From positions 1,541,001-1,605,000 of the forward strand of contig NC_010337.2 in assembly GCF_000019165.1 (NCBI RefSeq): a DNA stretch of 64,000 bases, written 5' to 3'. Below the pieces are notes generated by a model that was not told where the DNA came from, did not search any database, and saw only the letters and a list, made by a program, of their open reading frames with translations. Below are positions 1 to 64,000 of this stretch, piece after piece. The stretch is from Heliomicrobium modesticaldum Ice1. GTDB lineage: Bacteria; Bacillota; Desulfitobacteriia; Heliobacteriales; Heliobacteriaceae. Made by a program: the position numbers and the translations under genes. Every line of letters begins with the position of its first letter. Positions within the stretch are counted from its first letter, which is position 1.

Positions 1-2661
1 TGGCTGGATGATTGGGCTTCAGCGGCCATCGACGAGTTGATCGAGCAGACGCCCCAAATGCGGGAACTCTGGTTAAAGATGCAGCAGGCCTATCCCTTGC
101 TGGCGGCGGAGGCGACGAAGGTGAAGCGCTCCGCCAAGGGCGGCGATCGGACAAGCCGCCCTGTTGAGGCGGCAGACCAAGCCGCGAAAACCCGCTCGGG
201 TGCGGTGCTGATCGAAGATGAGCGAGACTGGCTGGAGGCTGTCGGCTGGTGGTCTGTTTCGCGCCGCTTGCGGGCAGCCTTGCGCCTCCTTGAGCCTGAA
301 AACGATGCAGGTTTTTGGTCTCTGGGGCTCTTGCTGCAACCGATGCAGGGGGGGAGTCCGGGGCTGCCTCTCGATCCGGCTGATCCGGAGTCGATGGCGT
401 TGTTGCCGTCTGACTGGCAGGAGCACTGGAGCGAAGTGGAGCGTGATCTGGCCAAGATGGCCCGCATCGCGCCTGTGTTGGCGCCGGAACGGGTGCTGGT
501 TGCCGGAACAGCGGTGTCTGAGCCGGATCCTTCGCCGCATTTTTTGGCCAATCGAAAATGGCTGCTCGATGATGACGCGGCTTGGACATTTTTAAGCGAG
601 CAGAGCGGCCCCTTGATAGAGGCCGGCTTCTCCCTCTTTTTGCCCCGCTGGTGGGAGGAGATCCAGCGCCAGTCGGCCCGGCTCAAGGTGCAGACGCGGT
701 CAAGCGCCGGGTCGGCGGCAGATCCGCTGCTGGGGCTGGATCAGCTTGTCCAATTTGATTGGAAACTGGCTATCGGCGATATCGATCTGGACGAAAGGGA
801 GTTTGTCGACCTTGTGGAAAAAGGTCGTCAACTGGTCCGGGTGCGCGACCGCTGGATCCGCCTTGACCTTAAGCGATGGCGGCCCCTGCTGGCGTCATTA
901 CGAAAGACGCAAAAGGGACTCTCGCTCGGACAGGCTTTGCAACTCTATTGGGGAACACCGCCTTCGGACTGGGCACAATGGCTTGCCCCTGAAGAAGGGC
1001 AGGAACTGTCCGATGAGCAGGGCGAATCGAAAGCGCCTGAAGGGGCGGATTTTTCCGGAGCGCGGAACGAGAATGGCGAAACAACTGACGGAACCGATCA
1101 GGTTTCCCTTGCCCTTAAGGTGGAACTGGACGGACCGCTGCGGCAGCTGGCTGATGAATTGACCGGAACGGCGCGGCTGACGCCGCTGGCGCCGCCGCCC
1201 TCTTTTCAAGGGAGCTTGCGGCCCTATCAACAACTCGGCAGTGCCTGGCTGCTCTTTTTGCGCCGCTTTGGCCTCGGTGGCTGCTTGGCCGACGATATGG
1301 GACTAGGGAAGACGATCCAGTGGATCGCCTACCTGCTTCACGTGAAGGAAAAAGAAGCGCCTGGGCGGCCGTCACTGCTCGTCTGTTCCACCTCGGTGAT
1401 CGGCAACTGGCAAAAGGAGCTAGCCCGTTTTGCCCCTTCGCTTAGGATGCACATCCATTACGGAAGCAACCGTTACCGCGGCGATGCCTTTCGGGATCTT
1501 TCCGCAGAGGCGGACCTGGTGATCACCACCTACACACTGGCCCAGATGGACCAAGAGGATATCGCCTCTGTAGCTTGGGACTGCCTCTGTCTGGATGAGG
1601 CCCAGAACATCAAGAACGTCTATACGAAGCAATCAGCGGCGGTTCGCGTTTTCCCTGCGCGCCATCGGGTCGCCTTGACGGGCACGCCGATGGAAAACCG
1701 CCTGACCGAGTTGTGGTCGATCATGGACTTTTTGAACCCCGGCTATCTGGGGGGGTTGACGGAATTCAACCGCCGTTTCGTCCAGTCGATTGAACGCAAA
1801 AACGACGCCGATGCCCTCGATCGGCTCCAACGCCTCGTCCGACCCTTCTTGCTTCGCCGGGAGAAAGGCGATCCGGCCATCGAACTGGAACTGCCGGAGA
1901 AGCTGGAGAGCAAGGAGTATATCCAGTTGACGGCGGAGCAGGCGTCGCTCTATGAAAGCGTTCTCCAGGCGGCGATGGAGAAAATCGAAGAATCGACCGG
2001 CATCGCTCGCCGAGGAGCGATTTTGTCGACCTTGACCCAGCTCAAGCAACTCTGCAATCATCCCACGCTGCTCTTAAAAGAGGGGAAGGCATCGGTTTTG
2101 CGCGGGCGCTCCCACAAAGTAGAGCGTCTTGTAGAGATGGTGGAGGAATTGCGCCAAGAGGGCGAACGTTGCCTGGTCTTTACCCAGTATGTGGAGACCG
2201 GCCATTTGCTGAAAGAGACCCTCGAAGCGGCCCTTGGCGAAGAGGTGCTCTTCTTGCATGGCGGAACGCCGGCGAGCCAGCGGGAAAAGATGATCGAGCG
2301 GTTTCAACAAAGCGATCCATCTCCTGGAAAAGGCTGTGGCGTCTTTCTCCTGTCCTTGAAGGCCGGCGGAACCGGGCTTAATCTAACAGCGGCGAATCAT
2401 GTCTTCCATGTTGACCGCTGGTGGAACCCGGCCGTAGAGAATCAGGCCACCGATCGGGCCTACCGCATCGGCCAGAGCCGCAATGTGCACGTTCACAAGT
2501 TCATCACCTTGGGCACCTTAGAGGAGCGCATCGACGAGATGATCGAGCGCAAACAAGGCTTAAGCGAAGAGGTCATCGGCGGCGGCGAGCAGTGGCTGAC
2601 GGAGTTGTCTACGTCGGAGTTGAGGGATATCTTTGCCCTTCGCCGGCAGTGGGTGGATTGA
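1..2661 (+). CDS. SNF2/RapA-family DEAD/DEAH-box helicase, 5' end cut by window edge
   Basis: The protein is a superfamily 2 ATPase of the bacterial SNF2 type, expected to translocate on DNA and remodel protein-DNA complexes. The reading frame is open from base 1, so the true start lies upstream; 886 codons are visible. The N-terminal half (to about residue 370) looks like the SNF2-associated domain found in bacterial members. The helicase core then shows a Walker A motif DDMGLGKT near residue 430, a DEAQ box (LDEAQNIKN) near residue 530, LTGTPMENRLTELWS, and C-terminal helicase motifs VFTQYVETGHLL, SLKAGGTGLNL and DRAYRIGQ. It ends about 50 bases before a small basic gene on the same strand. 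The family is clear; the cellular role is not. Confidence 0.93.
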   Translation, partial: WLDDWASAAIDELIEQTPQMRELWLKMQQAYPLLAAEATKVKRSAKGGDRTSRPVEAADQAAKTRSGAVLIEDERDWLEAVGWWSVSRRLRAALRLLEPENDAGFWSLGLLLQPMQGGSPGLPLDPADPESMALLPSDWQEHWSEVERDLAKMARIAPVLAPERVLVAGTAVSEPDPSPHFLANRKWLLDDDAAWTFLSEQSGPLIEAGFSLFLPRWWEEIQRQSARLKVQTRSSAGSAADPLLGLDQLVQFDWKLAIGDIDLDEREFVDLVEKGRQLVRVRDRWIRLDLKRWRPLLASLRKTQKGLSLGQALQLYWGTPPSDWAQWLAPEEGQELSDEQGESKAPEGADFSGARNENGETTDGTDQVSLALKVELDGPLRQLADELTGTARLTPLAPPPSFQGSLRPYQQLGSAWLLFLRRFGLGGCLADDMGLGKTIQWIAYLLHVKEKEAPGRPSLLVCSTSVIGNWQKELARFAPSLRMHIHYGSNRYRGDAFRDLSAEADLVITTYTLAQMDQEDIASVAWDCLCLDEAQNIKNVYTKQSAAVRVFPARHRVALTGTPMENRLTELWSIMDFLNPGYLGGLTEFNRRFVQSIERKNDADALDRLQRLVRPFLLRREKGDPAIELELPEKLESKEYIQLTAEQASLYESVLQAAMEKIEESTGIARRGAILSTLTQLKQLCNHPTLLLKEGKASVLRGRSHKVERLVEMVEELRQEGERCLVFTQYVETGHLLKETLEAALGEEVLFLHGGTPASQREKMIERFQQSDPSPGKGCGVFLLSLKAGGTGLNLTAANHVFHVDRWWNPAVENQATDRAYRIGQSRNVHVHKFITLGTLEERIDEMIERKQGLSEEVIGGGEQWLTELSTSELRDIFALRRQWVD

Positions 2662-2713
2662 GCGGAGCCCTGTCGCTGATCGGGCAGACGGGATGAGCGG
2701 AAAGGATAAAGGG

Positions 2714-2953
2714 ATGATGATGGCGATGAGCAAAAAAACAAAGGGGAATAAGAATTCGGTCAAGTCAAAATCAACATCGAAGGGGCTGCAAACCTCTGGC
2801 GCGCCTTCCCGAACAGGAGCCCCTGAGCCGGAGGATCCCAACTGCCGCAGCCTAGATGGCATGGCGCCGTTATGGCAACAGTTCTATCGGCAGGCACGAC
2901 AGGGTTTGGCTGACCGGGAACCATCGCGATCTAACGCTACGGTGACGAGGTGA
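2714..2953 (+). CDS. Small basic hypothetical protein (79 aa)
   Basis: I do not recognise this gene. It encodes a lysine/serine-rich N-terminus (KKTKGNKN, VKSKSTSKG) likely to be disordered, followed by a more ordered tail containing DPNCRSLDGMAPLWQQFYRQARQGL. An in-frame ATG at 2693 exists, but the ATG cluster at 2714-2728 is better placed behind the purine-rich AAAGGA at 2701. The gene sits between the SNF2 helicase and a response regulator on the same strand and ends 7 bases before the regulator start, so it is probably co-transcribed. Basic charge next to a helicase hints at nucleic acid binding, which is only inference. The start codon and even the reality of the gene are uncertain. Confidence 0.45.
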   Translation: MMMAMSKKTKGNKNSVKSKSTSKGLQTSGAPSRTGAPEPEDPNCRSLDGMAPLWQQFYRQARQGLADREPSRSNATVTR

Positions 2954-2960
2954 TTCTATT

Positions 2961-3632
2961 TTGCGCATCTTGTTGGCCGAAGATGACCAGCGGCTGGGCA
3001 AGTTGATCGACCACATGCTGAGAAGGGAAGGCCATGATGTCGACTGGGTGCAGCGCGGCGACGACGCCTATCATTATGCCAAAGCATCCCATTACGACTT
3101 GCTCGTTCTCGACTGGATGATGCCGGCCATGGACGGCGTGATCCTTTGCCGCCAATTGAGGCAAGAGGGGTTGCAATGCCCCATCCTCATGCTGACGGCC
3201 AAGGACGCTGTTGAGGATCGCGTCCAGGGTCTGGACGCCGGCGCCGACGACTACCTGGTCAAACCCTTCGCCTCTGCCGAGTTGATGGCCCGGCTGCGGG
3301 CGCTCTCCCGCCGCGGAAAAATCCCTTTGCAGGAAGAGATCGTCCAGGTTGCCGACCTGCTATTAAACCGCAACCGCCACTCGGTGACGCGCGGCGGCAA
3401 GGAGATCACCCTCACCAGTCGAGAGTTTGCCTTGCTCGATCTGCTCGTGCAGAACAAGGGACAGGTGCTTCCCCGCGAGCTGATCATGGAGCGGGTCTGG
3501 GGGCTCGACGCCGATGTGACCGACAACACCCTGGACGCCTACATCCGATTGCTGCGCAAAAAAATCGAACCCCCCGGCGCCGCTAAGTTGATTCACAACA
3601 TTCGGGGCGTCGGCTACACACTGGAGGAATAG
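2961..3632 (+). CDS. OmpR/PhoB-family response regulator
   Basis: This is a two-component response regulator with an N-terminal receiver domain (acidic pair EDD near residue 8, phospho-acceptor Asp in LVLDWMMPAMDG near residue 51, Lys in LVKPFA near residue 100) and a C-terminal winged helix (EITLTSREFALLDLL; NTLDAYIRLLRKKIEP; IRGVGYTLEE). At 223 aa it is full length. Translation starts at TTG 2961 behind GAGGTGA at 2948. The sensor kinase gene follows after 2 bases, so the pair is translationally coupled. Likely targets are the downstream secreted repeat protein and RND pump, but no operator was proven. The family assignment is firm; the signal is unknown. Confidence 0.95.
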   Translation: MRILLAEDDQRLGKLIDHMLRREGHDVDWVQRGDDAYHYAKASHYDLLVLDWMMPAMDGVILCRQLRQEGLQCPILMLTAKDAVEDRVQGLDAGADDYLVKPFASAELMARLRALSRRGKIPLQEEIVQVADLLLNRNRHSVTRGGKEITLTSREFALLDLLVQNKGQVLPRELIMERVWGLDADVTDNTLDAYIRLLRKKIEPPGAAKLIHNIRGVGYTLEE

Positions 3633-3634
3633 CC

Positions 3635-5080
3635 GTGTTTACGCGGATCCGCGCGCGCCTGACCCTGGGGTATGCCGCGTTGATGATCGTCATCCTGGTT
3701 GCCTTTACTGGGATCACCTACGGCCTGCTGCACTCCATCCTCCAGCAGGAGGAGCGGCAGGAGATGAAATTGATGCTGTCCAGGGTCGCCGATCAGCAGT
3801 TAACTGAAATGAAGCGACGGGCTCGTCTGCGCGGTCCCAACGATGTGACGGTGGAACAAAAGCGGGAAAGAAGATATGCGCCCCTTCACGGCGGCGCTGA
3901 AGGGGAGCGGGACGCTGCCGGTTCTGGCTATACCGACTATGCCGCAAAAGGCAACGACGACGGCAAATTCGACGATGACGCCGGGGGAGCGAAGCGCGGC
4001 GTCAACCGGTTCGTCTTTCTGCTCACGCTTGACGAGCGGGGAACGGTGCTTCGCAGCGTCGATGAATATCCTGCCCTGCGTCGGCAGATCATGGAAACGG
4101 TGCAGCAGTGGAGGCCGGCGGCGTTCGAGACGAGGGACGTTCATTTCTCCGAAGGAGATGGCGGCGAATTGCACATCCTGCTGGGGGCGCAGCCGGTGTT
4201 CGACCACGGCCGGTTTGCCGGAGTGGTCTATGCCGGCATGGATGTGAGTGATTCCCGCCATGTTCTTTACCGCTTGCTCTTCGTCCTAGGCGTCTTGTCG
4301 ATCCTCTTTCTGCTGTTGGCTGCTGGCGCCGGCTATTACATGGCCGGAAGAGCCATGGTGCCGATCATCCACTCCTTTCATCGTCAGCGCGAGTTTGTCG
4401 CCGACGCATCCCATGAACTGCGCACACCCTTGAGCATCCTCCAGTCGTCTATCGATGTGATCGAGGCTGACGATGCCCGCAATTTATCCGAGTTTTCCCG
4501 GCAGGTGCTGGCAGACATGAAAGATGAGGTGGGCCGCATGACCCGCCTGGTTGGCGACCTGCTCACCCTGGCCCGCGCCGATTCGGGGAAACTGGAGTTG
4601 CAACGAGAGTCTTTCGACCTCCGCCCTGTGGCGGAACAGTTGTTTCGCACCTTCCAACACCGGGCGAAGGCGCAGGGATTGACGATGGAGATGGAGGGAC
4701 CACCGACGCTTCCCGTTTTCGTCGATCGGGAGCGTATCACCCAACTGCTCTGCATCCTCTTGGATAACGCCGTCAAGTACACGCCGGAAGGCGGCAAGGT
4801 CAGCCTCTCGCTGGCGCGATCCGGCGGGGGGCATAACGATACCCTGCAAGTGAAGGTTCAGGATACGGGGATCGGCATCAGCGCCGAGGACCAGCAACAC
4901 ATCTTTGAGCGCTTTTACCGGGCCGACAAGGGCCGCTCCCGGCAAGCCGGCGGTGTCGGCCTCGGCCTTAGCATCGCTCGCTGGATCGTCGAAGCCCATG
5001 GCGGGACGATCCGCGTGGAAAGTGCGCCGGGCAAGGGGAGCAGTTTCATTGTCATCGTGCCGGCGGCGTTGCCGCGCTGA
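3635..5080 (+). CDS. Membrane sensor histidine kinase, partner of the upstream regulator
   Basis: This is a full-length (481 aa) HPK1-type kinase. Transmembrane segment 1 covers about residues 10-32 and segment 2 about 208-232. They flank an extracellular region of about 170 residues that contains a charged, Gly/Asp-rich stretch. The HisKA motif FVADASHELRTPLS carries the phospho-accepting His near residue 260. HATPase motifs are LLDNAVKYTPEGG (N box), DTGIGI (G1) and GVGLGLSIARWIVEAHGG (G2). The GTG start at 3635 follows GGAGG inside the regulator's last codons. It should phosphorylate the response regulator encoded just upstream. The ligand is unknown. A hairpin downstream probably ends the transcript. 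Confidence 0.94.
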   Translation: MFTRIRARLTLGYAALMIVILVAFTGITYGLLHSILQQEERQEMKLMLSRVADQQLTEMKRRARLRGPNDVTVEQKRERRYAPLHGGAEGERDAAGSGYTDYAAKGNDDGKFDDDAGGAKRGVNRFVFLLTLDERGTVLRSVDEYPALRRQIMETVQQWRPAAFETRDVHFSEGDGGELHILLGAQPVFDHGRFAGVVYAGMDVSDSRHVLYRLLFVLGVLSILFLLLAAGAGYYMAGRAMVPIIHSFHRQREFVADASHELRTPLSILQSSIDVIEADDARNLSEFSRQVLADMKDEVGRMTRLVGDLLTLARADSGKLELQRESFDLRPVAEQLFRTFQHRAKAQGLTMEMEGPPTLPVFVDRERITQLLCILLDNAVKYTPEGGKVSLSLARSGGGHNDTLQVKVQDTGIGISAEDQQHIFERFYRADKGRSRQAGGVGLGLSIARWIVEAHGGTIRVESAPGKGSSFIVIVPAALPR

Positions 5081-5124
5081 ACAGTTGTCATTCAAGCTGC
5101 ACAGAGCAGACCTTTCTGCGACCA

Positions 5125-5173
5125 CAGGAAACCGCCACGGCCCATCTTTTTTGGATGGCAGAGGCGGTTTCTG
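5125..5173 (+). terminator. Hairpin after the two-component operon
   Basis: Outer arms CAGGAAACCGCC and GGCGGTTTCTG pair with one bulge, and inside them CCATC pairs with GATGG around a T-rich loop. The downstream T-run is weak, so this may be a weak terminator or a processing hairpin. The rest of the 5081-5492 gap shows no gene; presumably it carries the promoter of the next gene. Confidence 0.5.
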
Positions 5174-5492
5174 TTTGTGATTGGACTGTTTGCGCCAGCA
5201 ATGGCAGTGCGCAGTGAATGTAGTGGCTTCGAGAGGATGACAGGATCTATCGAGGAGAGGATGGGCGACGCAGTCGGGACTATAGGGAATTCCACAGCCA
5301 TTAGACCTTTTGCAGTTCACAAAAACAGTTGCCGATTTTTTCAGCGTAATTTCAGCTTCGATTGGTAAAGTAAAGGTGTCAAAGGAAATCGAACCAAGAA
5401 AGGCCTCCCCCGGTCCCATGACCAGCCGATGCTAGACCCACGAAAAGGGAGGGTATTCGACTGAAACTGAGGGAAAAAGGAGATGCGTTATC

Positions 5493-6308
5493 ATGAACGG
5501 AGCCTGGAAAAAGACCCTCGTCGCCACCAGCGTGGCGGGAGCACTCCTCTGCGGCGGTGTCATCGCTTATGCGGCCACCGATACGGCGGCGACTGGTGAC
5601 AACAGCAAACCCCCGTTTTTTCAAAAGTTTGGAAAGGACCGCCGGGGTGGCTTCAAAGCCCCTGATTTTGCCCGTGGCTTTGAAGGCGTCGCCGCCATCA
5701 TCGGCATCGACGAGGCTGCCTTGAAAACGGAACTGCAAAGCGGCAAAACGCTGGCAGAAATCGCGCAGACCAAAGGCATCGCTAGGGAAGACTTGATCGC
5801 TAAGATGGTCGCCGCCGCCCAGACCCGCCTGGACGAAGCCGTCGCCTGCGGCAGGCTCAGCGCTGAGGAGGCCGCTCAGAAGAAAGAAACAATGAAACAA
5901 AAGATCGAAGCCGTCGTCGACAAAAAACACACCGATAAGTTCGCCGAAAGAGCCGCTTGGAAGTTCGGCGACATGGTGAAAGACAAAGTCGGGTTCCGGG
6001 CTTTTGGCGGTTTTGCCGGTTCAAGTCACTTCCAAGTCGCTGCCGACCTGTTGCAGATGACCCGGGATGAACTGATGACCGAATTGAAAGCCGGCAAGTC
6101 TCTGGAAGAAGTCGCCCAGGCCAAAGGGGTCGCCAAGGAAACCCTGAAAGCCAAGTTGATCGAGTCGTCGCAAGCCGATATTGATAAGGCGGTATCCGAC
6201 GGCAGACTGACGGCGGAAAAAGCCGAGCAAGCCAAAACCAATCTAGAAAAACGGATCGATGACATGCTGGGCCGGAAAGGCTTCGGCGGTCGCCACGGGA
6301 TGAAATAA
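5493..6308 (+). CDS. Secreted protein with two tandem helical repeats
   Basis: This 271-residue protein has a Sec signal peptide (MNGAWKK, then a hydrophobic stretch ending AYAATD). The body holds two copies of an about 78-residue unit. Each copy has a short hydrophobic start (VAAIIGIDEAAL / VAADLLQMTRDEL), then ELQSGKTLAEIAQTKG / ELKAGKSLEEVAQAKG, then a long charged helix with CGRLSAEEAAQKK / DGRLTAEKAEQAK. The repeats are internal duplications of a domain seen in extracellular proteins of Firmicutes; I cannot name its function. It lies downstream of a two-component system and upstream of an RND efflux operon on the same strand, so it may belong to the same envelope-stress response. The start has a good SD (AAAGGAGAT). 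Confidence is high that it is a gene, low on role. Confidence 0.85.
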   Translation: MNGAWKKTLVATSVAGALLCGGVIAYAATDTAATGDNSKPPFFQKFGKDRRGGFKAPDFARGFEGVAAIIGIDEAALKTELQSGKTLAEIAQTKGIAREDLIAKMVAAAQTRLDEAVACGRLSAEEAAQKKETMKQKIEAVVDKKHTDKFAERAAWKFGDMVKDKVGFRAFGGFAGSSHFQVAADLLQMTRDELMTELKAGKSLEEVAQAKGVAKETLKAKLIESSQADIDKAVSDGRLTAEKAEQAKTNLEKRIDDMLGRKGFGGRHGMK

Positions 6309-6352
6309 CGCCCCCTCTACCGCTTCAAGCGAGGGGAAATCAAAGGAACGAT

Positions 6353-6400
6353 GCGGCCACAAGGCGGGACTCCCGTCTGCGGTCGCTTTTTCCCTTTTTT
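6353..6400 (+). terminator. Rho-independent terminator
   Basis: An imperfect GC-rich hairpin (arms beginning GCGGCCACAAGGCGGG and ending CCCGTCTGCGGTCGC) is followed by two T tracts. It should end the transcript of the secreted repeat protein ahead of the efflux operon. A smaller CCCTC/GAGGG hairpin lies just upstream. Confidence 0.6.
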
Positions 6401-6468
6401 TGATTTTCGTTCCTCTTAGCGGTCATCCCCAAGGGGGCGAGACAAGAATATTGCTTGAGGTGAATCAC

Positions 6469-7719
6469 TTGCAGACAGGAAAGGTTGTTCTCGCCTTATG
6501 TTTGACCACGATGGTTTTGACAACGGCCTGCGGGAAGACGGACGCGCCAGCGACCTCGGCTGTCGGCGCGGTCACTTCGGTCAAAACGGTCCCGGTGAAG
6601 CGGGCCACCTTGACCAGCACCGTGACATTGAGCGGAAAAATCGAGCCGATTGAATCTGTCAATGTGGTCCCCAAGTCCTCAGGGAAGGCGGCCGGCGTCT
6701 ACGGTGATGTGGGCCAGCGGGTGAGCGCCGGGACAAGGCTGATCCAACTGGAAAACAACGATATCCTGGCCAAACTCGATGCGGCCAAAGCGGCCTTGGC
6801 CGCCAGCGAAGCCAACCTGGAGCGCGCCAAGGCGCAGTTGGAAAAGACCCAGATCCAGTTGGATGAAGCCAAGCGCAACCTGGAACGGCAGAAGATGCTC
6901 TTTGAAGCGGGTGCCCTTTCCCAGGCCCTGTACGACGCCGCCCAGACGAACTATGATTCGATCAAAAAAGACTATGACATGAACGCCGCTTCTGTGGCGT
7001 CTGCCCAGGCCAGTGTGGAACAAAACAAGGCGGCCATTCGACAAAACGAAGTGGAGCTGGAGAACAGCTGTGTCGTTTCTCCGATCTCCGGTATCATCGC
7101 CAGCAAGAACGTCAACGTCGGTGAATCCCTTTCAGCCAGTACGGCGCCTTTTGTCGTCATCAATATGCAGACCGTTCAGATCAACGCCGGTGTGAGCGAA
7201 GGCGACATCAATCAATTTAAGCCGGGCTTGGATGTAGATGTGCGGGTTCCCGCAGCATCGCCCAAACCGTTCAAGGGAAAGGTGACCAAGATCAGCCCCT
7301 CCGCCGACGCCAAGACCAAAACATACCCAGTCTGGGTGTCTGTCGACAACACTGATGACCTGCTGAAGGCAGGCATGTATGCGGAGATCCTTGTGACGAC
7401 GCAGCGACTGGAGAATGCCCTCACTGTCCCCTCTGACGCAGTTGTGGAGCGGAACGGGCAGAAGGTTGTGTACATACTTGACGGGGACAAGGCTGTCGAG
7501 CGCAAGGTCTCTGTCGGCAAGGTAGACGAGGGGATCACCCAGGTGACCGAAGGGGTGGCCGAGGGCGAAAAAGTGATCACCACAGGTCTGCAGGCACTGC
7601 GCGACGGCATGGCTGTCCGTGAGGAACAGGCCAAGCCGCAGGAAAGAGCAGCTGGAGGTTCCCAGAAGGCGCCGCGTCAAGGGCAATCGCAGGATGCGCC
7701 TTACATTACGAACCGGTAG
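6469..7719 (+). CDS. RND/MFP periplasmic-adaptor-type lipoprotein (pump 1)
   Basis: This is a HlyD/AcrA-family membrane fusion protein of about 416 aa that should work with the RND transporter encoded 12 bases downstream. The TTG start at 6469 is chosen because GAGGTGA lies 5 bases upstream; the first residues then form a lipoprotein signal (hydrophobic stretch, lipobox VLTTAC). Domains follow the family order: beta-barrel/lipoyl half (GKIEPIESVNVVPKSSGK), a long alpha-helical hairpin (about residues 95-190, rich in Ala, Glu and Lys, e.g. ANLERAKAQLEKTQIQLDEA), second lipoyl half (SPISGIIASKNVNVGE), beta-barrel and membrane-proximal domain. In a monoderm cell it would be anchored to the outer face of the membrane. 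The substrate is unknown. Confidence 0.93.
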   Translation: MQTGKVVLALCLTTMVLTTACGKTDAPATSAVGAVTSVKTVPVKRATLTSTVTLSGKIEPIESVNVVPKSSGKAAGVYGDVGQRVSAGTRLIQLENNDILAKLDAAKAALAASEANLERAKAQLEKTQIQLDEAKRNLERQKMLFEAGALSQALYDAAQTNYDSIKKDYDMNAASVASAQASVEQNKAAIRQNEVELENSCVVSPISGIIASKNVNVGESLSASTAPFVVINMQTVQINAGVSEGDINQFKPGLDVDVRVPAASPKPFKGKVTKISPSADAKTKTYPVWVSVDNTDDLLKAGMYAEILVTTQRLENALTVPSDAVVERNGQKVVYILDGDKAVERKVSVGKVDEGITQVTEGVAEGEKVITTGLQALRDGMAVREEQAKPQERAAGGSQKAPRQGQSQDAPYITNR

Positions 7720-7731
7720 GGTGGCGAAGGC

Positions 7732-10700
7732 ATGAATCTAACGGACTTTTCTATAAAACGGCCTGCCGGCATCAGCATGATCGTCCTGTTTTTTGTGGTG
7801 CTGGGGCTGTACAGCTTCAACCGCATCGGCGTGGAACTGTTGCCGGCCATGAACACGCCCTTCGTGACGGTGCAGGTGAGCTATCCCGGTGCCGCCGCCG
7901 AAGACGTGGAAAAGCAGGTCATCGAACCGTTGGAGGAGGCCGTCTCCTCTGTCTCCAAGTTAAAGAAACTGACCGCCATGGCCAACGCGGGCTCCGGTTT
8001 TGTCATCCTCGAGTTCGACCTGTCGGCCGATCCCGATCAGGCTGTCCTGGACGTGACCAAGAAGGTGGACGCCGTCAAAGGCCGCCTTCCCGATGAGGCG
8101 AACGACCCGGTCGTCATCAAGCGGGACATCAATGCCCAGGCGATCATGACCTTGAGCGTCAGCAGCGATGGCCTGTCCAAACTGGAAACCTATAAATTGG
8201 CCGACGAGATGATTCAGGAGCGCCTCAAGCGCGTCCAGGGCGTCTCCGAGATCGAGGTTTACGGTGGGCGGCAGAAGGAGATCGCCGTCGAGGTTGACCC
8301 CAAGAAGTTGACCGTCTTCAACGTCTCTTTAAATTCCATCGTCAATAAGATTAAGTCAGAAAACGCCAACAAACCGGTAGGTAAGCTCTATCGCCAGCGT
8401 GATTACGACCTGCGGCTGTTGGGCGAGTACCAGAGTGTCAAAGAGATCGAGAACCTGGCCATCCCCAGCGGCGACGGCGCCGCCGTCCCTTTGAAAAACG
8501 TTGCCACCGTCAAAGAACAAATCAAAGAAGTCCGCAACATGACCCGCCTCAACGGCGAGGAATCGGTGGGCATCGAGATCTTCAAGCAGAGCGACAGCAG
8601 CGTCGTCGATGTGGGCAAAGGCCTCAACGCCGAGATCGAGAAACTGCGTAAGGAACTTCCCGGTGTCACCATCTACGTGGCCAACGACGCTTCCGACTAT
8701 GTTCAGAAGGCTTTGAACAATACGCAGATGAGCATCTTCGAAGGGATCGTGACGACGGCCTTCGCCCTGTTCTTCTTCCTGAAGGAATGGCGATCCATGG
8801 TGACAGTGCTGATCGCCATTCCCACATCGCTCATCTCCGTTATCTTCGTCATGTACCTCTTCGACTTTACGTTCAACATGATGTCCCTCATGGGTATGGC
8901 GCTCTGTATCGGTATTCTGGTTGACGATTCGATCGTCGTCTTGGAGAACATCCACCGGCACCTGACCATGGGCAAAGATGCCAGGACGGCGGCGCGGGAT
9001 GGACGGGGCGAGATCGGCATGGCCGCCATCGCTATCACCCTTTGCGATGTCGTCGTCTTCCTGCCCATCGCCTTCATGGAGGGGATGGTGGGGCAGTTTT
9101 TCCGCCAGTTCGGTCTGACCATCGTCTTCGCCACCCTCTTTTCCCTGTTCGTCTCCTTCACGGTCACGCCGATGCTTTCTTCGCGGCTCTATAAAAAGGG
9201 ATTCGAAGAAAAGCACCACCCCATCTGGGAGCGCGTCGACCGGTTTGGGGGACGGGTCAGGAACCTCTATGCGGTGCTCCTCCATGGCGCCCTGGCCCAT
9301 CCCCAAAAAGTCCTCGCCGGCGGCTTGGCGCTTTTTATCGCCTCCATAAGCCTAATCTACCCCTTTCAGGTCGTCGGCGCCGAGTTCCTGCCGAAGACCG
9401 ATGAAGGCAGCTTCAGCGTCACCGTCGAAATGCCCATCGGCACGCCCTTTGCGTTGACCGACAAAGAGACCCTTAAGGTCGAGCAGTTCTGCCAAACGAT
9501 CCCGGAAGTTGATAAGGTCCAATCGCGCATCAGCGGCAACCAGGGAAGCGTTCAGGTGAAGCTTCGGAACAAGAAAGACCGAAAGCGGACCGTCTGGGAG
9601 ATCGCCGATGACGTGCGCAACTGGAGCAAGCAGAACTTCCCCCCTGGCGTCGTCCGGGTGAGTGAAGCGACGGCCTCCATCGCCGGTCTACCCGGTGGCG
9701 GCGGCCCGCGCGGCGCCGGCGGCGGCAACGTGCAGATCGAGATCCTCGGAGCGGATCAGGACAAACTGCTGTCCATCTCCGAGGAGGTCATGGACATCCT
9801 GCGCAACACACCGGGGTCGAAGGATGTCAACAGCAGTTGGCGCCTCGGCCAGCCGGAGATCCAGACCGTCATCAACCGGGAGCAGGCCAAGTACTATGGC
9901 GCTTCTCTGAACGATATTGCCACAGCCTTGCAGACTGGCGTCAGCGGCAGCACCGCCGGCGTCTACCGCAAAGACGGCGATGAGCTCGAAATCAATGTCC
10001 GCTTTAAAGACGGTGACAAGTTAAGCAACCAGGATCTGAAGAGCATCCCTGTCACCGTCGGCGGCCAGAACATCGCCATCAGCAACCTGGTCGAGTTTAA
10101 AGAGGGTACAGGACCGCGATCCATCCGCCGCGTCGACAAGCAGCGGGCCATCACCATCTCCTGCAACTTAAACGACCGTCCGCTGCAGGAGTTCATCAGC
10201 GAGGTGCAGCAGAAGATCAAGGCCCGCCACTTCGACCCCCTCTACTCGATCAAGATGGCCGGCCAGGCCCAGAACATGAACGACACCTTCAGCCAGATGC
10301 TGAGCGCCTTAGGGCTGTCGCTGATCCTGGTCTACATGGTGCTCGTCGTGCTCTATGAATCCTTCCTGACGCCCTTTATCCGCATGTTCTCGCTGCCCCT
10401 CGGCTTTATCGGCGCTGTCGTGGCGCTGGCCTTGACGAAGAACAGCCTCAACCTCTTTTCCATGATGGGCATCATCATGATGGACGGCCTGGTGGCCAAA
10501 AACGGCACGCTGCTCCTTGACTACGCCTTGACCCTCATGGATCGGGGATTCAAGCCGCGCGAAGCGATCATCGAGGCTGGTAAGACGCGCTTGCGGCCGA
10601 TCGTCATGACGACGATGACCATGGTCTTCGGCATGCTGCCCACGGCCTTAGCCATCGCCGAAGGCGCTGAAAACCGTGTCGGCATGGCCTGGGTGCTCAT

Positions 10701-10851
10701 CGGCGGCCTGCTCAGTTCCACCTTCTTCACCCTGATCATCATCCCGATCATCTTCATCGCCATGCACCGTTGGAAAGACAAGTTCTCCACCGGCGGATGG
10801 ACAGGGTTGTTCAAGAAGCGGGGCGGGGAGAAGGCGGTAGGAGGGGCCTGA
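7732..10851 (+). CDS. RND-family efflux transporter, AcrB/HAE1 type (pump 1)
   Basis: This 1039-residue proton-driven exporter has the standard RND layout: N-terminal TM helix (MNLTDFSIKRPAGISMIVLF), first large extracytoplasmic loop, TM2-6, second loop and TM8-12. The conserved acidic pair of TM4 appears in GILVDDSIVVLENIHRH, and the TM10-11 region shows FSMMGIIMMDGLVAKNGTLLLDY. A Gly-rich insertion (GGGGPRGAGGG) near residue 655 lies in the second loop. It overlaps no neighbour and follows its adaptor by 12 bases, so the two are one operon. Substrates could be drugs, lipids or surfactants as for other Firmicutes RND proteins; the sequence alone does not decide. The paralogue at 45.9-49.1 kb is close in architecture. 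Confidence 0.95.
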   Translation: MNLTDFSIKRPAGISMIVLFFVVLGLYSFNRIGVELLPAMNTPFVTVQVSYPGAAAEDVEKQVIEPLEEAVSSVSKLKKLTAMANAGSGFVILEFDLSADPDQAVLDVTKKVDAVKGRLPDEANDPVVIKRDINAQAIMTLSVSSDGLSKLETYKLADEMIQERLKRVQGVSEIEVYGGRQKEIAVEVDPKKLTVFNVSLNSIVNKIKSENANKPVGKLYRQRDYDLRLLGEYQSVKEIENLAIPSGDGAAVPLKNVATVKEQIKEVRNMTRLNGEESVGIEIFKQSDSSVVDVGKGLNAEIEKLRKELPGVTIYVANDASDYVQKALNNTQMSIFEGIVTTAFALFFFLKEWRSMVTVLIAIPTSLISVIFVMYLFDFTFNMMSLMGMALCIGILVDDSIVVLENIHRHLTMGKDARTAARDGRGEIGMAAIAITLCDVVVFLPIAFMEGMVGQFFRQFGLTIVFATLFSLFVSFTVTPMLSSRLYKKGFEEKHHPIWERVDRFGGRVRNLYAVLLHGALAHPQKVLAGGLALFIASISLIYPFQVVGAEFLPKTDEGSFSVTVEMPIGTPFALTDKETLKVEQFCQTIPEVDKVQSRISGNQGSVQVKLRNKKDRKRTVWEIADDVRNWSKQNFPPGVVRVSEATASIAGLPGGGGPRGAGGGNVQIEILGADQDKLLSISEEVMDILRNTPGSKDVNSSWRLGQPEIQTVINREQAKYYGASLNDIATALQTGVSGSTAGVYRKDGDELEINVRFKDGDKLSNQDLKSIPVTVGGQNIAISNLVEFKEGTGPRSIRRVDKQRAITISCNLNDRPLQEFISEVQQKIKARHFDPLYSIKMAGQAQNMNDTFSQMLSALGLSLILVYMVLVVLYESFLTPFIRMFSLPLGFIGAVVALALTKNSLNLFSMMGIIMMDGLVAKNGTLLLDYALTLMDRGFKPREAIIEAGKTRLRPIVMTTMTMVFGMLPTALAIAEGAENRVGMAWVLIGGLLSSTFFTLIIIPIIFIAMHRWKDKFSTGGWTGLFKKRGGEKAVGGA

Positions 10852-10925
10852 GCAAGGGTGCCACTGGAACGACAGATCGAATATCCCGGCATCGTCAATG
10901 GAGATTGTACGCCAGTTGTTGCGGC

Positions 10926-11555
10926 TTAAGCCGAAATCCGGCACACCTCATCACGAATCAGTTCCAAGCGGTTCGATTCGACAAAGTCGAGGGCCAATTG
11001 GTTCGCCCGGTCAAAGCGCTCCTTCAGCCGCAAGGACGGCACCACATCGCCGTAGATGCACCACTCGCAGACATGTTGCTTGGGTAGCGGAGACAGGCCG
11101 AGAAAGCCGAGCACATCCTTGAGCGGGTAGCCGAGGGCGAGGCCGATCTCGTGCGGGAGTTGGCCGCCCTTGCACCATCGCTCTCTCAAGTGGAAAAGAA
11201 ACGGCTGTACATCCAGGGGCCAGGGGAGTCGCTTGTTCCGGTATTGACGCAGACGGCCGAAGCGCTTCAACGTTGCCCGGACTTGCGGCTCACGGTAAAA
11301 GAGCACCCAAGCGCACTTCTCGCAGCGTTTGAGCAGGAACATTTCCACACCCCAATCGCGCGCCAGTCGCCGGGCTTCCTTCAGCGTCGAGGCGATGTTT
11401 TTTCCGAAGAAGGGCTCTTGAAAGCGGATAAACTCGCCGGCCTTTCCTGCAAAGAGGACTCTGGAGAGGTTGACAAAGAGCCATTTCTCAAATCGCGCCT
11501 GGCGGATGTCTTTCTCCGCCAGGCTGTCTTTCCATAGACCAAAAAACGATCCCAT
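10926..11555 (-). CDS. DUF3793 family protein, probably iron-regulated
   Basis: The 209-aa product matches the DUF3793 pattern: FLFHLRERW followed by LPHEIGLALGYPLKDVLGF and WCIYGDV near the C-terminus. No membrane segment or signal is seen, so it is cytosolic. The start is the ATG at 11555, seven bases after GGAGGGA; an in-frame TTG at 11561 sits too close to that site. DUF3793 genes often occur with flavodoxin or ferrous-iron genes in Clostridia (family knowledge), and here a perfect Fur-type palindrome sits in the spacer of the promoter upstream. Function is unknown; expression under iron limitation is inferred. Confidence 0.85.
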   Translation of the reverse strand: MGSFFGLWKDSLAEKDIRQARFEKWLFVNLSRVLFAGKAGEFIRFQEPFFGKNIASTLKEARRLARDWGVEMFLLKRCEKCAWVLFYREPQVRATLKRFGRLRQYRNKRLPWPLDVQPFLFHLRERWCKGGQLPHEIGLALGYPLKDVLGFLGLSPLPKQHVCEWCIYGDVVPSLRLKERFDRANQLALDFVESNRLELIRDEVCRISA

Positions 11556-11611
11556 GAGCAATCCCTCCCAAGAACGGCATGATCGCGATCCAAAAAAGTG
11601 CTGGTACCGCT

Positions 11612-11641
11612 ATTCTACATGAAAATGATTTTCAGTTTCAA
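11612..11641 (-). promoter_or_regulatory. Promoter with perfect 7-1-7 Fur box for the DUF3793 gene
   Basis: Reading the minus strand, a -35 TTGAAA (11641-11636) is followed by an 18-base spacer and -10 TAGAAT (11617-11612). The spacer contains TGAAAAT-G-ATTTTCA at 11620-11634, an exact 7-1-7 palindrome of the Fur class. A repressor bound there would cover the promoter. Confidence 0.75.
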
Positions 11642-11780
11642 GTATTTTTTTCTAGCCGCCATCGTGATTTCGGTCGAAACCGCTTAGACATGATGTGGAG
11701 GTCGGAATTGTGGAAATAGGCGCATTCATTTATAATCGATAGTGAGGAGAGTTTGACGAACCGCAACATATGGACAATGG

Positions 11781-11809
11781 AAAAACCCCCTCGCCGCGAG
11801 GGGGTTTTT
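11781..11809. terminator. Bidirectional terminator-like hairpin
   Basis: AAAAACCCCCTCG and CGAGGGGGTTTTT form a perfect stem with a tiny loop and T-runs on both strands. No convincing gene ends just upstream; a short TTG-started frame (from 11753 behind GAGGAG) runs into it and may be only a leader. Confidence 0.7.
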
Positions 11810-11843
11810 GAGCAAATATCTGTGATCAGAGGAGTCGGTCCTT

Positions 11844-12524
11844 ATGTCAGAGGTGTTGCTGCCGGCCTTGGCGGCTGCGATGATGACGGTGCTTGGGGCG
11901 GTGCCTTTTTTCTTTATCACCGTCACACACCGGTTGCGGGACATCCTGCTGGGATTGGCGGCGGGCATGATGGTGACGGCGGCTTTCGCCTTGTTGCAGC
12001 AGACGCCGGACTTCTGGTTGGTAGCCCCCGGGATGGTCATCGGCGCCGGACTCCTCTTTGTCCTGCTCCGTTTCTTGCCGGAAGGCGGACGGTTGGCTTG
12101 GTTGACCTTTGCGGCCATCGCCCTGCACAACGTTCCCGAGGGTCTCGTCGTCGGTGTCGGTTATGCCGATGGGGACAAACTGGGCCTCTTGATGGCGCTG
12201 ACCATCGGCTTGCAGAACGTGCCGGAAGGGTTGGTCATCGTCGCTCCGCTGCTGGAACAGGGCGTCAACCGCTGGAAAGCCCTCTCCTTCGTCTTCGCCG
12301 CCGCCATGGTGGAGCCTTTGTTCGCCCTCTCCGGCTATGTCCTGGTGGAGCAGGTGCAGGGCCTTTTGCCCGTCGCCCTCGGTTTTGCTGCCGGCGCTAT
12401 GCTCTACGTCACCTTTCGGGAGTTGATCCCCGATACCCATGGCCATGGTTTTGAGGAACAGGCGACTTTCGCCTTTCTGACCGGTGTGATCGTCATGATG
12501 GGGTTGGCGACAGCGCTGGGATAA
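11844..12524 (+). CDS. ZIP-family divalent metal transporter
   Basis: This 226-residue membrane protein has about eight hydrophobic segments and the two ZIP signatures that bind metal in helices 4 and 5: IALHNVPEGLVVG (near residue 94) and GLQNVPEGLVIV (near 126). It resembles the zinc/iron uptake proteins called ZupT-like or GufA-like in bacteria. The ATG start follows GAGGAG by 8 bases. It stands alone, behind a terminator-like hairpin, with nhaA convergent downstream. Import of zinc, iron or manganese into the cytosol is the likely role; the metal cannot be read from sequence. Confidence 0.9.
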   Translation: MSEVLLPALAAAMMTVLGAVPFFFITVTHRLRDILLGLAAGMMVTAAFALLQQTPDFWLVAPGMVIGAGLLFVLLRFLPEGGRLAWLTFAAIALHNVPEGLVVGVGYADGDKLGLLMALTIGLQNVPEGLVIVAPLLEQGVNRWKALSFVFAAAMVEPLFALSGYVLVEQVQGLLPVALGFAAGAMLYVTFRELIPDTHGHGFEEQATFAFLTGVIVMMGLATALG

Positions 12525-12616
12525 AGAGGGGCAGACGGTTGCCGGCGTCAGTCAGGCTGCGCCGGGTTTTCACAACCTGGTCAAAAGGCAACCGGGTGCG
12601 CCCATCTATGCCGCTG

Positions 12617-13957
12617 CTATTCATGAAGTTTTACGGAAGGCGCTTCAGGCAGAAAAGTTTTCAACAGAAAGAATCCGGCAGTGCCGGCGGCGACTGAAGC
12701 CAGGAGGATGGCGACTTTCGCTTGATTCAGCAGTTCCGGCGCCTCCGGGAAGGCCAAGCCGGAGATGAAGAGGGACATGGTAAAACCGATGCCGGCCAGC
12801 CAGGAGAGGCCGTATAACTGGATGAAGGTCATGCCTTCCGGCAGAGAGGCCAGGCCAAGGCGGATAGCCAGCCAGGAAAAGAGCGTCACACCCACCTGTT
12901 TGCCGGCGATGAGACCGATCAGGATCCCCAGGCTGACCGGAGTGGTCAGGCCGGACAGGTCATCAAGGGGTACGCCGGCGTTAGCGAAGGCGAAGAGCGG
13001 CATGATCAAGAAGCCCACCCAGGGATGGAGCGCATGCTCTAACCGGTGCAGGGGAGATGTGGCCCGATCGGCGAGGTGGTTCAATTGAGCGATCAGGCTG
13101 TGCACCTCCTCGGTGACGACGGTGTCTCCCGATTTCCCTTGATCATGAAAGCCCTGAATGGTTTCTTCGACCCGTTCAGCAAACTCTTCCGTGTCGATGA
13201 TGGTCCGCATGGGAATGGTCAAGGCCAGCAGGACGCCGGCGATGGTGGCGTGGATCCCCGACTTGAGAAAGGCGACCCACAAGATGAGGCCAAGGAGGAT
13301 ATAGGGCGTGATCTTGCGGACGCCGCTGGTGTTGAGCAGGATGAGTGCGGCGCCAACGACAGCCGCAAGGGCAAGGTAGCTGAGCTGGAGCGTTTCTGTA
13401 TAGAAAAAGGCGATGACAAGCACCGCGCCCAGATCGTCGACGATAGCAATGGCGATGAGGAGGATTTTCAGGGCTAAGGGAACCTGCGGTCCCAACAAGG
13501 ACAGGGCGCCTAGGGCGAAGGCGATATCGGTGGCCATAGGTATGCCCCAGCCGCCGGCGCTCGGCAAGTTCAAGTTGAACAGGATATAGATAACAGCCGG
13601 AGCAACCATCCCGCCGATGGCGGCGACGATGGGAAGGCTGGCTTTTTTCAACGACGAGAGTTCCCCCTCCAGGATCTCCCTTTTGATCTCGAGGCCTACC
13701 ACAAAAAAGAAGATGGCCATCAGTCCATCGTTGATCCACAGGATCATCGCTTTCGAGAGACCGAATCCCGGCAGACCGATGGTGAAGGGTTGGGCGAAAA
13801 AAGCCTCATAGAGCGGTCGCCAGGGCGAATTGGCGATAAGCAGCGCCAGGGCTGTACAGACGAGCAGGATGATGCTGCTCGATGTTTCTGTCTGGATGAA
13901 CGCCTCGACAGGTCGTTTGATCGTCTCCTTGATAAAACGCAATGCTTTTTCTCTCAT
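12617..13957 (-). CDS. nhaA: Na+/H+ antiporter NhaA
   Basis: A 446-residue integral membrane antiporter that exchanges cytosolic Na+ (or Li+) for external protons. Family landmarks are visible: KRPVEAFIQTETSSSIILL at the N-terminus, MATDIAFALGALSLLG, the double Asp in AIVDDLGAVLVIAFFY that binds the cation, and KSGIHATIAGVLLALTIP. There is a cytosolic charged insertion of about 50 residues (near 265-310, rich in Glu, His and Asp) typical of longer Firmicutes and actinobacterial forms. The start has GGGAGG seven bases upstream. It is convergent with the ZIP gene and divergent from the glycine riboswitch unit. It may support the Na+ gradient used by the neighbouring Na+-coupled symporter (inference). 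Confidence 0.95.
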   Translation of the reverse strand: MREKALRFIKETIKRPVEAFIQTETSSSIILLVCTALALLIANSPWRPLYEAFFAQPFTIGLPGFGLSKAMILWINDGLMAIFFFVVGLEIKREILEGELSSLKKASLPIVAAIGGMVAPAVIYILFNLNLPSAGGWGIPMATDIAFALGALSLLGPQVPLALKILLIAIAIVDDLGAVLVIAFFYTETLQLSYLALAAVVGAALILLNTSGVRKITPYILLGLILWVAFLKSGIHATIAGVLLALTIPMRTIIDTEEFAERVEETIQGFHDQGKSGDTVVTEEVHSLIAQLNHLADRATSPLHRLEHALHPWVGFLIMPLFAFANAGVPLDDLSGLTTPVSLGILIGLIAGKQVGVTLFSWLAIRLGLASLPEGMTFIQLYGLSWLAGIGFTMSLFISGLAFPEAPELLNQAKVAILLASVAAGTAGFFLLKTFLPEAPSVKLHE

Positions 13958-14174
13958 TTTTACCTCCCAGGTTATTATTGTATTTCCTCTGCAAAGGAAA
14001 AGGGCGCACTCTGATCCTACAATAGCATGCCCTGCTTGTCATGAGAAGGACTGTCGCGTACAGCCGGGGCAAGCATAGCGGTTCTGAATAATCGAACTTT
14101 TCACTTGCCCATTGCGCAACCTTTCGCTTTGGTCGTATAATGCCAACGTAAAAACCACATACCGATTCGGATGA

Positions 14175-14346
14175 AGCTTACGGGAGAGCGGTCGCCGGAC
14201 CCGCCGAAGGAGTCACACTCTCAGGCCCTTGTCACACAAGGAGAACCGCAAGCGGACGAAACTCTGGAGAGACCCTGCCAGACAGGGCGCCGAAGGGGCA
14301 AAGCGGTCAGACTTTACCGTTAAATCTCTCAGGCAAAAGGACAGAG
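14175..14346 (+). promoter_or_regulatory. Tandem glycine riboswitch (gcvT motif)
   Basis: Two consecutive aptamers are visible. The first has GGGAGAG, CGCCGAAGGAG and CTCTCAGGC. The second has CTGGAGAGAC, GCGCCGAAGGGGCAA and the near-consensus ending CTCTCAGGCAAAAGGACAG. This is the classic gcvT arrangement in which both aptamers bind glycine. It lies about 220 bases ahead of a Na+:amino acid symporter gene with a terminator hairpin between them, so glycine is expected to control transport by transcription attenuation. Confidence 0.93.
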
Positions 14347-14433
14347 CAAGTGCGAGAAGAAACGGCCAAGCGACCGCCGATGATGCGGAGTGCCCACAGA
14401 AGCAGGTCCGACGCTGATGAGGGTGGGTCCAAG

Positions 14434-14480
14434 GCAGCATGGGCGAAATGCTCGCCCTGGGGCTGCTCCCTTTTTGCTGT
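14434..14480 (+). terminator. Expression-platform terminator of the glycine riboswitch
   Basis: GCAGC and GCTGC pair outside GGGCG and CGCCC, followed by a CCCTTTTT run. The hairpin sits between the aptamers and the symporter start and would be the attenuator. A second T-rich stretch follows at about 14480-14500. Confidence 0.65.
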
Positions 14481-14565
14481 GGTTTTTTCTCGGTCCGCTC
14501 TTCAGAGTCAAATCATCGATTTGGCTTTTTTTCGTTTTCTCAACACAAACAAGGAGTTGACCGCC

Positions 14566-15966
14566 ATGGACCTCATCAGACTGCTGGACCAGATCGACAG
14601 CCTCGTTTGGGGCCCCCCCTTGCTCATCCTGCTCGTCGGCACCGGCATCTTCCTGACCATCCGGCTCGGCCTCCTGCAGGTCACCTGCCTGCCTCTGGCG
14701 CTTCGCTTGATCTTCACCGCCAAAAATGACGGCGACGGCGATGTGAACAGCTTCGGCGCCCTCTGCACGGCCCTCGCCGCCACCGTCGGTACGGGGAACA
14801 TCGTCGGCGTGGCCACCGCCATCAAGGCCGGCGGACCGGGCGCCCTCTTCTGGATGTGGGTGGCCGCCTTCTTCGGCATGGCGACGAAATACGCCGAAGG
14901 CCTCCTGGCCGTCAAGTATCGTTCCGTCGACGCCAACGGGCAGATCTCCGGCGGTCCCATGTACTACATCGTCAACGGCCTCGGCGCCAAGTACAAACCG
15001 CTTGCCATCATGTTTGCCGCCAGCGGCGTTCTCGTCGCCTTTTTCGGCATCGGCACCTTCCCTCAGGTCAATGCCATCGTCACAATCACAGCGTCGGGCC
15101 TGGGCATCCCCATCCCGGTCACGGCCGCCGTCATCACTCTGCTTGTGGCGCTGATCACCTTAGGTGGTTTAAAAAGCATCGCCAAGGTCTCTGAAAAGAT
15201 TGTCCCCTTTATGGCGATCTTCTACATCCTCATCAGCATCGGCGTCCTTGTCATCTACGCCGATCGACTGCCCCAGGCCATCCAACTGGTCATCAGCAGC
15301 GCATTCACCGGCTCGGCCGCTACCGGCGGCTTCTTGGGCGCCACGGTGATGATGGCGATCCGCAACGGCGTCGCCCGAGGCGTTTTCTCCAACGAATCGG
15401 GCCTCGGCAGCGCCCCCATCGCCGCTGCAGCCGCGAAGACCAAATGGCCGGCTGAACAGGGCCTCATCTCTATGACAGGTACCTTCATCGACACGATCAT
15501 CATCTGCACCATGACCGGTCTGGTGCTCATCGTCACCGGCGCCTGGTCGGGCGACCTGGCTGGATCGGCCATGACCCAAGCCGCCTTTGTCGCCGGCTTC
15601 CCTCTCCTCGGCAAGGTCATGCTGACGCTGGGGCTGGTCCTCTTCGCCTTCACCACCATCCTCGGCTGGAACTATTACGGCGAGCGCTGTTGCGAGTACC
15701 TCTTCGGCGTCAAGGGGATCATGCCCTACCGGGTCATCTTCATCATCCTTGTCGCCGCCGGCGCCTTCCTGAAGCTAGAAGCCATCTGGCTCCTCGCTGA
15801 CATCGTCAACGGCCTCATGGCCATCCCCAACCTGATCGCCCTGCTCGGCCTCTCCGGCGTCGTCATCGCCGAGACGAAGCGCTACCTGAATCACCTGCAC
15901 GCGCAGGAGAAAGGGCAGGTCAATCGGGGGCAAGGCCCATTGAAACAACGGGTAGCTGAGAAATAG
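14566..15966 (+). CDS. AGCS-family alanine/glycine:Na+ symporter
   Basis: This 466-residue transporter imports alanine or glycine with Na+. Family marks include FGALCTALAATVGTGNIVGVA, GGPGALFWMWVAAFFGMATKYAE, NGVARGVFSNESGLGSAPIA and a C-terminal WNYYGERC. About ten to eleven TM segments are evident. The frame is open further upstream, but the ATG at 14566 follows AAGGAG with good spacing and gives the normal family N-terminus (MDLIRLLDQIDSLVWGPP). The upstream glycine riboswitch strongly suggests glycine is a substrate or a cue. A palindromic hairpin follows the stop codon. Confidence 0.95.
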   Translation: MDLIRLLDQIDSLVWGPPLLILLVGTGIFLTIRLGLLQVTCLPLALRLIFTAKNDGDGDVNSFGALCTALAATVGTGNIVGVATAIKAGGPGALFWMWVAAFFGMATKYAEGLLAVKYRSVDANGQISGGPMYYIVNGLGAKYKPLAIMFAASGVLVAFFGIGTFPQVNAIVTITASGLGIPIPVTAAVITLLVALITLGGLKSIAKVSEKIVPFMAIFYILISIGVLVIYADRLPQAIQLVISSAFTGSAATGGFLGATVMMAIRNGVARGVFSNESGLGSAPIAAAAAKTKWPAEQGLISMTGTFIDTIIICTMTGLVLIVTGAWSGDLAGSAMTQAAFVAGFPLLGKVMLTLGLVLFAFTTILGWNYYGERCCEYLFGVKGIMPYRVIFIILVAAGAFLKLEAIWLLADIVNGLMAIPNLIALLGLSGVVIAETKRYLNHLHAQEKGQVNRGQGPLKQRVAEK

Positions 15967-15968
15967 AA

Positions 15969-15991
15969 TCCGCGGTCGCTGACACCGCGGA
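15969..15991. terminator. GC-rich hairpin between convergent genes
   Basis: TCCGCGGT and ACCGCGGA form a perfect 8-bp stem with a 7-base loop directly after the symporter stop. It lacks a T-run, so termination strength is doubtful. Confidence 0.4.
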
Positions 15992-16010
15992 ATGATAAAG
16001 ATCAGAAAGG

Positions 16011-17228
16011 TCAAAGCCCTTGCCGGGTGAGTGGATTATTGACGGCAAGGGCGTCATCGTTGCCCCTCGTCGGATAGCCGTGTTTTTTCCGCAGATAGCT
16101 GATCTCCTGGAGCCCGCACCCCCCCGAATCACAGTCGATACAATCGAGGCAGTGGGTGAAGTCAAATCCGGCTGTGAAAGGGCAGACGGCGATGCAGTTG
16201 GCGCAACTGTGACCGTTCTCCTGCCAGAAGCGCAAGCAGGATTCTGCGTCGATGGTCCACTTTTCCACTCCGGGGTTGTTGTTGGCGCAAGCGACCTCGA
16301 AGGACGGTTCGCCAGTGCTGATCGACCTCGACGGGCAATGGTCCGCACAGGCCAGACAGTTGCGGCAAAAACGGGCGATGCCGAAATCGACAGGAGAATC
16401 GGCTAGGAGGGGCATATTCGTCAAGACCTTGCACAGCCGCACATTGGAGCCGAATTCCGGCGTGATCAACAAACCGTGCCGGCCCAGTTCGCCGAGCCCG
16501 GCGTCGATGGCCAAGGGGATGCTCAACGCTGTGTCGTTCATGCAGGGGATGGCCCTATAGCCGAGGGAACGGATAAACTCCGCCAGCGATACGGCGGTGA
16601 TAGCCATGCGTGAATAACCCAACGAGGCGGCGGTGCTGCCGGCTGTGGCCGGGGACTCTTCGATCAGCTCCCGGTTCATCGCCAGGGCAATCACGATGGC
16701 TGTCTGCACGGAGGCGGGAATGACGAAGCGGTCCCTTTCTTCGGAAGGTTCGTCGACATCCTCGAAGACGAAAGGTTTCTCCAGGTCTTTCGCATAGACC
16801 CACTTCGGATCCAGCCGAGCCACCCCAACCAAGTCGGCGCCGTACAGGCGTGCCTGCGCCTTCACGACTCGCGTCATGTCGCCGGTGCTGGCCTCCCATT
16901 TATCGCGATGGAGCGCTTCGGGAATGAAGAGGGGTTTCCAGTTTAAAAACCGGCTGTTCGGAAAGCCGTAAGCGCCCAGGATCAGATTGAGCGCGTTGGC
17001 GCCCAGGTCGGCGGCGTAGTCCAGCCGGCTCTTTCCTGGGACATCGCTGTAGATATTCGCCATCATGCTGGCAAACATCTTCTCCGTGAAGTGCAGAATG
17101 CCTTTCTTGCCTGTGTCTTGCATGCCCACGGTGACAAAGGCTTGGTCTTCCACGGAAAAACGCCGGTAACGGCTTGCGTCGATGCGGTGAGCGGGGTCTT
17201 TGCGGTGATGGCGCTCTCTCGGAATCAT
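16011..17228 (-). CDS. Reductive-dehalogenase-like corrinoid/iron-sulfur protein without Tat signal
   Basis: The 405-aa protein has the layout of RdhA catalytic subunits: a central corrinoid-binding nitroreductase-like part (GADLVGVARLDPKWVY; AASLGYSRMAITA; GLGELGRHGLLITPEFG) and two ferredoxin-type 4Fe-4S motifs, C288/C291/C294/C298-Pro and C331/C342/C345/C349-Pro. Tyr205, Asn231 and Arg264 fall at the spacing I recall for the catalytic Tyr/Asn/Arg of the tetrachloroethene dehalogenase PceA. Unlike respiratory RdhA it has no twin-Arg signal, and no small rdhB membrane-anchor gene is adjacent, so it is probably cytosolic. The tail has extra cysteines (C360, C363, C366, C371). The start has GGGGGAG eight bases upstream. 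It may be a reductive dehalogenase or another corrinoid reductase; the substrate is unknown. Confidence 0.85.
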   Translation of the reverse strand: MIPRERHHRKDPAHRIDASRYRRFSVEDQAFVTVGMQDTGKKGILHFTEKMFASMMANIYSDVPGKSRLDYAADLGANALNLILGAYGFPNSRFLNWKPLFIPEALHRDKWEASTGDMTRVVKAQARLYGADLVGVARLDPKWVYAKDLEKPFVFEDVDEPSEERDRFVIPASVQTAIVIALAMNRELIEESPATAGSTAASLGYSRMAITAVSLAEFIRSLGYRAIPCMNDTALSIPLAIDAGLGELGRHGLLITPEFGSNVRLCKVLTNMPLLADSPVDFGIARFCRNCLACADHCPSRSISTGEPSFEVACANNNPGVEKWTIDAESCLRFWQENGHSCANCIAVCPFTAGFDFTHCLDCIDCDSGGCGLQEISYLRKKHGYPTRGNDDALAVNNPLTRQGL

Positions 17229-17273
17229 TGCCTGCTCCCCCTCAGCAAAAAAGTTGTCTGACGCAAAAAAGAT

Positions 17274-17287
17274 GTGACATAGGTCAA
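17274..17287 (-). promoter_or_regulatory. Possible FNR/CRP-family box upstream of the dehalogenase-like gene
   Basis: GTGAC-ATAG-GTCAA is a near-palindrome with the 5-4-5 spacing of FNR/CprK-type sites, about 46-59 bases before the start codon on the minus strand. It is a single degenerate site, so this is only a candidate. Confidence 0.3.
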
Positions 17288-17354
17288 TCTTTCGACGAAA
17301 ACACCAGATTCCTGCTTGTCCCGAAAGGGAATTTGCACATTGGGCGACACTCGG

Positions 17355-18152
17355 CTACTTGTTCAGCACGGTGAAACCGTATTTTTCAAAGACAACCTTC
17401 GCAGCAGGCCCTTCAAGGTACGTCAAAAACTCCTCGGCGTCCGTGGCGTTCTTGCTCTCTTTCAACACTGCTCCCGGGTAGAGGACCGGCGAATGGGAAC
17501 CTTCCGGTGCCTGAGTGACGATCTTGACCTTGTCGGAGGTCTTGGCGTCGGTCTCATAGACGATGCCGGCTTCCGTATTGCCCGTTTCCACATAAGTCAG
17601 CACTTGACGGACATCTTTGGCAAAGACCACCTTGTCTTTCACGGCGTCAGCCAGGGCCAGTGTTGTCAATACCTCCTGAGCGTACCTGCCGGCGGGCATG
17701 CTCTGAGGTTCGCCGATGGCCAGTTTTTTCACTTTGTCTCCTGCCAGATCGGAAAAGGCGGTGATGGAGGAATCCTTGGGGGCCACCAGGACCACCTTGT
17801 TTTTCAGCAGGTTCTTGCGGGTGGTTCTGTCGATGAGGTTCTTGGCTTGCAGATCATCCATCTGTGTGGGTGCTGCGGAGATGAAGATGTCCGCCGGCGC
17901 GCCTCGCTCGATCTGTTGCTGCAGGGAACCGGATGGGCCGAAGTTATAGGTGATGGCGACGCCCGTCTTTTCTTTGGCATAGAGATCGCTGATCTCCATC
18001 AGGGCGTCCTTCAGGCTGGACGCGGCGGAGACCGTCAGGTTGATGGGGGAAGCCCTGTCCTTAGACGGCGGCGGAGAATTGCACCCTGACAACAGGGTTG
18101 CTGCCAAAAAAGTGAGCAGCGTTAAACGGGACAGCCATTTTCTATGTCTCAA
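17355..18152 (-). CDS. modA: Molybdate-binding lipoprotein ModA
   Basis: This extracellular solute-binding protein of the molybdate ABC importer is about 265 aa long. It has a lipoprotein signal (LTLLTFLAATLLSGC) and the ModA core: LTVSAASSLKDALMEI, FGPSGSLQQQIERGAPADIFISAA, GEPQSMPAGRYAQEVL and a C-terminal YLEGPAAKVVFEKYGF. The TTG at 18152 is preferred because GGAGG lies 8 bases upstream; an ATG eight codons earlier has no site. It is the last gene of modB-modC-modA, 64 bases after modC. The substrate could be molybdate or tungstate. Molybdenum supply fits an anaerobe with molybdoenzymes or nitrogenase, though none is in the window. Confidence 0.93.
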   Translation of the reverse strand: MRHRKWLSRLTLLTFLAATLLSGCNSPPPSKDRASPINLTVSAASSLKDALMEISDLYAKEKTGVAITYNFGPSGSLQQQIERGAPADIFISAAPTQMDDLQAKNLIDRTTRKNLLKNKVVLVAPKDSSITAFSDLAGDKVKKLAIGEPQSMPAGRYAQEVLTTLALADAVKDKVVFAKDVRQVLTYVETGNTEAGIVYETDAKTSDKVKIVTQAPEGSHSPVLYPGAVLKESKNATDAEEFLTYLEGPAAKVVFEKYGFTVLNK

Positions 18153-18216
18153 GTCCTGCGCCTCCTCTGCGCTCATTGGGTATTGTCACAGTAAAAGCTC
18201 CGCCAGTGGGGCTTTA

Positions 18217-19374
18217 TTAAGCCGGTAGCTCGGGGTCTTCTGAGGCGGTGAAAAGCCGTTCGGGATCCAGATGAACCCACCAGGGAAAGGGTCGGTCTTT
18301 GAGTCGATTCCAGGATGATTCAGAAAGGTACAGCGACAGAGGAGGCCGCTCTGCGATGGGGTGAAGGCCGACCAAGCCGTCAGCGCCGCCCTTGCGGCCC
18401 TTCGTTGGGACGTCTTTGAGGTTCTGCAGCCACTCGAGATGCACCGTCTTCCCCTCCGTCGTGTCGATCACCTGGCCCAATCGGCAGGGAAAGGTATTGA
18501 CGCCGCCCGGTCCGTCGACGATCTGCAGGTGTCGGGCCCGGATCCCCACGTAGGCCGTCGAGGACGGGGGCGGAGAAGGCAGATGGAGGGTGCAGCCCCA
18601 ATCGATGGCCTCGATTTGATCCGGGTGATGAGGCGAGAGGATGCGGGCGCGAGACAGGTTCTTGCACCCTGTCAGGCGCGCCGCCGTGACCGTCGGCGGA
18701 GACTGAAATATCTCGGCTTTCGAGCCGAAAGCCGAGACGCGCCCTTTTGAGAGCACGAGCAGGCTCTGGCAGACCCGGTAAGCTTCGTCCAGGTTGTGGG
18801 TGACGAAGAGGGTGGCGCCTCGGTAATCGGACAGGGTCTTGAGCAGTTCGCTTTCCATCTGGCTGCGCAGATGGTTGTCCAAGGCGGAAAAGGGTTCATC
18901 CAACAGCAGCGCGTCGGGATCGACTGACAAAGCGCGGGCCAAGGCCACGCGCTGCTGCTGGCCGCCCGACAGCTGACCGGGGAAGCGATCCTCTAACCCC
19001 TCCAGTTGGAACTGGAGGATTTTTTCTCTCAGCCGCCGTCTCCGCTCTTCCACAGAGAGGTTGAGATACTGCAAGCCGAAGAGGATGTTCTCAGCGACCG
19101 TCATATGGGGGAAGAGGGCGTAATCTTGAAACAAAAAGCCGACCTTGCGCATGCGGCTGGGCAGATTGATACCCTTTTCCGCGTCAAAGAGCACCCGGCC
19201 GTTCAGGGTGATCCGTCCTCGATCGGGCGTCTCAATGCCGGCGATGCAGCGCAGGATCACCGTTTTTCCCGAACCGGAGGCGCCAAGCAGGCCGAGCGCC
19301 TCTTTGGCAGTGGCAAAGCTCACTCGGAGAGAGAAGCCGGGAAATCTTTTTTCGATATCGACCGATAGCTCCAT
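18217..19374 (-). CDS. modC: Molybdate ABC transporter ATP-binding protein ModC
   Basis: This cytosolic ATPase powers the molybdate importer. Walker A is GASGSGKT near residue 35, the signature LSGGQQQRVALARAL follows, Walker B is ALLLDEPFSALD and the switch His is in FVTHNLDEA. After the ATPase domain a C-terminal TOBE/Mop-like region (from about residue 285) is likely the molybdate-sensing domain, as in ModC. The ATG at 19374 follows AAAGGGGCGG and overlaps the end of modB by 55 bases, implying translational coupling. Its 385 residues are normal for ModC; the frame is open upstream only because it crosses modB. Confidence 0.93.
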   Translation of the reverse strand: MELSVDIEKRFPGFSLRVSFATAKEALGLLGASGSGKTVILRCIAGIETPDRGRITLNGRVLFDAEKGINLPSRMRKVGFLFQDYALFPHMTVAENILFGLQYLNLSVEERRRRLREKILQFQLEGLEDRFPGQLSGGQQQRVALARALSVDPDALLLDEPFSALDNHLRSQMESELLKTLSDYRGATLFVTHNLDEAYRVCQSLLVLSKGRVSAFGSKAEIFQSPPTVTAARLTGCKNLSRARILSPHHPDQIEAIDWGCTLHLPSPPPSSTAYVGIRARHLQIVDGPGGVNTFPCRLGQVIDTTEGKTVHLEWLQNLKDVPTKGRKGGADGLVGLHPIAERPPLSLYLSESSWNRLKDRPFPWWVHLDPERLFTASEDPELPA

Positions 19375-20069
19375 TGCAACCGCCCCTTTGCCTGGAGGCG
19401 GGCTGTCAGCGCCGCCTGAATTTTGTTCCACTCGTTGATCAGCAGGATGACGCCCAGCGAGATGGTGACGATGACGCCGACCCAGAGGAAGGCGCGATCC
19501 ATATCGCCGCCCTCGGCGGCGAAGAAGATGGCTACAGGGATGGTCTGAGTCCTCCCCGGGATGTTGCCAGCCAGCATGAGCGTAGCGCCGAACTCGCCCA
19601 GCGCGCGGGCGAAAGAGAGGATGACGCCGGCGACGATGCCCGGCCAGGCAAGGGGAACGGTGATCCGCCAGAAGACGGTCCACTCATCGGCGCCGAGGGT
19701 CCGGGCGGCGTGCAGGCAGTTAGGGCTCACCTGTTCAAAAGCGCCGCGGGCCGTCTTATACATGAGCGGGAAGGCGACCGTCGTCGCCGCGATCACCGTG
19801 GCCGTCCAGGAGAAGATGATTGACGTGTCCAACTGGTGCAGGAAATGCCCGATGGGACCGTTCTTCCCGAAGAGCAGAAGCAGGAAAAATCCGACCACCG
19901 TCGGCGGCAGCACCAGCGGCAGGGTCAACAGGCCGTCGATCAGGTTTTTTCCTCTTCCCGTATAGGCGACCATCCAACGGGCGGTGGCGATGCCGAGGAA
20001 AAAGGTGATCACTGTGGAGACCGTTGCTGTTTTTAATGAGATCCAGATAGGCGCCATGTCAATAGCCAT
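19320..20069 (-). CDS. modB: Molybdate ABC transporter permease ModB
   Basis: This inner-membrane permease is about 249 aa with five to six TM helices and the EAA-type loop: LHAARTLGADEWTVFWRITVPLAWPGIVAG, ending AFARALGEFGAT-like (here FARALGEFGATLMLAGNIP). Three ATGs lie close together. The one at 20069 is seven bases from AGGAGG and is chosen over 20075. It is the first gene of the mod operon, preceded by a perfect 8-bp inverted repeat that may be an operator. The gene order modB-modC-modA differs from the usual modA-modB-modC. Confidence 0.92.
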   Translation of the reverse strand: MAIDMAPIWISLKTATVSTVITFFLGIATARWMVAYTGRGKNLIDGLLTLPLVLPPTVVGFFLLLLFGKNGPIGHFLHQLDTSIIFSWTATVIAATTVAFPLMYKTARGAFEQVSPNCLHAARTLGADEWTVFWRITVPLAWPGIVAGVILSFARALGEFGATLMLAGNIPGRTQTIPVAIFFAAEGGDMDRAFLWVGVIVTISLGVILLINEWNKIQAALTARLQAKGRLQWSYRSISKKDFPASLSE

Positions 20070-20128
20070 GTCCATGCCTCCTACACAATACCACGACTGC
20101 GGAGATAAACAAAAACGACGAGGTTCAG

Positions 20129-20153
20129 GTTTCTGTACAGTTTGAACAGAAAC
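20129..20153. promoter_or_regulatory. Inverted repeat upstream of the mod operon, possible operator
   Basis: GTTTCTGT and ACAGAAAC are perfect 8-bp arms separated by 9 bases, about 60-85 bases before modB. The position suits a molybdate- or oxyanion-responsive regulator, but the sequence does not match a site I know. The remaining leader to 20357 shows nothing else. Confidence 0.4.
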
Positions 20154-20357
20154 GACGAATCTCGCCGTCGAGCGCCGGATGAAAAAACCACTAAAACAAT
20201 GTTTTGATAAAATCTTAAGGGAAAAGAAGACACCTGTCAAGCACCGAAAGGGACGCACCGTGCCATCAGGGCGGCAAGACCGTTTGCAGCATCCGGTCCG
20301 GGATAGGCGCTGTTGAGGAAGCGGTCTGCACAACAATACTGCACATATAAATGAAGC

Positions 20358-20404
20358 AAGGAGAAGCGGACTGTCCTCTGTGGAGGGACAATCCGCTTCT
20401 CCTT
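20358..20404 (-). terminator. Strong hairpin terminator
   Basis: AAGGAGAAGCGGA and TCCGCTTCTCCTT pair over 13 bases with further inner pairing (TGTCC/GGACA). It lies just downstream of the DUF1540 mini-gene on the minus strand and separates it from the mod operon. Confidence 0.75.
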
Positions 20405-20429
20405 GATCAGGAGAGCCCTCTGTTCGGAA

Positions 20430-20588
20430 TCACTTAGCTTTTTTCGGAATAAAGGTTTCGCAGGCCGTATCGTCGGAGATGCTGGTCATGTGATCGGCCA
20501 CGCGGGAACGGACCTGAATCGTCGACGCCTGGCAGGTTTCGCTGTTATTGTAGTGGCATTCCTCTACGTTGCATCTGATGTGTGACAA
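20430..20588 (-). CDS. DUF1540 small cysteine protein (52 aa)
   Basis: The 52-residue product has the DUF1540 pattern: IRCNVEECHYNNSETCQASTI with spaced cysteines, then DDTACETF near the end. The four conserved cysteines probably bind a metal, most likely zinc (inference from spacing). The start is taken as the TTG at 20588, because an almost perfect AGGAGGTGA lies five bases upstream; an earlier ATG at 20615 would place that ribosome site inside the gene. It is a single-gene unit ended by a strong hairpin. In Clostridia such genes are common and unexplained; some appear linked to sporulation or redox response, which the sequence here cannot confirm. Confidence 0.85.
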   Translation of the reverse strand: MSHIRCNVEECHYNNSETCQASTIQVRSRVADHMTSISDDTACETFIPKKAK

Positions 20589-20689
20589 AACGCTCACCTC
20601 CTCCGACGGTAGCATACCCCTGCCAGAGCCTTTTATTCGATCAATTCCCCGGTGATCGTTATGGAATTAGCCGGCCCACCGGTCGCCAT

Positions 20690-21442
20690 CTATAGGATCT
20701 GTGCTTCCCTGCCGGTGGGTTTTCTTTTTTGGCGGTCATTGATCAGCCATCCGGCGACTAGGACGATGGCGGCGATCAAGGCGGCGACGAAGTTTTCGTT
20801 GAGGAGAAGCGGTGGAATGCCCCAGCCCTTTAGGCTCGATAGGAGGACCGGATCGTGAATCAGCAGCTTGCCGGCTGTCCAACCTAAAATGCCGGCGCCG
20901 GCGTAGAGGATGATCGTATAACGGTCGAGGAGGGCCAGGAAGAGGCGGCTGCCGTAAACGACGAGGGGGATGCTGACGAGCAGGCCGAACCAGAGCAGGC
21001 CCGGTTTGCCCTGAGACATGCCGGCCACTGCGACGACATTGTCGAGGGACATGACGGCATCTGCCAGGACGATCGTTCTGACCGTCTGCCATAGGCGGTT
21101 GGGGGCGTTCACATCGTTATGATCGTTCTCTTGAATCAGTAGTTTGACGGCGATCCAGAGGAGGAGCAGGGCGCCGGCAGCCTGCAAGCAAGGGATTTTA
21201 AGTAGGAAGATGATGACAGCCCCCAGAACCATCCGCAGTCCGATAGCGCCGGCCGTTCCCCAGATCACGCCCTTGGTCCGCAGTTCCCTCGGCAGGTTCC
21301 GGCAAGCCATGGCGATCAGGATCGCGTTGTCGCCGCTCAGGATCAAATCGATGAGGATAATGCTCCCGATGGCCAGCCAAAAGGCGGGATCGGAAAAATC
21401 GTTCCATGTTATTCCGCTGATGCTTCCTAGGAATTCCAACAT
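20690..21442 (-). CDS. TerC/YjbE-family integral membrane protein
   Basis: This 250-aa membrane protein has about seven hydrophobic helices and the TerC acidic motifs: LSGDNAILIAMACRNLP (Asp in helix 2) and LADAVMSLDNVVAVAG (Asp pair in a later helix), with KLLIQEND between. Relatives are implicated in Mn2+ efflux or in loading metals onto exported proteins (family knowledge). The ATG at 21442 follows GGGAG by five bases; a GTG two codons earlier is less suitable. The leader carries a terminator and GGGGAGTAAGC/AGCAAGACC elements resembling the yybP-ykoY manganese riboswitch, which often controls this family. Confidence 0.9.
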   Translation of the reverse strand: MLEFLGSISGITWNDFSDPAFWLAIGSIILIDLILSGDNAILIAMACRNLPRELRTKGVIWGTAGAIGLRMVLGAVIIFLLKIPCLQAAGALLLLWIAVKLLIQENDHNDVNAPNRLWQTVRTIVLADAVMSLDNVVAVAGMSQGKPGLLWFGLLVSIPLVVYGSRLFLALLDRYTIILYAGAGILGWTAGKLLIHDPVLLSSLKGWGIPPLLLNENFVAALIAAIVLVAGWLINDRQKRKPTGREAQIL

Positions 21443-21473
21443 GCGCACTCCCTTTATTCTTCACTGGCTGATG

Positions 21474-21570
21474 GAAAAGACCTTTGAGCCAAAGTAAACA
21501 CTTTGAATCAAAGGTCTTGCTTTTTACCTCGGCCAGCCGGCTTACTCCCCACTTCCGATTTCCTCCCTGA
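21474..21570 (-). promoter_or_regulatory. yybP-ykoY-like (manganese) riboswitch leader with terminator
   Basis: On the minus strand GGGGAGTAAGC (about 21550-21540) is followed by AAAGCAAGACCTTTGA, then a hairpin GACCTTTGA/TCAAAGGTC with a TTTT tail. The GGGGAGTA and AGCAAGACCTTT blocks match parts of the yybP-ykoY class I know. The distance between them is short and the P1 helix imperfect, so the assignment is tentative. The attenuator hairpin itself is clear and lies 32 bases before the TerC start. Confidence 0.45.
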
Positions 21571-21745
21571 CGCCAAACTTCCGGCATGAATTAGACAAAA
21601 ATGGTATAAGAATGGAGGCAGCTCAGTAGGCGCGCTTGGGTTTGTCTACTGGAATGTGTATGTTCATCAGCAAGGCGCGATGAGTGCAAGAAGCGGGAAA
21701 AAAAGCGGGCAGAAAGAAGGGGGGCTCGTTTTCTCAAGAACGGGG

Positions 21746-21795
21746 TTGACAAGCTGATGTTTCAGGCGTATATTCCTAAATGAAAATGGTTCTCA
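21746..21795 (+). promoter_or_regulatory. Consensus promoter with overlapping Fur-like box for the 40-aa gene
   Basis: TTGACA (21746-21751), a 17-base spacer and TATATT (21769-21774) form a textbook vegetative promoter. TGAAAAT-G-GTTCTCA at 21781-21795 covers the expected transcription start and matches five of seven positions of a Fur-type 7-1-7 palindrome. Confidence 0.7.
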
Positions 21796-21826
21796 AATAA
21801 CCAGTCGACGAAAGGATGAATGCAAC

Positions 21827-21949
21827 ATGTTTGAATGGTTCTTCACCGATGACGTTGCCCAACACAAGATGGAGCAGATGCTCCGGGCCAAATCGCTGGA
21901 AACGTCCCAGATCTCGGAATTGAAAAAGCCCTGGAAATTCGGGAGTTGA
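21827..21949 (+). CDS. 40-residue protein, probably iron-regulated
   Basis: This tiny gene is supported by a consensus promoter, a Fur-like operator, an AAAGGATG ribosome site and its own terminator hairpin, all in order. The product begins MFEWFFTDDVAQHKMEQMLR and continues with a charged helix (AKSLETSQISELKK) and a short tail (PWKFGS). It has no membrane segment or cysteine. I do not recognise a family. A possible role is an adaptor or small regulator made under iron limitation, by analogy with other Fur-controlled small proteins; this is inference. It lies between the TerC and YibE/F genes and is transcribed alone. Confidence 0.65.
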   Translation: MFEWFFTDDVAQHKMEQMLRAKSLETSQISELKKPWKFGS

Positions 21950-21984
21950 TCAGTGAAACAGCGGAATGACCGTTGTGTGAACAT

Positions 21985-22028
21985 AAAGAGGAGGTCGCCC
22001 ATCGATATGATGGAGCTACCTCCTCTTT
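21985..22028 (+). terminator. Terminator of the 40-aa gene
   Basis: AAAGAGGAGGT and ACCTCCTCTTT form a perfect 11-bp stem, 36 bases after the small gene's stop codon. Confidence 0.75.
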
Positions 22029-22095
22029 CTATCTAGGCTCTCCGTCTGTATCCGCCGGGAATGGACACGAGGGCGGGAGGCGAAGGCCCGACGAG

Positions 22096-23469
22096 TCATG
22101 GGTCAATCTGTTCGATGGATACTGTCTTCGCATTCTGAACAGCCTTTGGCTTCGACATGAGCAGGGCCGCGCAGAAAGCCGTCACAGGGATGCACAGGAT
22201 GAGCCCGATCGACCCGGCGGCGGAGCGGATGATCTCGCTGACGATCAGGTCGGAGTTGATGATCTTCAGCACCGGCGTCTGGTAGGCCATCAGCAGGACG
22301 AGCAGAGATAAGGCGCCGCCCACATAGGCCAGGATGAGGGTGCTCGACATCATGCCCATCGTGTCGCGGCCCACGTTCATGCCGGCCTGCCAGAGCTCTT
22401 TCCTTCCCACAGTCTTATGCACCAGCCGGATCTCCTGGGCCGCCGACGCGACGGTGAGGCTGGTGTCCATGACGGCGCCGAGGCTGCCGATGAGCACGCC
22501 GGCGAAGTAGACGCCCTGCAGGTCAAGGGGCGGGCGGTCCGGAATGGCGAGCATCATCGTGGCATATTCAAATTCGATGCCGGTGATGCGCGCCTGCTGC
22601 CCTGTCAGGTAAGCGAGGAGCCCGGCGGCGATGACGCCGGCGATGATGCCGGCGATGGCGGCCAGGGATTTGCGATTCACACCGCCGACGAGGGGGGTGC
22701 CGATGAGGCCGATGACGGCACAGACAAGGGAACTGACCAGGAGGGGGCTCTGCCCCTGCAATATGGCCGGTAGCAAGACATACCAGATGAGCACGCCTGT
22801 CAGGGCTAACGTGACGAGGGCGGCGATGCCGCGGCGTCCGCCGAGGACGACGATAAGTCCCGCGAAGATAGCAGCAACGGTGAAGATGGGGCGGTGACGG
22901 ATCAGGTCCTGGATAGCCGCGCCCTGCAGGCGCCCCTGGTCGTCCAGGGTGGCATAGACGACCACCTCTTCTCCGGGGTGAAGATAAAGGCCGTTATAAG
23001 GGTTCTGCAGGTTGGCGATGTTGCTGATCACCTGGGTTTGCCCCTGAAAAGGCGGATCGAGCAGTTCCACTTGGAGGGTTTGGCGCAGCATGGAAGTTTT
23101 TGCGTCAGGTCCGCTGAGCGGATCATCTTCGGGGTATTCAGCCAATATGGAACGGACCTTTCCCTTCAGGTACACCTCCTGCGGCGGCTTCACCTCGTCA
23201 CGCCAGGTGGTGGCGTCCGAAGAGGCTGCCCTATATGTGTTGGCAGATGTCCTTTCCGATAGGGCAGTCGAGGAGGCGGTTGATGGGGTTGCCGATGTGG
23301 GCGTCGATGAGGAAGCTGACGGGGAAGCTGACGGGGAAGCTGACGGGGAAGCCGCAGGCGCAGCCTGGGCGCTGAAGAGGGGTTGTCCACCGAAGATGCA
23401 TAGGAAGAGAAAGGTTGTCAGACAAAGCCGCCAAAGATGCGAGCCACTGCGGGGCCGGGGAAGATTCAA
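22096..23469 (-). CDS. YibE/F-family multi-pass membrane protein
   Basis: The 457-aa protein begins with a signal-anchor (LTTFLFLCIFGG) and a low-complexity Ser/Pro/Ala linker built from SASP repeats. An extracellular beta-rich part of about 100 residues follows (YLKGKVRSILAEYP; LHPGEEVVVYATLDDQG), then a block of about eight TM helices (FTVAAIFAGLIVVLGGRRG; GVLIGSLGAVMDTSLTVASAAQEI; GRDTMGMMSSTLILAYVGGALSLL) typical of YibE/F. The biochemical role of this family is unknown. The gene is monocistronic and convergent with the small iron-linked gene. The Ser/Pro-rich linker is encoded by 12-bp tandem repeats. Confidence 0.9.
   Translation of the reverse strand: MNLPRPRSGSHLWRLCLTTFLFLCIFGGQPLFSAQAAPAASPSASPSASPSASSSTPTSATPSTASSTALSERTSANTYRAASSDATTWRDEVKPPQEVYLKGKVRSILAEYPEDDPLSGPDAKTSMLRQTLQVELLDPPFQGQTQVISNIANLQNPYNGLYLHPGEEVVVYATLDDQGRLQGAAIQDLIRHRPIFTVAAIFAGLIVVLGGRRGIAALVTLALTGVLIWYVLLPAILQGQSPLLVSSLVCAVIGLIGTPLVGGVNRKSLAAIAGIIAGVIAAGLLAYLTGQQARITGIEFEYATMMLAIPDRPPLDLQGVYFAGVLIGSLGAVMDTSLTVASAAQEIRLVHKTVGRKELWQAGMNVGRDTMGMMSSTLILAYVGGALSLLVLLMAYQTPVLKIINSDLIVSEIIRSAAGSIGLILCIPVTAFCAALLMSKPKAVQNAKTVSIEQIDP
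23312..23352. repeat. 12-bp tandem repeat inside the YibE/F gene
   Basis: GAAGCTGACGGG occurs three times in tandem with a partial fourth unit. On the coding strand it encodes the repeated Ser-Ala-Ser-Pro linker, so copy number can vary without changing frame. Confidence 0.85.
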
Positions 23470-23579
23470 CGGTCACGCCCTCCTTAGAAGATACGCCAAA
23501 TCTATGTAACTCTCATTATAGCATTACCGGCCTGATGATGATTTTAATTTAGACAAACATGCCCCGCCACGGGGCGCTC

Positions 23580-23795
23580 AAGAGGACGAAAACAGAATTT
23601 GTCGAATCACCCCACATACGGTTGGCGAAGAGAGGTCGTAATACTATGGTGCGTTACAGCCCGATGCTTAGACGGACCTCAGCAGCCTGGTGCACTCCAG
23701 ATTGTCGCTCCGCAAGGAAGCACGTAGGGTAGATTACATCCAAGAGGTTGTTGCACCGACCGTACGAAATATCTCCGAACGGGAGAGTGGGGCCG
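23580..23795 (+). ncRNA. IS110 left-end leader, candidate bridge-RNA relic
   Basis: The about 215 bases before the IS110 recombinase fragment are non-coding and contain pairable blocks, for example GGTGCACTCC with the later TTGCACC, and CTCCGCAAGG. IS110-group elements encode their guide (bridge) RNA in this left-end position. No boundary or guide loop could be fixed by eye, so the call rests on position plus possible structure only. Confidence 0.3.
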
Positions 23796-24702
23796 ATGCA
23801 AGTTGTTTATCAACGGTGCTGTGGGTTAGATGTTCATAAAAAGAAGATCGTTGCCTGTGTAATTACCCCGGAAGGCAAAGAACTACAGACGCTTGGAACA
23901 ATGACAGAAGATTTCAAATCTTTGGTTCAATGGCTGCAAAGCAAGGAATGTCCAATCGTGGCGATGGAAAGCACAGGTGTGTACTGGAAGCCTGTTTATA
24001 ATCTGTTGGAATTATTCGGGATTGAAGCTTGGGTGGTCAATGCGCAACATATTAAAATGGTTCCTGGGCGAAAGACGGACGTTAAAGATGCGGAGTGGAT
24101 TGCGAGCTTGATGCGGCACGGGCTTCTGAAACAGTTGAAACATCTTGACTACCTGGATGAGCAAATCAAACGATTGGATCATGCCGTAGCTCGCAAATGA
24201 ACATGGCGGAAGAATTGCTCCAGCTCCTTGATACCATACCGGGTGTGGGTCGTCGTACAGCAGAGCATCTGCTGGGGGAGGTCGGACTCGATATGTCCCG
24301 ATTTCCCGACGCGGCGCATTTAGCCTCTTGGGCGGGTATGGCCCAGGGAATAACGAAAGTGCCGGAAAGCGAAAGTCCGGGAGGACACGTAAGGGAAATA
24401 AGCATCTTCGCAGCGCATTGGTCGAAGCAGGGCGTGCAGCAGCTAGAACGAAAGATACCTTTCTTTCCGCCATGTACCACCGAATCGCGGCTCGACGTGG
24501 AAAAAACCGAGCGGCCCTCGCGGTGGGACATCGAATTCTCGTGATCTTCTATCACAGTGTTACAAATCGTGAACCGTATAAAGAGCTCGGGGCAAATTAT
24601 CATGACCAGCGGCGAAAGCAGTCTGTGGTGAATCGGACCGTGAAACGTCTTGAAGCCATGGGATATAAGGTAACGATTGAGGAAACCGGTTCAACCCCCT
24701 AA
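23796..24702 (+). pseudogene. IS110-family transposase, internally deleted and frameshifted
   Basis: The N-terminal DEDD recombinase part is clear (CCGLDVHKKKIVACVI; VAMESTGVYWKPVYNLLE; GRKTDVKDAEWIASLMRHG). The C-terminal transposase_20 part is also present (LLDTIPGVGRRTAEHLLGEVG; FPDAAHLASWAG; GNKHLRSALVEAG). Between HGLLKQ and LKHLDYLDEQIKRLD the normal stretch of roughly 80-90 residues is missing, apparently deleted between two similar Leu-Leu-Lys-Gln sites. Two frameshifts follow, near 24200 and near 24345. The coding sequence ends exactly where an IS3 element's terminal repeat begins, so the 3' end was probably hit by that insertion. The element is inactive. Confidence 0.88.
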
Positions 24703-24802
24703 TTCTAGAGCGTAGACCCCTTATTCGCTGTTTTTCGTAGAGTCTCACAAAATTGACGATTGCGCTGATTCGGGGGGCTGCCGTCACCGCCTCTTACAGG
24801 GT

Positions 24803-24882
24803 CCTATACAGACCAACGTCTATCAAGGGCAAGGGCTTCGCCACGCCTTCAGCGTCCCTTGACAGACGTCGGCCTGTATAGG
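24803..24882 (-). other. Long RNA hairpin downstream of IS3 orfB
   Basis: Arms of 27 bases (24803-24829 and 24856-24882) pair. At the three mismatched positions the minus-strand RNA would have G-U wobble pairs, whereas the plus strand would have A-C mismatches. The stem therefore favours the transcript that reads through orfB. It could be a terminator without T-run, or an RNA element of the IS. Confidence 0.6.
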
Positions 24883-24952
24883 GAACGTCAATTAGGCGGT
24901 CGACGTCGGGCTTTGCGCTTTAGCCTGCCTGGTCTATAGTGCGGCACCTATG

Positions 24953-25921
24953 CTACAGTGTGACAATAAAAGCGGGTACGTTCCCATCCGCCAGCTGTCG
25001 ACAAAACTCCGCAGGGGACATATTGTAGAGGCTGCCGTGGATTCGCCTCTGGTTATAAAAGTCAATGTATTCTCCAACCACTTGGTAGGCGTCTTGGTAG
25101 GATTCAAAGGTATGCTTGATGTAGCACTCGCGTTCCAGATTTGCATGAAACGATTCGATATGGGCGTTTTTGTTCGGCGTCTTTGGGGGAATTCGTTCGT
25201 GTTCAACCTGGTATTGTTCGCACGTTTCCTCAAACACACGGCTGATAAACTGCGATCCATTGTCGGTTCGCACAATTGGCTTCTTTTCTTTTTCAAAGCA
25301 GTTTCGTTTCCACAACGCCCGTTTCAGCGTATTGGCTGCGTCAGCACCTTCACAATTTAACCCGATGTGGTAATCTACAATAGAGCGATCATAGACATCG
25401 ATGAGCGACATGAGATAGAAGAAGCGATCTTCACCGGCGATGTAGCCGTATTTGATGTCCATCTCCCAAAGTTCGTTGGAGGCGGTAATGGTTCGGTTGC
25501 GCGCCATCCGGCGCGGATGTTTGGCCTTGATCTGGCGTTGTGGCGATAGGATGTCTAACTCTTTGCATAGTCGATAGGTTTTTTTATGGTTGATGATCAA
25601 CTGATGCTGTTTATGAAGGCAGAGCCCCAGCTTTCGATATCCGTAGACGCTTTCTTCGCCAGCGATGAGCTCCATCAGGTATTCCTTGATTTGTTCATCG
25701 CTGATTCGCTTTCCGTCTTGTGTCCATGAATACCCTGGTTGCGGCCGTCCGCCATTGTTTGTGCGCTCTTTCGGTTCTCTCTGTAGACGTTGGCGCCGAG
25801 CGTAGTAGGTGGCTTCGTGAATGCCGATGACACGCAAGATAAAGGCAGCGCTGGCTTCCTCCCGAGCTACCCATTCATCGGCAACTTCTAATTTTTCCGA
25901 TAGCTCGGGTTCTTCTTTTTT
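24953..25921 (-). CDS. IS3 transposase orfB (DDE integrase core)
   Basis: OrfB encodes the rve catalytic core: ELWEMDIKYGYIAGEDRFFYL (first Asp), VRTDNGSQFISRVFEE (second Asp) and PNKNAHIESFHANLE (Glu), with a C-terminal YIDFYNQRRIHGSL. The frame is read from orfA by -1 slippage at AAAAAAG (25921-25915), giving KKEEPELSEKLEVADEW before the segment beginning RVIGIHEATYYARR. An internal TTG could allow separate initiation. All catalytic residues are present, so the enzyme may be active. It resembles the IS150 subgroup. Confidence 0.9.
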   Translation of the reverse strand, partial: KKEEPELSEKLEVADEWVAREEASAAFILRVIGIHEATYYARRQRLQREPKERTNNGGRPQPGYSWTQDGKRISDEQIKEYLMELIAGEESVYGYRKLGLCLHKQHQLIINHKKTYRLCKELDILSPQRQIKAKHPRRMARNRTITASNELWEMDIKYGYIAGEDRFFYLMSLIDVYDRSIVDYHIGLNCEGADAANTLKRALWKRNCFEKEKKPIVRTDNGSQFISRVFEETCEQYQVEHERIPPKTPNKNAHIESFHANLERECYIKHTFESYQDAYQVVGEYIDFYNQRRIHGSLYNMSPAEFCRQLADGNVPAFIVTL

Positions 25922-26214
25922 ATTAAATCTTGCAATATTTGGATTTCTAATGTCTTTTCGCCGAGTAGCTTTTTCAGTGCTATGTTTTCGGATTCCAATC
26001 GCTTAAATTCTTGTGAGGACGGCACATACGGAGCAATTTGTTTTGCCTCCGCCGGTGCTTCTTGGAAGCCCTTGTGCTGTGATTCTCGAATCCAGTAATA
26101 CAGCCGTTTCGGATCGATCCCATGTCGGCGGGCCACTTGTGTTGCATTTCCCGCTTCCATGGCTTCTTGGATCAGCTGTTCCTTCAGTTCTTTTGGGTAT
26201 CGATTTCGTCTCAT
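25888..26214 (-). CDS. IS3 transposase orfA (helix-turn-helix)
   Basis: OrfA is a DNA-binding subunit of about 108 aa: RRNRYPKELKEQLIQEAM, then the HTH ATQVARRHGIDPKRLYYW, then a leucine-zipper-like helix (FKRLESENIALKKLLGEKTLEIQILQ). The ATG at 26214 follows GGAGGGG; an ATG nine codons earlier lacks a site. The A6G slippery run near its end feeds the -1 frame of orfB, making the OrfAB transposase. Confidence 0.88.
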   Translation of the reverse strand: MRRNRYPKELKEQLIQEAMEAGNATQVARRHGIDPKRLYYWIRESQHKGFQEAPAEAKQIAPYVPSSQEFKRLESENIALKKLLGEKTLEIQILQDLIKKKNPSYRKN

Positions 26215-26300
26215 ATTCTTGACCCCTCCATGTGTTCTCATTGTAGCCCACTAGGGGGTCTTTGCTCAAATTTAATTAGGGGGCTTGATAGATAAAAGCC

Positions 26301-26378
26301 GAATTGGTATCGTTCTTGAAGCAGTTGCCTTAAGGGTCGCTAATTTGTCTGGTGTTATTTGGATTGCGTAGGTTCTGC
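26301..26378 (+). repeat. Remnant repeat, copy 1 (matches 36437-36516 inverted)
   Basis: About 78 bases resemble the reverse complement of 36437-36516, including ATTGGTATC near one end and TTATTTGGATTGC followed by TAGGTTCTGC near the other. It lies between the IS3 and the first 1.95-kb element and is likely a fragment of an older mobile element. The rest of 26289-26493 shows no gene. Confidence 0.5.
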
Positions 26379-26493
26379 TATCCAGCCTTAAAAGAATAAT
26401 TTTACATTGGAAAACAAAGACAAAGTAGCGAATTATGTGGTAACATATTTAGGGGGTGAAGATTAACGTGTAGATTTGAATAGAGGCGATGTA

Positions 26494-28442
26494 TGATTCC
26501 CCTGCAAAAAGTAACCCCAGGAGGGTATAAGCTAGGAGGATAACGAAAATCCGAAACCGAACTACCATTCGCAAGCTCTAATTGGAGCTGAATCGGAAAG
26601 CAGGAGTGAAATGTCGTGTTTCGGAAAAACACCCAACATAAACAAGAGGAATTATTTAACAGTTTTACAGGAATGAATCCAAAGGTAAAGAAAAGCATGC
26701 AAGGCACTTGGGCGCCCTTGTTCTACGAACACGTCTTTTTTCACATCGACGAAACCCCCTTCGCTGTTCTATACAGCAGCCACAATGGGCGTCCGAACTT
26801 TCCGATCAACATCCTGCTTTCCCTCGAGTTCATTAAACATATGAAAGACTACACCGACGAAGAGATCCTGGAACAGTTCCATTTCAACTTTCAGGTCATG
26901 TATGCCCTCGGCATCCGCAATCTGGGCGAAGTGTACCTGGCCGAGCGCACCCTCTATGAGTTCCGCCGCCGCCTTTATGAGTACACCATCAGCCACCCCG
27001 AACAAGAAGATCTTATCTTCCGTCAGTTTCGAAAGCTGACAGAACATTTTATGACCATCGCGGGAATCGCAAGCCGAGAACAGCCTATGGATTCGACGCA
27101 GGTTCAGACCAACATCAAGCTCGCCGGTCGTCTTTCCCTTGCCTTTGACGTCGTTGAAAAAGCTGTGCGTGAATGTCCGGCCGCCCATTTGCCGGAAGCA
27201 CTGAAACCTTTTGCCGAACCCGGTTTCCGGAACCAATTCCTCTATCGTTGCAAGACCAAAGAGACGCTGGGACGCATCCAGGAGATGCTGAATCAGTGCG
27301 CCCTGCTATTGGACATTGCCGAAGCACACCCGGAAAGCCTGCGGAAAGAAACGGTTGCTTTGCTCCAACGCTTTCTTCAAGAGCAGGCCACATACCATGC
27401 CGAAAAGAAGCAGTGGATCGCCAAAGCCAACAAAGACATCGCAGCAGACGCTATCCAATCAGCCCACGACCCCGACGTGACCTATCGGAAAAAAGGCCGT
27501 CAAGGCTATGTGGGTCTTGTAGCGAACGTAGCAGAAACATGCGCGAACGAAAACCCGGTTCAGATGATCACACACTATCAGGTCGAAAAAAACAGCGTCA
27601 GTGACACCGAATTGCTAACCCAGAGCATGGAGACTCTCAAAAAAGAAACCGGGCTGACCGATCTGTATGTGGATGGCGCATACTTCAGCAGCAAAACAGA
27701 GGAGCTTGCCCAAGAAAACCATGTCTGTATCCACTACACGAATATGACAGGGAGAGAAAGAAAAGCCGAAAAGCTGCCCGTGCTCGCCTTTACCTTCGAC
27801 AACAACAAAGCCATCGTCTCTTGTCCGGCGTGCTACAACCCGCTGGATACATCCTTCGATGAAAAACGAAAAGTTCTCATTGCCGAATTCGAAAGAAGCA
27901 CCTGCCAAGAGTGTCCGATGCAACCAGCTTGTCCTGTGAAGATTCAATCGAAGAAAGCCACCGTAACCATCAAGCAGTCGTCAATCCTAGCAGCACAAGC
28001 GCGCGAACGAACCATGCAGATCAAAAAGGAGCGCTTGGCAGCGACGAGCAAGCGAGCCGCCATTGAAGGCAGCATCTCTTCCATCAAACGAGGACAAGGT
28101 GCGGGAAGACTTCGGGTGAGAGGCATTGTCAAAGCAACGTTGGTCTTCGGCATGAAAGTCCTAGGGCACAACTTTCGTCAACTGCTCCGATGCTTCAAGA
28201 AAGGGTTTTGCCAAAAACTTACAACAATCTATCGAGAGGACCAAGGGATGAGTGCGCCTATTTGATGGATAAAAAAGGAAATTTGAAAGAAATACGTACT
28301 GAGCATATACATATTTAGTCCATAAAATGGGAGATAGACTGCCGTAGAGCCCATTTTATCCCATTTTATATTACAGCAAATTCCAGGCAGGCGGCGAGAT
28401 TACAAAGGAGCCTCTTGAAAAAGGTTTTTTGCAGGGGAATCA
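26494..28442 (+). mobile_element. 1.95-kb insertion sequence, copy A1 (IS1182-like)
   Basis: Terminal inverted repeats TGATTCCCCTGCAAAAA bound a single transposase gene. The second copy, A2, is at 37435-39385 in opposite orientation with the same repeats and nearly the same length (1949 versus 1951 bases). Flanks show no obvious target duplication at either copy. Copy A1 ends 18 bases before the start of a secreted-protein gene. Confidence 0.88.
26616..28265 (+). CDS. DDE transposase of element A1 (549 aa)
   Basis: This DUF772-type transposase has the N-terminal dimerisation/DNA-binding part (NFPINILLSLEFIKHMKDY; EEILEQFHFNFQVMYALG). The DDE core residues fall in REQPMDSTQVQTNIK, TDLYVDGAYFSSK and the late KRAAIEGSISSIKRGQGAGR. 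A cysteine cluster (CQECPMQPACPV) precedes the last domain, as in IS1182 members. The GTG start at 26616 has AGGAG nine bases upstream. It appears intact and differs from copy A2 by only a few residues, for example Lys versus Gln near residue 25, so the two copies duplicated recently. Confidence 0.9.
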   Translation: MFRKNTQHKQEELFNSFTGMNPKVKKSMQGTWAPLFYEHVFFHIDETPFAVLYSSHNGRPNFPINILLSLEFIKHMKDYTDEEILEQFHFNFQVMYALGIRNLGEVYLAERTLYEFRRRLYEYTISHPEQEDLIFRQFRKLTEHFMTIAGIASREQPMDSTQVQTNIKLAGRLSLAFDVVEKAVRECPAAHLPEALKPFAEPGFRNQFLYRCKTKETLGRIQEMLNQCALLLDIAEAHPESLRKETVALLQRFLQEQATYHAEKKQWIAKANKDIAADAIQSAHDPDVTYRKKGRQGYVGLVANVAETCANENPVQMITHYQVEKNSVSDTELLTQSMETLKKETGLTDLYVDGAYFSSKTEELAQENHVCIHYTNMTGRERKAEKLPVLAFTFDNNKAIVSCPACYNPLDTSFDEKRKVLIAEFERSTCQECPMQPACPVKIQSKKATVTIKQSSILAAQARERTMQIKKERLAATSKRAAIEGSISSIKRGQGAGRLRVRGIVKATLVFGMKVLGHNFRQLLRCFKKGFCQKLTTIYREDQGMSAPI

Positions 28443-28460
28443 TATAAGGGGAGAAAAAAC

Positions 28461-28732
28461 ATGAGGAAACGGGTAGTGAGTCTGGCAATCGCATTAACAT
28501 TACCCTTAAGTATGCTTACGAATTTAACGGCTTACGCTATTGATATGGATAAAATTCCCACTAAGATGAATCCAGGAACAATCATTACTTACAATTTGGG
28601 CAAAGAGCCTACGGTATCAGTTGATTCCTCAGTTACTAAAACAACCGTCACCTCCCAAAAATCTAAAAACACAAAAGAGTTTGTAGATGTAGAAGGGCGA
28701 GCTGCCGAGGACGCCTATTATAACTCTATTAA
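28461..28732 (+). pseudogene. 5' part of a split secreted-protein gene
   Basis: The gene starts at ATG 28461 behind AAGGGGAG and encodes a signal peptide (MRKRVVSLAIALTLPLSM...AYA) and about 65 further residues. Codon 91 is interrupted by element B1. Removing that element and one copy of its 6-bp target duplication (TATTAA) joins this part in frame to 30653-31202, giving 274 codons including the stop. Base composition is clearly more AT-rich than the flanking chromosome. I do not recognise the family; the product would be an exported protein of about 273 aa. Confidence 0.8.
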
Positions 28733-30646
28733 GAGGCCGTCTAGAAAATAAGCAAATTCCCTAGCCAGCCCTTGCAAAAGCATGATTTTTTAATACAAAC
28801 AGCAAAAAACTAGAGTCTTTTTATCGGTCTCACCGGCCCTTTTTGAGGATTTTCCTCAAAAAGGGCAGATCTCCCCCTTGCACCTTATGCGGCTTTTTTG
28901 AAAGCAACACCGCGTAAGGCACTCACCTCCAACACCATGGTTGCATTCTTATCATTTCGTAGACGGTTGAGTTTTTGAAAGTTCGCCGCTAACGCGCTGA
29001 GCCGGGCGGCATAAGCCAGATTTCGTTTTCCGATACGGCGAACCCGGCGCAGTCCGTAACGGTTGACCAGTTCATTTTGCTTGGCTTCGATGCGGCTGCG
29101 AAGACGCATCTGTTCCTTATAGATTTTCGTTTGGGAGTGCTTTGCCGCCTCGAGCATGACACCATAGGCGTTGTGAATAAAAATCGTGCGCCGATGTTTC
29201 TTTTCTTTAAAACAGGTCGTGTAACGAGGGCAGTGCTTGCAATCATGGTCCTTGGCGCGAAGCACGAAGTTCTTCCCATCTGCCACTTCCGAATAGGTGG
29301 TGATGACTTTTCCTCTCGGGCAGATCAGTTGTGTTTGGTCTTCGGAAACTTGAAATCCCTCGCCCGCGAGGATATCACATTTTGTCTTTGGTGAAAGTGG
29401 CGCCACTACGTCAATGCCTTTTTCCTTGAGGGTGACACGGTCATCGCCCGCACCATAGTGGGTATCTCCAATGATCGTCGGGTTTTCTACACAATCGGTG
29501 GGAAGCTGATCCGCTAACGGCACCAGACTGGAGCCGTCATAGTCGTTGGCTTTCATGGCCTCGGCGGCGGCGATAAATCCGGAATTTCCGACTTCGACGA
29601 TGGCCATCTTATACCCGCGCCATTTCGTCTTGCCCTTACAACCGAAACGGGCTTCGCTGTCTACAGCCGAAACTATCATATCTTTGACAGAACCGCCGGG
29701 GGCTATCTCAAGAGTTCCATCATCTTTCCGAATGATTCGTTCACGGAGGATACGGCAAAGCAAAAGGGCGTAATGAATGACATCGGGCTTCTTCTTCCAC
29801 GAAGCCTCCGATGACTCCACGTAGGCCAGCAGTTCGTCAGCCTCGCTGACCACTTCAACAAGCCGTTCCATTTTGGCCTTATCGTCCAGGTTATGCTCTT
29901 TCACTTCCGTCACTGTTTCCAGGTAACGTACCGCCCGAGGGGCATGGGGGATTGCATGCCATGGAACACTGTATTGCTTCGCCAAAAGACGCACCAACAG
30001 GCGCATGGCTTGGCGGATCAGTTCGATGGTCGTGGGGGCACTGATGGGAGCTATGACATGGGTCGTGTCCGTTATCCAAGGTTCTTTCCCTGTCAAAACG
30101 CCCAGGTAGTACATCAACCGGATAAAGCGATCGAGATAGACCTTATCAAGTTCCTTTTGGATGAGCCGTTGCCGGTGGACGCCAAAATTGGCGTGATCAA
30201 TGCCCGGTTCATCGAGGGCCATTCCTAACGCAAACTTGACCTCGATGTTCACACGTGTCTGTGCTTCCATCCCCCGGTCTGTTTCGCCCAGCATTTCCTG
30301 TAACATGCAGGCCATCGTCATCTGCCGGGCCGCATGACTGGGACGTCCGTTGTCAAGGCAATAGAGACCTGTAAAATCCTCCGGTTGTATTAATAGGGGC
30401 GCCAATTCACGAAACAGGCGAAAGACGGAATCGGCAGGCACAAGTTGGTCCCAGAGGGCTGCAAAGTCGTAAAAGCTAACTTGGGGGTCCACATCGAATC
30501 GAAACAAGGTACATCGCCTCGCTATAAACAGTCTTTGTACCTATATCCTTCGACGCGAAGAGTCGAATTCCCTTTAAATTCCACCAATTTCCATATAAAA
30601 ACGTCTTGCTTTTTGCCCTCTCTTGAGGGGGTTTTTAGACAGACTC
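28733..30646 (-). mobile_element. 1.91-kb insertion sequence, copy B1 (IS1182 family)
   Basis: The ends are GAGGCCGTCTA and (inward from the right) GAGTCTGTCTA. A 6-bp direct duplication TATTAA (28727-28732 and 30647-30652) flanks it, proving insertion into a reading frame. It is 1914 bp long with one transposase gene. A near-identical copy, B2, starts 631 bases further on in the same orientation. Confidence 0.93.
28885..30507 (-). CDS. IS1182-family transposase of element B1 (540 aa)
   Basis: The protein carries the IS1182 layout: an N-terminal DUF772 part (LYCLDNGRPSHAARQMTMAC; NIEVKFALGMALDEPG), DDE residues in EPWITDTTHVIAPI, TIIGDTHYGAGDDRVTL and a late Glu region (RSRIEAKQNELVNRYGLRR), with a Cys cluster in CKHCPRYTTCF. 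It starts at TTG 30507. All expected motifs are present, so it may be active. It differs from copy B2 by one visible residue (Asp versus Asn in EHNLDDKA). Confidence 0.92.
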   Translation of the reverse strand: MFRFDVDPQVSFYDFAALWDQLVPADSVFRLFRELAPLLIQPEDFTGLYCLDNGRPSHAARQMTMACMLQEMLGETDRGMEAQTRVNIEVKFALGMALDEPGIDHANFGVHRQRLIQKELDKVYLDRFIRLMYYLGVLTGKEPWITDTTHVIAPISAPTTIELIRQAMRLLVRLLAKQYSVPWHAIPHAPRAVRYLETVTEVKEHNLDDKAKMERLVEVVSEADELLAYVESSEASWKKKPDVIHYALLLCRILRERIIRKDDGTLEIAPGGSVKDMIVSAVDSEARFGCKGKTKWRGYKMAIVEVGNSGFIAAAEAMKANDYDGSSLVPLADQLPTDCVENPTIIGDTHYGAGDDRVTLKEKGIDVVAPLSPKTKCDILAGEGFQVSEDQTQLICPRGKVITTYSEVADGKNFVLRAKDHDCKHCPRYTTCFKEKKHRRTIFIHNAYGVMLEAAKHSQTKIYKEQMRLRSRIEAKQNELVNRYGLRRVRRIGKRNLAYAARLSALAANFQKLNRLRNDKNATMVLEVSALRGVAFKKAA

Positions 30647-30652
30647 TATTAA

Positions 30653-31202
30653 AGAATCTGCGAAAAACTTACATGTAGTCAATTTGGGCAACCAGCTTCC
30701 GACACCAGTACCGGGTATGGAAGTAATGTACGGTTATGATGGCTTTATAAATCGCGTATACATGAAAGATACATCTTCTGTTTCTGCCGCAGCCACTATA
30801 CCGACTACCACTGTGCCCTATCCTGGTAGACTTCCTGCCGGGGTATACACTTATGGCACTAATCAAACAATTACTATTACTTCGAGTTCTGTACTTGGAG
30901 AAGGTAGATTTACTGTATATCGCGCCGGTGTAGGCGGATCGGGGACCGTAGGTTCAAGCGGCAAAGTACTGGCTGCAGGAGATGTGGCTACTAAAAGGCA
31001 GGTAGATAATCCAAGACACAATACAGCTTTAAGTGCAAGAGCCTTGGACACTAATGTTGTCAAAACCGTCTATAAAAATGACATTGGCAGCCTTCCAGAT
31101 GCCGTATTGGACGTATATTTTTGGGGGTGGAATAATTATTTCTTTGGATACCTATACTCGGACACCTTATCCTTCCCCGGTAGATATTACTATACATTTT
31201 AA
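30653..31202 (+). pseudogene. 3' part of the split secreted-protein gene
   Basis: In frame with the 5' part once element B1 and one TATTAA are removed, this section reads KESAKNLHVVNLGNQLPTPV and continues with Thr/Ser/Pro-rich beta-type sequence, a Gly-rich stretch (GVGGSGTVGSSGK), and an aromatic end (PGRYYYTF). The stop codon is at 31200-31202. A TTG at 30684 could start a fragment, but without a signal peptide. It is probably a cell-surface or secreted protein of unknown function. Confidence 0.78.
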
Positions 31203-31276
31203 GCTATACTTGGCACAATGCGCCTATAATGCAAGCCAACGTAGGCACAACTATTTTTAATTATAATACATCAGTG

Positions 31277-33189
31277 GAGGCCGTCTAGAAAATAAGCAAA
31301 TTCCTAGCCAGCCCTTGCAAAAGCATGATTTTTTAATACAAACAGCAAAAAACTAGAGTCTTTTTATCGGTCTCACCAGCCCTTTTTGAGGATTTTCCTC
31401 AAAAAGGGCAGATCTCCCCCTTGCACCTTATGCGGCTTTTTTGAAAGCAACACCGCGTAAGGCGCTCACCTCCAACACCATGGTTGCATTCTTATCATTT
31501 CGTAGACGGTTGAGTTTTTGAAAGTTCGCCGCTAACGCGCTGAGCCGGGCGGCATAAGCCAGATTTCGTTTTCCGATACGGCGAACCCGGCGCAGTCCGT
31601 AACGGTTGACCAGTTCATTTTGCTTGGCTTCGATGCGGCTGCGAAGACGCATCTGTTCCTTATAGATTTTCGTTTGGGAGTGCTTTGCCGCCTCGAGCAT
31701 GACACCATAGGCGTTGTGAATAAAAATCGTGCGCCGATGTTTCTTTTCTTTAAAACAGGTCGTGTAACGAGGGCAGTGCTTGCAATCATGGTCCTTGGCG
31801 CGAAGCACGAAGTTCTTCCCATCTGCCACTTCCGAATAGGTGGTGATGACTTTTCCTCTCGGGCAGATCAGTTGTGTTTGGTCTTCGGAAACTTGAAATC
31901 CCTCGCCCGCGAGGATATCACATTTTGTCTTTGGTGAAAGTGGCGCCACTACGTCAATGCCTTTTTCCTTGAGGGTGACACGGTCATCGCCCGCACCATA
32001 GTGGGTATCTCCAATGATCGTCGGGTTTTCTACACAATCGGTGGGAAGCTGATCCGCTAACGGCACCAGACTGGAGCCGTCATAGTCGTTGGCTTTCATG
32101 GCCTCGGCGGCGGCGATAAATCCGGAATTTCCGACTTCGACGATGGCCATCTTATACCCGCGCCATTTCGTCTTGCCCTTACAACCGAAACGGGCTTCGC
32201 TGTCTACAGCCGAAACGATCATATCTTTGACAGAACCGCCGGGGGCTATCTCAAGAGTTCCATCATCTTTCCGAATGATTCGTTCACGGAGGATACGGCA
32301 AAGCAAAAGGGCGTAATGAATGACATCGGGCTTCTTCTTCCACGAAGCCTCCGATGACTCCACGTAGGCCAGCAGTTCGTCAGCCTCGCTGACCACTTCA
32401 ACAAGCCGTTCCATTTTGGCCTTATCGTTCAGGTTATGCTCTTTCACTTCCGTCACTGTTTCCAGGTAACGTACCGCCCGAGGGGCATGGGGGATTGCAT
32501 GCCATGGAACACTGTATTGCTTCGCCAAAAGACGCACCAACAGGCGCATGGCTTGGCGGATCAGTTCGATGGTCGTGGGGGCACTGATGGGAGCTATGAC
32601 ATGGGTCGTGTCCGTTATCCAAGGTTCTTTCCCTGTCAAAACGCCCAGGTAGTACATCAACCGGATAAAGCGATCGAGATAGACCTTATCAAGTTCCTTT
32701 TGGATGAGCCGTTGCCGGTGGACGCCAAAATTGGCGTGATCAATGCCCGGTTCATCGAGGGCCATTCCTAACGCAAACTTGACCTCGATGTTCACACGTG
32801 TCTGTGCTTCCATCCCCCGGTCTGTTTCGCCCAGCATTTCCTGTAACATGCAGGCCATCGTCATCTGCCGGGCCGCATGACTGGGACGTCCGTTGTCAAG
32901 GCAATAGAGACCTGTAAAATCCTCCGGTTGTATTAATAGGGGCGCCAATTCACGAAACAGGCGAAAGACGGAATCGGCAGGCACAAGTTGGTCCCAGAGG
33001 GCTGCAAAGTCGTAAAAGCTAACTTGGGGATCCACATCGAATCGAAACAAGGTACATCGCCTCGCTATAAACAGTCTTTGTACCTATATCCTTCGACGCG
33101 AAGAGTCAAATTCCCTTTAAATTCCACCGATTTCCATATAAAAACGTCTTGCTTTTTGCCCTCTCTTGAGGGGGGGGGTAGACAGGCTC
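31277..33189 (-). mobile_element. 1.91-kb insertion sequence, copy B2, nested in the IS4 element
   Basis: It has the same ends as B1 (GAGGCCGTCTA; inward GAGCCTGTCTA) and is 1913 bp long. The 5-bp direct repeat CAGTG (31272-31276 and 33190-33194) flanks it and is itself part of the IS4 terminal repeat, which shows the order of events: IS4 first, then B2. Confidence 0.9.
31428..33050 (-). CDS. IS1182-family transposase of element B2 (540 aa)
   Basis: Practically identical to the transposase of B1, with the same motifs (TDTTHVIAPI, GDTHYGAGDD, CPRYTTCF) and one visible change (Asn for Asp in EHNLNDKA). Intact and possibly active. The two copies are direct repeats about 0.6 kb apart, so recombination between them could delete the intervening gene fragment. 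Confidence 0.92.
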   Translation of the reverse strand: MFRFDVDPQVSFYDFAALWDQLVPADSVFRLFRELAPLLIQPEDFTGLYCLDNGRPSHAARQMTMACMLQEMLGETDRGMEAQTRVNIEVKFALGMALDEPGIDHANFGVHRQRLIQKELDKVYLDRFIRLMYYLGVLTGKEPWITDTTHVIAPISAPTTIELIRQAMRLLVRLLAKQYSVPWHAIPHAPRAVRYLETVTEVKEHNLNDKAKMERLVEVVSEADELLAYVESSEASWKKKPDVIHYALLLCRILRERIIRKDDGTLEIAPGGSVKDMIVSAVDSEARFGCKGKTKWRGYKMAIVEVGNSGFIAAAEAMKANDYDGSSLVPLADQLPTDCVENPTIIGDTHYGAGDDRVTLKEKGIDVVAPLSPKTKCDILAGEGFQVSEDQTQLICPRGKVITTYSEVADGKNFVLRAKDHDCKHCPRYTTCFKEKKHRRTIFIHNAYGVMLEAAKHSQTKIYKEQMRLRSRIEAKQNELVNRYGLRRVRRIGKRNLAYAARLSALAANFQKLNRLRNDKNATMVLEVSALRGVAFKKAA

Positions 33190-33289
33190 CAGTGTTCGGT
33201 TAGCCCAACAATAACCAATTTATGACATTTAAAGGATTTGCATGAGTCGTGTCGAATATAAAAATATATTCGATATGGAGGAAAAGCAC

Positions 33290-34615
33290 ATGCAAATTCC
33301 AAATATTGAACCCGGGTTAATCGAAGAAGCTTTATCTAAGTTATTTCCGAAAGAATGGGTTTCAGAAGTAGCCGCAGAAACGGGCTTCGTTAAGAGAGAA
33401 AGGAAAATTAGCCCGGTTGTGTTCCTGTGGGCTCTTGTTTTAGGGTTTGGCGTGGGAGTTCAGCGCACACTGGGTGATTTACGTCGTTCATACATGGAGC
33501 AAGCAGGGCATTCTGTCGTTCCCTCTGCCTTTTATGACCGATTTACCCCGGAACTGGTTGAATTTTTAAAGCGTTGCGTGGAAAAAGCCATCGGACATCT
33601 AGTGGTTGAGCCGGGGCAAGTCATGAGTGAACGCCTTAAGGATATCCTTGATATCGCTGTGATCGACAGTTCGCTAGTTCGTCTACACGATCAGTTGGCC
33701 AAGAAGTGGCCTGGACCCCGAACGAATCATTCTCCCGCTGCGGCAAAGGTCAATATGCTGGTCAGTGTTTTTGGCGCTACCCGGAGCCAAGTCCAGATTG
33801 TGGAGGGAACGCGAGGCGAGAGCAAGCTATTATCGATTGGCAGTTGGGTCAAAGATCGAATTCTCCTGTTTGATTTGGGCTACTTCAGCTTTAAGCACTT
33901 CGGCAAGATTATGAATGAGAAGGGGTACTTCGTTAGCCGACTCAAGAGCAATAGCAATCCTTTGATTTTACGGTCCTTGATCCAGCATCGTGGACGCACA
34001 ATTGCCGTAGAAGGAAAACGACTCTTGGATATCAAGGGCAGTTTACGCCGCGAAATCATTGACTTCGAAGTCCTTGTATCCAATAGCCAAAGCAGTAACA
34101 TGGACTTGGTCAAACGGACTGCTTTACAGTTGCGGGTTGTTGGGATTTTAAACGAAGAAACGAAGGACTATCACTTCTACATCACCAATCTTCCGGCAGA
34201 ACGATTTCCGGCGGAGGATATTGCCACACTATACCGGGCTCGGTGGACGATCGAACTCTTGTTTAAAGAACTGAAAAGTTACTACCACCTTGAGTCAATT
34301 TCCTCCGGAAAGGACTGCATCGTGGAGGCACTACTTTACACAGCATTGCTGACCCTGATTGTAAGCCGACGGATCCTCGGACTGCTTCGCGAACAGTTCC
34401 CAGAACATGCTCACCGGATGAAACCGCTACGCTGGGCACGGGTGTTTACCGTTATCGCTGATGATATTCTACGCAATGTTCTGATCTACCAAGGCATTCA
34501 TCCTAAGGGATACAATCTTCTATTGGGTATCTTTGTTGCGGAAGCGATTGACCCGAATGTTTTGCGAAAAGAGAACTTTCGAGCGTTGATTACATCATTT
34601 GCAAAAGGATATTAG
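33290..34615 (+). CDS. IS4-family transposase (441 aa)
   Basis: The catalytic core shows DIAVIDSSLVRLHDQLAKKW (first Asp), DRILLFDLGYFSFKHF (second Asp) and the YREK-like box YRARWTIELLFKELKSYYHLE with the catalytic Glu. The ATG at 33290 is preferred over 33242 because GGAGG lies eight bases upstream. The gene is complete. Its own element's left terminus was damaged by element B2, so it may supply transposase without being able to move this copy. Confidence 0.9.
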   Translation: MQIPNIEPGLIEEALSKLFPKEWVSEVAAETGFVKRERKISPVVFLWALVLGFGVGVQRTLGDLRRSYMEQAGHSVVPSAFYDRFTPELVEFLKRCVEKAIGHLVVEPGQVMSERLKDILDIAVIDSSLVRLHDQLAKKWPGPRTNHSPAAAKVNMLVSVFGATRSQVQIVEGTRGESKLLSIGSWVKDRILLFDLGYFSFKHFGKIMNEKGYFVSRLKSNSNPLILRSLIQHRGRTIAVEGKRLLDIKGSLRREIIDFEVLVSNSQSSNMDLVKRTALQLRVVGILNEETKDYHFYITNLPAERFPAEDIATLYRARWTIELLFKELKSYYHLESISSGKDCIVEALLYTALLTLIVSRRILGLLREQFPEHAHRMKPLRWARVFTVIADDILRNVLIYQGIHPKGYNLLLGIFVAEAIDPNVLRKENFRALITSFAKGY

Positions 34616-34675
34616 CATTGCATAGTTGTTATTGGTCAAACCGCGCTTGTGGAAATTAATGGTTAACCGATCACT

Positions 34676-34830
34676 CATGTACTCTCCATACAGAAAAAGG
34701 CGCCAAAAAAAGCGACGGTAAAAATGGCTGAGGCTTTGATACGGGGTTGTTTGCGACCATCCTTTGCTTGACGGACCATCTGCGAAAAGCCATATACCTT
34801 TGAAGCGTACTGCGTAAAATGTTGAATTAG
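34676..34830 (-). pseudogene. Transposase N-terminal fragment cut by the IS4 element
   Basis: On the minus strand the frame reads QHFTQYASKVYGFSQMVRQ, then KDGRKQPRIKASAIFTVAFF, which resembles the N-terminus of DDE transposases. The frame stops where the IS4 right end begins. The rest of 34831-35141 holds no gene; it includes a GAATTGTC/GACAATTC hairpin at 35023-35048 and the next gene's leader. Confidence 0.5.
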
Positions 34831-35141
34831 TCGGCCCGCTTTTTTCCGTCAGGTGTTCTACAAAAAATTTCCTGGACTTCTTCGAGTGGCTGTGCTACGC
34901 TTTGCACTGAGGATTCCCCCTTTGTTCAGTGTTTTGCTTTGCAACAACTCACTTCGACAAAGGTAACGGGAATCCTTTAAAATTTTATGGAAATTAATCT
35001 AATTATATCCATTTCCCCGTGGGAATTGTCGCGTTTTCATGACAATTCTCCAACAGCGCCTCAGACAGGGGATTAGCAGACTTTTTTATTAAAGATGCGT
35101 GGGTTCTGCATGAATTATAATAACAAGACAGGGGGATAATA

Positions 35142-36155
35142 TTGGTTAAGCCAAATTTCATTTATATTGCGGCAATTGTAGCAATAATCGGTGCTTTACC
35201 CTTTTATTTTTCTATTAAGAACAGTTCATCCGCCCCAACGGCAGAGTATATTTCGATTACGTATTCTGATTATAATACAGATAATACCAGTGACAAAATC
35301 ACAACCCAGATATTAACGCTTGATTGTCCTTCAAAGGAAATTAAAAAAGTTTTTGAATTTGACTATACCTCACAATACCCTTTAGGGTATTGTGACAAAA
35401 AAGATCAGCTGGTTTATTTTACTAAAAGAATTGGGGATGATCAAAATTACGGCGATCAAATATTTGTTAGCAACTTATTAGACAAAAAGGAAACGCAATT
35501 GACCTATGACTTGTTTGCAGTTAACTATATTATCTCAACACAGCAGAAGATTTTTTTCGCCGCACGCCCAAAAGGAAGTCAGGTAATAAAACTCGGCTCT
35601 ATAGATAAAAAAACAAATGAAATATCTTATTGGGGTGACGAAGATACAAATATTGAAGCTATGGTAGTCGACAGTATAAATAAAAAGGTGTTTATAGCTA
35701 CTTATTCGATGAAGGAAGCACGTTATAATGTTATGCATCAAGATGGTCCTGCTGGTCAAGATAATTTCGTCATGCCGTTACATACTGTTTTTCAAACTGA
35801 CTACGATTTTACTAATACCGTAAAATTGTTTGATGAGCATTTATGGGTTCGGACACTTATGACTGATGGTAATAACCTTGTTGCTTTATGCGACAGGAAA
35901 TACAATGATGCCACAACCCCATCAATGGTTTTTTGTTATAATTTTACATCCAAAAAAGTATCAAAAAAACCGTGGGAGTCTGCAAGGCTACAGGTTGGAG
36001 ACGCAAATTACTCTGCTGACGGAAAGAAAATATATGCTATCTCTACTATTGATGAGAAACGCGGACTGTACGAGTACGATACTGATACTCTCAAACAAAC
36101 ACCTCTATTTGTTCCCGAAAAAGGCTTTATTAATAACATTCAAATTATCAAATGA
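35142..36155 (+). CDS. Membrane-anchored beta-propeller-like protein (337 aa)
   Basis: The TTG start at 35142 follows AGGGGG. An N-terminal anchor (FIYIAAIVAIIGALPFYFSI) is followed by an extracellular region of about 300 residues made of repeating short beta strands with TolB/WD-like phrases: QIFVSNLLDKKETQLTYD, SADGKKIYAIST and GLYEYDTDTLKQTPLF. This suggests a beta-propeller; I cannot name a ligand. Codon use is strongly AT-rich compared with the chromosome. A related propeller gene, broken by two IS elements, lies at 39.4-43.7 kb. The coding sequence contains a perfect 11-bp inverted repeat at 35370-35395. Confidence 0.75.
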   Translation: MVKPNFIYIAAIVAIIGALPFYFSIKNSSSAPTAEYISITYSDYNTDNTSDKITTQILTLDCPSKEIKKVFEFDYTSQYPLGYCDKKDQLVYFTKRIGDDQNYGDQIFVSNLLDKKETQLTYDLFAVNYIISTQQKIFFAARPKGSQVIKLGSIDKKTNEISYWGDEDTNIEAMVVDSINKKVFIATYSMKEARYNVMHQDGPAGQDNFVMPLHTVFQTDYDFTNTVKLFDEHLWVRTLMTDGNNLVALCDRKYNDATTPSMVFCYNFTSKKVSKKPWESARLQVGDANYSADGKKIYAISTIDEKRGLYEYDTDTLKQTPLFVPEKGFINNIQIIK

Positions 36156-36436
36156 AAACCTACGAAGACCATCGTGTAGCTGCCCACCCTCATTGACGGA
36201 AACGTGTTTACTGTCAATGGTGGTGAGCCTTCGCATTTGAATTACCGACAGCGGCGGTTCGTTCTTAGGGTAGAACAACCGCCACTGGCGGTAGCCATTC
36301 ATGGGTTCATCATTTTGCCTGGCAGCAATTCCTTTTTTATTGCTCACTGCCCACGGTCGTGTCACCTACAGCAAAGCGTCATCTAGCCCTTTTGTGACCG
36401 CATGTTCATCGATCTCGTCTTCAATACCCATCTTCG

Positions 36437-36516
36437 GCAGAACCTATGCAATCCAAATAATGCCAAGCAAATGAGCGGCCTCTTACGGTTAACCGACTTA
36501 AGGGTGATACCAATCT
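36437..36516 (-). repeat. Remnant repeat, copy 2 (matches 26301-26378)
   Basis: The inverted partner of the remnant at 26.3 kb. It sits in 36156-36718, which otherwise has only short broken frames; one on the minus strand (36365-36105) might be a further transposase scrap but I cannot place it. Confidence 0.5.
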
Positions 36517-36718
36517 CCTCTTTAAATGCTTAAATTATCCAGTTGATAGTTGCATTTATCTTACGCACGTTTATGGAAAAAAACACTTTGTTTATACCAT
36601 TGCTTCGATAGGCAATCCCACCCTTTCACCCTTGGTCCTGTTTTCGATGAGCACGTAAGCCAATTTACCCCGCATTATAGCGGTATTCCAGGGTGTTGTA
36701 GCACTGCGGTTACTTTTT

Positions 36719-37069
36719 TTGAAGGGAGAACTCCCCGATGATCCCTGCTGTTTATCCAGTTATGTGCGGCTTGGCTTGTTGATCTACAGCTTGCTGGAGC
36801 GGAGGATTCGTCAAAACATGACCGGAGAGACGAAGCCGATCCGACTCACCGGAAACCGCTTATCCAAATTACCGACAGCGGCAGCGTTTATGCAACTGTT
36901 TTCCGATGTGGTCATCCTGATCAACCAACAAACGGATGACACCATTCGCCGTGTCTTGCCTCGACGATTTGACACTCAGGAACTACGACGCGCAGCCACG
37001 CAAGCCGGGATCGATTTTACGCGGTTTACGCTCCCGCCAGAAGGTCGACATTGCAATTCTAAACTATAA
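36719..37069 (+). pseudogene. IS1634-type transposase, C-terminal fragment
   Basis: About 115 residues resemble the C-terminal end of IS1634-group transposases: LGLLIYSLLERRIRQNM and NRLSKLPTAAAFMQLFSDV. There is no catalytic core upstream, so only the tail survives. It ends 50 bases before the left end of a DUF6431 transposon fragment. Confidence 0.6.
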
Positions 37070-37120
37070 CAGCGATTGAGCTTAAATTAAATTCGTCGGT
37101 GGAGCACTTTAGGGGTGTTG

Positions 37121-37434
37121 TGTTTACGCTGGCCTAAAATGCCCAAAAGCTGCTGGGATTGCCTGACCGAGAGTTGCTGGATATAATGACCATAACCAAT
37201 GAAATTGAAAGGAAAAAGACGCCCCTGTCAAGGTACTACCTGCAAGTAGCACCAAGGGCGTCCACACAAAAAAGCATGATTATTGTAGCAGACTTTACGT
37301 TGGTTGAACACCCCGAAACGGGTGTTTTTTGTAAGGAGCGCGGAGCAGATCCCTGTCCCTGTTGTAATGGAGCACTGAACGGGATCGGAAGCCGTCGAAG
37401 GAAGTGCTATCAAGACACGGGAGAACGTATCACC
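37121..37434 (+). mobile_element. Left-end fragment of a DUF6431 transposon (copy 1)
   Basis: The first 314 bases match the left end of the element at 43.8-45.7 kb, beginning TGTTTACGCTGGCC. They hold a structured leader and the first 53 codons of the DUF6431 gene (ATG 37276; FTLVEHPETGVFCKERGADP; CPCCNGALNGIGSRRRKCY), in a continuous frame. Element A2 begins at 37435 and cuts it off. The 5'-TGT end is typical of Tn7/Mu-like transposons. Confidence 0.7.
37218..37262 (+). other. Conserved two-stem hairpin in the DUF6431 transposon leader (copy 1)
   Basis: GACGCCC pairs with GGGCGTC, and inside GGTaCTAC pairs with GTAGcACC. The three bases that differ from copy 2 (45538-45582) all fall in loops, as expected if the RNA structure matters. 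It lies just ahead of the DUF6431 start. Confidence 0.6.
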
Positions 37435-39385
37435 TGATTCCCCTGCAAAAAAACTTTTTTCAAGAGGCTCCTTTGTAATCTCGCCGCCTGTCTGGAATTT
37501 GTCTGTAATATAAAATGGGATAAAATGGGCTCTACGGCAGTCTATCTCCCATTTTATGGACTAAATATGTATATGCTCAGTACGTATTTCTTTCAAATTT
37601 CCTTTTTTATCCATCAAATAGGCGCACTTATCCCTTGTTCCTCTCGATAGATTGTTGCAAGTTTTTGGCAAAACCCTTTTTTGAAGCATCGGAGCAGTTG
37701 ACGAAAGTTGTGCCCTAGGACTTTCATGCCGAAGACTAACGTTGCTTTGACAATGCCTCTCACCCGAAGTCTTCCCGCACCTTGTCCTCGTTTGATGGAA
37801 GAGATGCTGCCTTCAATGGCGGCTCGCTTGCTCGTCGCTGCCAAGCGCTCCTTTTTGATCTGCATGGTTCGTTCGCGCGCTTGTGCTGCTAGGATTGACG
37901 ACTGCTTGATGGTTACGATGGCTTTCTTCGATTGAATCTTCACAGGACAAGCTGGTTGCATGGGACACTCTTGGCAGGTGCTTCTTTCGAATTCGGCAAT
38001 GAGAACTTTTCGTTTTTCATCGAAGGATGTATCCAGCGGGTTGTAGCACGCCGGACAAGAGACGATGGCTTTGTTGTTGTCGAAGGTAAAGGCGAGCACG
38101 GGCAGCTTTTCGGCTTTTCTTTCTCTCCCTGTCATATTCGTGTAGTGGATACAGACATGGTTTTCTTGGGCAAGCTCCTCTGTTTTGCTGCTGAAGTATG
38201 CGCCATCCACATACAGATCGGTCAGCCCGGTTTCTTTTTTGAGAGTCTCCATGCTCTGGGTTAGCAATTCGGTGTCACTGACGCTGTTTTTTTCGACCTG
38301 ATAGTGTGTGATCATCTGAACCGGGTTTTCGTTCGCGCATGTTTCTGCTACGTTCGCCACAAGACCCACATAGCCTTGACGGCCTTTTTTCCGATAGGTC
38401 ACGTCGGGGTCGTGGGCTGATTGGATAGCGTCTGCTGCGATGTCTTTGTTGGCTTTGGCGATCCACTGCTTCTTTTCGGCATGGTATGTGGCCTGCTCTT
38501 GAAGAAAGCGTTGGAGCAAAGCAACCGTTTCTTTCCGCAGGCTTTCCGGGTGTGCCTCGGCAATGTCCAATAGCAGGGCGCACTGATTCAGCATCTCCTG
38601 GATGCGTCCCAGCGTCTCTTTGGTCTTGCAACGATAGAGGAATTGGTTCCGGAAACCGGGTTCGGCAAAAGGTTTCAGTGCTTCCGGCAAATGGGCGGCC
38701 GGACATTCACGCACAGCTTTTTCAACGACGTCAAAGGCAAGGGAAAGACGACCGGCGAGCTTGATGTTGGTCTGAACCTGCGTCGAATCCATAGGCTGTT
38801 CTCGGCTTGCGATTCCCGCAATGGTCATAAAATGTTCCGTCAGCTTTCGAAACTGACGGAAGATAAGATCTTCTTGTTCGGGGTGGCTGATGGTGTACTC
38901 ATAAAGGCGGCGGCGGAACTCATAGAGGGTGCGCTCGGCAAGGTACACTTCGCCCAGATTGCGGATGCCGAGGGCATACATGACCTGAAAGTTGAAATGG
39001 AACTGTTCCAGGATCTCTTCGTCGGTGTAGTCTTTCATATGTTTAATGAACTCGAGGGAAAGCAGGATGTTGATCGGAAAGTTCGGACGCCCATTGTGGC
39101 TGCTGTATAGAACAGCGAAGGGGGTTTCGTCGATGTGAAAAAAGACGTGTTCGTAGAACAAGGGCGCCCAAGTGCCTTGCATGCTTTTCTGTACCTTTGG
39201 ATTCATTCCTGTAAAACTGTTAAATAATTCCTCTTGTTTATGTTGGGTGTTTTTCCGAAACACGACATTTCACTCCTGCTTTCCGTATCAGCTCCGGCTA
39301 GGGCTTGGTTATGGTAGTTCGTTTTCGGGTTTTCGTTATCCTTCTAGCTTATACCCTCCTGGGGTTACTTTTTGCAGGGGAATCA
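37435..39385 (-). mobile_element. 1.95-kb insertion sequence, copy A2 (IS1182-like)
   Basis: Bounded by the same TGATTCCCCTGCAAAAA repeats as A1 and in the opposite orientation, so A1 and A2 bracket 26.5-39.4 kb as inverted repeats. It truncates the DUF6431 transposon fragment on its left. Confidence 0.88.
37614..39263 (-). CDS. DDE transposase of element A2 (549 aa)
   Basis: Nearly identical to the A1 transposase with the same DUF772 and DDE motifs (REQPMDSTQVQTNIK, TDLYVDGAYFSSK, CQECPMQPACPV). Visible differences include Gln for Lys in NPKVQKS, Ile for Thr in KKAIVTIK, and Ala/Glu changes near the C-terminus. Intact and possibly active. Confidence 0.9.
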   Translation of the reverse strand: MFRKNTQHKQEELFNSFTGMNPKVQKSMQGTWAPLFYEHVFFHIDETPFAVLYSSHNGRPNFPINILLSLEFIKHMKDYTDEEILEQFHFNFQVMYALGIRNLGEVYLAERTLYEFRRRLYEYTISHPEQEDLIFRQFRKLTEHFMTIAGIASREQPMDSTQVQTNIKLAGRLSLAFDVVEKAVRECPAAHLPEALKPFAEPGFRNQFLYRCKTKETLGRIQEMLNQCALLLDIAEAHPESLRKETVALLQRFLQEQATYHAEKKQWIAKANKDIAADAIQSAHDPDVTYRKKGRQGYVGLVANVAETCANENPVQMITHYQVEKNSVSDTELLTQSMETLKKETGLTDLYVDGAYFSSKTEELAQENHVCIHYTNMTGRERKAEKLPVLAFTFDNNKAIVSCPACYNPLDTSFDEKRKVLIAEFERSTCQECPMQPACPVKIQSKKAIVTIKQSSILAAQARERTMQIKKERLAATSKRAAIEGSISSIKRGQGAGRLRVRGIVKATLVFGMKVLGHNFRQLLRCFKKGFCQKLATIYREEQGISAPI

Positions 39386-39434
39386 TTGATAGGGGGGTTA
39401 TCGTGCTGTTTAATGAAGAGTGAGAGGTGTTTTT

Positions 39435-39809
39435 ATGAAGACTAAATCAATCGTACTTATCGCATTATTACTAACTCCGGCACTAGCTGCTTGCAATACT
39501 TATGATAAACCTGCGACTTCCGTAATTGAAAATGCGGTAAACATAAGAAGTCAAGAAAAAGGCCAGGAAATGTCAACACCGAGCCTTAAAATAAATAATC
39601 CCGGTTCCCGATACTATCAGGTTATTAAAGAGAATAAACCAGAAGTCAGTAATGAATCTGAAAAGTTTAAGAACAAAGAGCTATTGGACTTAAATAGCAA
39701 AATTAAGTTCAAACCGATCAGTGGAATTGACTTTTTAAACAACAATAACATTATATTCTCGGTTCTTAACGGAAAAAACAATCCAGATGACAGCAGCGCC
39801 AATTCCTGA
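39435..39809 (+). pseudogene. Lipoprotein gene 5' part, probably the head of a split beta-propeller protein
   Basis: ATG 39435 follows GAGAGGTG. The product begins with a lipoprotein signal (MKTKSIVLIALLLTPALAAC) and a Ser/Asn-rich linker, ending in NNNIIFSVLNGKNNPDD. The stop comes at 39807 and an IS1380 follows. Downstream fragments at 41463-41691 and 43004-43672 have the same AT-rich style and continue with propeller-like repeats (CDLYKYDLKNNQVTMLC). I infer that the three were one gene. It could instead be a short lipoprotein of 124 aa in its own right. The 39810-40045 gap shows no gene and includes the IS1380 3' end. Confidence 0.5.
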
Positions 39810-40045
39810 ATCCGTGAGTCGACTTGGCAGTACCCCAATGATTTTCCACAAAAAGTAATTCGTATTACAAGAATTTAATCCAATTTCCTTAGATAGCCAT
39901 TTGAACACGTCGCCTTATCAAAGAAGGTGGTGCCGTCAAGAAACGAGATCCATAAAAGCGTATAGCAAAGCTAACCTTTGACACATTTTACATCCAAAGG
40001 TCTATCCCATCGAATGAATTTGATTTTTTAGGAAATTCTTGCCGT

Positions 40046-41389
40046 TTACGAAAAAGCAAGATAGAGATCCTTAAACGTTGCGTACCAGGGACTATGCGCC
40101 CCGAGCCGGAGCTTCACTTGTCTGGCATGTCTCACCAATCGAGACGCAATGGTGATCACATTTTGAAGTACCGTGCGTATCCGGCGGCGCTGCGTATGGG
40201 CCTTTCTCTTTAGGGGAGAATCCGGATGGTGTAAGCTCATTTGACCAACGATGCGAAGCAGGTTATAGGCAAGCGCACCGAAATGAAAGACCAGATCATT
40301 GACCTTAAATTTTCCACTAGGCAGTCGTTCCAAATCAAGGTCCGTTTTTAACTCGCTATGGAATTGCTCGCTGGTTCCGTGATCTCTTTGCAAATGGATC
40401 AATTCTTCCGGCGAGACGGGTAACGACGTCCAGTACGTGGCCACTTCTAACTCTGGAAGCAGCAATTGCTGCCCATTGGACAAGATGGTTCGTTCCACGA
40501 CATGGAAAACCACCCGTTCACGTTGTTCCATATTGCCGACCTTCCACATTACACTGCCCATATACTCCACTTTTCCTTCCCGAACAATTCGGGCCTGCCC
40601 ATTTTTAAGGGCGATGTCCCTCCACATTTCGGGAGTTTCTTGGCGAAGGTTGCCTTTGATTATGTAGTCAACATTCTCTGCGCGGAGGACACGTATGTTA
40701 TCGACGCTGTCAAAGCCGGAATCCATGCGTACCAGAAGCTTCTCAGCTCCGCACTGGCGTGCGTAATTGATGCTCTTTGTTAAGAACTGGGGCGTTCCTT
40801 TCTGGCTATGATCTTTGCCCGGACGCAGCTCAACGTTTATGCAGTAGCCTTCCTGACCGAGGTAGGCCAGTATGGGCGCAAAGCCATCATGACCTTTGTA
40901 GGTGCGCGTCACCCCCTCTTTTTTGGAACCGGAATTATCCAATGGCGTCACATCTACGTCTACCGTCAGATAGTCTGTAGCGCCGACCCGAACAGGTGTC
41001 AGGGGAGCTTTTGCTTTTTTGATGAGACGAGCAGATTCTTCCATAATGATGTCGTTCCATTTCAAATCCGTCTCAACAACCTTTTCAAATCGTTGTCGTA
41101 ACGTGGGACTGGAGGGTACGATGTCGACGCCCATGGCGTATCGAAAAAAGTCATCTCCACGAGCCAGCTCAATCGCATCGAAGTCATTCTTTCCCTGACA
41201 GAGAAGGCCCAGGTAGCTCAGAGCAACAGTTCCGTGGCTTATATCTGGTGTCAAACAAGTGGGCACAGTGAACTTATCCAATCGCAATTTCAATGAAGTC
41301 TTTCTTAACAAGGCGCCCACGAGCGCCAATCCAGTTACCGGTGTAAGCTCCTCATTCGATTGCTCGATAATGAACTTCTTCATGGTCAT
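40046..41389 (-). CDS. IS1380-family transposase (447 aa)
   Basis: The catalytic landmarks are TDYLTVDVDVTPLDNSGSKK (Asp), KLLVRMDSGFDSVDNIRVL (Asp) and the Glu region DHGTSEQFHSELKTDLDLERL, as in IS1380 DDE_Tnp_1 enzymes. N- and C-termini look complete (C-terminal RLVRHARQVKLRLGAHSPWY). I could not fix the element's terminal repeats; it must span roughly 40.0-41.45 kb. It appears to be inserted in a beta-propeller lipoprotein gene whose pieces lie on both sides. Confidence 0.88.
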   Translation of the reverse strand: MTMKKFIIEQSNEELTPVTGLALVGALLRKTSLKLRLDKFTVPTCLTPDISHGTVALSYLGLLCQGKNDFDAIELARGDDFFRYAMGVDIVPSSPTLRQRFEKVVETDLKWNDIIMEESARLIKKAKAPLTPVRVGATDYLTVDVDVTPLDNSGSKKEGVTRTYKGHDGFAPILAYLGQEGYCINVELRPGKDHSQKGTPQFLTKSINYARQCGAEKLLVRMDSGFDSVDNIRVLRAENVDYIIKGNLRQETPEMWRDIALKNGQARIVREGKVEYMGSVMWKVGNMEQRERVVFHVVERTILSNGQQLLLPELEVATYWTSLPVSPEELIHLQRDHGTSEQFHSELKTDLDLERLPSGKFKVNDLVFHFGALAYNLLRIVGQMSLHHPDSPLKRKAHTQRRRIRTVLQNVITIASRLVRHARQVKLRLGAHSPWYATFKDLYLAFS

Positions 41390-41462
41390 GCATTCACCCC
41401 GTCGGTGAGTTTAAATCACTCCGATTAAACTCGTTTATCTCTATTATACGGGGAAATGCGCT

Positions 41463-41691
41463 GAATTTCGACTATTTACTTTTTATCCTGTCACTGATTC
41501 AGGCAATTGTGATCTCTATAAATATGATTTAAAAAATAACCAGGTGACTATGTTATGTGCCGAGTATACGCTTTATCCTGATGCATTCGTCAAGATTAAA
41601 GACCCGAACAGTTTCTCTATCATAAGAAATGGTTCTTCGCTGTTTTGTGTGGGTGAACATTTGTTTGCTGAAATTGTATCAAGTGTTCGCC
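41463..41691 (+). pseudogene. Middle fragment of a split beta-propeller gene
   Basis: The frame is open from the IS1380 side and reads FTFYPVTDSGNCDLYKYD, then KNNQVTMLCAEYTLYPD, FVKIKDPNSFSIIRNG and SLFCVGEHLFAEIVSS. There is no plausible start with a ribosome site; the GTG at 41544 is inside a continuous frame. It runs into the ISL3 end at about 41692. The phrases resemble TolB/WD beta-propeller strands. Confidence 0.55.
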
Positions 41692-42959
41692 GGTGCTACG
41701 GAAATATCGAGCCCACCCGCAACCAGGTATATAATGGAGATGAAGTTGCGTACTGAGCGGTACCCGCGCGCTTTACGCTTGGCTGCTTGAATCAAGCTAT
41801 TGATTCCTTCTTGTAATCCGTTTGTGATGTTAGAGACAAACCGGCGCAGGATGCCCTTCTCATTGCGTTTCATGGTCTTTGCGACTTCTTTCATAGGCGC
41901 TAGCCGACTATGGGTGGCCCAGAAGTATCATTTCTTAAAGAACATCGGTGCGTCCATAGGATCTTTTTCGTACATTTCTTGGAAGGTAAGTCGAAGCTGA
42001 TATGCCTTGGCGGTCTTTGAGTTACGTTGGGTCAGCACATCTTCCATGATCGCTTTTTGCTTCATCGTTAAATTCTTTTTGTTTTTAAGCCAAATATAAC
42101 GAGTTCCTTTTAATTCCGGCATTGTCTTTTGCTCTTCCCGTCGAACTTGGTCCACCGCTTCGTTGATTAGCTTGATCACATGGAACTTGTCAAAGGTTAT
42201 CGTTGCTTCTGGAAGATGTCGTTCTACACCTGAAATAAAGGCCGGGGACATGTCCATGCAAACATCAGTAATATTCTCGGCACTACCCCCGTGGGATTGA
42301 AAATCTTCTTTAAACTTCGGAAGAACATCAGCGCCTTTTCCCTCTGTTGCGAATATCACTCGCCGGGTGTCGGCATCAATAACCATCGAGATGTACTTAT
42401 GCCCTTTCGCCCGAGCCGTCTCGTCGATGCTAATTTTCTCGACGGTCGACAGGTTTTCTTTTCGGCGAGCTTTATGAACATAGTGGTGGAGGATTCGCCA
42501 CAGTAGCGAGTCATGTTCGTGAACAATTCGCGCGACTGATTTAACAGGCATTTCTTTCATGAGTGTCATCACATAGGCCTCAAAGAGCAGGGTGAATCCA
42601 CTGCCCGGCCGACTCCACGGCACCGTTACCTGACGGACTGCCCCGCATCGGTCGCATTTCGTTCGAGGAACAGATGCATGGATAAAGGTCTTGTGCTGAA
42701 AGAAGTTCAGGTGTCTCCAAGATCTCTCCTTTGTATCGTGGGCTTTGCAGCCAGCTTCAGCACAAGCCGGGCAAGCAAATGAGCTTCCGGGTACGAAGTC
42801 GATCGTAATATGAAGTTCTTGTGCCTCGGCGTTAAACCGGGCTTCAGAGACAAACCATGGTGGGGTTAAGCCGAGGGCTAATTGGAATAAATCTTTGTTG
42901 TTCATAGCTCCATTTTATCATTTCTGTAATTGCCAACCCACACAAAATAGCGAGGAACC
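41692..42959 (-). mobile_element. ISL3-family insertion sequence
   Basis: The ends share GGTGCTACG (left) and GGTTCCTCG (right, inward), about 24 bp of imperfect repeat. The 8-bp target duplication usual for ISL3 is not visible (flanks TGTTCGCC and TAAGAAAT), so one end may be trimmed or rearranged. Confidence 0.65.
41694..42905 (-). pseudogene. ISL3 transposase with one in-frame stop codon
   Basis: This is a complete ISL3 transposase frame with zinc-finger-like N-terminus (CPACAEAGCKAHDTKERSWRH; CDRCGAVRQVTVPW) and DDE core (ISIDETARAKGHKYISMVID; VCMDMSPAFISGV; ITFDKFHVIKLINEAVDQVR). A TGA at 41928-41930 interrupts the frame after MFFKK. The next residues are YFWATHSRLAPMKEV in the same frame, and the C-terminal QEGINSLIQAAKRKARGYR follows, so a Trp codon (TGG) most likely became TGA. 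Everything else is intact. Confidence 0.88.
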
Positions 42960-43003
42960 TAAGAAATGATAGCGTTCTCTCGATTGAAAATAACGCCGTC
43001 AAG

Positions 43004-43672
43004 ATGAAAAGGAATCTGATTAATGAGGTAAAAGAGAAGTTTCCGAACGTCAACGATGTGTTTTTCAACGAAGAGAATAATAAACTGCTCATCCTTGAGA
43101 ATGACTTTAAAACGAAAACCAGCGCCGTATACCTGACCGATAACAAATTTCTCTCTACAGAAAAATTGCCCTTTGTAAACGCATACCGAGCATATTGGGT
43201 CGATAAGAATCATGTACTTGTAGCCTATAAAGAAGGCAACAAGAGCATACTGGCAAAGTATAACCTCGCAGATAAAAGCGCCTCACTGACGAATCTCCCA
43301 GATAACAATACCTTTTTGGATCCGCAGATTTCAAATGACGAGATCATTCGATTCTTTTATAAAGAACCGTCCGCTGAAAAACCGTGGGGTTTTCTCGATC
43401 TAGACAAGAAGATGATCATACGCGCTTTTTTTAAAGAAAGCAATCCCGTGAGCAGCGTGCAGAACGGCAGAATGGGAGGATTTACAGAATCCTCTTCTCA
43501 AGCAAAAAAACAGTTGTTCCTGTACGAAATTGCGTCTAACAAAATGATCGTCCGAAGTGAAGATGTGGATAACCCCTATGCGTTAGCCGTATCTCCTGAT
43601 GGGGAAAATATTATATTTGCTGTGTCCACTCCCAATGGTGAAACCAGACTTTATAGCAACAGGAAGCCGTAA
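43004..43672 (+). pseudogene. 3' part of a split beta-propeller protein gene
   Basis: The frame is open upstream of the first ATG (NDSVLSIENNAVKMKRN) to the ISL3 end, so 43004 is not a convincing start. The 222 visible residues show propeller-like repeats: NKLLILENDFKTKTSAVYLT, VLVAYKEGNKSILAKYNLAD, WGFLDLDKKMIIRAFF and LAVSPDGENIIFAVSTPNG. It most likely continues the lipoprotein begun at 39435, with the IS1380 and ISL3 inserted between. If so it is non-functional. The similar gene at 35142 is intact. Confidence 0.6.
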
Positions 43673-43682
43673 TTCTTATTTA

Positions 43683-43808
43683 GACATCCCTCCCTCCTAT
43701 TACTTCATGATCGGCAGGCTGAGCGGCTGGGGGCGGGACCGCAACGAAGCTATCGCCCGAATGCGGCTTGCCCTCGAAGAGTTCGTCATCGAAGGTGTCA
43801 AGATCCCC
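43683..43808 (+). pseudogene. Stray biotin carboxylase (accC) fragment
   Basis: The frame reads LDIPPSYYFMIGRLSGWGRD, then RNEAIARMRLALEEFVIEGVK, which closely follows the conserved C-terminal segment of acetyl-CoA carboxylase biotin carboxylase (IPPYYDSLIGKL, then GRDR-EAI-RM and EFVIEGVKTTI). Only about 40 codons exist, without the ATP-grasp domain. It abuts a truncated ATPase on the opposite strand, marking a rearrangement junction. Confidence 0.72.
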
Positions 43809-43842
43809 ATTGTTACAGCTAAGGTATAACGTCCAGAAATAG

Positions 43843-44324
43843 ACGAGAATCAACGCCATGGGACTCTGGGCGTCCATCTTGAAGTTCAGAAGAAAGCGGA
43901 CCTCTTCGAGCATCTCCCGGTCCAGCAGGTGGGCTTCGTCGATAATCACCACGATCTGCAAGCGGTGGATCCCCCGCATCAGTTCCACTTCCCGGTGAAG
44001 TTGCCGTTTTGCGTCACCGCGATAGAACTTCGATTCCGCCCCCAACTGTTCGAGCAAGCCCTTGTAGAAATGGCGGGGCGTCAGTTTGGAATCGGCCAGG
44101 TACATGACGTGAAAGCGCGCCGAATCGAGCATGTCCTTGAATCGGCGAATGGTGGTGGTTTTGCCGGTGCCGCAGTCGCCCGTCACGACGGCGAACAGTT
44201 GGCGGCTGGCTGCATACTCGAGTCGTCCCAAGGTCTCTTCCAGCATGATCGAAGAGTACAGTTGCTCCGTCGGAATGTCCCGCGCAAAGGGCGTTTGGGT
44301 GAAGCCATAAAAGGATTCAAACAC
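43843..44324 (-). pseudogene. ExeA/TniB-like AAA ATPase of the DUF6431 transposon, truncated
   Basis: About 160 N-terminal residues are normal: MFESFYGFTQTPFARDIP, Walker A GDCGTGKTT near residue 48, Walker B IVVIIDEAHLLDREML near 128, and LNFKMDAQSPMALILV. After that point the frame runs into unrelated sequence (YFWTLYLSCNN) coming from the reverse of the accC scrap, so the C-terminal half is lost. The GTG start overlaps the stop of the transposase. Such ATPases regulate target choice in Tn7/Mu/Tn5053-like transposition. Confidence 0.82.
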
Positions 44325-45010
44325 CCTTGTTCCCTTCCTTTCTCACCGTTCGGTAGGAAACAACCGGGGCTTGTCGCGTTTTTCGTTGCTCCTTTTGTTG
44401 GGTTGCCGCGGCGAGCAACCGCGATGAGTCGGCGCTCTGCGGGCTGAGGCGCTCCGGCAGTTTCGGCCGTGGGCCGGTGCGCTCACCAATGACGAGTTGC
44501 CGCGCTTTCCACGGCGCATGGTCGGCGTATTCGATGGTCAATTCGGCGATATCGGCCGGATCGTAGATGACATCGACCGTGCAACCGATGAAGGAAAGTC
44601 CCACCTCATACTTTCTTCCCTCGAAACTGATGCAGCCGGACTTGTCCACCTTGCGTGATTCACAGTGAAGAAAGGCGTTGGCGACCACATCGGGGTCCAA
44701 GAATTTGACCGCCTTCTTGTCACTGCGATAAGCGGTTTCCGGACTGACGTTCCCCGCCAGCGCCGAATGGGGCTTGTTCTGGTAACACTCGTCCAGCCAC
44801 ACCCAAAAGAGTTGGGCTGCGCCGCCACACCGGTGTTGGCGTACAGTTGCATGTGCCGGGTGCTGTAGCCGCGCTCGGCCAGTTTCTCCTGCAGGGTGCT
44901 TCGCTTGAGCTTGCCCGGCTCTGCCTCGCCTTCCCATTCAAGGATCTGGATGATCTGCGCGATGCTGCGCCGGGGAACCTCTCGCCGCAACAAGATGGCT
45001 TCTTCCATAG
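44317..45010 (-). pseudogene. Mu/TniA-like transposase of the DUF6431 transposon, catalytic core deleted
   Basis: The N-terminal part survives (EEAILLRREVPRRSIAQIIQ; ILEWEGEAEPGKLKRSTLQE; LAERGYSTRHMQLYANTG). So does the C-terminal Mu-type part (LFWVWLDECYQNKPHSALAG; SPETAYRSDKKAVKFLDPD; SGCISFEGRKYEVGLSFIG). They are joined near 44830 by a deletion that changes frame and removes the whole DDE core. The gene cannot encode an active enzyme. Its 3' end overlaps the ATPase start, as in the intact operon layout. Confidence 0.8.
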
Positions 45011-45524
45011 ATTTGAATTCGCCACCGGCCGGACAACCTTGGCCAGCCAACCGCAGGCGTCGCCCACATACCGCCAGATCCGTTGGAGCGCGGACTCGGG
45101 AAGGCCGGATCGTTCTTCCGCAGAAGCATGTCCAAACCGCTTCGCAATGGACAGCAGGCATCCCAAAAAGTGATTGACCATCTCCAGAAACCATCCTCGC
45201 CACCGGACAAGGGTGGATTCGTCTGCTGGTACGGTCAACGCCGCATCTCCGGTAATCACCGTTTCGATGCTCTTGCTACTGTATCGTTTGTACGGAACCA
45301 GGATGTCTGGAAGCTCATGATGAATCCGCTTGCATACAGCGCATCGACACCGCCGGATAATCAAGGTGATGCGTTCTCCCGTGTCTTGATAGCACTTCCT
45401 TCGACGGCTTCCGATCCCGTTCAGTGCTCCATTACAACAGGGACAGGGAATCTGCTCCGCGCTCCTTACAAAAAACACCCTTTTCGGGGTGTTCAACCAA
45501 CGTAAAATCTGCTACAATTATCAT
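45010..45524 (-). pseudogene. DUF6431-type zinc protein of the transposon, frameshifted (copy 2)
   Basis: The start MIIVADFTLVEHPEKGVF is followed by an extra T relative to copy 1 (GCAGATTCCC versus GCAGATCCC) that shifts the frame. The rest continues in another frame: CPCCNGALNGIGSRRRKCY, LIIRRCRCAVCKRIHHELPD, STLVRWRGWFLEMVNHFLG and LQRIWRYVGDACGWLAKVV. The paired Cys motifs probably bind zinc. At its end it is fused by a deletion to the transposase frame. Its place at the head of a transposase-ATPase operon suggests a target-site or assembly role (inference). Confidence 0.75.
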
Positions 45525-45537
45525 GTTTTTTGTGGTG

Positions 45538-45582
45538 GACGCCCTTGGTGCTACTTGCCGGTAGTACCTTAACGGGGGCGTC
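45538..45582 (-). other. Conserved two-stem hairpin in the DUF6431 transposon leader (copy 2)
   Basis: Same 45-base structure as at 37218-37262, with three substitutions confined to loops. The element's left end, 5'-TGTTTACGCTGGCC on the minus strand, is at 45673. Confidence 0.6.
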
Positions 45583-45762
45583 TTTTTCCTTTCATTGGTT
45601 ATGGTCATTATATCCAGCAACTCTCGGTCAGGCAATCCCAGCAGCTTTTGGGCATTTTAGGCCAGCGTAAACAGAGGTGACTTCGATCAGGTTCAGCAGG
45701 TTGATGACGGCTTCCGGCAGATAGGCAGGATCGTTCCCGGCAGTTGGGCACTGAAACAAAGA

Positions 45763-45800
45763 AAGGAACCCTCGGCTTATCATTTGCCGGGAGTTCCTTT
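45763..45800 (-). terminator. Bidirectional terminator after the second RND operon
   Basis: AAGGAACCCTCGGC and GCCGGGAGTTCCTT form an imperfect stem with T-runs on both sides, 59 bases beyond the stop of the RND transporter. The 45674-45762 stretch shows nothing else. Confidence 0.65.
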
Positions 45801-45858
45801 TTCTCCATGAAGGAGAAGGCGAGTCATCGATTCGGTTGCTGCGGCTCCGATCCGATTG

Positions 45859-48800
45859 TTACAGGGAAGCGGCTGCTCTCCCCTCGATCTTGGCGACGGC
45901 TTTGCGCAGCCGTTCCAACTTGCGCCGCTTGCGCCAGTCGAGGAAGTCGCTGATGAGGGTGAAGAAGACGGGGATGACGATGAGGGTGAAGATGGTTGAG
46001 GTGATCAGGCCGCCGATGAGGACGATGGCCATGGCTGAACGGACTTCGGTGCCTTCTGAGGTGGCGGCGGCGACAGGCAGCATGCCAAAGACCATGGTGA
46101 AGGTGGTCATCATGATCGGTCGCAATCGCGTCTTACCCGCCTCGATCAGCGCTTCTCGCAAGGGTTTGCCGCGCTCCATCAGGGTGTTCGTGTAGTCGAT
46201 GAGCAGGGTGCCGTTTTTGGCGACGAGGCCGTCCATCATGATGATGCCGATGCCCGAGAAGAGGTTGATCGATTTTCCGGTGATCGCCAGGGCAGCCAGG
46301 GCGCCGATCAAACCCAGGGGCAGCGAGGCCATGCGGATCATCGGCGTCAGCAGGCTCTCATAGAGGATGGCCAAGACCATGTAGACCAGGGTGATGGAGA
46401 GGAGGAAGGCCGAGATCAACTCGACGCCCACTTCCTGCATTTCCTTGGACAAGCCGGACTGCTTAATGGAATAGCCGGCCGGCAGCTTCAGCTGTTCAAG
46501 GCGCTTGTTCAATTCCGCGTTGAACTGACTCTGGGGCACATCCTTGTTGAGGTTGCCGGAGACGGTGATCGTCCGCTGCCGCTCGATGCGCCGAATTTCG
46601 GTAGGACCGCTGCCTTTTTTCACCTCGGCCAATTGGCCGAGGGGCACTTGGACGCCGGCTGCATTGGTCACGGTGATCTGTTTCAAGTCATCGATGGAGG
46701 ACTTCTGGAGCCCGTCGAGGCGGACAAGGATGTCATACTCGTTGTCGCCGGTTCGAAAGACGGTGGCCTTGTCACCGCTCAGAGAGGCCCGCAGCGTACG
46801 GGAGATATCGTTGACCGAGAGGCCATAAGCGGCCGCCCGCAACCGGTCGATGGCGATCTGCACCTCCGGCTGGCCGAGGCGGAAGTTGGTGTCTACTTCC
46901 TTGGCGCCGGGGATGCTCTCGGCGATCGTCTTCACCTGTTCAGCCAGTGCCATCAATTGGTCGTATTCGGGTCCGGAGATCTCCAATTGGATGGGCGTTC
47001 CCGGTGGGCCGCCGCCCGATTCGGATTCGATGATGTGGATGGTGCCCTTGGTGAAGGTTTTGGAGAACTCCCGGAGCTGGTCGGCCACCTCCCACATGGT
47101 TCGCTCCCGTTCCTCCTGTTTGTACAATTGGATGCCGACCTCAGCTTTATGGGAAGAGGAGGAGGAGCCGCCGTGTCCGCTGCTGAAGCCGACACTGCTT
47201 TGGTAGTACTTGACCTCCGGGATCGTGGCCACAAAAGCCTCGATCTCGCGGGTGGCCTCGTCTGTCTTGGCCAGCGGTGTGCCGTTGGGCATTTCCAGGG
47301 TGACGCTCAGCTCCGACTGGTCCGACTTGGGCATGAGCTCGAAACCAACGATACCGAGGGGGATCAACAGGAGGCTGGCCATAAAGGCGAGGAGCGCCAC
47401 GGCGATGACGGTGAAGCGGCGGCGCAGAGACCAGTGGAGCGCTCTCACGTAAAAGGAGGAGAAGCCACCACTGAACCGGTCGAGTATGGACCAAAACCGG
47501 CTGCTGTAGGGGCTGATTCTGCGCAGAAACAGTCCGTAAAGGGAGGCCTGGCGTTTTTTCGCCTTCAGCTCCTTCGTTTCCGGGTCCTCTTCCATGTAGA
47601 AGCGCGCCGAGAGCATCGGCGTCAGGGTGAAGGAAATAAAGAGGGAAAAGAGGGTGGCGATGACGACGGTCAAACCAAACTGGCGGAAAAACTGGCCCAC
47701 CATGCCGCCCATAAAGGCGATAGGGGCGAAGACGACCACGTCGGAGAGGGTGATGGCGATGGCGGCCATGCTGATCTCGGCGCGCCCCTCTAAAGCGGCG
47801 GCGACGGCCGATTTGCCCATGGCGCGGTGGCGGTGGATGTTTTCCAATACGACAATGGAGTCGTCGACGAGGATGCCGATGCAAAGGGCCATCCCCAGCA
47901 GGGACATCATATTGAAGCTGAAACCGGCGAAGTACATGCCCATCAAGGTGGCGATGAGCGAAGTGGGGATGGCGATGATGACGGTGACCATGGAGCGCCA
48001 ATCGCGGAGGAAGAAGAAGAGGGCGAAGGCCGTTGTGATGATCCCTTCGATGATCGATGACCGCGTCCCCTTGAGGGCGTTGTGGACATAGTCGGAAAAG
48101 TCGCGGGCCACGATCAGCTCCATATCAGGCGGCAAATTCTTCTTGATCGCCGGCAGGGCTTTTTTGACTGCATCGCCCACATCGACGATGCTGGCGTCGT
48201 TCTGTTTGAAGATGACAGCGGCGATGGCCGGCTCCCCATTGACGCGGCTGATAGTGCGAGCCTCGTGGAGGCCGTCGGTGACGGTGGCGATGGCCTTGAG
48301 AGGGATCTTGGCGCCATTTGCCAGGGGGATCTGGATATCTTCCACATCCTTGACCGTTTTAAACTGGCCCATGACCCGTACGTTGTACTCCAGGTCAGGT
48401 TGGTCGAGACGGCCGCTCGGCTGGTTGAGGTTTTCGTTTTTGAGGTGGTCGATGACCCGGTGGATAGACAGGCCATAGCCTTGCAGGCGGGCCTTGTCGA
48501 TGTTGATCTGGATCTCCCGGCGCTGCCCGCCGACAAGGCTCACATTGGTCACGCCGGGGAGTTTGAGCAGGGGCTCCTTGAGGAGATCCTCCGCCAGGTC
48601 ATAGGTTTCCTGGGCGGGACGGGCGCTTTTCAGCGCCAGCGTCATCACCGGGGCGGCGTTGAAGTCCATCTTGATGACGACCGGCTCTGCGGCGTCCTCC
48701 GGCAGCATCCCTTTGATCGAGTCGACTTTTTTCTGCACATCGTTGGCGGCCTGATCGCCGTCGGCCGTCAGTTCGAACTCGATTATGACGACGCCGAAGC

Positions 48801-49059
48801 CTTCCGAGGCTTGAGCGGAGATCCTGTCCACCTTGCTGATGGAGGCCACAGCCGTTTCGATGGGCTTGACGATCTGGCTCTCCACCTCTTCGGCGCCGGC
48901 ACCGGGGTAGGAAACGCTGACGGAGATGAAGGGGGTGTTGATATTCGGGTATAGGTCAACGCCGAGCATGCGATAGCTGTAGAGGCCGAGCACGACGAAC
49001 ATGAGGACAATCATAGTCATGGCCACAGGCCGCTTGACGGCGAATTGTGTCAGGTTCAT
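45859..49059 (-). CDS. RND-family efflux transporter, AcrB/HAE1 type (pump 2)
   Basis: This 1066-aa proton-coupled exporter has all RND landmarks: TM1 MNLTQFAVKRPVAMTMIVLM, a first extracytoplasmic loop with YPGAGAEEVESQIVKP, TM4 acidic pair in GILVDDSIVVLENIHRHR, and TM10-11 FSGIGIIMMDGLVAKNGTLL. A charged cytosolic insertion (about residues 490-520, with ETKELKAKKRQ) and a Ser/Gly/His-rich loop (SSGHGGSSSSSHK) distinguish it from pump 1. It follows its adaptor by 3 bases. The divergent MarR gene and the palindrome between them suggest de-repression by a small ligand. Substrates are unknown. Confidence 0.95.
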   Translation of the reverse strand: MNLTQFAVKRPVAMTMIVLMFVVLGLYSYRMLGVDLYPNINTPFISVSVSYPGAGAEEVESQIVKPIETAVASISKVDRISAQASEGFGVVIIEFELTADGDQAANDVQKKVDSIKGMLPEDAAEPVVIKMDFNAAPVMTLALKSARPAQETYDLAEDLLKEPLLKLPGVTNVSLVGGQRREIQINIDKARLQGYGLSIHRVIDHLKNENLNQPSGRLDQPDLEYNVRVMGQFKTVKDVEDIQIPLANGAKIPLKAIATVTDGLHEARTISRVNGEPAIAAVIFKQNDASIVDVGDAVKKALPAIKKNLPPDMELIVARDFSDYVHNALKGTRSSIIEGIITTAFALFFFLRDWRSMVTVIIAIPTSLIATLMGMYFAGFSFNMMSLLGMALCIGILVDDSIVVLENIHRHRAMGKSAVAAALEGRAEISMAAIAITLSDVVVFAPIAFMGGMVGQFFRQFGLTVVIATLFSLFISFTLTPMLSARFYMEEDPETKELKAKKRQASLYGLFLRRISPYSSRFWSILDRFSGGFSSFYVRALHWSLRRRFTVIAVALLAFMASLLLIPLGIVGFELMPKSDQSELSVTLEMPNGTPLAKTDEATREIEAFVATIPEVKYYQSSVGFSSGHGGSSSSSHKAEVGIQLYKQEERERTMWEVADQLREFSKTFTKGTIHIIESESGGGPPGTPIQLEISGPEYDQLMALAEQVKTIAESIPGAKEVDTNFRLGQPEVQIAIDRLRAAAYGLSVNDISRTLRASLSGDKATVFRTGDNEYDILVRLDGLQKSSIDDLKQITVTNAAGVQVPLGQLAEVKKGSGPTEIRRIERQRTITVSGNLNKDVPQSQFNAELNKRLEQLKLPAGYSIKQSGLSKEMQEVGVELISAFLLSITLVYMVLAILYESLLTPMIRMASLPLGLIGALAALAITGKSINLFSGIGIIMMDGLVAKNGTLLIDYTNTLMERGKPLREALIEAGKTRLRPIMMTTFTMVFGMLPVAAATSEGTEVRSAMAIVLIGGLITSTIFTLIVIPVFFTLISDFLDWRKRRKLERLRKAVAKIEGRAAASL

Positions 49060-49062
49060 TCG

Positions 49063-50283
49063 TTACACCTGTCCTTTTGCAGCCGGCGCTCCTGTTCCGG
49101 CAGGCTTGGCTGTCGCCGGCTGTACCTCTTGGATGGAGACAGGCGTTCCATCAGCCAGGGACATCTGGCCGCCGATGGCGATCACGTCGCCGTCATTGAG
49201 TCCCTCGATGATCTCCGTTCGCTTGCCGTCGGAGAAGCCGGTCTTCACCTTGCGTTCTACAGCCTTGCCGTCGGCGATGACGAAGAGGACAGGCGTACCG
49301 TTTCGCACGATGATGGCTTCCGCCGGCGCTGTCAGCACATTGGTTTTATGGGCTGTTGGCAGTTGAAACTCAGCAAACATGCCGGGTTTCAATATGTAGT
49401 CCTTGTTGTCGACGGTGATCCAGACGGGGAAGGTCTTCGCCTTCTCGTCGGCGGCGGGACTGATCTTGGCGATGCGCCCCTTAAAGGGTGTTTCGCCGGC
49501 GGCGGCCACTTTGACGTCGACCTCCTGACCGGGCCGAACGGCGTTGACGTCGCTCTCCGTCAGGTCTGCTTTCACCTCGACCGTGTCGATATGGACGACG
49601 GTGAAAGCCGGCGCCGTGTTAGACAGGTATTCGCCTACGTTCACGTTCCGGGCCGAGACGATGCCGGAGATGGGCGAGCGCAGGACGGCGTTTTCCAGAT
49701 CCACCTGGGTTTGACGGACCTGAGCCAGGCTTTGATTCAACATGGCTTGAGCCGAGGCGACGGAAACCTCGTCGGAGGCGCAGCGTTTTTCCGCTGTTTC
49801 CAGGGCGCTCTTGGCGGCATCGTAATCCGACTTGGACGCGGCGCCGGCGTCGAAGAGCGACTTGACCCGGTCGTAGTGGCGCCGGGCATCGTCGAGGGCG
49901 ATCCGGTTCATCTCCAACTGCAGGCGCGCCCGTTCCAGACTGGCCTTGTTGACATCGACGCCGGCGTTGGCCGCGTCGAGACGGGCCTGGATGTCGGCGT
50001 TGTCCAGCTCCAGCAGGATGTCGCCGGCATTCACCCGCTGCCCTACTTCGGCGTTGATGCGGGCGACCTTGCCCTGACCCTTCGGAACCAGTTTCAATTC
50101 TTCTTTCGCCGCCAGTGTGCCGCTGAAGGTCAGCACGTTTGACAGGTCAGCCCGCTCCGCTTTGACGACGGTCACCGCCTGAGGCGTCGCCTCCAGGGCA
50201 GTCGGTTCGGGCTTTTTTCCGCAGCCCGTCCCTGCCGCCAGCAGGGTGACGGCGAGCAGGCCGACGCCGATGTGTTTTTTCAC
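49063..50283 (-). CDS. RND/MFP adaptor lipoprotein (pump 2)
   Basis: This HlyD/AcrA-family adaptor of about 406 aa is the first gene of the pump 2 operon. The GTG at 50283 is chosen because GGAGGAGG lies upstream with good spacing and the N-terminus then becomes a lipoprotein signal (KKHIGVGLLAVTLLAAGTGC). Domains in order: lipoyl half (LVPKGQGKVARINAEVGQRV), alpha-helical hairpin (about residues 95-190), second lipoyl half (RSPISGIVSARNVNVGEYL), beta-barrel and membrane-proximal parts (KPGMFAEFQLPTAHKTNVLT). It is a paralogue of the pump 1 adaptor. Confidence 0.93.
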   Translation of the reverse strand: MKKHIGVGLLAVTLLAAGTGCGKKPEPTALEATPQAVTVVKAERADLSNVLTFSGTLAAKEELKLVPKGQGKVARINAEVGQRVNAGDILLELDNADIQARLDAANAGVDVNKASLERARLQLEMNRIALDDARRHYDRVKSLFDAGAASKSDYDAAKSALETAEKRCASDEVSVASAQAMLNQSLAQVRQTQVDLENAVLRSPISGIVSARNVNVGEYLSNTAPAFTVVHIDTVEVKADLTESDVNAVRPGQEVDVKVAAAGETPFKGRIAKISPAADEKAKTFPVWITVDNKDYILKPGMFAEFQLPTAHKTNVLTAPAEAIIVRNGTPVLFVIADGKAVERKVKTGFSDGKRTEIIEGLNDGDVIAIGGQMSLADGTPVSIQEVQPATAKPAGTGAPAAKGQV

Positions 50284-50356
50284 CGTAAAAATCCTCCTCC
50301 GCCAAATGCAATGGATGCTTTCATTGACAGCCGGTCTCAATCGGCCTATTATTTAT

Positions 50357-50385
50357 CTTAGCTGCTAAAATATTTAGTGACTAAG
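50357..50385. promoter_or_regulatory. Palindromic operator between marR-type gene and pump 2
   Basis: CTTAGCTGCTAAA and TTTAGTGACTAAG are 13-base arms matching at 10 positions around a 3-base centre. It lies in the 132-base gap between the divergent genes, 31 bases before the regulator start and 74 before the adaptor start, where a MarR dimer would block both promoters. Confidence 0.65.
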
Positions 50386-50415
50386 ACGTTATCATCGTAA
50401 GGGAGAGGACAAGAA

Positions 50416-50934
50416 CTGTCAAGGGAAGAAGCTCTGAAAGAGCAGCACTTAAATGCCTTGAAAGACCTGTTGGAGCTCTTTTTCTACAATGTGAAATGTG
50501 CCGTTCAGGATATCGGTCCGGAATACAATCTGGCTGACGGTCAGATCTTTCTTTTACATATTTTATGGAAGTCCGGGACATGCAAGGCCACCTATCTTGC
50601 CGACCAGATCGGCATCACCTCCGGCGCCGTCACCGGCATGATGGACAAACTGGCCGGCATGGGCCTCATCACGCGGGAGCGGTCGGAAAAGGACCGACGC
50701 GTCGTGATGGTCTCTTTAACCGATGAGGGACTGAAAACGGTGCAGGCGGTACAGGAAGCCCGCTTTGAACGGCTGAAGGGGCAATTGCGGGAACTCTCCG
50801 GCACAGAGCTGATGCAGGCAGTGGCGTCGTTTCAGAAGATGAATGCGGTGCTGAAGCCGGCTGTTGTCGTGCGGGGAAGCGGCGGGGCGGAGGTCAACGG
50901 CGATAGAGAGGTCAACAGCGAGAACGAACCTTGA
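50416..50934 (+). CDS. MarR-family transcriptional regulator
   Basis: A winged-helix repressor of about 172 aa. The DNA-binding part reads ATYLADQIGITSGAVTGMMD, with the wing ITRERSEKDRRVVMVSLTDEG; helices on both sides would dimerise. The best ribosome site, GGAGAGGA, precedes a CTG at 50416, which would give SREEALKEQHLNALKDLLEL as the first residues; a TTG at 50458 has no site. A CTG start is unusual and could keep expression low. The gene is divergent from the RND pump 2 operon with a palindrome between, so it most likely represses the pump and itself. The inducer is unknown. Confidence 0.88.
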   Translation: MSREEALKEQHLNALKDLLELFFYNVKCAVQDIGPEYNLADGQIFLLHILWKSGTCKATYLADQIGITSGAVTGMMDKLAGMGLITRERSEKDRRVVMVSLTDEGLKTVQAVQEARFERLKGQLRELSGTELMQAVASFQKMNAVLKPAVVVRGSGGAEVNGDREVNSENEP

Positions 50935-51033
50935 ACTACTCCCGTTGCAAACATTTAGCGACGACGAAAAGGCTGTGGGCTTTTTCTTCCCACGGCAAGT
51001 GTCCAAATATTATGCGGTCAGGGAGGTGACAAC

Positions 51034-51777
51034 TTGGGTTACAGGGGACGAGATGTGGAAGTAGTCGCTCTTTCTCCTGAACAGTGTCTGGTGGTGGCCT
51101 GCGACGCTTGCGGCGCCATCGGAGCCAAGGAGCTTGACGCCGTTCAGGTTTCCCCTTATATTGTAGGGATCTTCACCACACGGGTCGCCTTGATGGAGAT
51201 CCTGGCAACGGGCGCTGAACCGGTTGCGCTGACAGTGACCGTTGCGAACGAACCTTTTCCCACCGGCGGCGAGGTGATCGCCGGTGTTCGCGATGAATTG
51301 GCCACCATCGGAAAGCGTGATCTGCCGCTGGCCATCAGCACCGAAAAAAACATTCCCACAAGACAGACCGGTGTCGGGATCACCCTTGTCGGCGCAGTGG
51401 AAAAAGAGCGCCTGCGTGTGGGCTGCTCGCGGCCCGGCGATTGTGTCTACAGTCTGGGATGGCCCAAAGTAGGGGCCGAAGTAGTCGTCGATGACGGCAA
51501 GGCGATCGCCCGGGCCGATCATGTACAGGCGCTGCTGGCCCACCCCGGTGTTCATGAGGTGCTCCCTGTCGGTTCAAAGGGGATCCGGGCGGAAGCGGAG
51601 AAGCTTGCGGCAGCTGTCCATTGCCGGATCTGTGAGTGGCAGTCCGTCGCCGGCCTTGATCTGGACAAATCGGCCGGCCCGTCCACTTGCCTGGTCTTTA
51701 CCGCCGGACCGAAACCGCCGGAGATCGCCGGTGCGCCCATTCACTATCTCGGCAGGCTGTCGGAAAGCGCCGGCTGA
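51034..51777 (+). CDS. cblS: Alpha-ribazole kinase CblS (PurM/AIR synthase-like)
   Basis: This 247-aa protein belongs to the AIR-synthase-related superfamily and matches CblS, which phosphorylates alpha-ribazole to alpha-ribazole phosphate in salvage of the cobamide lower ligand. Typical phrases: VVACDACGAIGAKELDAV (nucleotide and metal site), VGIFTTRVALMEILATGAEP, STEKNIPTRQTGVGITLVG, GDCVYSLGWPKVGAEV and EVLPVGSKGIRAEAE. The TTG start follows GGGAGGTGA by four bases. The next gene, 31 bases on, encodes the matching transporter, which supports the assignment. No cobalamin riboswitch was seen upstream. Confidence 0.88.
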   Translation: MGYRGRDVEVVALSPEQCLVVACDACGAIGAKELDAVQVSPYIVGIFTTRVALMEILATGAEPVALTVTVANEPFPTGGEVIAGVRDELATIGKRDLPLAISTEKNIPTRQTGVGITLVGAVEKERLRVGCSRPGDCVYSLGWPKVGAEVVVDDGKAIARADHVQALLAHPGVHEVLPVGSKGIRAEAEKLAAAVHCRICEWQSVAGLDLDKSAGPSTCLVFTAGPKPPEIAGAPIHYLGRLSESAG

Positions 51778-51808
51778 AGCGATAAACATGGAAAGAAGGT
51801 CTGCCCTA

Positions 51809-52318
51809 ATGAGCAATATGCCGACGCAGTACAATGAAGTAGGCCCTTCCTGGAAAAGCGTCCGGTCGATCGCGCTGATGGGCTTGCTCATCGCCTTGAG
51901 CGCCGTAGGGGCGATGGTCAAGCTCCCCAGTCCGGTCGGCACGATCGGCCTCGATTCGGCCCCCGGGTTCTTCGCCGCCCTGGCCCTCGGCGCCACAGGC
52001 GGGATGATCGTCATCGCCCTCGGTCACCTGCTGACAGCCATGGTTGTCGGCTTTCCGCTCACCCTGCCAGTCCATCTCTTCATCGCCCTTCAGATGGCGA
52101 TGTGGGCCTATGTCTTCCGCCGGGTGAACGGACAGTTTGGTTTAACAGCGGCCTTCGCCGCCGCTGTGTGCTTAAACGGCGTCGTCTCATCATTGACGAT
52201 GCTCCTGCTGGGGGGTTGGGGCGCGGTCATGGCCGTGATGCCCTTTTTGGTAGCTGCTTCCGCCGTCAATGTGGGGTTGGCCGCAGCCGCCTATCGAGGG
52301 ATGAAGGGAATCCTATAG
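51809..52318 (+). CDS. cblT: Alpha-ribazole transporter CblT (ECF-type S component)
   Basis: A 169-aa membrane protein with five to six hydrophobic helices (IALMGLLIALSAVGAMVKLP; DSAPGFFAALALGATGGMIV; LGHLLTAMVVGFPLTLPVHL; AVCLNGVVSSLTMLLLGG; VMAVMPFLVAASAVNVGLAA). It fits the substrate-specific component CblT that imports alpha-ribazole, used with CblS encoded just upstream. The start is ATG 51809 behind GAAGG; an in-frame ATG at 51788 has no site. A strong terminator follows, so cblS-cblT is a two-gene operon. Confidence 0.87.
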   Translation: MSNMPTQYNEVGPSWKSVRSIALMGLLIALSAVGAMVKLPSPVGTIGLDSAPGFFAALALGATGGMIVIALGHLLTAMVVGFPLTLPVHLFIALQMAMWAYVFRRVNGQFGLTAAFAAAVCLNGVVSSLTMLLLGGWGAVMAVMPFLVAASAVNVGLAAAAYRGMKGIL

Positions 52319-52387
52319 GGAATTGTTCCTGTTCGAATTGTCGTTTTTGCATGTAACCGGCCCAGATCTGACCTTTGATACCTGCAG

Positions 52388-52420
52388 CCGCAGTCAGCGC
52401 AGACTGCGGTTCTTTCTTTT
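52388..52420 (+). terminator. Terminator of cblS-cblT
   Basis: CCGCAGTC and GACTGCGG form a perfect 8-bp stem with a 6-base loop followed by TTCTTTCTTTT. Confidence 0.85.
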
Positions 52421-52469
52421 GTGGCGGACTTCGCGCCATCGTCCCGCTTGTGTTATGATGAAAGGGACA

Positions 52470-53435
52470 ATGCATCCTGGAGAAAGTGAAAATAGGCAAA
52501 GGAAAGGTCGTGCAGTCGAACCATTGAATCCCTTCTATAAACTGATCCTGACGCCGCTGATCTGGGCGACCAATTTCGTGATGGGGCGGCTGCTTGTTGT
52601 CGCCATCCCGCCTTTTGCCCTGTCGAGCATCCGCTTTGCCATCGCCGCCCTGATCATGTTGCCGCTGGCCTTGCGCACACACCCCTTTTGGCAGATCTCC
52701 CGGCGTTCCTGGGGCTGGATCGGTCTGATGGCGGTGACGGGCGTGTGCCTGTTCAACACGGTGCTCTATCTGGGGCTCCGCTACACCGCATCTGTAAACG
52801 CCACCTTGATCAATTCGCTGAGCCCGATGGTGACGGCCATGCTCGTCTTTCTCATCGATCGGGAGAAAATTCAGCCCAGCCAGGCTGCCGGCATCCTCCT
52901 GTCTGTGGCCGGCATCACCGTCGTCGCGGCCCAGGGTTCATGGGAGCGGCTCGCCCAGCTGTCCTTCAATCCCGGCGACTTGCTGGTGTTGCTGGCGACG
53001 GCGCTCTGGGCGCTTTACACCATCGCCGGGCGCAAGGCGGCCCGGGAGGTGCCTGTCCTCGCGGCAACAGGCTACTCTTTTGCCATCGGCGCCCTGCTCT
53101 TGTTGCCCATGGGCCTGCTCGATTGGAACCTTTCCGCCGCCGCCCGCCAGCCGGCAGCGCCGTGGATGTGGGGCGCCGCCGTGTACCTGGGAATTTTCGC
53201 GTCGGTCATCGCCTTCTACTGGTGGAACCAGGCTGTGCAGGCCTACGGTGCCACCGTCTCCTCCCTTTTTCAAAATCTGATCACCGTCTACGCCGCCGGG
53301 ATCGCCTACTGGGGATTGCAGGAGCCGCTCTTCGGCTACCACTGGCTCGGCGGGGCGCTGGTGTTCGGCGGGGCTTTGCTGGCGTCAGGTATTTCACAAA
53401 GGAAAAAACCGGCACAGGAAACTGTATCCTCATAA
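52470..53435 (+). CDS. EamA/DMT-family transporter
   Basis: This is a drug/metabolite-type transporter with ten TM helices in two EamA repeats (first: LIWATNFVMGRLLVVAIPPF and SLSPMVTAMLVFLIDREK after GLRYTASVNATLIN; second: LLVLLATALWALYTIAGRKA and FASVIAFYWWNQAVQAYGAT). At about 321 aa it has the usual size. Upstream ATGs at 52458 and 52461 overlap a TATGAT element that could be the -10, so the ATG at 52470 is taken; the exact start is uncertain because no strong ribosome site is present. The gene is convergent with a histidine kinase gene. The substrate is unknown. Confidence 0.88.
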   Translation: MHPGESENRQRKGRAVEPLNPFYKLILTPLIWATNFVMGRLLVVAIPPFALSSIRFAIAALIMLPLALRTHPFWQISRRSWGWIGLMAVTGVCLFNTVLYLGLRYTASVNATLINSLSPMVTAMLVFLIDREKIQPSQAAGILLSVAGITVVAAQGSWERLAQLSFNPGDLLVLLATALWALYTIAGRKAAREVPVLAATGYSFAIGALLLLPMGLLDWNLSAAARQPAAPWMWGAAVYLGIFASVIAFYWWNQAVQAYGATVSSLFQNLITVYAAGIAYWGLQEPLFGYHWLGGALVFGGALLASGISQRKKPAQETVSS

Positions 53436-53482
53436 TCTTAGAACGATTCGAATGAAGAGCCGGATTGCCGTCAAATCTTACC

Positions 53483-54496
53483 TCAGCCGTAACATGTTGC
53501 CATAATCGGCAACGTGAAATAGAAGGTGCTGCCCTTGCCGGGCTGACTCTCTACACCGATCCTACCGCCATGGCCGATCACGATCTGCCTGGCGATGGCC
53601 AGGCCAAGGCCGGCGCCTTCTGTCGAGCGTGAACGCTCTGCCCGGTAAAAGCGGTCAAACACATGAGGGAGGGCCGCTTCGTCGATACCGGGACCGTCGT
53701 CGACAACGCTGACTGTGAAGACTGCCGTCGGAGGCGCCTGCCCGCCTGGAAGCGCTTTCCCGTCCGATCGTTCACAACAAAAACACAGGCGAATGGTTCC
53801 GCCTGGGGGAGTGTATTTCAGCGCATTGGCGATGAGGTTGTTCATCACCTGTTCGATGCGCATCATGTCCACAGAGAGTACAAACTCGTCCGCTTCAGGA
53901 AAAGGCAGATCTAGGGTGGATTCAAAGCGATATCCCCGCCGCCGGATATCGGCGCCGTATTTGCGAATCAGATCGCTAGCGAACAGATGGGGTTTGACGG
54001 ATTTTAGATCAAAGCTTGGCTGTCCGAACTCCAGCTTGGACAGATCGAAGAGGTCCTCTACCAGTTGGTTGACCAACAGAACCTTTTCGTAGATCATGGT
54101 CAGATTTTCCTGATCAGGCGCCACGATCCCGTCCAGCATGGCTCGGAGATACCCCTGGATCGCCGTCATCGGGGTGCCCAGTTCGTGGGAGATATCGGAG
54201 ACGAGTTGGCGGCGCGACTGCTCCAATCGGTGCAGGGTCGCATTGGCCTCATTGATCTCCGACTCCCGTTCCTTGAGCAGTCGCCCCTGAATGTCGCTGA
54301 TCTTGAAAATCCTTGCTGATACTTTCAACAGTTTTTCGTATTCTACAGCGAGGTCCGCAAAAATCTGCCGTGCTTCGGGATCGTGGAGGCGGTGACTGTT
54401 CGCCTTCGCCGTTTCCAGAACGAGGCTTTCCCGTCCGAATAATGTATTGCCGTCTCCTTTTTTCAGCAACAGAGGCAACTCCTTTCCGTGGCGCAT
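53483..54496 (-). CDS. Soluble histidine kinase with Sia-type stalk motif
   Basis: This 337-aa kinase has no TM segment. After about 50 residues comes a helical stalk (EYEKLLKVSARIFKISDIQG, then LLKEREsEI, residues 52-82). Next are HisKA (LVSDISHELGTPMTAIQGYL, His104) and HATPase (NNLIANALKYTPPGG; DDGPGIDEAALPHVFDRFYR; GAGLGLAIARQI). Thr replaces the usual Arg after HELG. The stalk is nearly the same as that of the GGDEF/HD-GYP protein encoded at 58.4 kb, suggesting a shared controller, perhaps the SiaC-like protein of the divergent operon. It is the second gene after its response regulator (23-base gap). Confidence 0.92.
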   Translation of the reverse strand: MRHGKELPLLLKKGDGNTLFGRESLVLETAKANSHRLHDPEARQIFADLAVEYEKLLKVSARIFKISDIQGRLLKERESEINEANATLHRLEQSRRQLVSDISHELGTPMTAIQGYLRAMLDGIVAPDQENLTMIYEKVLLVNQLVEDLFDLSKLEFGQPSFDLKSVKPHLFASDLIRKYGADIRRRGYRFESTLDLPFPEADEFVLSVDMMRIEQVMNNLIANALKYTPPGGTIRLCFCCERSDGKALPGGQAPPTAVFTVSVVDDGPGIDEAALPHVFDRFYRAERSRSTEGAGLGLAIARQIVIGHGGRIGVESQPGKGSTFYFTLPIMATCYG

Positions 54497-54519
54497 CCAG
54501 CCTCGGCCTTTCTTCGCGA

Positions 54520-55227
54520 TTACAGGTTGAACTTGTACCCGAAGCCCCGGATGTTCTGAATGCGCTCAGGCGCTGAAGGATCGGTTTTTATCTTTTTGCG
54601 GATGTTGCTGATATGGGTCATGACGGTCCGGTAATCGCCGATATCTTTGTATCCCCAGATCCTGGTATACAGCTCCTGGGCGGTAAAGACCTGGTTGGGG
54701 TGCTGGGCGAGGAAGAACAGCAGTTGCAATTCCTTGGCTGCCAGAGAAACGGGTTGGCCGCCGACGGCAACGCGGTAATTGGCCAGGTCGATCTCCAGAT
54801 CATCGAATACCAAGATACGAGCTGGCGCCGGTTCTTCGGTAGGAGCGGTCCGCCGGAAGATGGGCGCTCTGCGCAGCTTGGCCTCCACCCGCGCCATGAG
54901 CACCTTTGGGTCGAAAGGTTTCGTAATATAGTCATCGCCGCCCAGCTTCAGCGCCTGGATGATGTTGTCCGCTTCCTTCATGCAACTCATGAAGAGGATC
55001 GGCACGTTGGAGCAGCTGCGGATCTCCTGGCAGATCTGGTAGCCATCCATATCAGGCAGAAGGATATCCAAGAGAATCAGGTCAGGCTGTTCCGATTCAA
55101 AGAGACGCAGCGCCTCCGCACCTCTTTGTGCCACGGCCGTGCGGTAGCCCTTTTTTTCGAGATAAAGCACCAACAATTGCTGGATTTTTGTGTCGTCTTC
55201 AACGATCAGGACCTTTTTCCCCTCCAT
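54520..55227 (-). CDS. OmpR-family response regulator, partner of the soluble kinase
   Basis: A 235-aa regulator with a receiver domain (VLIVEDDTKIQQLL; LILLDILLPDMDGYQ with the phospho-Asp; DDYITKPFDPKVLMARV) and a winged helix (VSLAAKELQLLFFLAQHPNQ; TVMTHISNIRKKIKTDP; IQNIRGFGYKFNL). The start has a perfect AGGAGGTGA. It is transcribed together with the soluble kinase and divergent from the Sia-type operon, separated by 242 bases in which no obvious palindrome stands out; that gap contains both promoters. Confidence 0.94.
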   Translation of the reverse strand: MEGKKVLIVEDDTKIQQLLVLYLEKKGYRTAVAQRGAEALRLFESEQPDLILLDILLPDMDGYQICQEIRSCSNVPILFMSCMKEADNIIQALKLGGDDYITKPFDPKVLMARVEAKLRRAPIFRRTAPTEEPAPARILVFDDLEIDLANYRVAVGGQPVSLAAKELQLLFFLAQHPNQVFTAQELYTRIWGYKDIGDYRTVMTHISNIRKKIKTDPSAPERIQNIRGFGYKFNL

Positions 55228-55469
55228 CCTATCACCTCCTACGCATCCACCTTTTCTCCCACACTTCTACATCTCTCGCTCGCATCCTTTTCTTACGACG
55301 AGGGCTTGCAAAAAATTCATAGGGCCTGGCACTTTAGATAGGCTTAAAGAACTTCGCTTTTAAATTTAAACAATAGCATGGCTGCTTATTTTATAATGAA
55401 CTTGTAATGATCTGTTATATGTAAAAGATGATCAGATAAGACGAGATCTGCGCCAAAGGAGGCAATGAT

Positions 55470-56018
55470 ATGAATGGCAACCGCATGATTCAACTGCAGC
55501 AGGCTCTTTCCAGTGAAAGCGTGTTGATCAGCTTTTCCGGGCGCTTTACCCAGGGGATCATTGAGGAACTGGGAGAAGCGGTGAAAAACTACCTGGAAAC
55601 CGAAAACCGGCCCAAGAACGACATCTTCAATATCTTCGCTATTTTTATCGAACAGACCCAGAACATCAAAAATTACATCACCGTCAAAGAGGGCACCCCT
55701 TCTTACGACCGTGTGGCCAACTCAGGGATCGTGATCATCGGCAAGCGAAACGGAGGCAACTACGTCAGTTCAGGCAACTTGATCGAAAATATGGACGCAC
55801 CGACGCTTGCGCGACGCATCGATCGGCTGATGGCTCTCGACAAGGCGGAACTGAAAAAACTGTATAAGGAAGAGATGAAAAAGGACGTGCCCCCCGGCAG
55901 CCTGGGCGCCGGTCTCGGTCTCATCGATATCGCTCGCAAGGCGAGCGCCCCCTTAGAATACTCGATCATCAGCATCGACGAGCGGTTTTCTTTCTTCACA
56001 CTGACCGCCATCATATAG
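55470..56018 (+). CDS. SiaB-family protein kinase
   Basis: This 182-residue protein resembles SiaB/DUF6272, a GHKL-fold Ser/Thr kinase that phosphorylates the small protein SiaC. Visible kinase-like features are an N-box helix (IFAIFIEQTQNIKNYI, residues 55-70) and a Gly-rich lid (GSLGAGLGLIDIARKAS, residues 143-159). A strong AAAGGAGG site precedes the ATG. The SiaC-like substrate gene follows after 14 bases. In the known Sia pathway SiaB kinase opposes SiaA phosphatase; the same logic is inferred here. Confidence 0.85.
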   Translation: MNGNRMIQLQQALSSESVLISFSGRFTQGIIEELGEAVKNYLETENRPKNDIFNIFAIFIEQTQNIKNYITVKEGTPSYDRVANSGIVIIGKRNGGNYVSSGNLIENMDAPTLARRIDRLMALDKAELKKLYKEEMKKDVPPGSLGAGLGLIDIARKASAPLEYSIISIDERFSFFTLTAII

Positions 56019-56032
56019 GGAGTGGTTTTGCC

Positions 56033-56428
56033 ATGGATAAGCTCTACATCACCGGTGCTAAAGGAACACCGGAGGTCGACTTTGACCCCTTCCAACACAC
56101 GTTAAAGCTGTCCGGGCAATCGTACCCGGAAAATGCCTTTAAGTTTTATGAGCCAATCCTGCGGTGGGTGGACGCCTATCTCGAACAATTGACGGCAGAA
56201 GCCAATGTAGTCATCGACTTCAGCTTCCCTTATATCAACACGAGCAGCTCTAAGTGCGTCATGATGCTGCTGGAAAAATTGGATGGGGCCTTTCAAAAGG
56301 GCAAGCAATTGTCTCTGAACTGGTACTATGACGAGGATAACGACAGCGAACTGGAATGCGCCGAGGAGTTTAAGGAAGATGTAACCATGCCCTTCCGGCT
56401 CATCCCCCGGGAGCGGACGGAACGGTAA
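56033..56428 (+). CDS. SiaC-family regulatory phosphoprotein (DUF1987)
   Basis: A 131-aa partner-switch protein. It has the SiaC pattern: YITGAKGTPEVDFDPFQHTL, LSGQSYPENAFKFYEPILRW, and the phospho-site motif FSFPYINTSSSKCVMMLLEK with Thr70 as the likely phosphorylated residue (equivalent to the Thr phosphorylated in Pseudomonas SiaC). The unphosphorylated form is expected to bind and activate a diguanylate cyclase. It is encoded between the kinase and phosphatase genes, a compact arrangement typical of the pathway. Confidence 0.87.
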   Translation: MDKLYITGAKGTPEVDFDPFQHTLKLSGQSYPENAFKFYEPILRWVDAYLEQLTAEANVVIDFSFPYINTSSSKCVMMLLEKLDGAFQKGKQLSLNWYYDEDNDSELECAEEFKEDVTMPFRLIPRERTER

Positions 56429-56512
56429 AAAAGGCGAAATAGCCGGGTTACATCGGCAAATTCGAGGGAGAAATCGGCGCGCCCGGCTGCCGGTATAAGG
56501 GGGGCGGAGGCG

Positions 56513-58444
56513 ATGGGGCTGCAGTTGGAGAAAGGACTCCTCGTAGAAGAGGGGCGGCGGAACGTCCTCTACGACCGGGGCGCCATTAAGGTCATTTTTC
56601 TGGCGACGGCCATGATCACCTTGGCCGTCTTGCTGACCGGCGCCATCGGTTACACCATCACGAAAATGGGCGTCGTCGACAAGCTGAAATCAAAGGATCT
56701 CCACTACATCGCCCGATCGATGGCCGCCCGCATCGATGGCAGGCTGGAGCGCGCCACAGAAACTGCACGCTTGTTCGCCGGCGATCCCACAGTCGTCCAG
56801 TGGGTGGCTGGCGGAGAACGAGATGAAAGGCTTGGTGAAAAAGCACGCAAAAGACTGATCGACATCGCCAGCGATCATGGCTACGTGAACACCTTCATCG
56901 TCAGCGCGCAGTCGGGAAACTACTGGGGCGAGGAGGGGAACATCCTCGAGACGATGGATCCCCAAGACCCCTATGACCGGTGGTTTTTCGATTTCCTGTC
57001 TTCAAAGGCACTGCTCCAAGTCCATCTCGATTACAACAAAACCCGCCAGAATACGTACGTATTCGTCAACGCCCGTATCGGCAGCGCGGAAGAGAGCTAC
57101 GGTGTAGCCGGTGTCGGCCTCAGCCTGGAGGATCTGGCGGGGGAATTCCAGCAGTACCGTTACAGCGCCGGCAGTCGCCTGTGGCTGGCCGATGAGAAAG
57201 GCGCCATCCACCTGTCAGACAACCTAGAGGCCAACGGAAAAAACCTATCCGATTTTCTGCCTGAAACGATCTGGGATGCGGTCCTGCGAGGAGAGCCGGA
57301 CAAGGCGGGAACGACCGTCATGGAATACCTCGACAGCGCCGGAAATCAGATGGATCTCATCAGCCAGCCGATCGGCGCCACCGGCTGGAGACTGGTTTTT
57401 CAGGTTCCCCGCGCCGAGAGCCTGGCGGTGCTGAACTCTATACTGGTCAACATGACCTTGACCAGCCTCTTCTCGGTGGCGCTGATCTGCATCGTCTTCT
57501 ATGTCGTATCCAGGCGCATCGCCGATCCCTACCGGCGCGCGCTGGAACTCAACGAGGAACTGGAACGGAGCGTGGCAGAGCGGACTCGGGAACTCTCCGA
57601 AAAAAATCGGAATATCATGGACGGCATCGACTACGCCAAGCGGCTGCAGGAGGCGATCCTGCCGGAGCCTGCCGAGTTGAACGATTTGTTCGCCGCTCAT
57701 TTTTTGTACTGGCGGCCTCGGGACATCGTCGGCGGAGATTTTTACTGGGTCCGTCGTTACGGTGAAGAGGAGTATATCGTCGCTGTGGGGGATTGTACCG
57801 GTCACGGTGTTCCTGGCGCCTTGATGACCATGGCGGTCAACACGATGTTGAACCATATCGCCGACGAAACCATGCAGGACGACCCTGCCGGGATCCTACT
57901 GCGCCTGCACCAGGCCGTCAGAGAGACGATACAGAAAAAAGCCGACGGCGAAACCCGTCTTGACGGACTCGATATCGGTCTTTGCAGCGTGACGGGCAGG
58001 CGGGTGATCTTCGCCGGGGCCGGCATGGATCTCTATGTGACCGGGGGTGAGGCGGCGTCGAACGTTACAGTGTTGAAGGGGGCGAGAAAAAGTGTTGGAC
58101 ACCCCCGCTTCGGCGCCGGTGACGTAGAAAACCAGGTGGTCGAGGTCGGAGAAGGCCAGGTTTTTTACCTGACGACGGATGGGTATCTCGATCAAAATGG
58201 CGGAACCAGCGACTACCCCTTTGGGAAAAGGCGCTTCAAAAACCTGCTCGCCAGCCTTTCCGACGTCGCCCTCCCGGCGCAACAGGAGATCATCGCGCAG
58301 AGCCTCGCCGATTATATGGGGGGAGAAGCGCAGCGAGACGACATTACGGTGCTCGGTTTTTCACTCAAGAATGATAAGGTTGCCTATGGAGACGGGGGTG
58401 AGGCAGCAAATGGCGAAAGGGGAACCGGGCGGTCTTTTATTTGA
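56513..58444 (+). CDS. SiaA-like membrane PP2C phosphatase with extracellular sensor
   Basis: A 643-aa protein: cytosolic N-terminus, TM1 (about 25-50), an extracytoplasmic Cache-like sensor (about 55-300), TM2 (about 305-330), a short coiled linker (about 335-370, with LNEELERSVAERTRELSEKN) and a SpoIIE/PP2C phosphatase domain (about 385-625). The phosphatase shows RPRDIVGGDFYW, VAVGDCTGHGVPGALMTM, LDGLDIGLC and QRDDITVLGF, so metal-binding Asp residues are present. It should dephosphorylate the SiaC-like protein in response to an extracellular signal. The gene start follows GGGGGCGGAGG. Its 3' end overlaps the next gene by 35 bases. Confidence 0.9.
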   Translation: MGLQLEKGLLVEEGRRNVLYDRGAIKVIFLATAMITLAVLLTGAIGYTITKMGVVDKLKSKDLHYIARSMAARIDGRLERATETARLFAGDPTVVQWVAGGERDERLGEKARKRLIDIASDHGYVNTFIVSAQSGNYWGEEGNILETMDPQDPYDRWFFDFLSSKALLQVHLDYNKTRQNTYVFVNARIGSAEESYGVAGVGLSLEDLAGEFQQYRYSAGSRLWLADEKGAIHLSDNLEANGKNLSDFLPETIWDAVLRGEPDKAGTTVMEYLDSAGNQMDLISQPIGATGWRLVFQVPRAESLAVLNSILVNMTLTSLFSVALICIVFYVVSRRIADPYRRALELNEELERSVAERTRELSEKNRNIMDGIDYAKRLQEAILPEPAELNDLFAAHFLYWRPRDIVGGDFYWVRRYGEEEYIVAVGDCTGHGVPGALMTMAVNTMLNHIADETMQDDPAGILLRLHQAVRETIQKKADGETRLDGLDIGLCSVTGRRVIFAGAGMDLYVTGGEAASNVTVLKGARKSVGHPRFGAGDVENQVVEVGEGQVFYLTTDGYLDQNGGTSDYPFGKRRFKNLLASLSDVALPAQQEIIAQSLADYMGGEAQRDDITVLGFSLKNDKVAYGDGGEAANGERGTGRSFI

Positions 58445-60050
58445 ACAGGAGATGCAGGTGCTGGAGGGCGCGCTGAGCGAACTCGACGATCCCTGTCATG
58501 CCGACAACCCATTGCTTTTCAAATACGAGGCGCTCGCCCGGAGTTATGAAAAGCTGCTGAAGGAAACACAAAAAGTCTTCCTGATCAGCGATATCCAGGG
58601 GACCATTCTCAAAGAGCGAGAAGAGAAAATCCGGACGCTGCTCGATAACTCTAATCAGGGCTTCCTCACCTTCGGTCGCGATCTGCTCGTTCAAAAGGAG
58701 TATAGCGTCGAATGTACCCGCCTTTTCGACGGTAAAAAGATCGCCCGCGCCGGCATCATCGATCTGCTGGCGTCCCCCGGTACGCAAGAAGGGGCGCGGC
58801 TTAGCGCTATCTTTCAGGCGATTTTTGCAGCCGAAGATGAAGAAAGCCGGAACCGGCTGATCCAGCAGGTTCCCACCGGGATGATGATCGGCAGGCGGCA
58901 TATTCAAGTGCAGGTAAAATCGCTGTTCAAACCGTCAGGGCGACGGGAGGAGGACGCGCTCCTCCTCATCCTGACTGATTTGACGGAGAAAAAGGAAGCC
59001 GACGCGTGGCTGTCTTTTCTAAACACCCATGATAAACTGACAGGGTTATACAACCGCAACTATGCCGAGAGCCTGCTCCCGGCGCTGATGGCCGATAAGG
59101 AGTTCCCCTTCAGCGTCATCGTGGCTGACTTAAACGGGCTGAAACTGACCAACGATGTCTTCGGCCATGAAACAGGTGACCGGCTGATCGCCAACGCCGC
59201 CGCGATCCTCTTTGACTGCTGTTGTGACAGGGGCATGGCGGTGCGCTGGGGTGGAGACGAGTTCCTGCTTTTGCTGCCGCGGACCGATGCGGTGGCCTGC
59301 CAGGAACTCTGCGAGCAGATTCGGGACGGTTGCCGACAGGCGGCGCCTTCGCCTATTGAATTGAGTATGGCCATCGGGGGCGCCACGGCGGAGGCGCCGG
59401 TGGCTTTCGGCGACCTTTTCCGTGTGGCCGAGAACCGTATGTACAGCAACAAGCTGTCGGAGAGCCGCCGCGTCCATCAGAACATCATACTGGGGCTGGA
59501 ATTCCTGCAGAGAGAGAACTGCTTTGAGATCGAAGGGCATGTAGAGCGGCTGCGGGAGTTGGCCGCCGATTTTGCCGCTCGGCTCGGCATCTCCGCTGAC
59601 TCGACGGAGATGCGCAACCTGATGCTGTTGGCGTCACTCCATGACATCGGCAAGGTCGCCCTGCCCAAGGGGATCCTCTGCAAAGCGGGACCGTTGACGC
59701 CGGAAGAGTGGGAAGTCGTCCGCCAGCACAGCGAGATCGGCTACCGGATGGCCCAGTCCATCGATGAGCCGGTAGTGGCCGACGCGATCCTGGCCATGCA
59801 TGAGCGATGGGACGGCACCGGTTATCCCTTTGGGCGCAAAGGGGAAGAGATACCCTGGCTGGCCCGCATCCTGGCGATCGTAGACGTGTACGATGTGCTC
59901 ACCCACGATCGGGTATACGCCAAGGCGATGAGCCCGCAGGATGCCCTCGCGGAGTTGGAGAGCGGGCGGGGCAGCCAGTTTGATCCGGCGCTGGTTTTGC
60001 TCTTTATCGAACAGGCGGCCCGGCAGATCGCGCCAGCGGCGGCTCCCTGA
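58410..60050 (+). CDS. SiaD-like GGDEF plus HD-GYP c-di-GMP enzyme
   Basis: A 546-aa cytosolic protein that could both make and break c-di-GMP. The N-terminal stalk (SYEKLLKETQKVFLISDIQG, then ILKEREEKI, residues 46-74) matches that of the soluble kinase upstream. A PAS-like part follows, then a GGDEF domain with intact RWGGDEFLLLL near residue 280, and an HD-GYP domain with HDIGKVALPKGIL near 410 and MHERWDGTGYPFG near 466. In the last motif Met replaces the first His of the usual HHE. The ATG at 58410 follows GGGGGTGAGG and overlaps the phosphatase gene. Unlike Pseudomonas SiaD, it has an added hydrolase domain. Confidence 0.9.
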   Translation: MAKGEPGGLLFEQEMQVLEGALSELDDPCHADNPLLFKYEALARSYEKLLKETQKVFLISDIQGTILKEREEKIRTLLDNSNQGFLTFGRDLLVQKEYSVECTRLFDGKKIARAGIIDLLASPGTQEGARLSAIFQAIFAAEDEESRNRLIQQVPTGMMIGRRHIQVQVKSLFKPSGRREEDALLLILTDLTEKKEADAWLSFLNTHDKLTGLYNRNYAESLLPALMADKEFPFSVIVADLNGLKLTNDVFGHETGDRLIANAAAILFDCCCDRGMAVRWGGDEFLLLLPRTDAVACQELCEQIRDGCRQAAPSPIELSMAIGGATAEAPVAFGDLFRVAENRMYSNKLSESRRVHQNIILGLEFLQRENCFEIEGHVERLRELAADFAARLGISADSTEMRNLMLLASLHDIGKVALPKGILCKAGPLTPEEWEVVRQHSEIGYRMAQSIDEPVVADAILAMHERWDGTGYPFGRKGEEIPWLARILAIVDVYDVLTHDRVYAKAMSPQDALAELESGRGSQFDPALVLLFIEQAARQIAPAAAP

Positions 60051-60130
60051 CGGCGCCCATTGAATGGAAGACTGGTTCGGGGTCTGCGAAAAGACAGTAG
60101 TTGAAAGTTCCTCAAGAGGAGGCGTTGCCT

Positions 60131-61294
60131 TTGCGCATTCTACATACGGCTGACTGGCATCTGGGCCGCATCTTTCATCAGGTGCACATGACAGAGGACC
60201 AGGCCGCTGTGCTGGACCAGTTTATCGATCTGATCAAGGATAGGCGACCCCATGCCGTCATTGTCGCCGGCGATATCTATGACCGTTCGGTGCCGCCCGT
60301 TGACGCCGTTCGATTGTTGGACGAGGTGATCACCCGCATCCTGCTCGACCACCGCACGGCGGTCATCATGGTAGCCGGCAACCATGACAGCGCCGACCGG
60401 CTCGGGTTCGGCAACCGGCTTTTCGCGGGGCGGGGCTTCCATCTGTTCGGTCGCTTGGATAGAGACATGGCGCCCATCCCGGTCGAGGATGAAACAGGCC
60501 CTGTCTGGTTTTGCCCCATCCCCTATGCGGAACCTGCCCTTGTGCGGGAGACCTTTGGATCATCCCCGGAAGCGGTGCGCGGTCACAACGAGGCCTTGCG
60601 CGTCCTCGCCGATCACATGAGCGCCCGGACGCCCGCCGGCGCGCGCAGGATCGCCGTAGCGCATGCCTTTGTCACCGGCGGCGAGCAGAGTGAATCGGAA
60701 AGTTTCCTCACCGTCGGAGGCGCCGGAACAGTCGATGGCAGCATCTTTGAGGGCTTTCACTACACCGCCTTGGGGCACCTGCACCGTCCGCAGCACTGCG
60801 GCCACGATCGGATCCGCTACAGCGGCTCCCTGCTCAAGTATTCCTTTTCCGAAGCGGATCACCAAAAGGGGATCACCTTTGTCGAGCTCGATGGCGCCGG
60901 GCAAATCACCGCATGTGAGTCGATCGCCCTGACACCCCGGCGAGATGTGCGTCGCCTGGAGGGATACCTCAATGATATCTTGAAGGGAGCAGCGCCAGGA
61001 GAAAACCGCCAGGACTATGTCATGGTCACCCTGCTCGATGAGGGCGCCATCCTCGATCCCATCGGCAAGATCCGCCAGGTTTACCCCAATGTGCTTCACA
61101 TCCAACGGACCTTCCTCGAAAGAGGGAGTGGGGCTGTGCGGTCTGTCGGCGACCACCGGCGCCTGGACGACCTGGATCTGTTCGCTTCTTTTATGGAACA
61201 AGTGACCGGTTCCCCCCTTGATGAGGAAGGACGGCAGGTGGCGGCGGACGTGATCGACGACGTGTTGGGACGGTGCCGGGAGGTGGCCCCATGA
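60131..61294 (+). CDS. sbcD: Exonuclease SbcD (Mre11-like nuclease subunit)
   Basis: The metallophosphoesterase subunit of SbcCD, which cleaves hairpins and protein-blocked DNA ends with the SbcC ATPase. Active-site motifs are present: RILHTADWHLGR, VIVAGDIYDRSVPP, MVAGNHDSADRLGFG, VAHAFVTGGEQSESE and YTALGHLHRPQH. The TTG at 60131 (eight bases after GAGGAGG) gives the normal N-terminus; about 387 aa. Its stop codon overlaps the sbcC start in an ATGA, so the two subunits are translationally coupled. Confidence 0.95.
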   Translation: MRILHTADWHLGRIFHQVHMTEDQAAVLDQFIDLIKDRRPHAVIVAGDIYDRSVPPVDAVRLLDEVITRILLDHRTAVIMVAGNHDSADRLGFGNRLFAGRGFHLFGRLDRDMAPIPVEDETGPVWFCPIPYAEPALVRETFGSSPEAVRGHNEALRVLADHMSARTPAGARRIAVAHAFVTGGEQSESESFLTVGGAGTVDGSIFEGFHYTALGHLHRPQHCGHDRIRYSGSLLKYSFSEADHQKGITFVELDGAGQITACESIALTPRRDVRRLEGYLNDILKGAAPGENRQDYVMVTLLDEGAILDPIGKIRQVYPNVLHIQRTFLERGSGAVRSVGDHRRLDDLDLFASFMEQVTGSPLDEEGRQVAADVIDDVLGRCREVAP

Positions 61295-64000
61295 AACCGC
61301 TGAAACTGACTATGCAGGCCTTCGGGCCCTTCGCCGGCGTCCAGGTGATCGATTTCAACGAACTGGGCGGGCAGTCGCTCTTTCTGATCCATGGCCCGAC
61401 CGGCGCCGGCAAGACGACCATCCTTGACGCCATTACCTTTGCCCTTTACGGCGATACGAGCGGCGGCGAGCGGGAAGGCAGGCAGATGCGGAGCCACCAT
61501 GCGTCGCCGAAGGTGGAGACGGAGGTCATCTTCGACTTCGCCCTGGGCGGCGAGGTCTACCGGATCGCCCGCAAGCCCGAACAGGAGCGCCCGCGCCAGC
61601 GCGGCGAAGGGATGACGACGATAGCGGCTGCGGCGACTCTCTGGCGGCGAACAGGCCTCCCCCTTGACGCCGAAAGCCCGGAAGGCGCTGTCCTCGCCCA
61701 TCAGCCGAAGCGGGTGAACGAAGAGGTGTTGCGGTTGCTTGGCTTGCGGAGCGCCCAGTTTCGACAAGTGGTCATCCTCCCGCAAGGTCAGTTCCGACAA
61801 CTCCTGATGGCCGGATCGAAAGAGCGGGAAGAAATCCTGGAAAAGCTGTTCCGCACCGAGTTGTACCGCCTGATCGAGGAGGCCTTCAAGGACCGGGCTA
61901 AAAAGCTGGAAGAAGAAGTGGCGGCCTTGCGTCAAGAACAGGCGTTCATCCTTGTCGAGGCCGGCCTGGAAAAAGTCGATGACCTGGCCGAGCGACTGGA
62001 CGATCATCGACGCGAGCGGGACGAAAAGGCGCAGATCGTCGAAGCCGCCACAGCGAGCGTCCAAGCGGCTCGGGAGGCCTTGGAGCAGGGACGGCGAGAT
62101 AAAGAAAAACTGGAACGGTGGGCACGCCTGGAAGCGGAACTGGACCAGCTCCTGAAAGAACAGGATGGGGTTATGGAGAAAGAGGCGCGCCTTCTGCGCG
62201 CGCAGAAGGCGGCCGGGCTGGCTGACGCCGAGAGCGTCCGCAACAGCCGCCGGCAAGAGGCGGAGAGGGAGCGCCAGGCCTGCGCCCGTCATGAGGCGGA
62301 ATACGGCAAAGCGCTCCTCCGCCAAAAACAGGCCGAGGAAAGGCTCGTTGAAGAACAGTCTCGGCAGAAAGTCAGGGATGAAGCGCAAAAAAGGTTGACC
62401 GTACTGGAAGAACTGGCGGAGAAGGTGGCGACGCTGGCCCCCCTTCGCCGCGCCTGCGAGGAATGGCAACGGCAGGTGGCTGAGGCGCAGAAAAAAGAAA
62501 GCCGCCTGCAGATGGAACTGGCCGAACTGCAGAAACAAACCGACCGGTTGGCTAAGCGGCGACAAACCCTGTTGGTGGAAGTGGGCAAAGCGGAGTTTTT
62601 GGAGACGGCGGCCAAACAGGCGATCCGGGCGTCGGAGAAACGGGCTGAACTGGAAGCGGCCCGCCAGCGCTTCCGCAAGGTCGAAGCGGATTATAAGCGC
62701 ACCGAAAGCAAGCGACAAGCCTGCGAGGAGAACTTGGCCGAGGCCCGCCGGCGTTTCGATGAGATGACCGACTGCTGGCGAAAAGGCCAGGCGGCCATTC
62801 TGGCCGGCGCCTTGAAGACCGGGGAGGCTTGTCCCGTTTGCGGATCTACCGCTCATCCCCGTCCTGCGACAGGCGGAGCGTCAGTGCCCACGGAAGGGGA
62901 CCTGAAGACGGCCGAGGCGCTTGTCCGTCACCGACAGAAGGAACTGGAGGAACTGCAAAAAACCTTGGCCGACCTGGCAGCCCAAAAAGCAGAGGTGTCG
63001 ACCTTTGGGAAGGCGTTGCAGGCGGAACTGGGCGAAAAGGCGGCTCTGTCGGCGGCAGACTTGGCGGCTGAGGCCAAAAGAATGCAGGCGCTCGTAGAAG
63101 GGGCCCGCAGCGCAGAACAGGAACTGGCCACTACGATGGGGGAGCTCGAATCGCTGGAAAAGCGCAAACAGGCTGTCACAGAGTCCCTGGAGAAAGCGAC
63201 AGTCGAACTGCGGGACTGCCAGCTCAACGCCCGTGAGGCAGCAGCCGTACTGGAGGAGCGGGAAAAGGCGATCCCGCCGGAGGTGCGGCGGCCTGACGAT
63301 CTGCAGCGGGCGATCGACGATGCGAGGTTCGCCTGGCAGGCTTTGCAAAAGTCTTGGGATGCGGCGCAGCGAGAAGCGCAGCTATCGGCTCAGCAGGCGG
63401 CGGCTGCACAGGCTGCCTATGAGGCGGCCCGCAGGTCGTCAGAGGATGCCGATGGCCGTTTTGCCGCCGAAGAAGCGGCCTTCGTCATCCGCTTGACAGA
63501 AGCCGGATTCCAGGACATCGCCGAGTACGAAAGGAGCAAGCTGACCGGAGAAGCCATCCGAAGCCTAGAGAAGGAGATCCGCGAATATGGGCGCAGCGTC
63601 GAAAGGACCCGCGCGCGCCGGGACGAGGCTGAGGCGGCGGCCCGGGGGATTGTGGCGCCCGATCTCGACGCCTTCACTGCCGCGCTGGAGACTGCTGAAT
63701 CGCGCCGCGACGACGCCCTAAAAAAGGAAGCGACCTTGAAAGATCAGATCGCCCAGGAAGAGCGCTGGTTGGAGCGGTATCGCCAGCTGGAAAAATACAG
63801 CAAAGCGCGGGAAGGGCGTTACCGGGTGCTGGGTCACCTGGCCCGCGTCGCCAACGGCCGTAACGCAGAGGGTGTCACCTTCCAGCGCTTCGTCCTGGCT
63901 GCCTTTCTCAGCGATGTTCTTCTCGCCGCGAATGAACGGCTGAAGGTGATGAGCCGGGGTCGTTATCTGTTGGAACGCACATCCGATCGCGCCCGGGCCA
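61291..64000 (+). CDS. sbcC: Exonuclease SbcC (Rad50-like ATPase), 3' end cut by window edge
   Basis: The frame is open from ATG 61291 to the last base; 903 codons are visible. The N-terminal ATPase half has KLTMQAFGPFAGVQVIDF and Walker A IHGPTGAGKTTILDAITFAL, then QFRQVVILPQGQFRQLL. Two long coiled-coil arms rich in Glu, Arg, Ala and Lys flank a zinc hook, EACPVCGSTAHP, near residue 520. The C-terminal part visible (NAEGVTFQRFVLAAFLSDVL, then RLKVMSRGRYLLER) is the start of the second ATPase half; signature and Walker B motifs lie beyond the window. It works with SbcD in DNA end processing. Confidence 0.94.
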   Translation, partial: MKPLKLTMQAFGPFAGVQVIDFNELGGQSLFLIHGPTGAGKTTILDAITFALYGDTSGGEREGRQMRSHHASPKVETEVIFDFALGGEVYRIARKPEQERPRQRGEGMTTIAAAATLWRRTGLPLDAESPEGAVLAHQPKRVNEEVLRLLGLRSAQFRQVVILPQGQFRQLLMAGSKEREEILEKLFRTELYRLIEEAFKDRAKKLEEEVAALRQEQAFILVEAGLEKVDDLAERLDDHRRERDEKAQIVEAATASVQAAREALEQGRRDKEKLERWARLEAELDQLLKEQDGVMEKEARLLRAQKAAGLADAESVRNSRRQEAERERQACARHEAEYGKALLRQKQAEERLVEEQSRQKVRDEAQKRLTVLEELAEKVATLAPLRRACEEWQRQVAEAQKKESRLQMELAELQKQTDRLAKRRQTLLVEVGKAEFLETAAKQAIRASEKRAELEAARQRFRKVEADYKRTESKRQACEENLAEARRRFDEMTDCWRKGQAAILAGALKTGEACPVCGSTAHPRPATGGASVPTEGDLKTAEALVRHRQKELEELQKTLADLAAQKAEVSTFGKALQAELGEKAALSAADLAAEAKRMQALVEGARSAEQELATTMGELESLEKRKQAVTESLEKATVELRDCQLNAREAAAVLEEREKAIPPEVRRPDDLQRAIDDARFAWQALQKSWDAAQREAQLSAQQAAAAQAAYEAARRSSEDADGRFAAEEAAFVIRLTEAGFQDIAEYERSKLTGEAIRSLEKEIREYGRSVERTRARRDEAEAAARGIVAPDLDAFTAALETAESRRDDALKKEATLKDQIAQEERWLERYRQLEKYSKAREGRYRVLGHLARVANGRNAEGVTFQRFVLAAFLSDVLLAANERLKVMSRGRYLLERTSDRARA

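Follow-up and report, generated by a model that had tools for sequence, protein, structure and literature searches.

A predicted SiaC-binding stalk common to a soluble histidine kinase and a GGDEF/HD-GYP protein at a Sia-type locus of Heliomicrobium modesticaldum Ice1

Gene organization of the Sia-type locus

The window analyzed here is a stretch of 64,000 nucleotides from the Heliomicrobium modesticaldum Ice1 contig NC_010337.2, and all coordinates of the locus refer to it. Its plus strand carries genes for a SiaB-family kinase (55470-56018; PF19788, 4.8e-42; NF038262, SiaB_fam_kinase, 204 bits versus a cut-off of 85), the phosphoprotein SiaC (56033-56428; PF09345, E=1.7e-42), a SiaA-like membrane PP2C phosphatase (56513-58444; SpoIIE, 1.1e-19, above cut-off) and a GGDEF/HD-GYP protein as SiaD-like output (~58410-60050; GGDEF, 5.6e-26; HD_5, 2.4e-34). 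The start of the last gene is most likely 58410, which overlaps the 3' end of siaA, rather than the mechanical open reading frame start at 58179. The SiaA-type phosphatase of this operon has a Cache-like sensor region (dCache_1 in Pfam, 4.4e-11, slightly under its cut-off). Divergently, on the minus strand, lie an OmpR/PhoB-type response regulator (54520-55227; Response_reg, 3.5e-31; Trans_reg_C, 5.4e-25) and a soluble histidine kinase (HK) (53483-54496; HisKA, 1e-14; HATPase_c, 5.6e-28). The regulator gene is found immediately upstream of the HK in three species, and the regulator is presumed to be the partner of this kinase. Pfam and NCBIfam thus bear out the initial sequence-only reading, which had assigned 55470-60050 to SiaB, SiaC, SiaA-like and GGDEF/HD-GYP proteins, and Pfam does so for its call of a divergent soluble HK. 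The arrangement of the genus is fixed, with the regulator and HK genes divergent to siaB-siaC-siaA-GGDEF in 3/3 species, and the H. modesticaldum genome (3,075,407 bases, one contig) encodes a single SiaC.

The divergent intergenic region (55228-55469) has a mean column identity of 79% in an alignment of the three species. A tandem repeat, CTTTAGAT/CTTAAAGA, with its units 11 bp apart, is kept in all three (55332-55350), and a conserved TATAAT follows about 40 bp downstream (55392-55397). The repeat looks like an OmpR/PhoB-type site through which the regulator could act on the sia operon and on its own gene.

The sequence motifs are in line with a Sia-type switch. SiaC has the Y-x-N-T-S-S loop with its Thr: YINTSSS aligns with YLNTSSI of Pseudomonas aeruginosa SiaC, and Thr70 is the counterpart of Thr68 there. 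The catalytic motifs appear intact in the HK (His104; N box NNLIANALKYT; G1 box DDGPGID; G2 box GAGLGLAI) as well as in the c-di-GMP enzyme (RWGGDEF, HDIGK, HERWDGTGYP). The SiaB-type kinase adjoins siaC and exceeds the NCBIfam cut-off of the SiaB family. All four Sia proteins fall below the NCBIfam cut-offs of the Pseudomonas SiaA/B/C/D equivalogs, the GGDEF protein scoring 93.2 bits against the SiaD equivalog NF038266 (cut-off 290). Judged by profiles and gene layout, the locus is a Sia module with a SiaD-like output and no orthologue of SiaABCD; the GGDEF protein is SiaD-like by layout and no SiaD orthologue.

Like SiaABCD of P. aeruginosa, the locus combines a SiaA phosphatase, a SiaB kinase, a SiaC with the Y-x-N-T-S-S loop and a GGDEF output whose N-terminal helical stalk bears the SiaC motif (PMC8457831, PMC7647112, PMC12834913). 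It differs in a second stalk protein, the HK with its own response regulator, and in a GGDEF protein whose architecture adds a PAS-like part and an HD-GYP domain to that of SiaD. Orthologues of this GGDEF protein adjoin siaC in the class. The PAS-like region (LLDNSxQGFLTFGxDLxVxxEYSxEC; 58641-59009, residues 78-200) lies between stalk and GGDEF domain, is conserved, has no Pfam match and is absent from P. aeruginosa SiaD.

A stalk common to the HK and the GGDEF protein

In BLASTP, residues 11-81 of the HK matched the N-terminal ~75 residues of the GGDEF protein with 44% identity (E=1e-9), and the 39-residue core of this stalk is 54% identical. The core covers residues 46-84 of the HK (54245-54361, minus strand; YEKLLK...FKISDIQG..LKERE; own-genome profile match 3.8e-26) and residues 39-77 of the GGDEF protein (58524-58640, plus strand; 5.5e-26). 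Both stalks are identical within the LL, ISD and LKERE stretches, and the I-S-D starts at residue 66 of the HK and residue 59 of the GGDEF protein. Thus, the alignment substantiates the earlier observation of nearly the same stalk at a similar distance from the N-terminus in both proteins.

Run against the whole genome, the stalk core profile scored 93 and 92.5 bits at these two genes and 11.5 bits at the third-best place, a 16-aa frame. This argues against a general coiled-coil resemblance. The catalytic core of the HK is resembled at 22 places in the genome, and among these the stalk is present only on this kinase. Searches with the HK N-terminus returned nothing real in the PDB (phmmer; best hit cyclin-C, E=1.6) and one marginal match among plasmids.

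Across 17 Sia-type GGDEF/HD-GYP proteins from several Bacillota families, the five residues Tyr46, Ile59, Ser60, Asp61 and Gln63 never vary, and each of them is also present in the HK. With identities of 56-58% and 53%, the HK stalk shows no special closeness to the GGDEF protein next door as compared to others, and it retains the Lys of FKISDIQ, which the neighbour has lost.

Both stalks resemble the SiaC-contact motif of SiaD

In P. aeruginosa, the stalk of the cyclase SiaD is bound by unphosphorylated SiaC, and the cyclase is activated. The crystal structure of this complex shows SiaC contacting SiaD residues R74, K77, V78, R80, I81, S82, D83, R84, Y85, Q86, M88, R90 and D91, and SiaD carries a second copy of the motif 32 residues earlier (PMC8457831). 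We aligned both stalks to the SiaD sequence of 7e6g, obtained via a close relative. At the 13 contact positions (74-91), the HK has V, R, I, K, I, S, D, I, Q, G, L, K and E, and the GGDEF protein has E, K, V, L, I, S, D, I, Q, G, I, K and E. Both retain the I-S-D, the basic residues at 77 and 90 and the acidic residue at 91, and the GGDEF protein thereby carries a predicted SiaC-contact motif in its N-terminal stalk. At positions 77, 78, 80-83, 90 and 91, the HK reads R,I,K,I,S,D,K,E, and the two sites of SiaD read K/R,V/I,R,I,S,D,R,D/E.

Two features set the stalks of the locus apart from SiaD. The position of Gln86, which hydrogen-bonds Thr68 of SiaC (PMC8457831), is occupied by Gly in both stalks, with a Gln one position earlier. 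Moreover, a second SiaC site was not recognizable in either stalk, each having one ISD motif as compared to two in SiaD.

The HK stalk runs into the catalytic core and is conserved

A monomer model of the HK, built from a six-sequence alignment, predicted a helix from residue 19 to 36 followed by an unbroken helix from 40 to 121 that spans the stalk and DHp helix 1 (pLDDT about 70-82 in helix 40-121). The stalk of the GGDEF protein is also predicted to be a long helix. In the HK, Ser67 lies 37 residues before His104, and the stalk continues into DHp helix 1 with no intervening sensor domain. The kinase shares the DHp and CA core of WalK/PhoR-type kinases (WalK, HK853), but it has no membrane sensor, HAMP or PAS domain and instead a SiaC-type stalk as its N-terminus.

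Compared with its counterpart in relative G077, the HK is 90% identical in the stalk, 92% in DHp, 71% in the CA domain and 62% in the first 45 residues. The corresponding pN/pS was 0.13 for the stalk and 0.46 for the N-terminus. For the closer species G078, which has few changes, the values were 0.19 and 0.15 and gave no contrast.

The stalk is essentially confined to genomes with SiaC

Among 83 genomes of the class, a profile built from the HK and the GGDEF protein of the locus matched 17, which are exactly the 17 with SiaC, and none of the 66 others (Fisher p 5e-18, which is indicative only, as co-occurrence p-values ignore shared ancestry). Across 399 genomes of the phylum, all nine with a SiaC above cut-off had a stalk match within ~2.5 kb of siaC; five other matches were weak and partial (12-24 of 36 positions), a division into full and partial that was decided after the results table was known. 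We attribute the weak matches in SiaC-free Bacillota (E 5e-4 to 9e-3), mostly frames of 28-58 aa, to chance. No SiaC was found in the five genomes behind unrelated loci, and a search of contigs with the whole HK recovered nothing but kinases of the ordinary sort, such as a stalk-less HAMP kinase from Paenibacillus mendelii.

The pattern extends to the Pseudomonadota. SiaC was present in 66 and the stalk in 53 of 399 genomes, and 52 of the 53 stalk-positive genomes were also SiaC-positive; the sole SiaC-free genome had a marginal match (E=8.8e-4, 19 positions). Since stalks close to siaC had served to train the Pseudomonadota profile, the matches in such positions are partly by construction. 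Outside the training set, 22 unlinked stalks were found, all in 17 SiaC-positive genomes, as compared to at most one among the 333 SiaC-free genomes; some of the unlinked stalks sit in fragmented assemblies, where the real distance to siaC may differ. A stalk widespread in kinases and cyclases away from SiaC would have spoken against the sequence-only reading; instead, it is essentially confined to SiaC-carrying genomes (17 of 17 stalk-positive genomes in the class; 52 of 53 in Pseudomonadota). On these genome counts, we rejected an explanation as a general signalling helix. Most stalk genomes have one stalk protein, yet the motif is kept.

Stalk kinases and other stalk enzymes in Pseudomonadota

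We surveyed the neighbourhoods of 60 SiaC genes of Pseudomonadota with an iterated stalk profile and found 35 stalk proteins in 34 loci. The search for the stalk beside siaC elsewhere, which the first reading had proposed, was successful: Pfam-confirmed stalk HKs immediately adjoin siaC at loci L133, L145 and L177. At L131, a hybrid stalk kinase with receiver domains (Pfam) lies ~1 kb from siaC, and the unlinked hybrid stalk kinases of L237, L238 and L255 all belong to SiaC-positive genomes. As stalk HKs adjoin siaC in unrelated bacteria, the tie between SiaC and kinases is independent of the H. modesticaldum locus.

Altogether, 77 stalk proteins of Pseudomonadota were classed by local domain profiles, ten of them checked with Pfam: 30 proteins with GAF and HD-GYP domains, 17 GGDEF proteins, 13 class III nucleotidyl cyclases, seven PP2C phosphatases, three HKs, four hybrid kinases, one GAF protein truncated at the end of its contig and two unassigned proteins, one of which is the marginal SiaC-free exception. 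The PP2C-domain proteins with a SiaC-type stalk are encoded at L141 (14007-15038), L229, L230, L232, L233, L235 and L239. They may be SiaC-controlled phosphatases or may dock SiaC as a substrate via the stalk. The stalk proteins of the class III adenylate/guanylate cyclase type are found at L155, L157, L160, L167, L183, L227, L228, L231, L234, L241, L250, L252 and L253; their architecture suggests SiaC control of a second cyclic nucleotide.

The spacing between the stalk motif and the catalytic domains was compared within output families. A continuous coiled coil in a fixed register demands steps of seven. The motif Ser precedes the phosphoacceptor His by 23, 37 or 44 residues (2 mod 7) in nine of ten stalk HKs: 37 in the genus of the locus and three hybrid kinases, 23 at L131 and L177, and 44 at L133. 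The kinase of L145 departs from this heptad rule with a spacing of 53. Among GGDEF proteins, the Ser and the D-x-L-T are 21 or 28 residues apart in 13 of 15 (21 in SiaD), with outliers at 48 and 167. One cyclase subfamily has a spacing of 30 or 37. The stalk-to-catalytic spacing is thus mostly heptad within output families, which fits a rigid coiled coil.

A tree of kinase cores places the hybrid stalk kinases among ordinary hybrid kinases, apart from the HK of the locus. The best tree needs five changes, and its well-supported branches force at least two, several branches being long. Fusion of the stalk to kinases has therefore probably occurred repeatedly, although we are unsure of the exact number. 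Within its own family, the HK occurs only in three SiaC-positive genomes (3/3 versus 0/6); its closest relatives among the Sia-free members are 33-43% identical, align from about residue 65-87 and have no stalk. The link between HK and Sia in this family rests on one genus and may represent one event.

In ten Pseudomonadota genomes, the stalk proteins outnumber the SiaC copies. G480 and G515 have their second stalk protein on another long contig, hence tens to hundreds of kb from siaC. The combination of a single SiaC with two stalk proteins thus extends beyond one genus. By these comparisons, the HK branch of the locus is not unique and appears as one case of a wider stalk module.

The genome of G078, a species of the same genus as H. 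modesticaldum, holds an additional, differing SiaC locus, L054 (G078:C3:63000-78000), with divergent SiaA-SiaB-SiaC at 6115-12200. A PAS histidine kinase follows right after siaC and a triple-PAS kinase lies right before siaA; no GGDEF was seen at L054. Both flanking kinases are without the stalk, which eliminates L054 as a second HK branch.

A model with two outputs and its alternatives

We consider it likely that one SiaA/SiaB/SiaC switch drives two stalk outputs, the phosphorelay of the HK and the c-di-GMP enzyme. This two-output reading is supported by the comparative evidence, and the HK is best described as a putative new kind of output for a known switch. In our model, a membrane signal would activate SiaA, which would take the phosphate off Thr70 of SiaC, and SiaB would restore it. 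By analogy with SiaD, SiaC in its unphosphorylated form would clamp the dimeric stalk of the GGDEF/HD-GYP enzyme at the YxxLLK...ISD motif and, presumably, the stalk of the soluble HK as well. Considering that the HK stalk meets the DHp helix without a sensor domain, SiaC binding would fix the coiled-coil register and thereby the kinase/phosphatase balance toward the neighbouring OmpR-type regulator. Phosphorylation of Thr70 by SiaB would release SiaC from the stalk. A single switch would thus set transcription and c-di-GMP together. For the kinase branch, SiaC binding, its control by phosphorylation and the target genes of the regulator are inferred; SiaC may switch the kinase on or off, and the bifunctional GGDEF/HD-GYP enzyme may either make or degrade c-di-GMP in response.

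Kinases often contain coiled coils, and the neighbouring gene is a possible source of the stalk. The stalk might thus be a gene-fusion relic from a SiaD-like gene that serves the HK as a dimerization helix while SiaC regulates the GGDEF enzyme alone and the kinase responds to another input. The absence of Gln86 would agree with such an origin. We regard it as unlikely, since the contact core is kept genus-wide at a conservation like that of DHp, and the HK stalk, with its retained Lys, is no closer to the GGDEF neighbour than to other stalks. Moreover, stalk HKs adjoin siaC in other phyla, and the tree suggests more than one origin.

The same motif and the same switch protein would also allow the HK to bind SiaC as a competitor or sink, or to act as a feedback reader to the sia operon via its regulator, with no separate output. 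The conserved direct repeat in the divergent promoter region does suggest feedback by the regulator. However, the catalytic core of the HK is intact, a regulator of its own accompanies it, and at L133, L145 and L177 a stalk HK occupies the position of siaD by siaC, which fits a main output, so that we think a mere competitor or reader quite improbable. Mixed dimers of HK and GGDEF protein, with SiaC binding secondary, would fit two long predicted helices identical in LL, ISD and LKERE, but are very improbable: like catalytic domains would be left unpaired, although diguanylate cyclases and most HKs need pairing, single-stalk genomes predominate and keep the motif, and the stalk follows SiaC rather than a second stalk protein.

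Relation to described systems and implications

The absence of a described Sia system with an HK branch, as proposed at the outset, held in the open-access literature, which describes the P. aeruginosa system and otherwise offers general remarks, with no SiaC-HK branch among the accounts found. Partner switches in which a STAS-like protein regulates a diguanylate cyclase include HptB-HsbR-HsbA-HsbD of P. aeruginosa and BgrSTUWV-BgrR of Sinorhizobium; HsbA and BgrV have STAS domains and are related to SiaC in structure only, and the passage on these systems in the structure paper names no kinase with the docking stalk of the cyclase (PMC8457831). The same paper suggested that DUF1987 proteins may modulate adjacent proteins and left open why a separate binding protein serves (PMC8457831).

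Beyond the two-output model, we lean towards the view that the SiaC stalk is a portable input module, attached in SiaC-carrying bacteria, probably in several independent events, to unlike enzymes (HKs, hybrid kinases, GGDEF and HD-GYP proteins, class III nucleotidyl cyclases and PP2C phosphatases), with one soluble SiaC broadcasting one membrane signal to several outputs simultaneously. If true, a portable stalk would explain why a separate activator is used instead of a built-in sensor domain, the question raised by the structure paper (PMC8457831). The SiaC-type switch was previously known only for turning on one enzyme; here it stands beside two stalk-bearing enzymes. A stalk shared by kinase and cyclase and confined to SiaC genomes suggests that a detachable activator can drive several outputs, and the motif offers a sequence-based prediction of SiaC targets in any genome. 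One defined interface would thereby connect serine/threonine partner switching with two-component phosphorelays as well as with cyclic nucleotide signalling.
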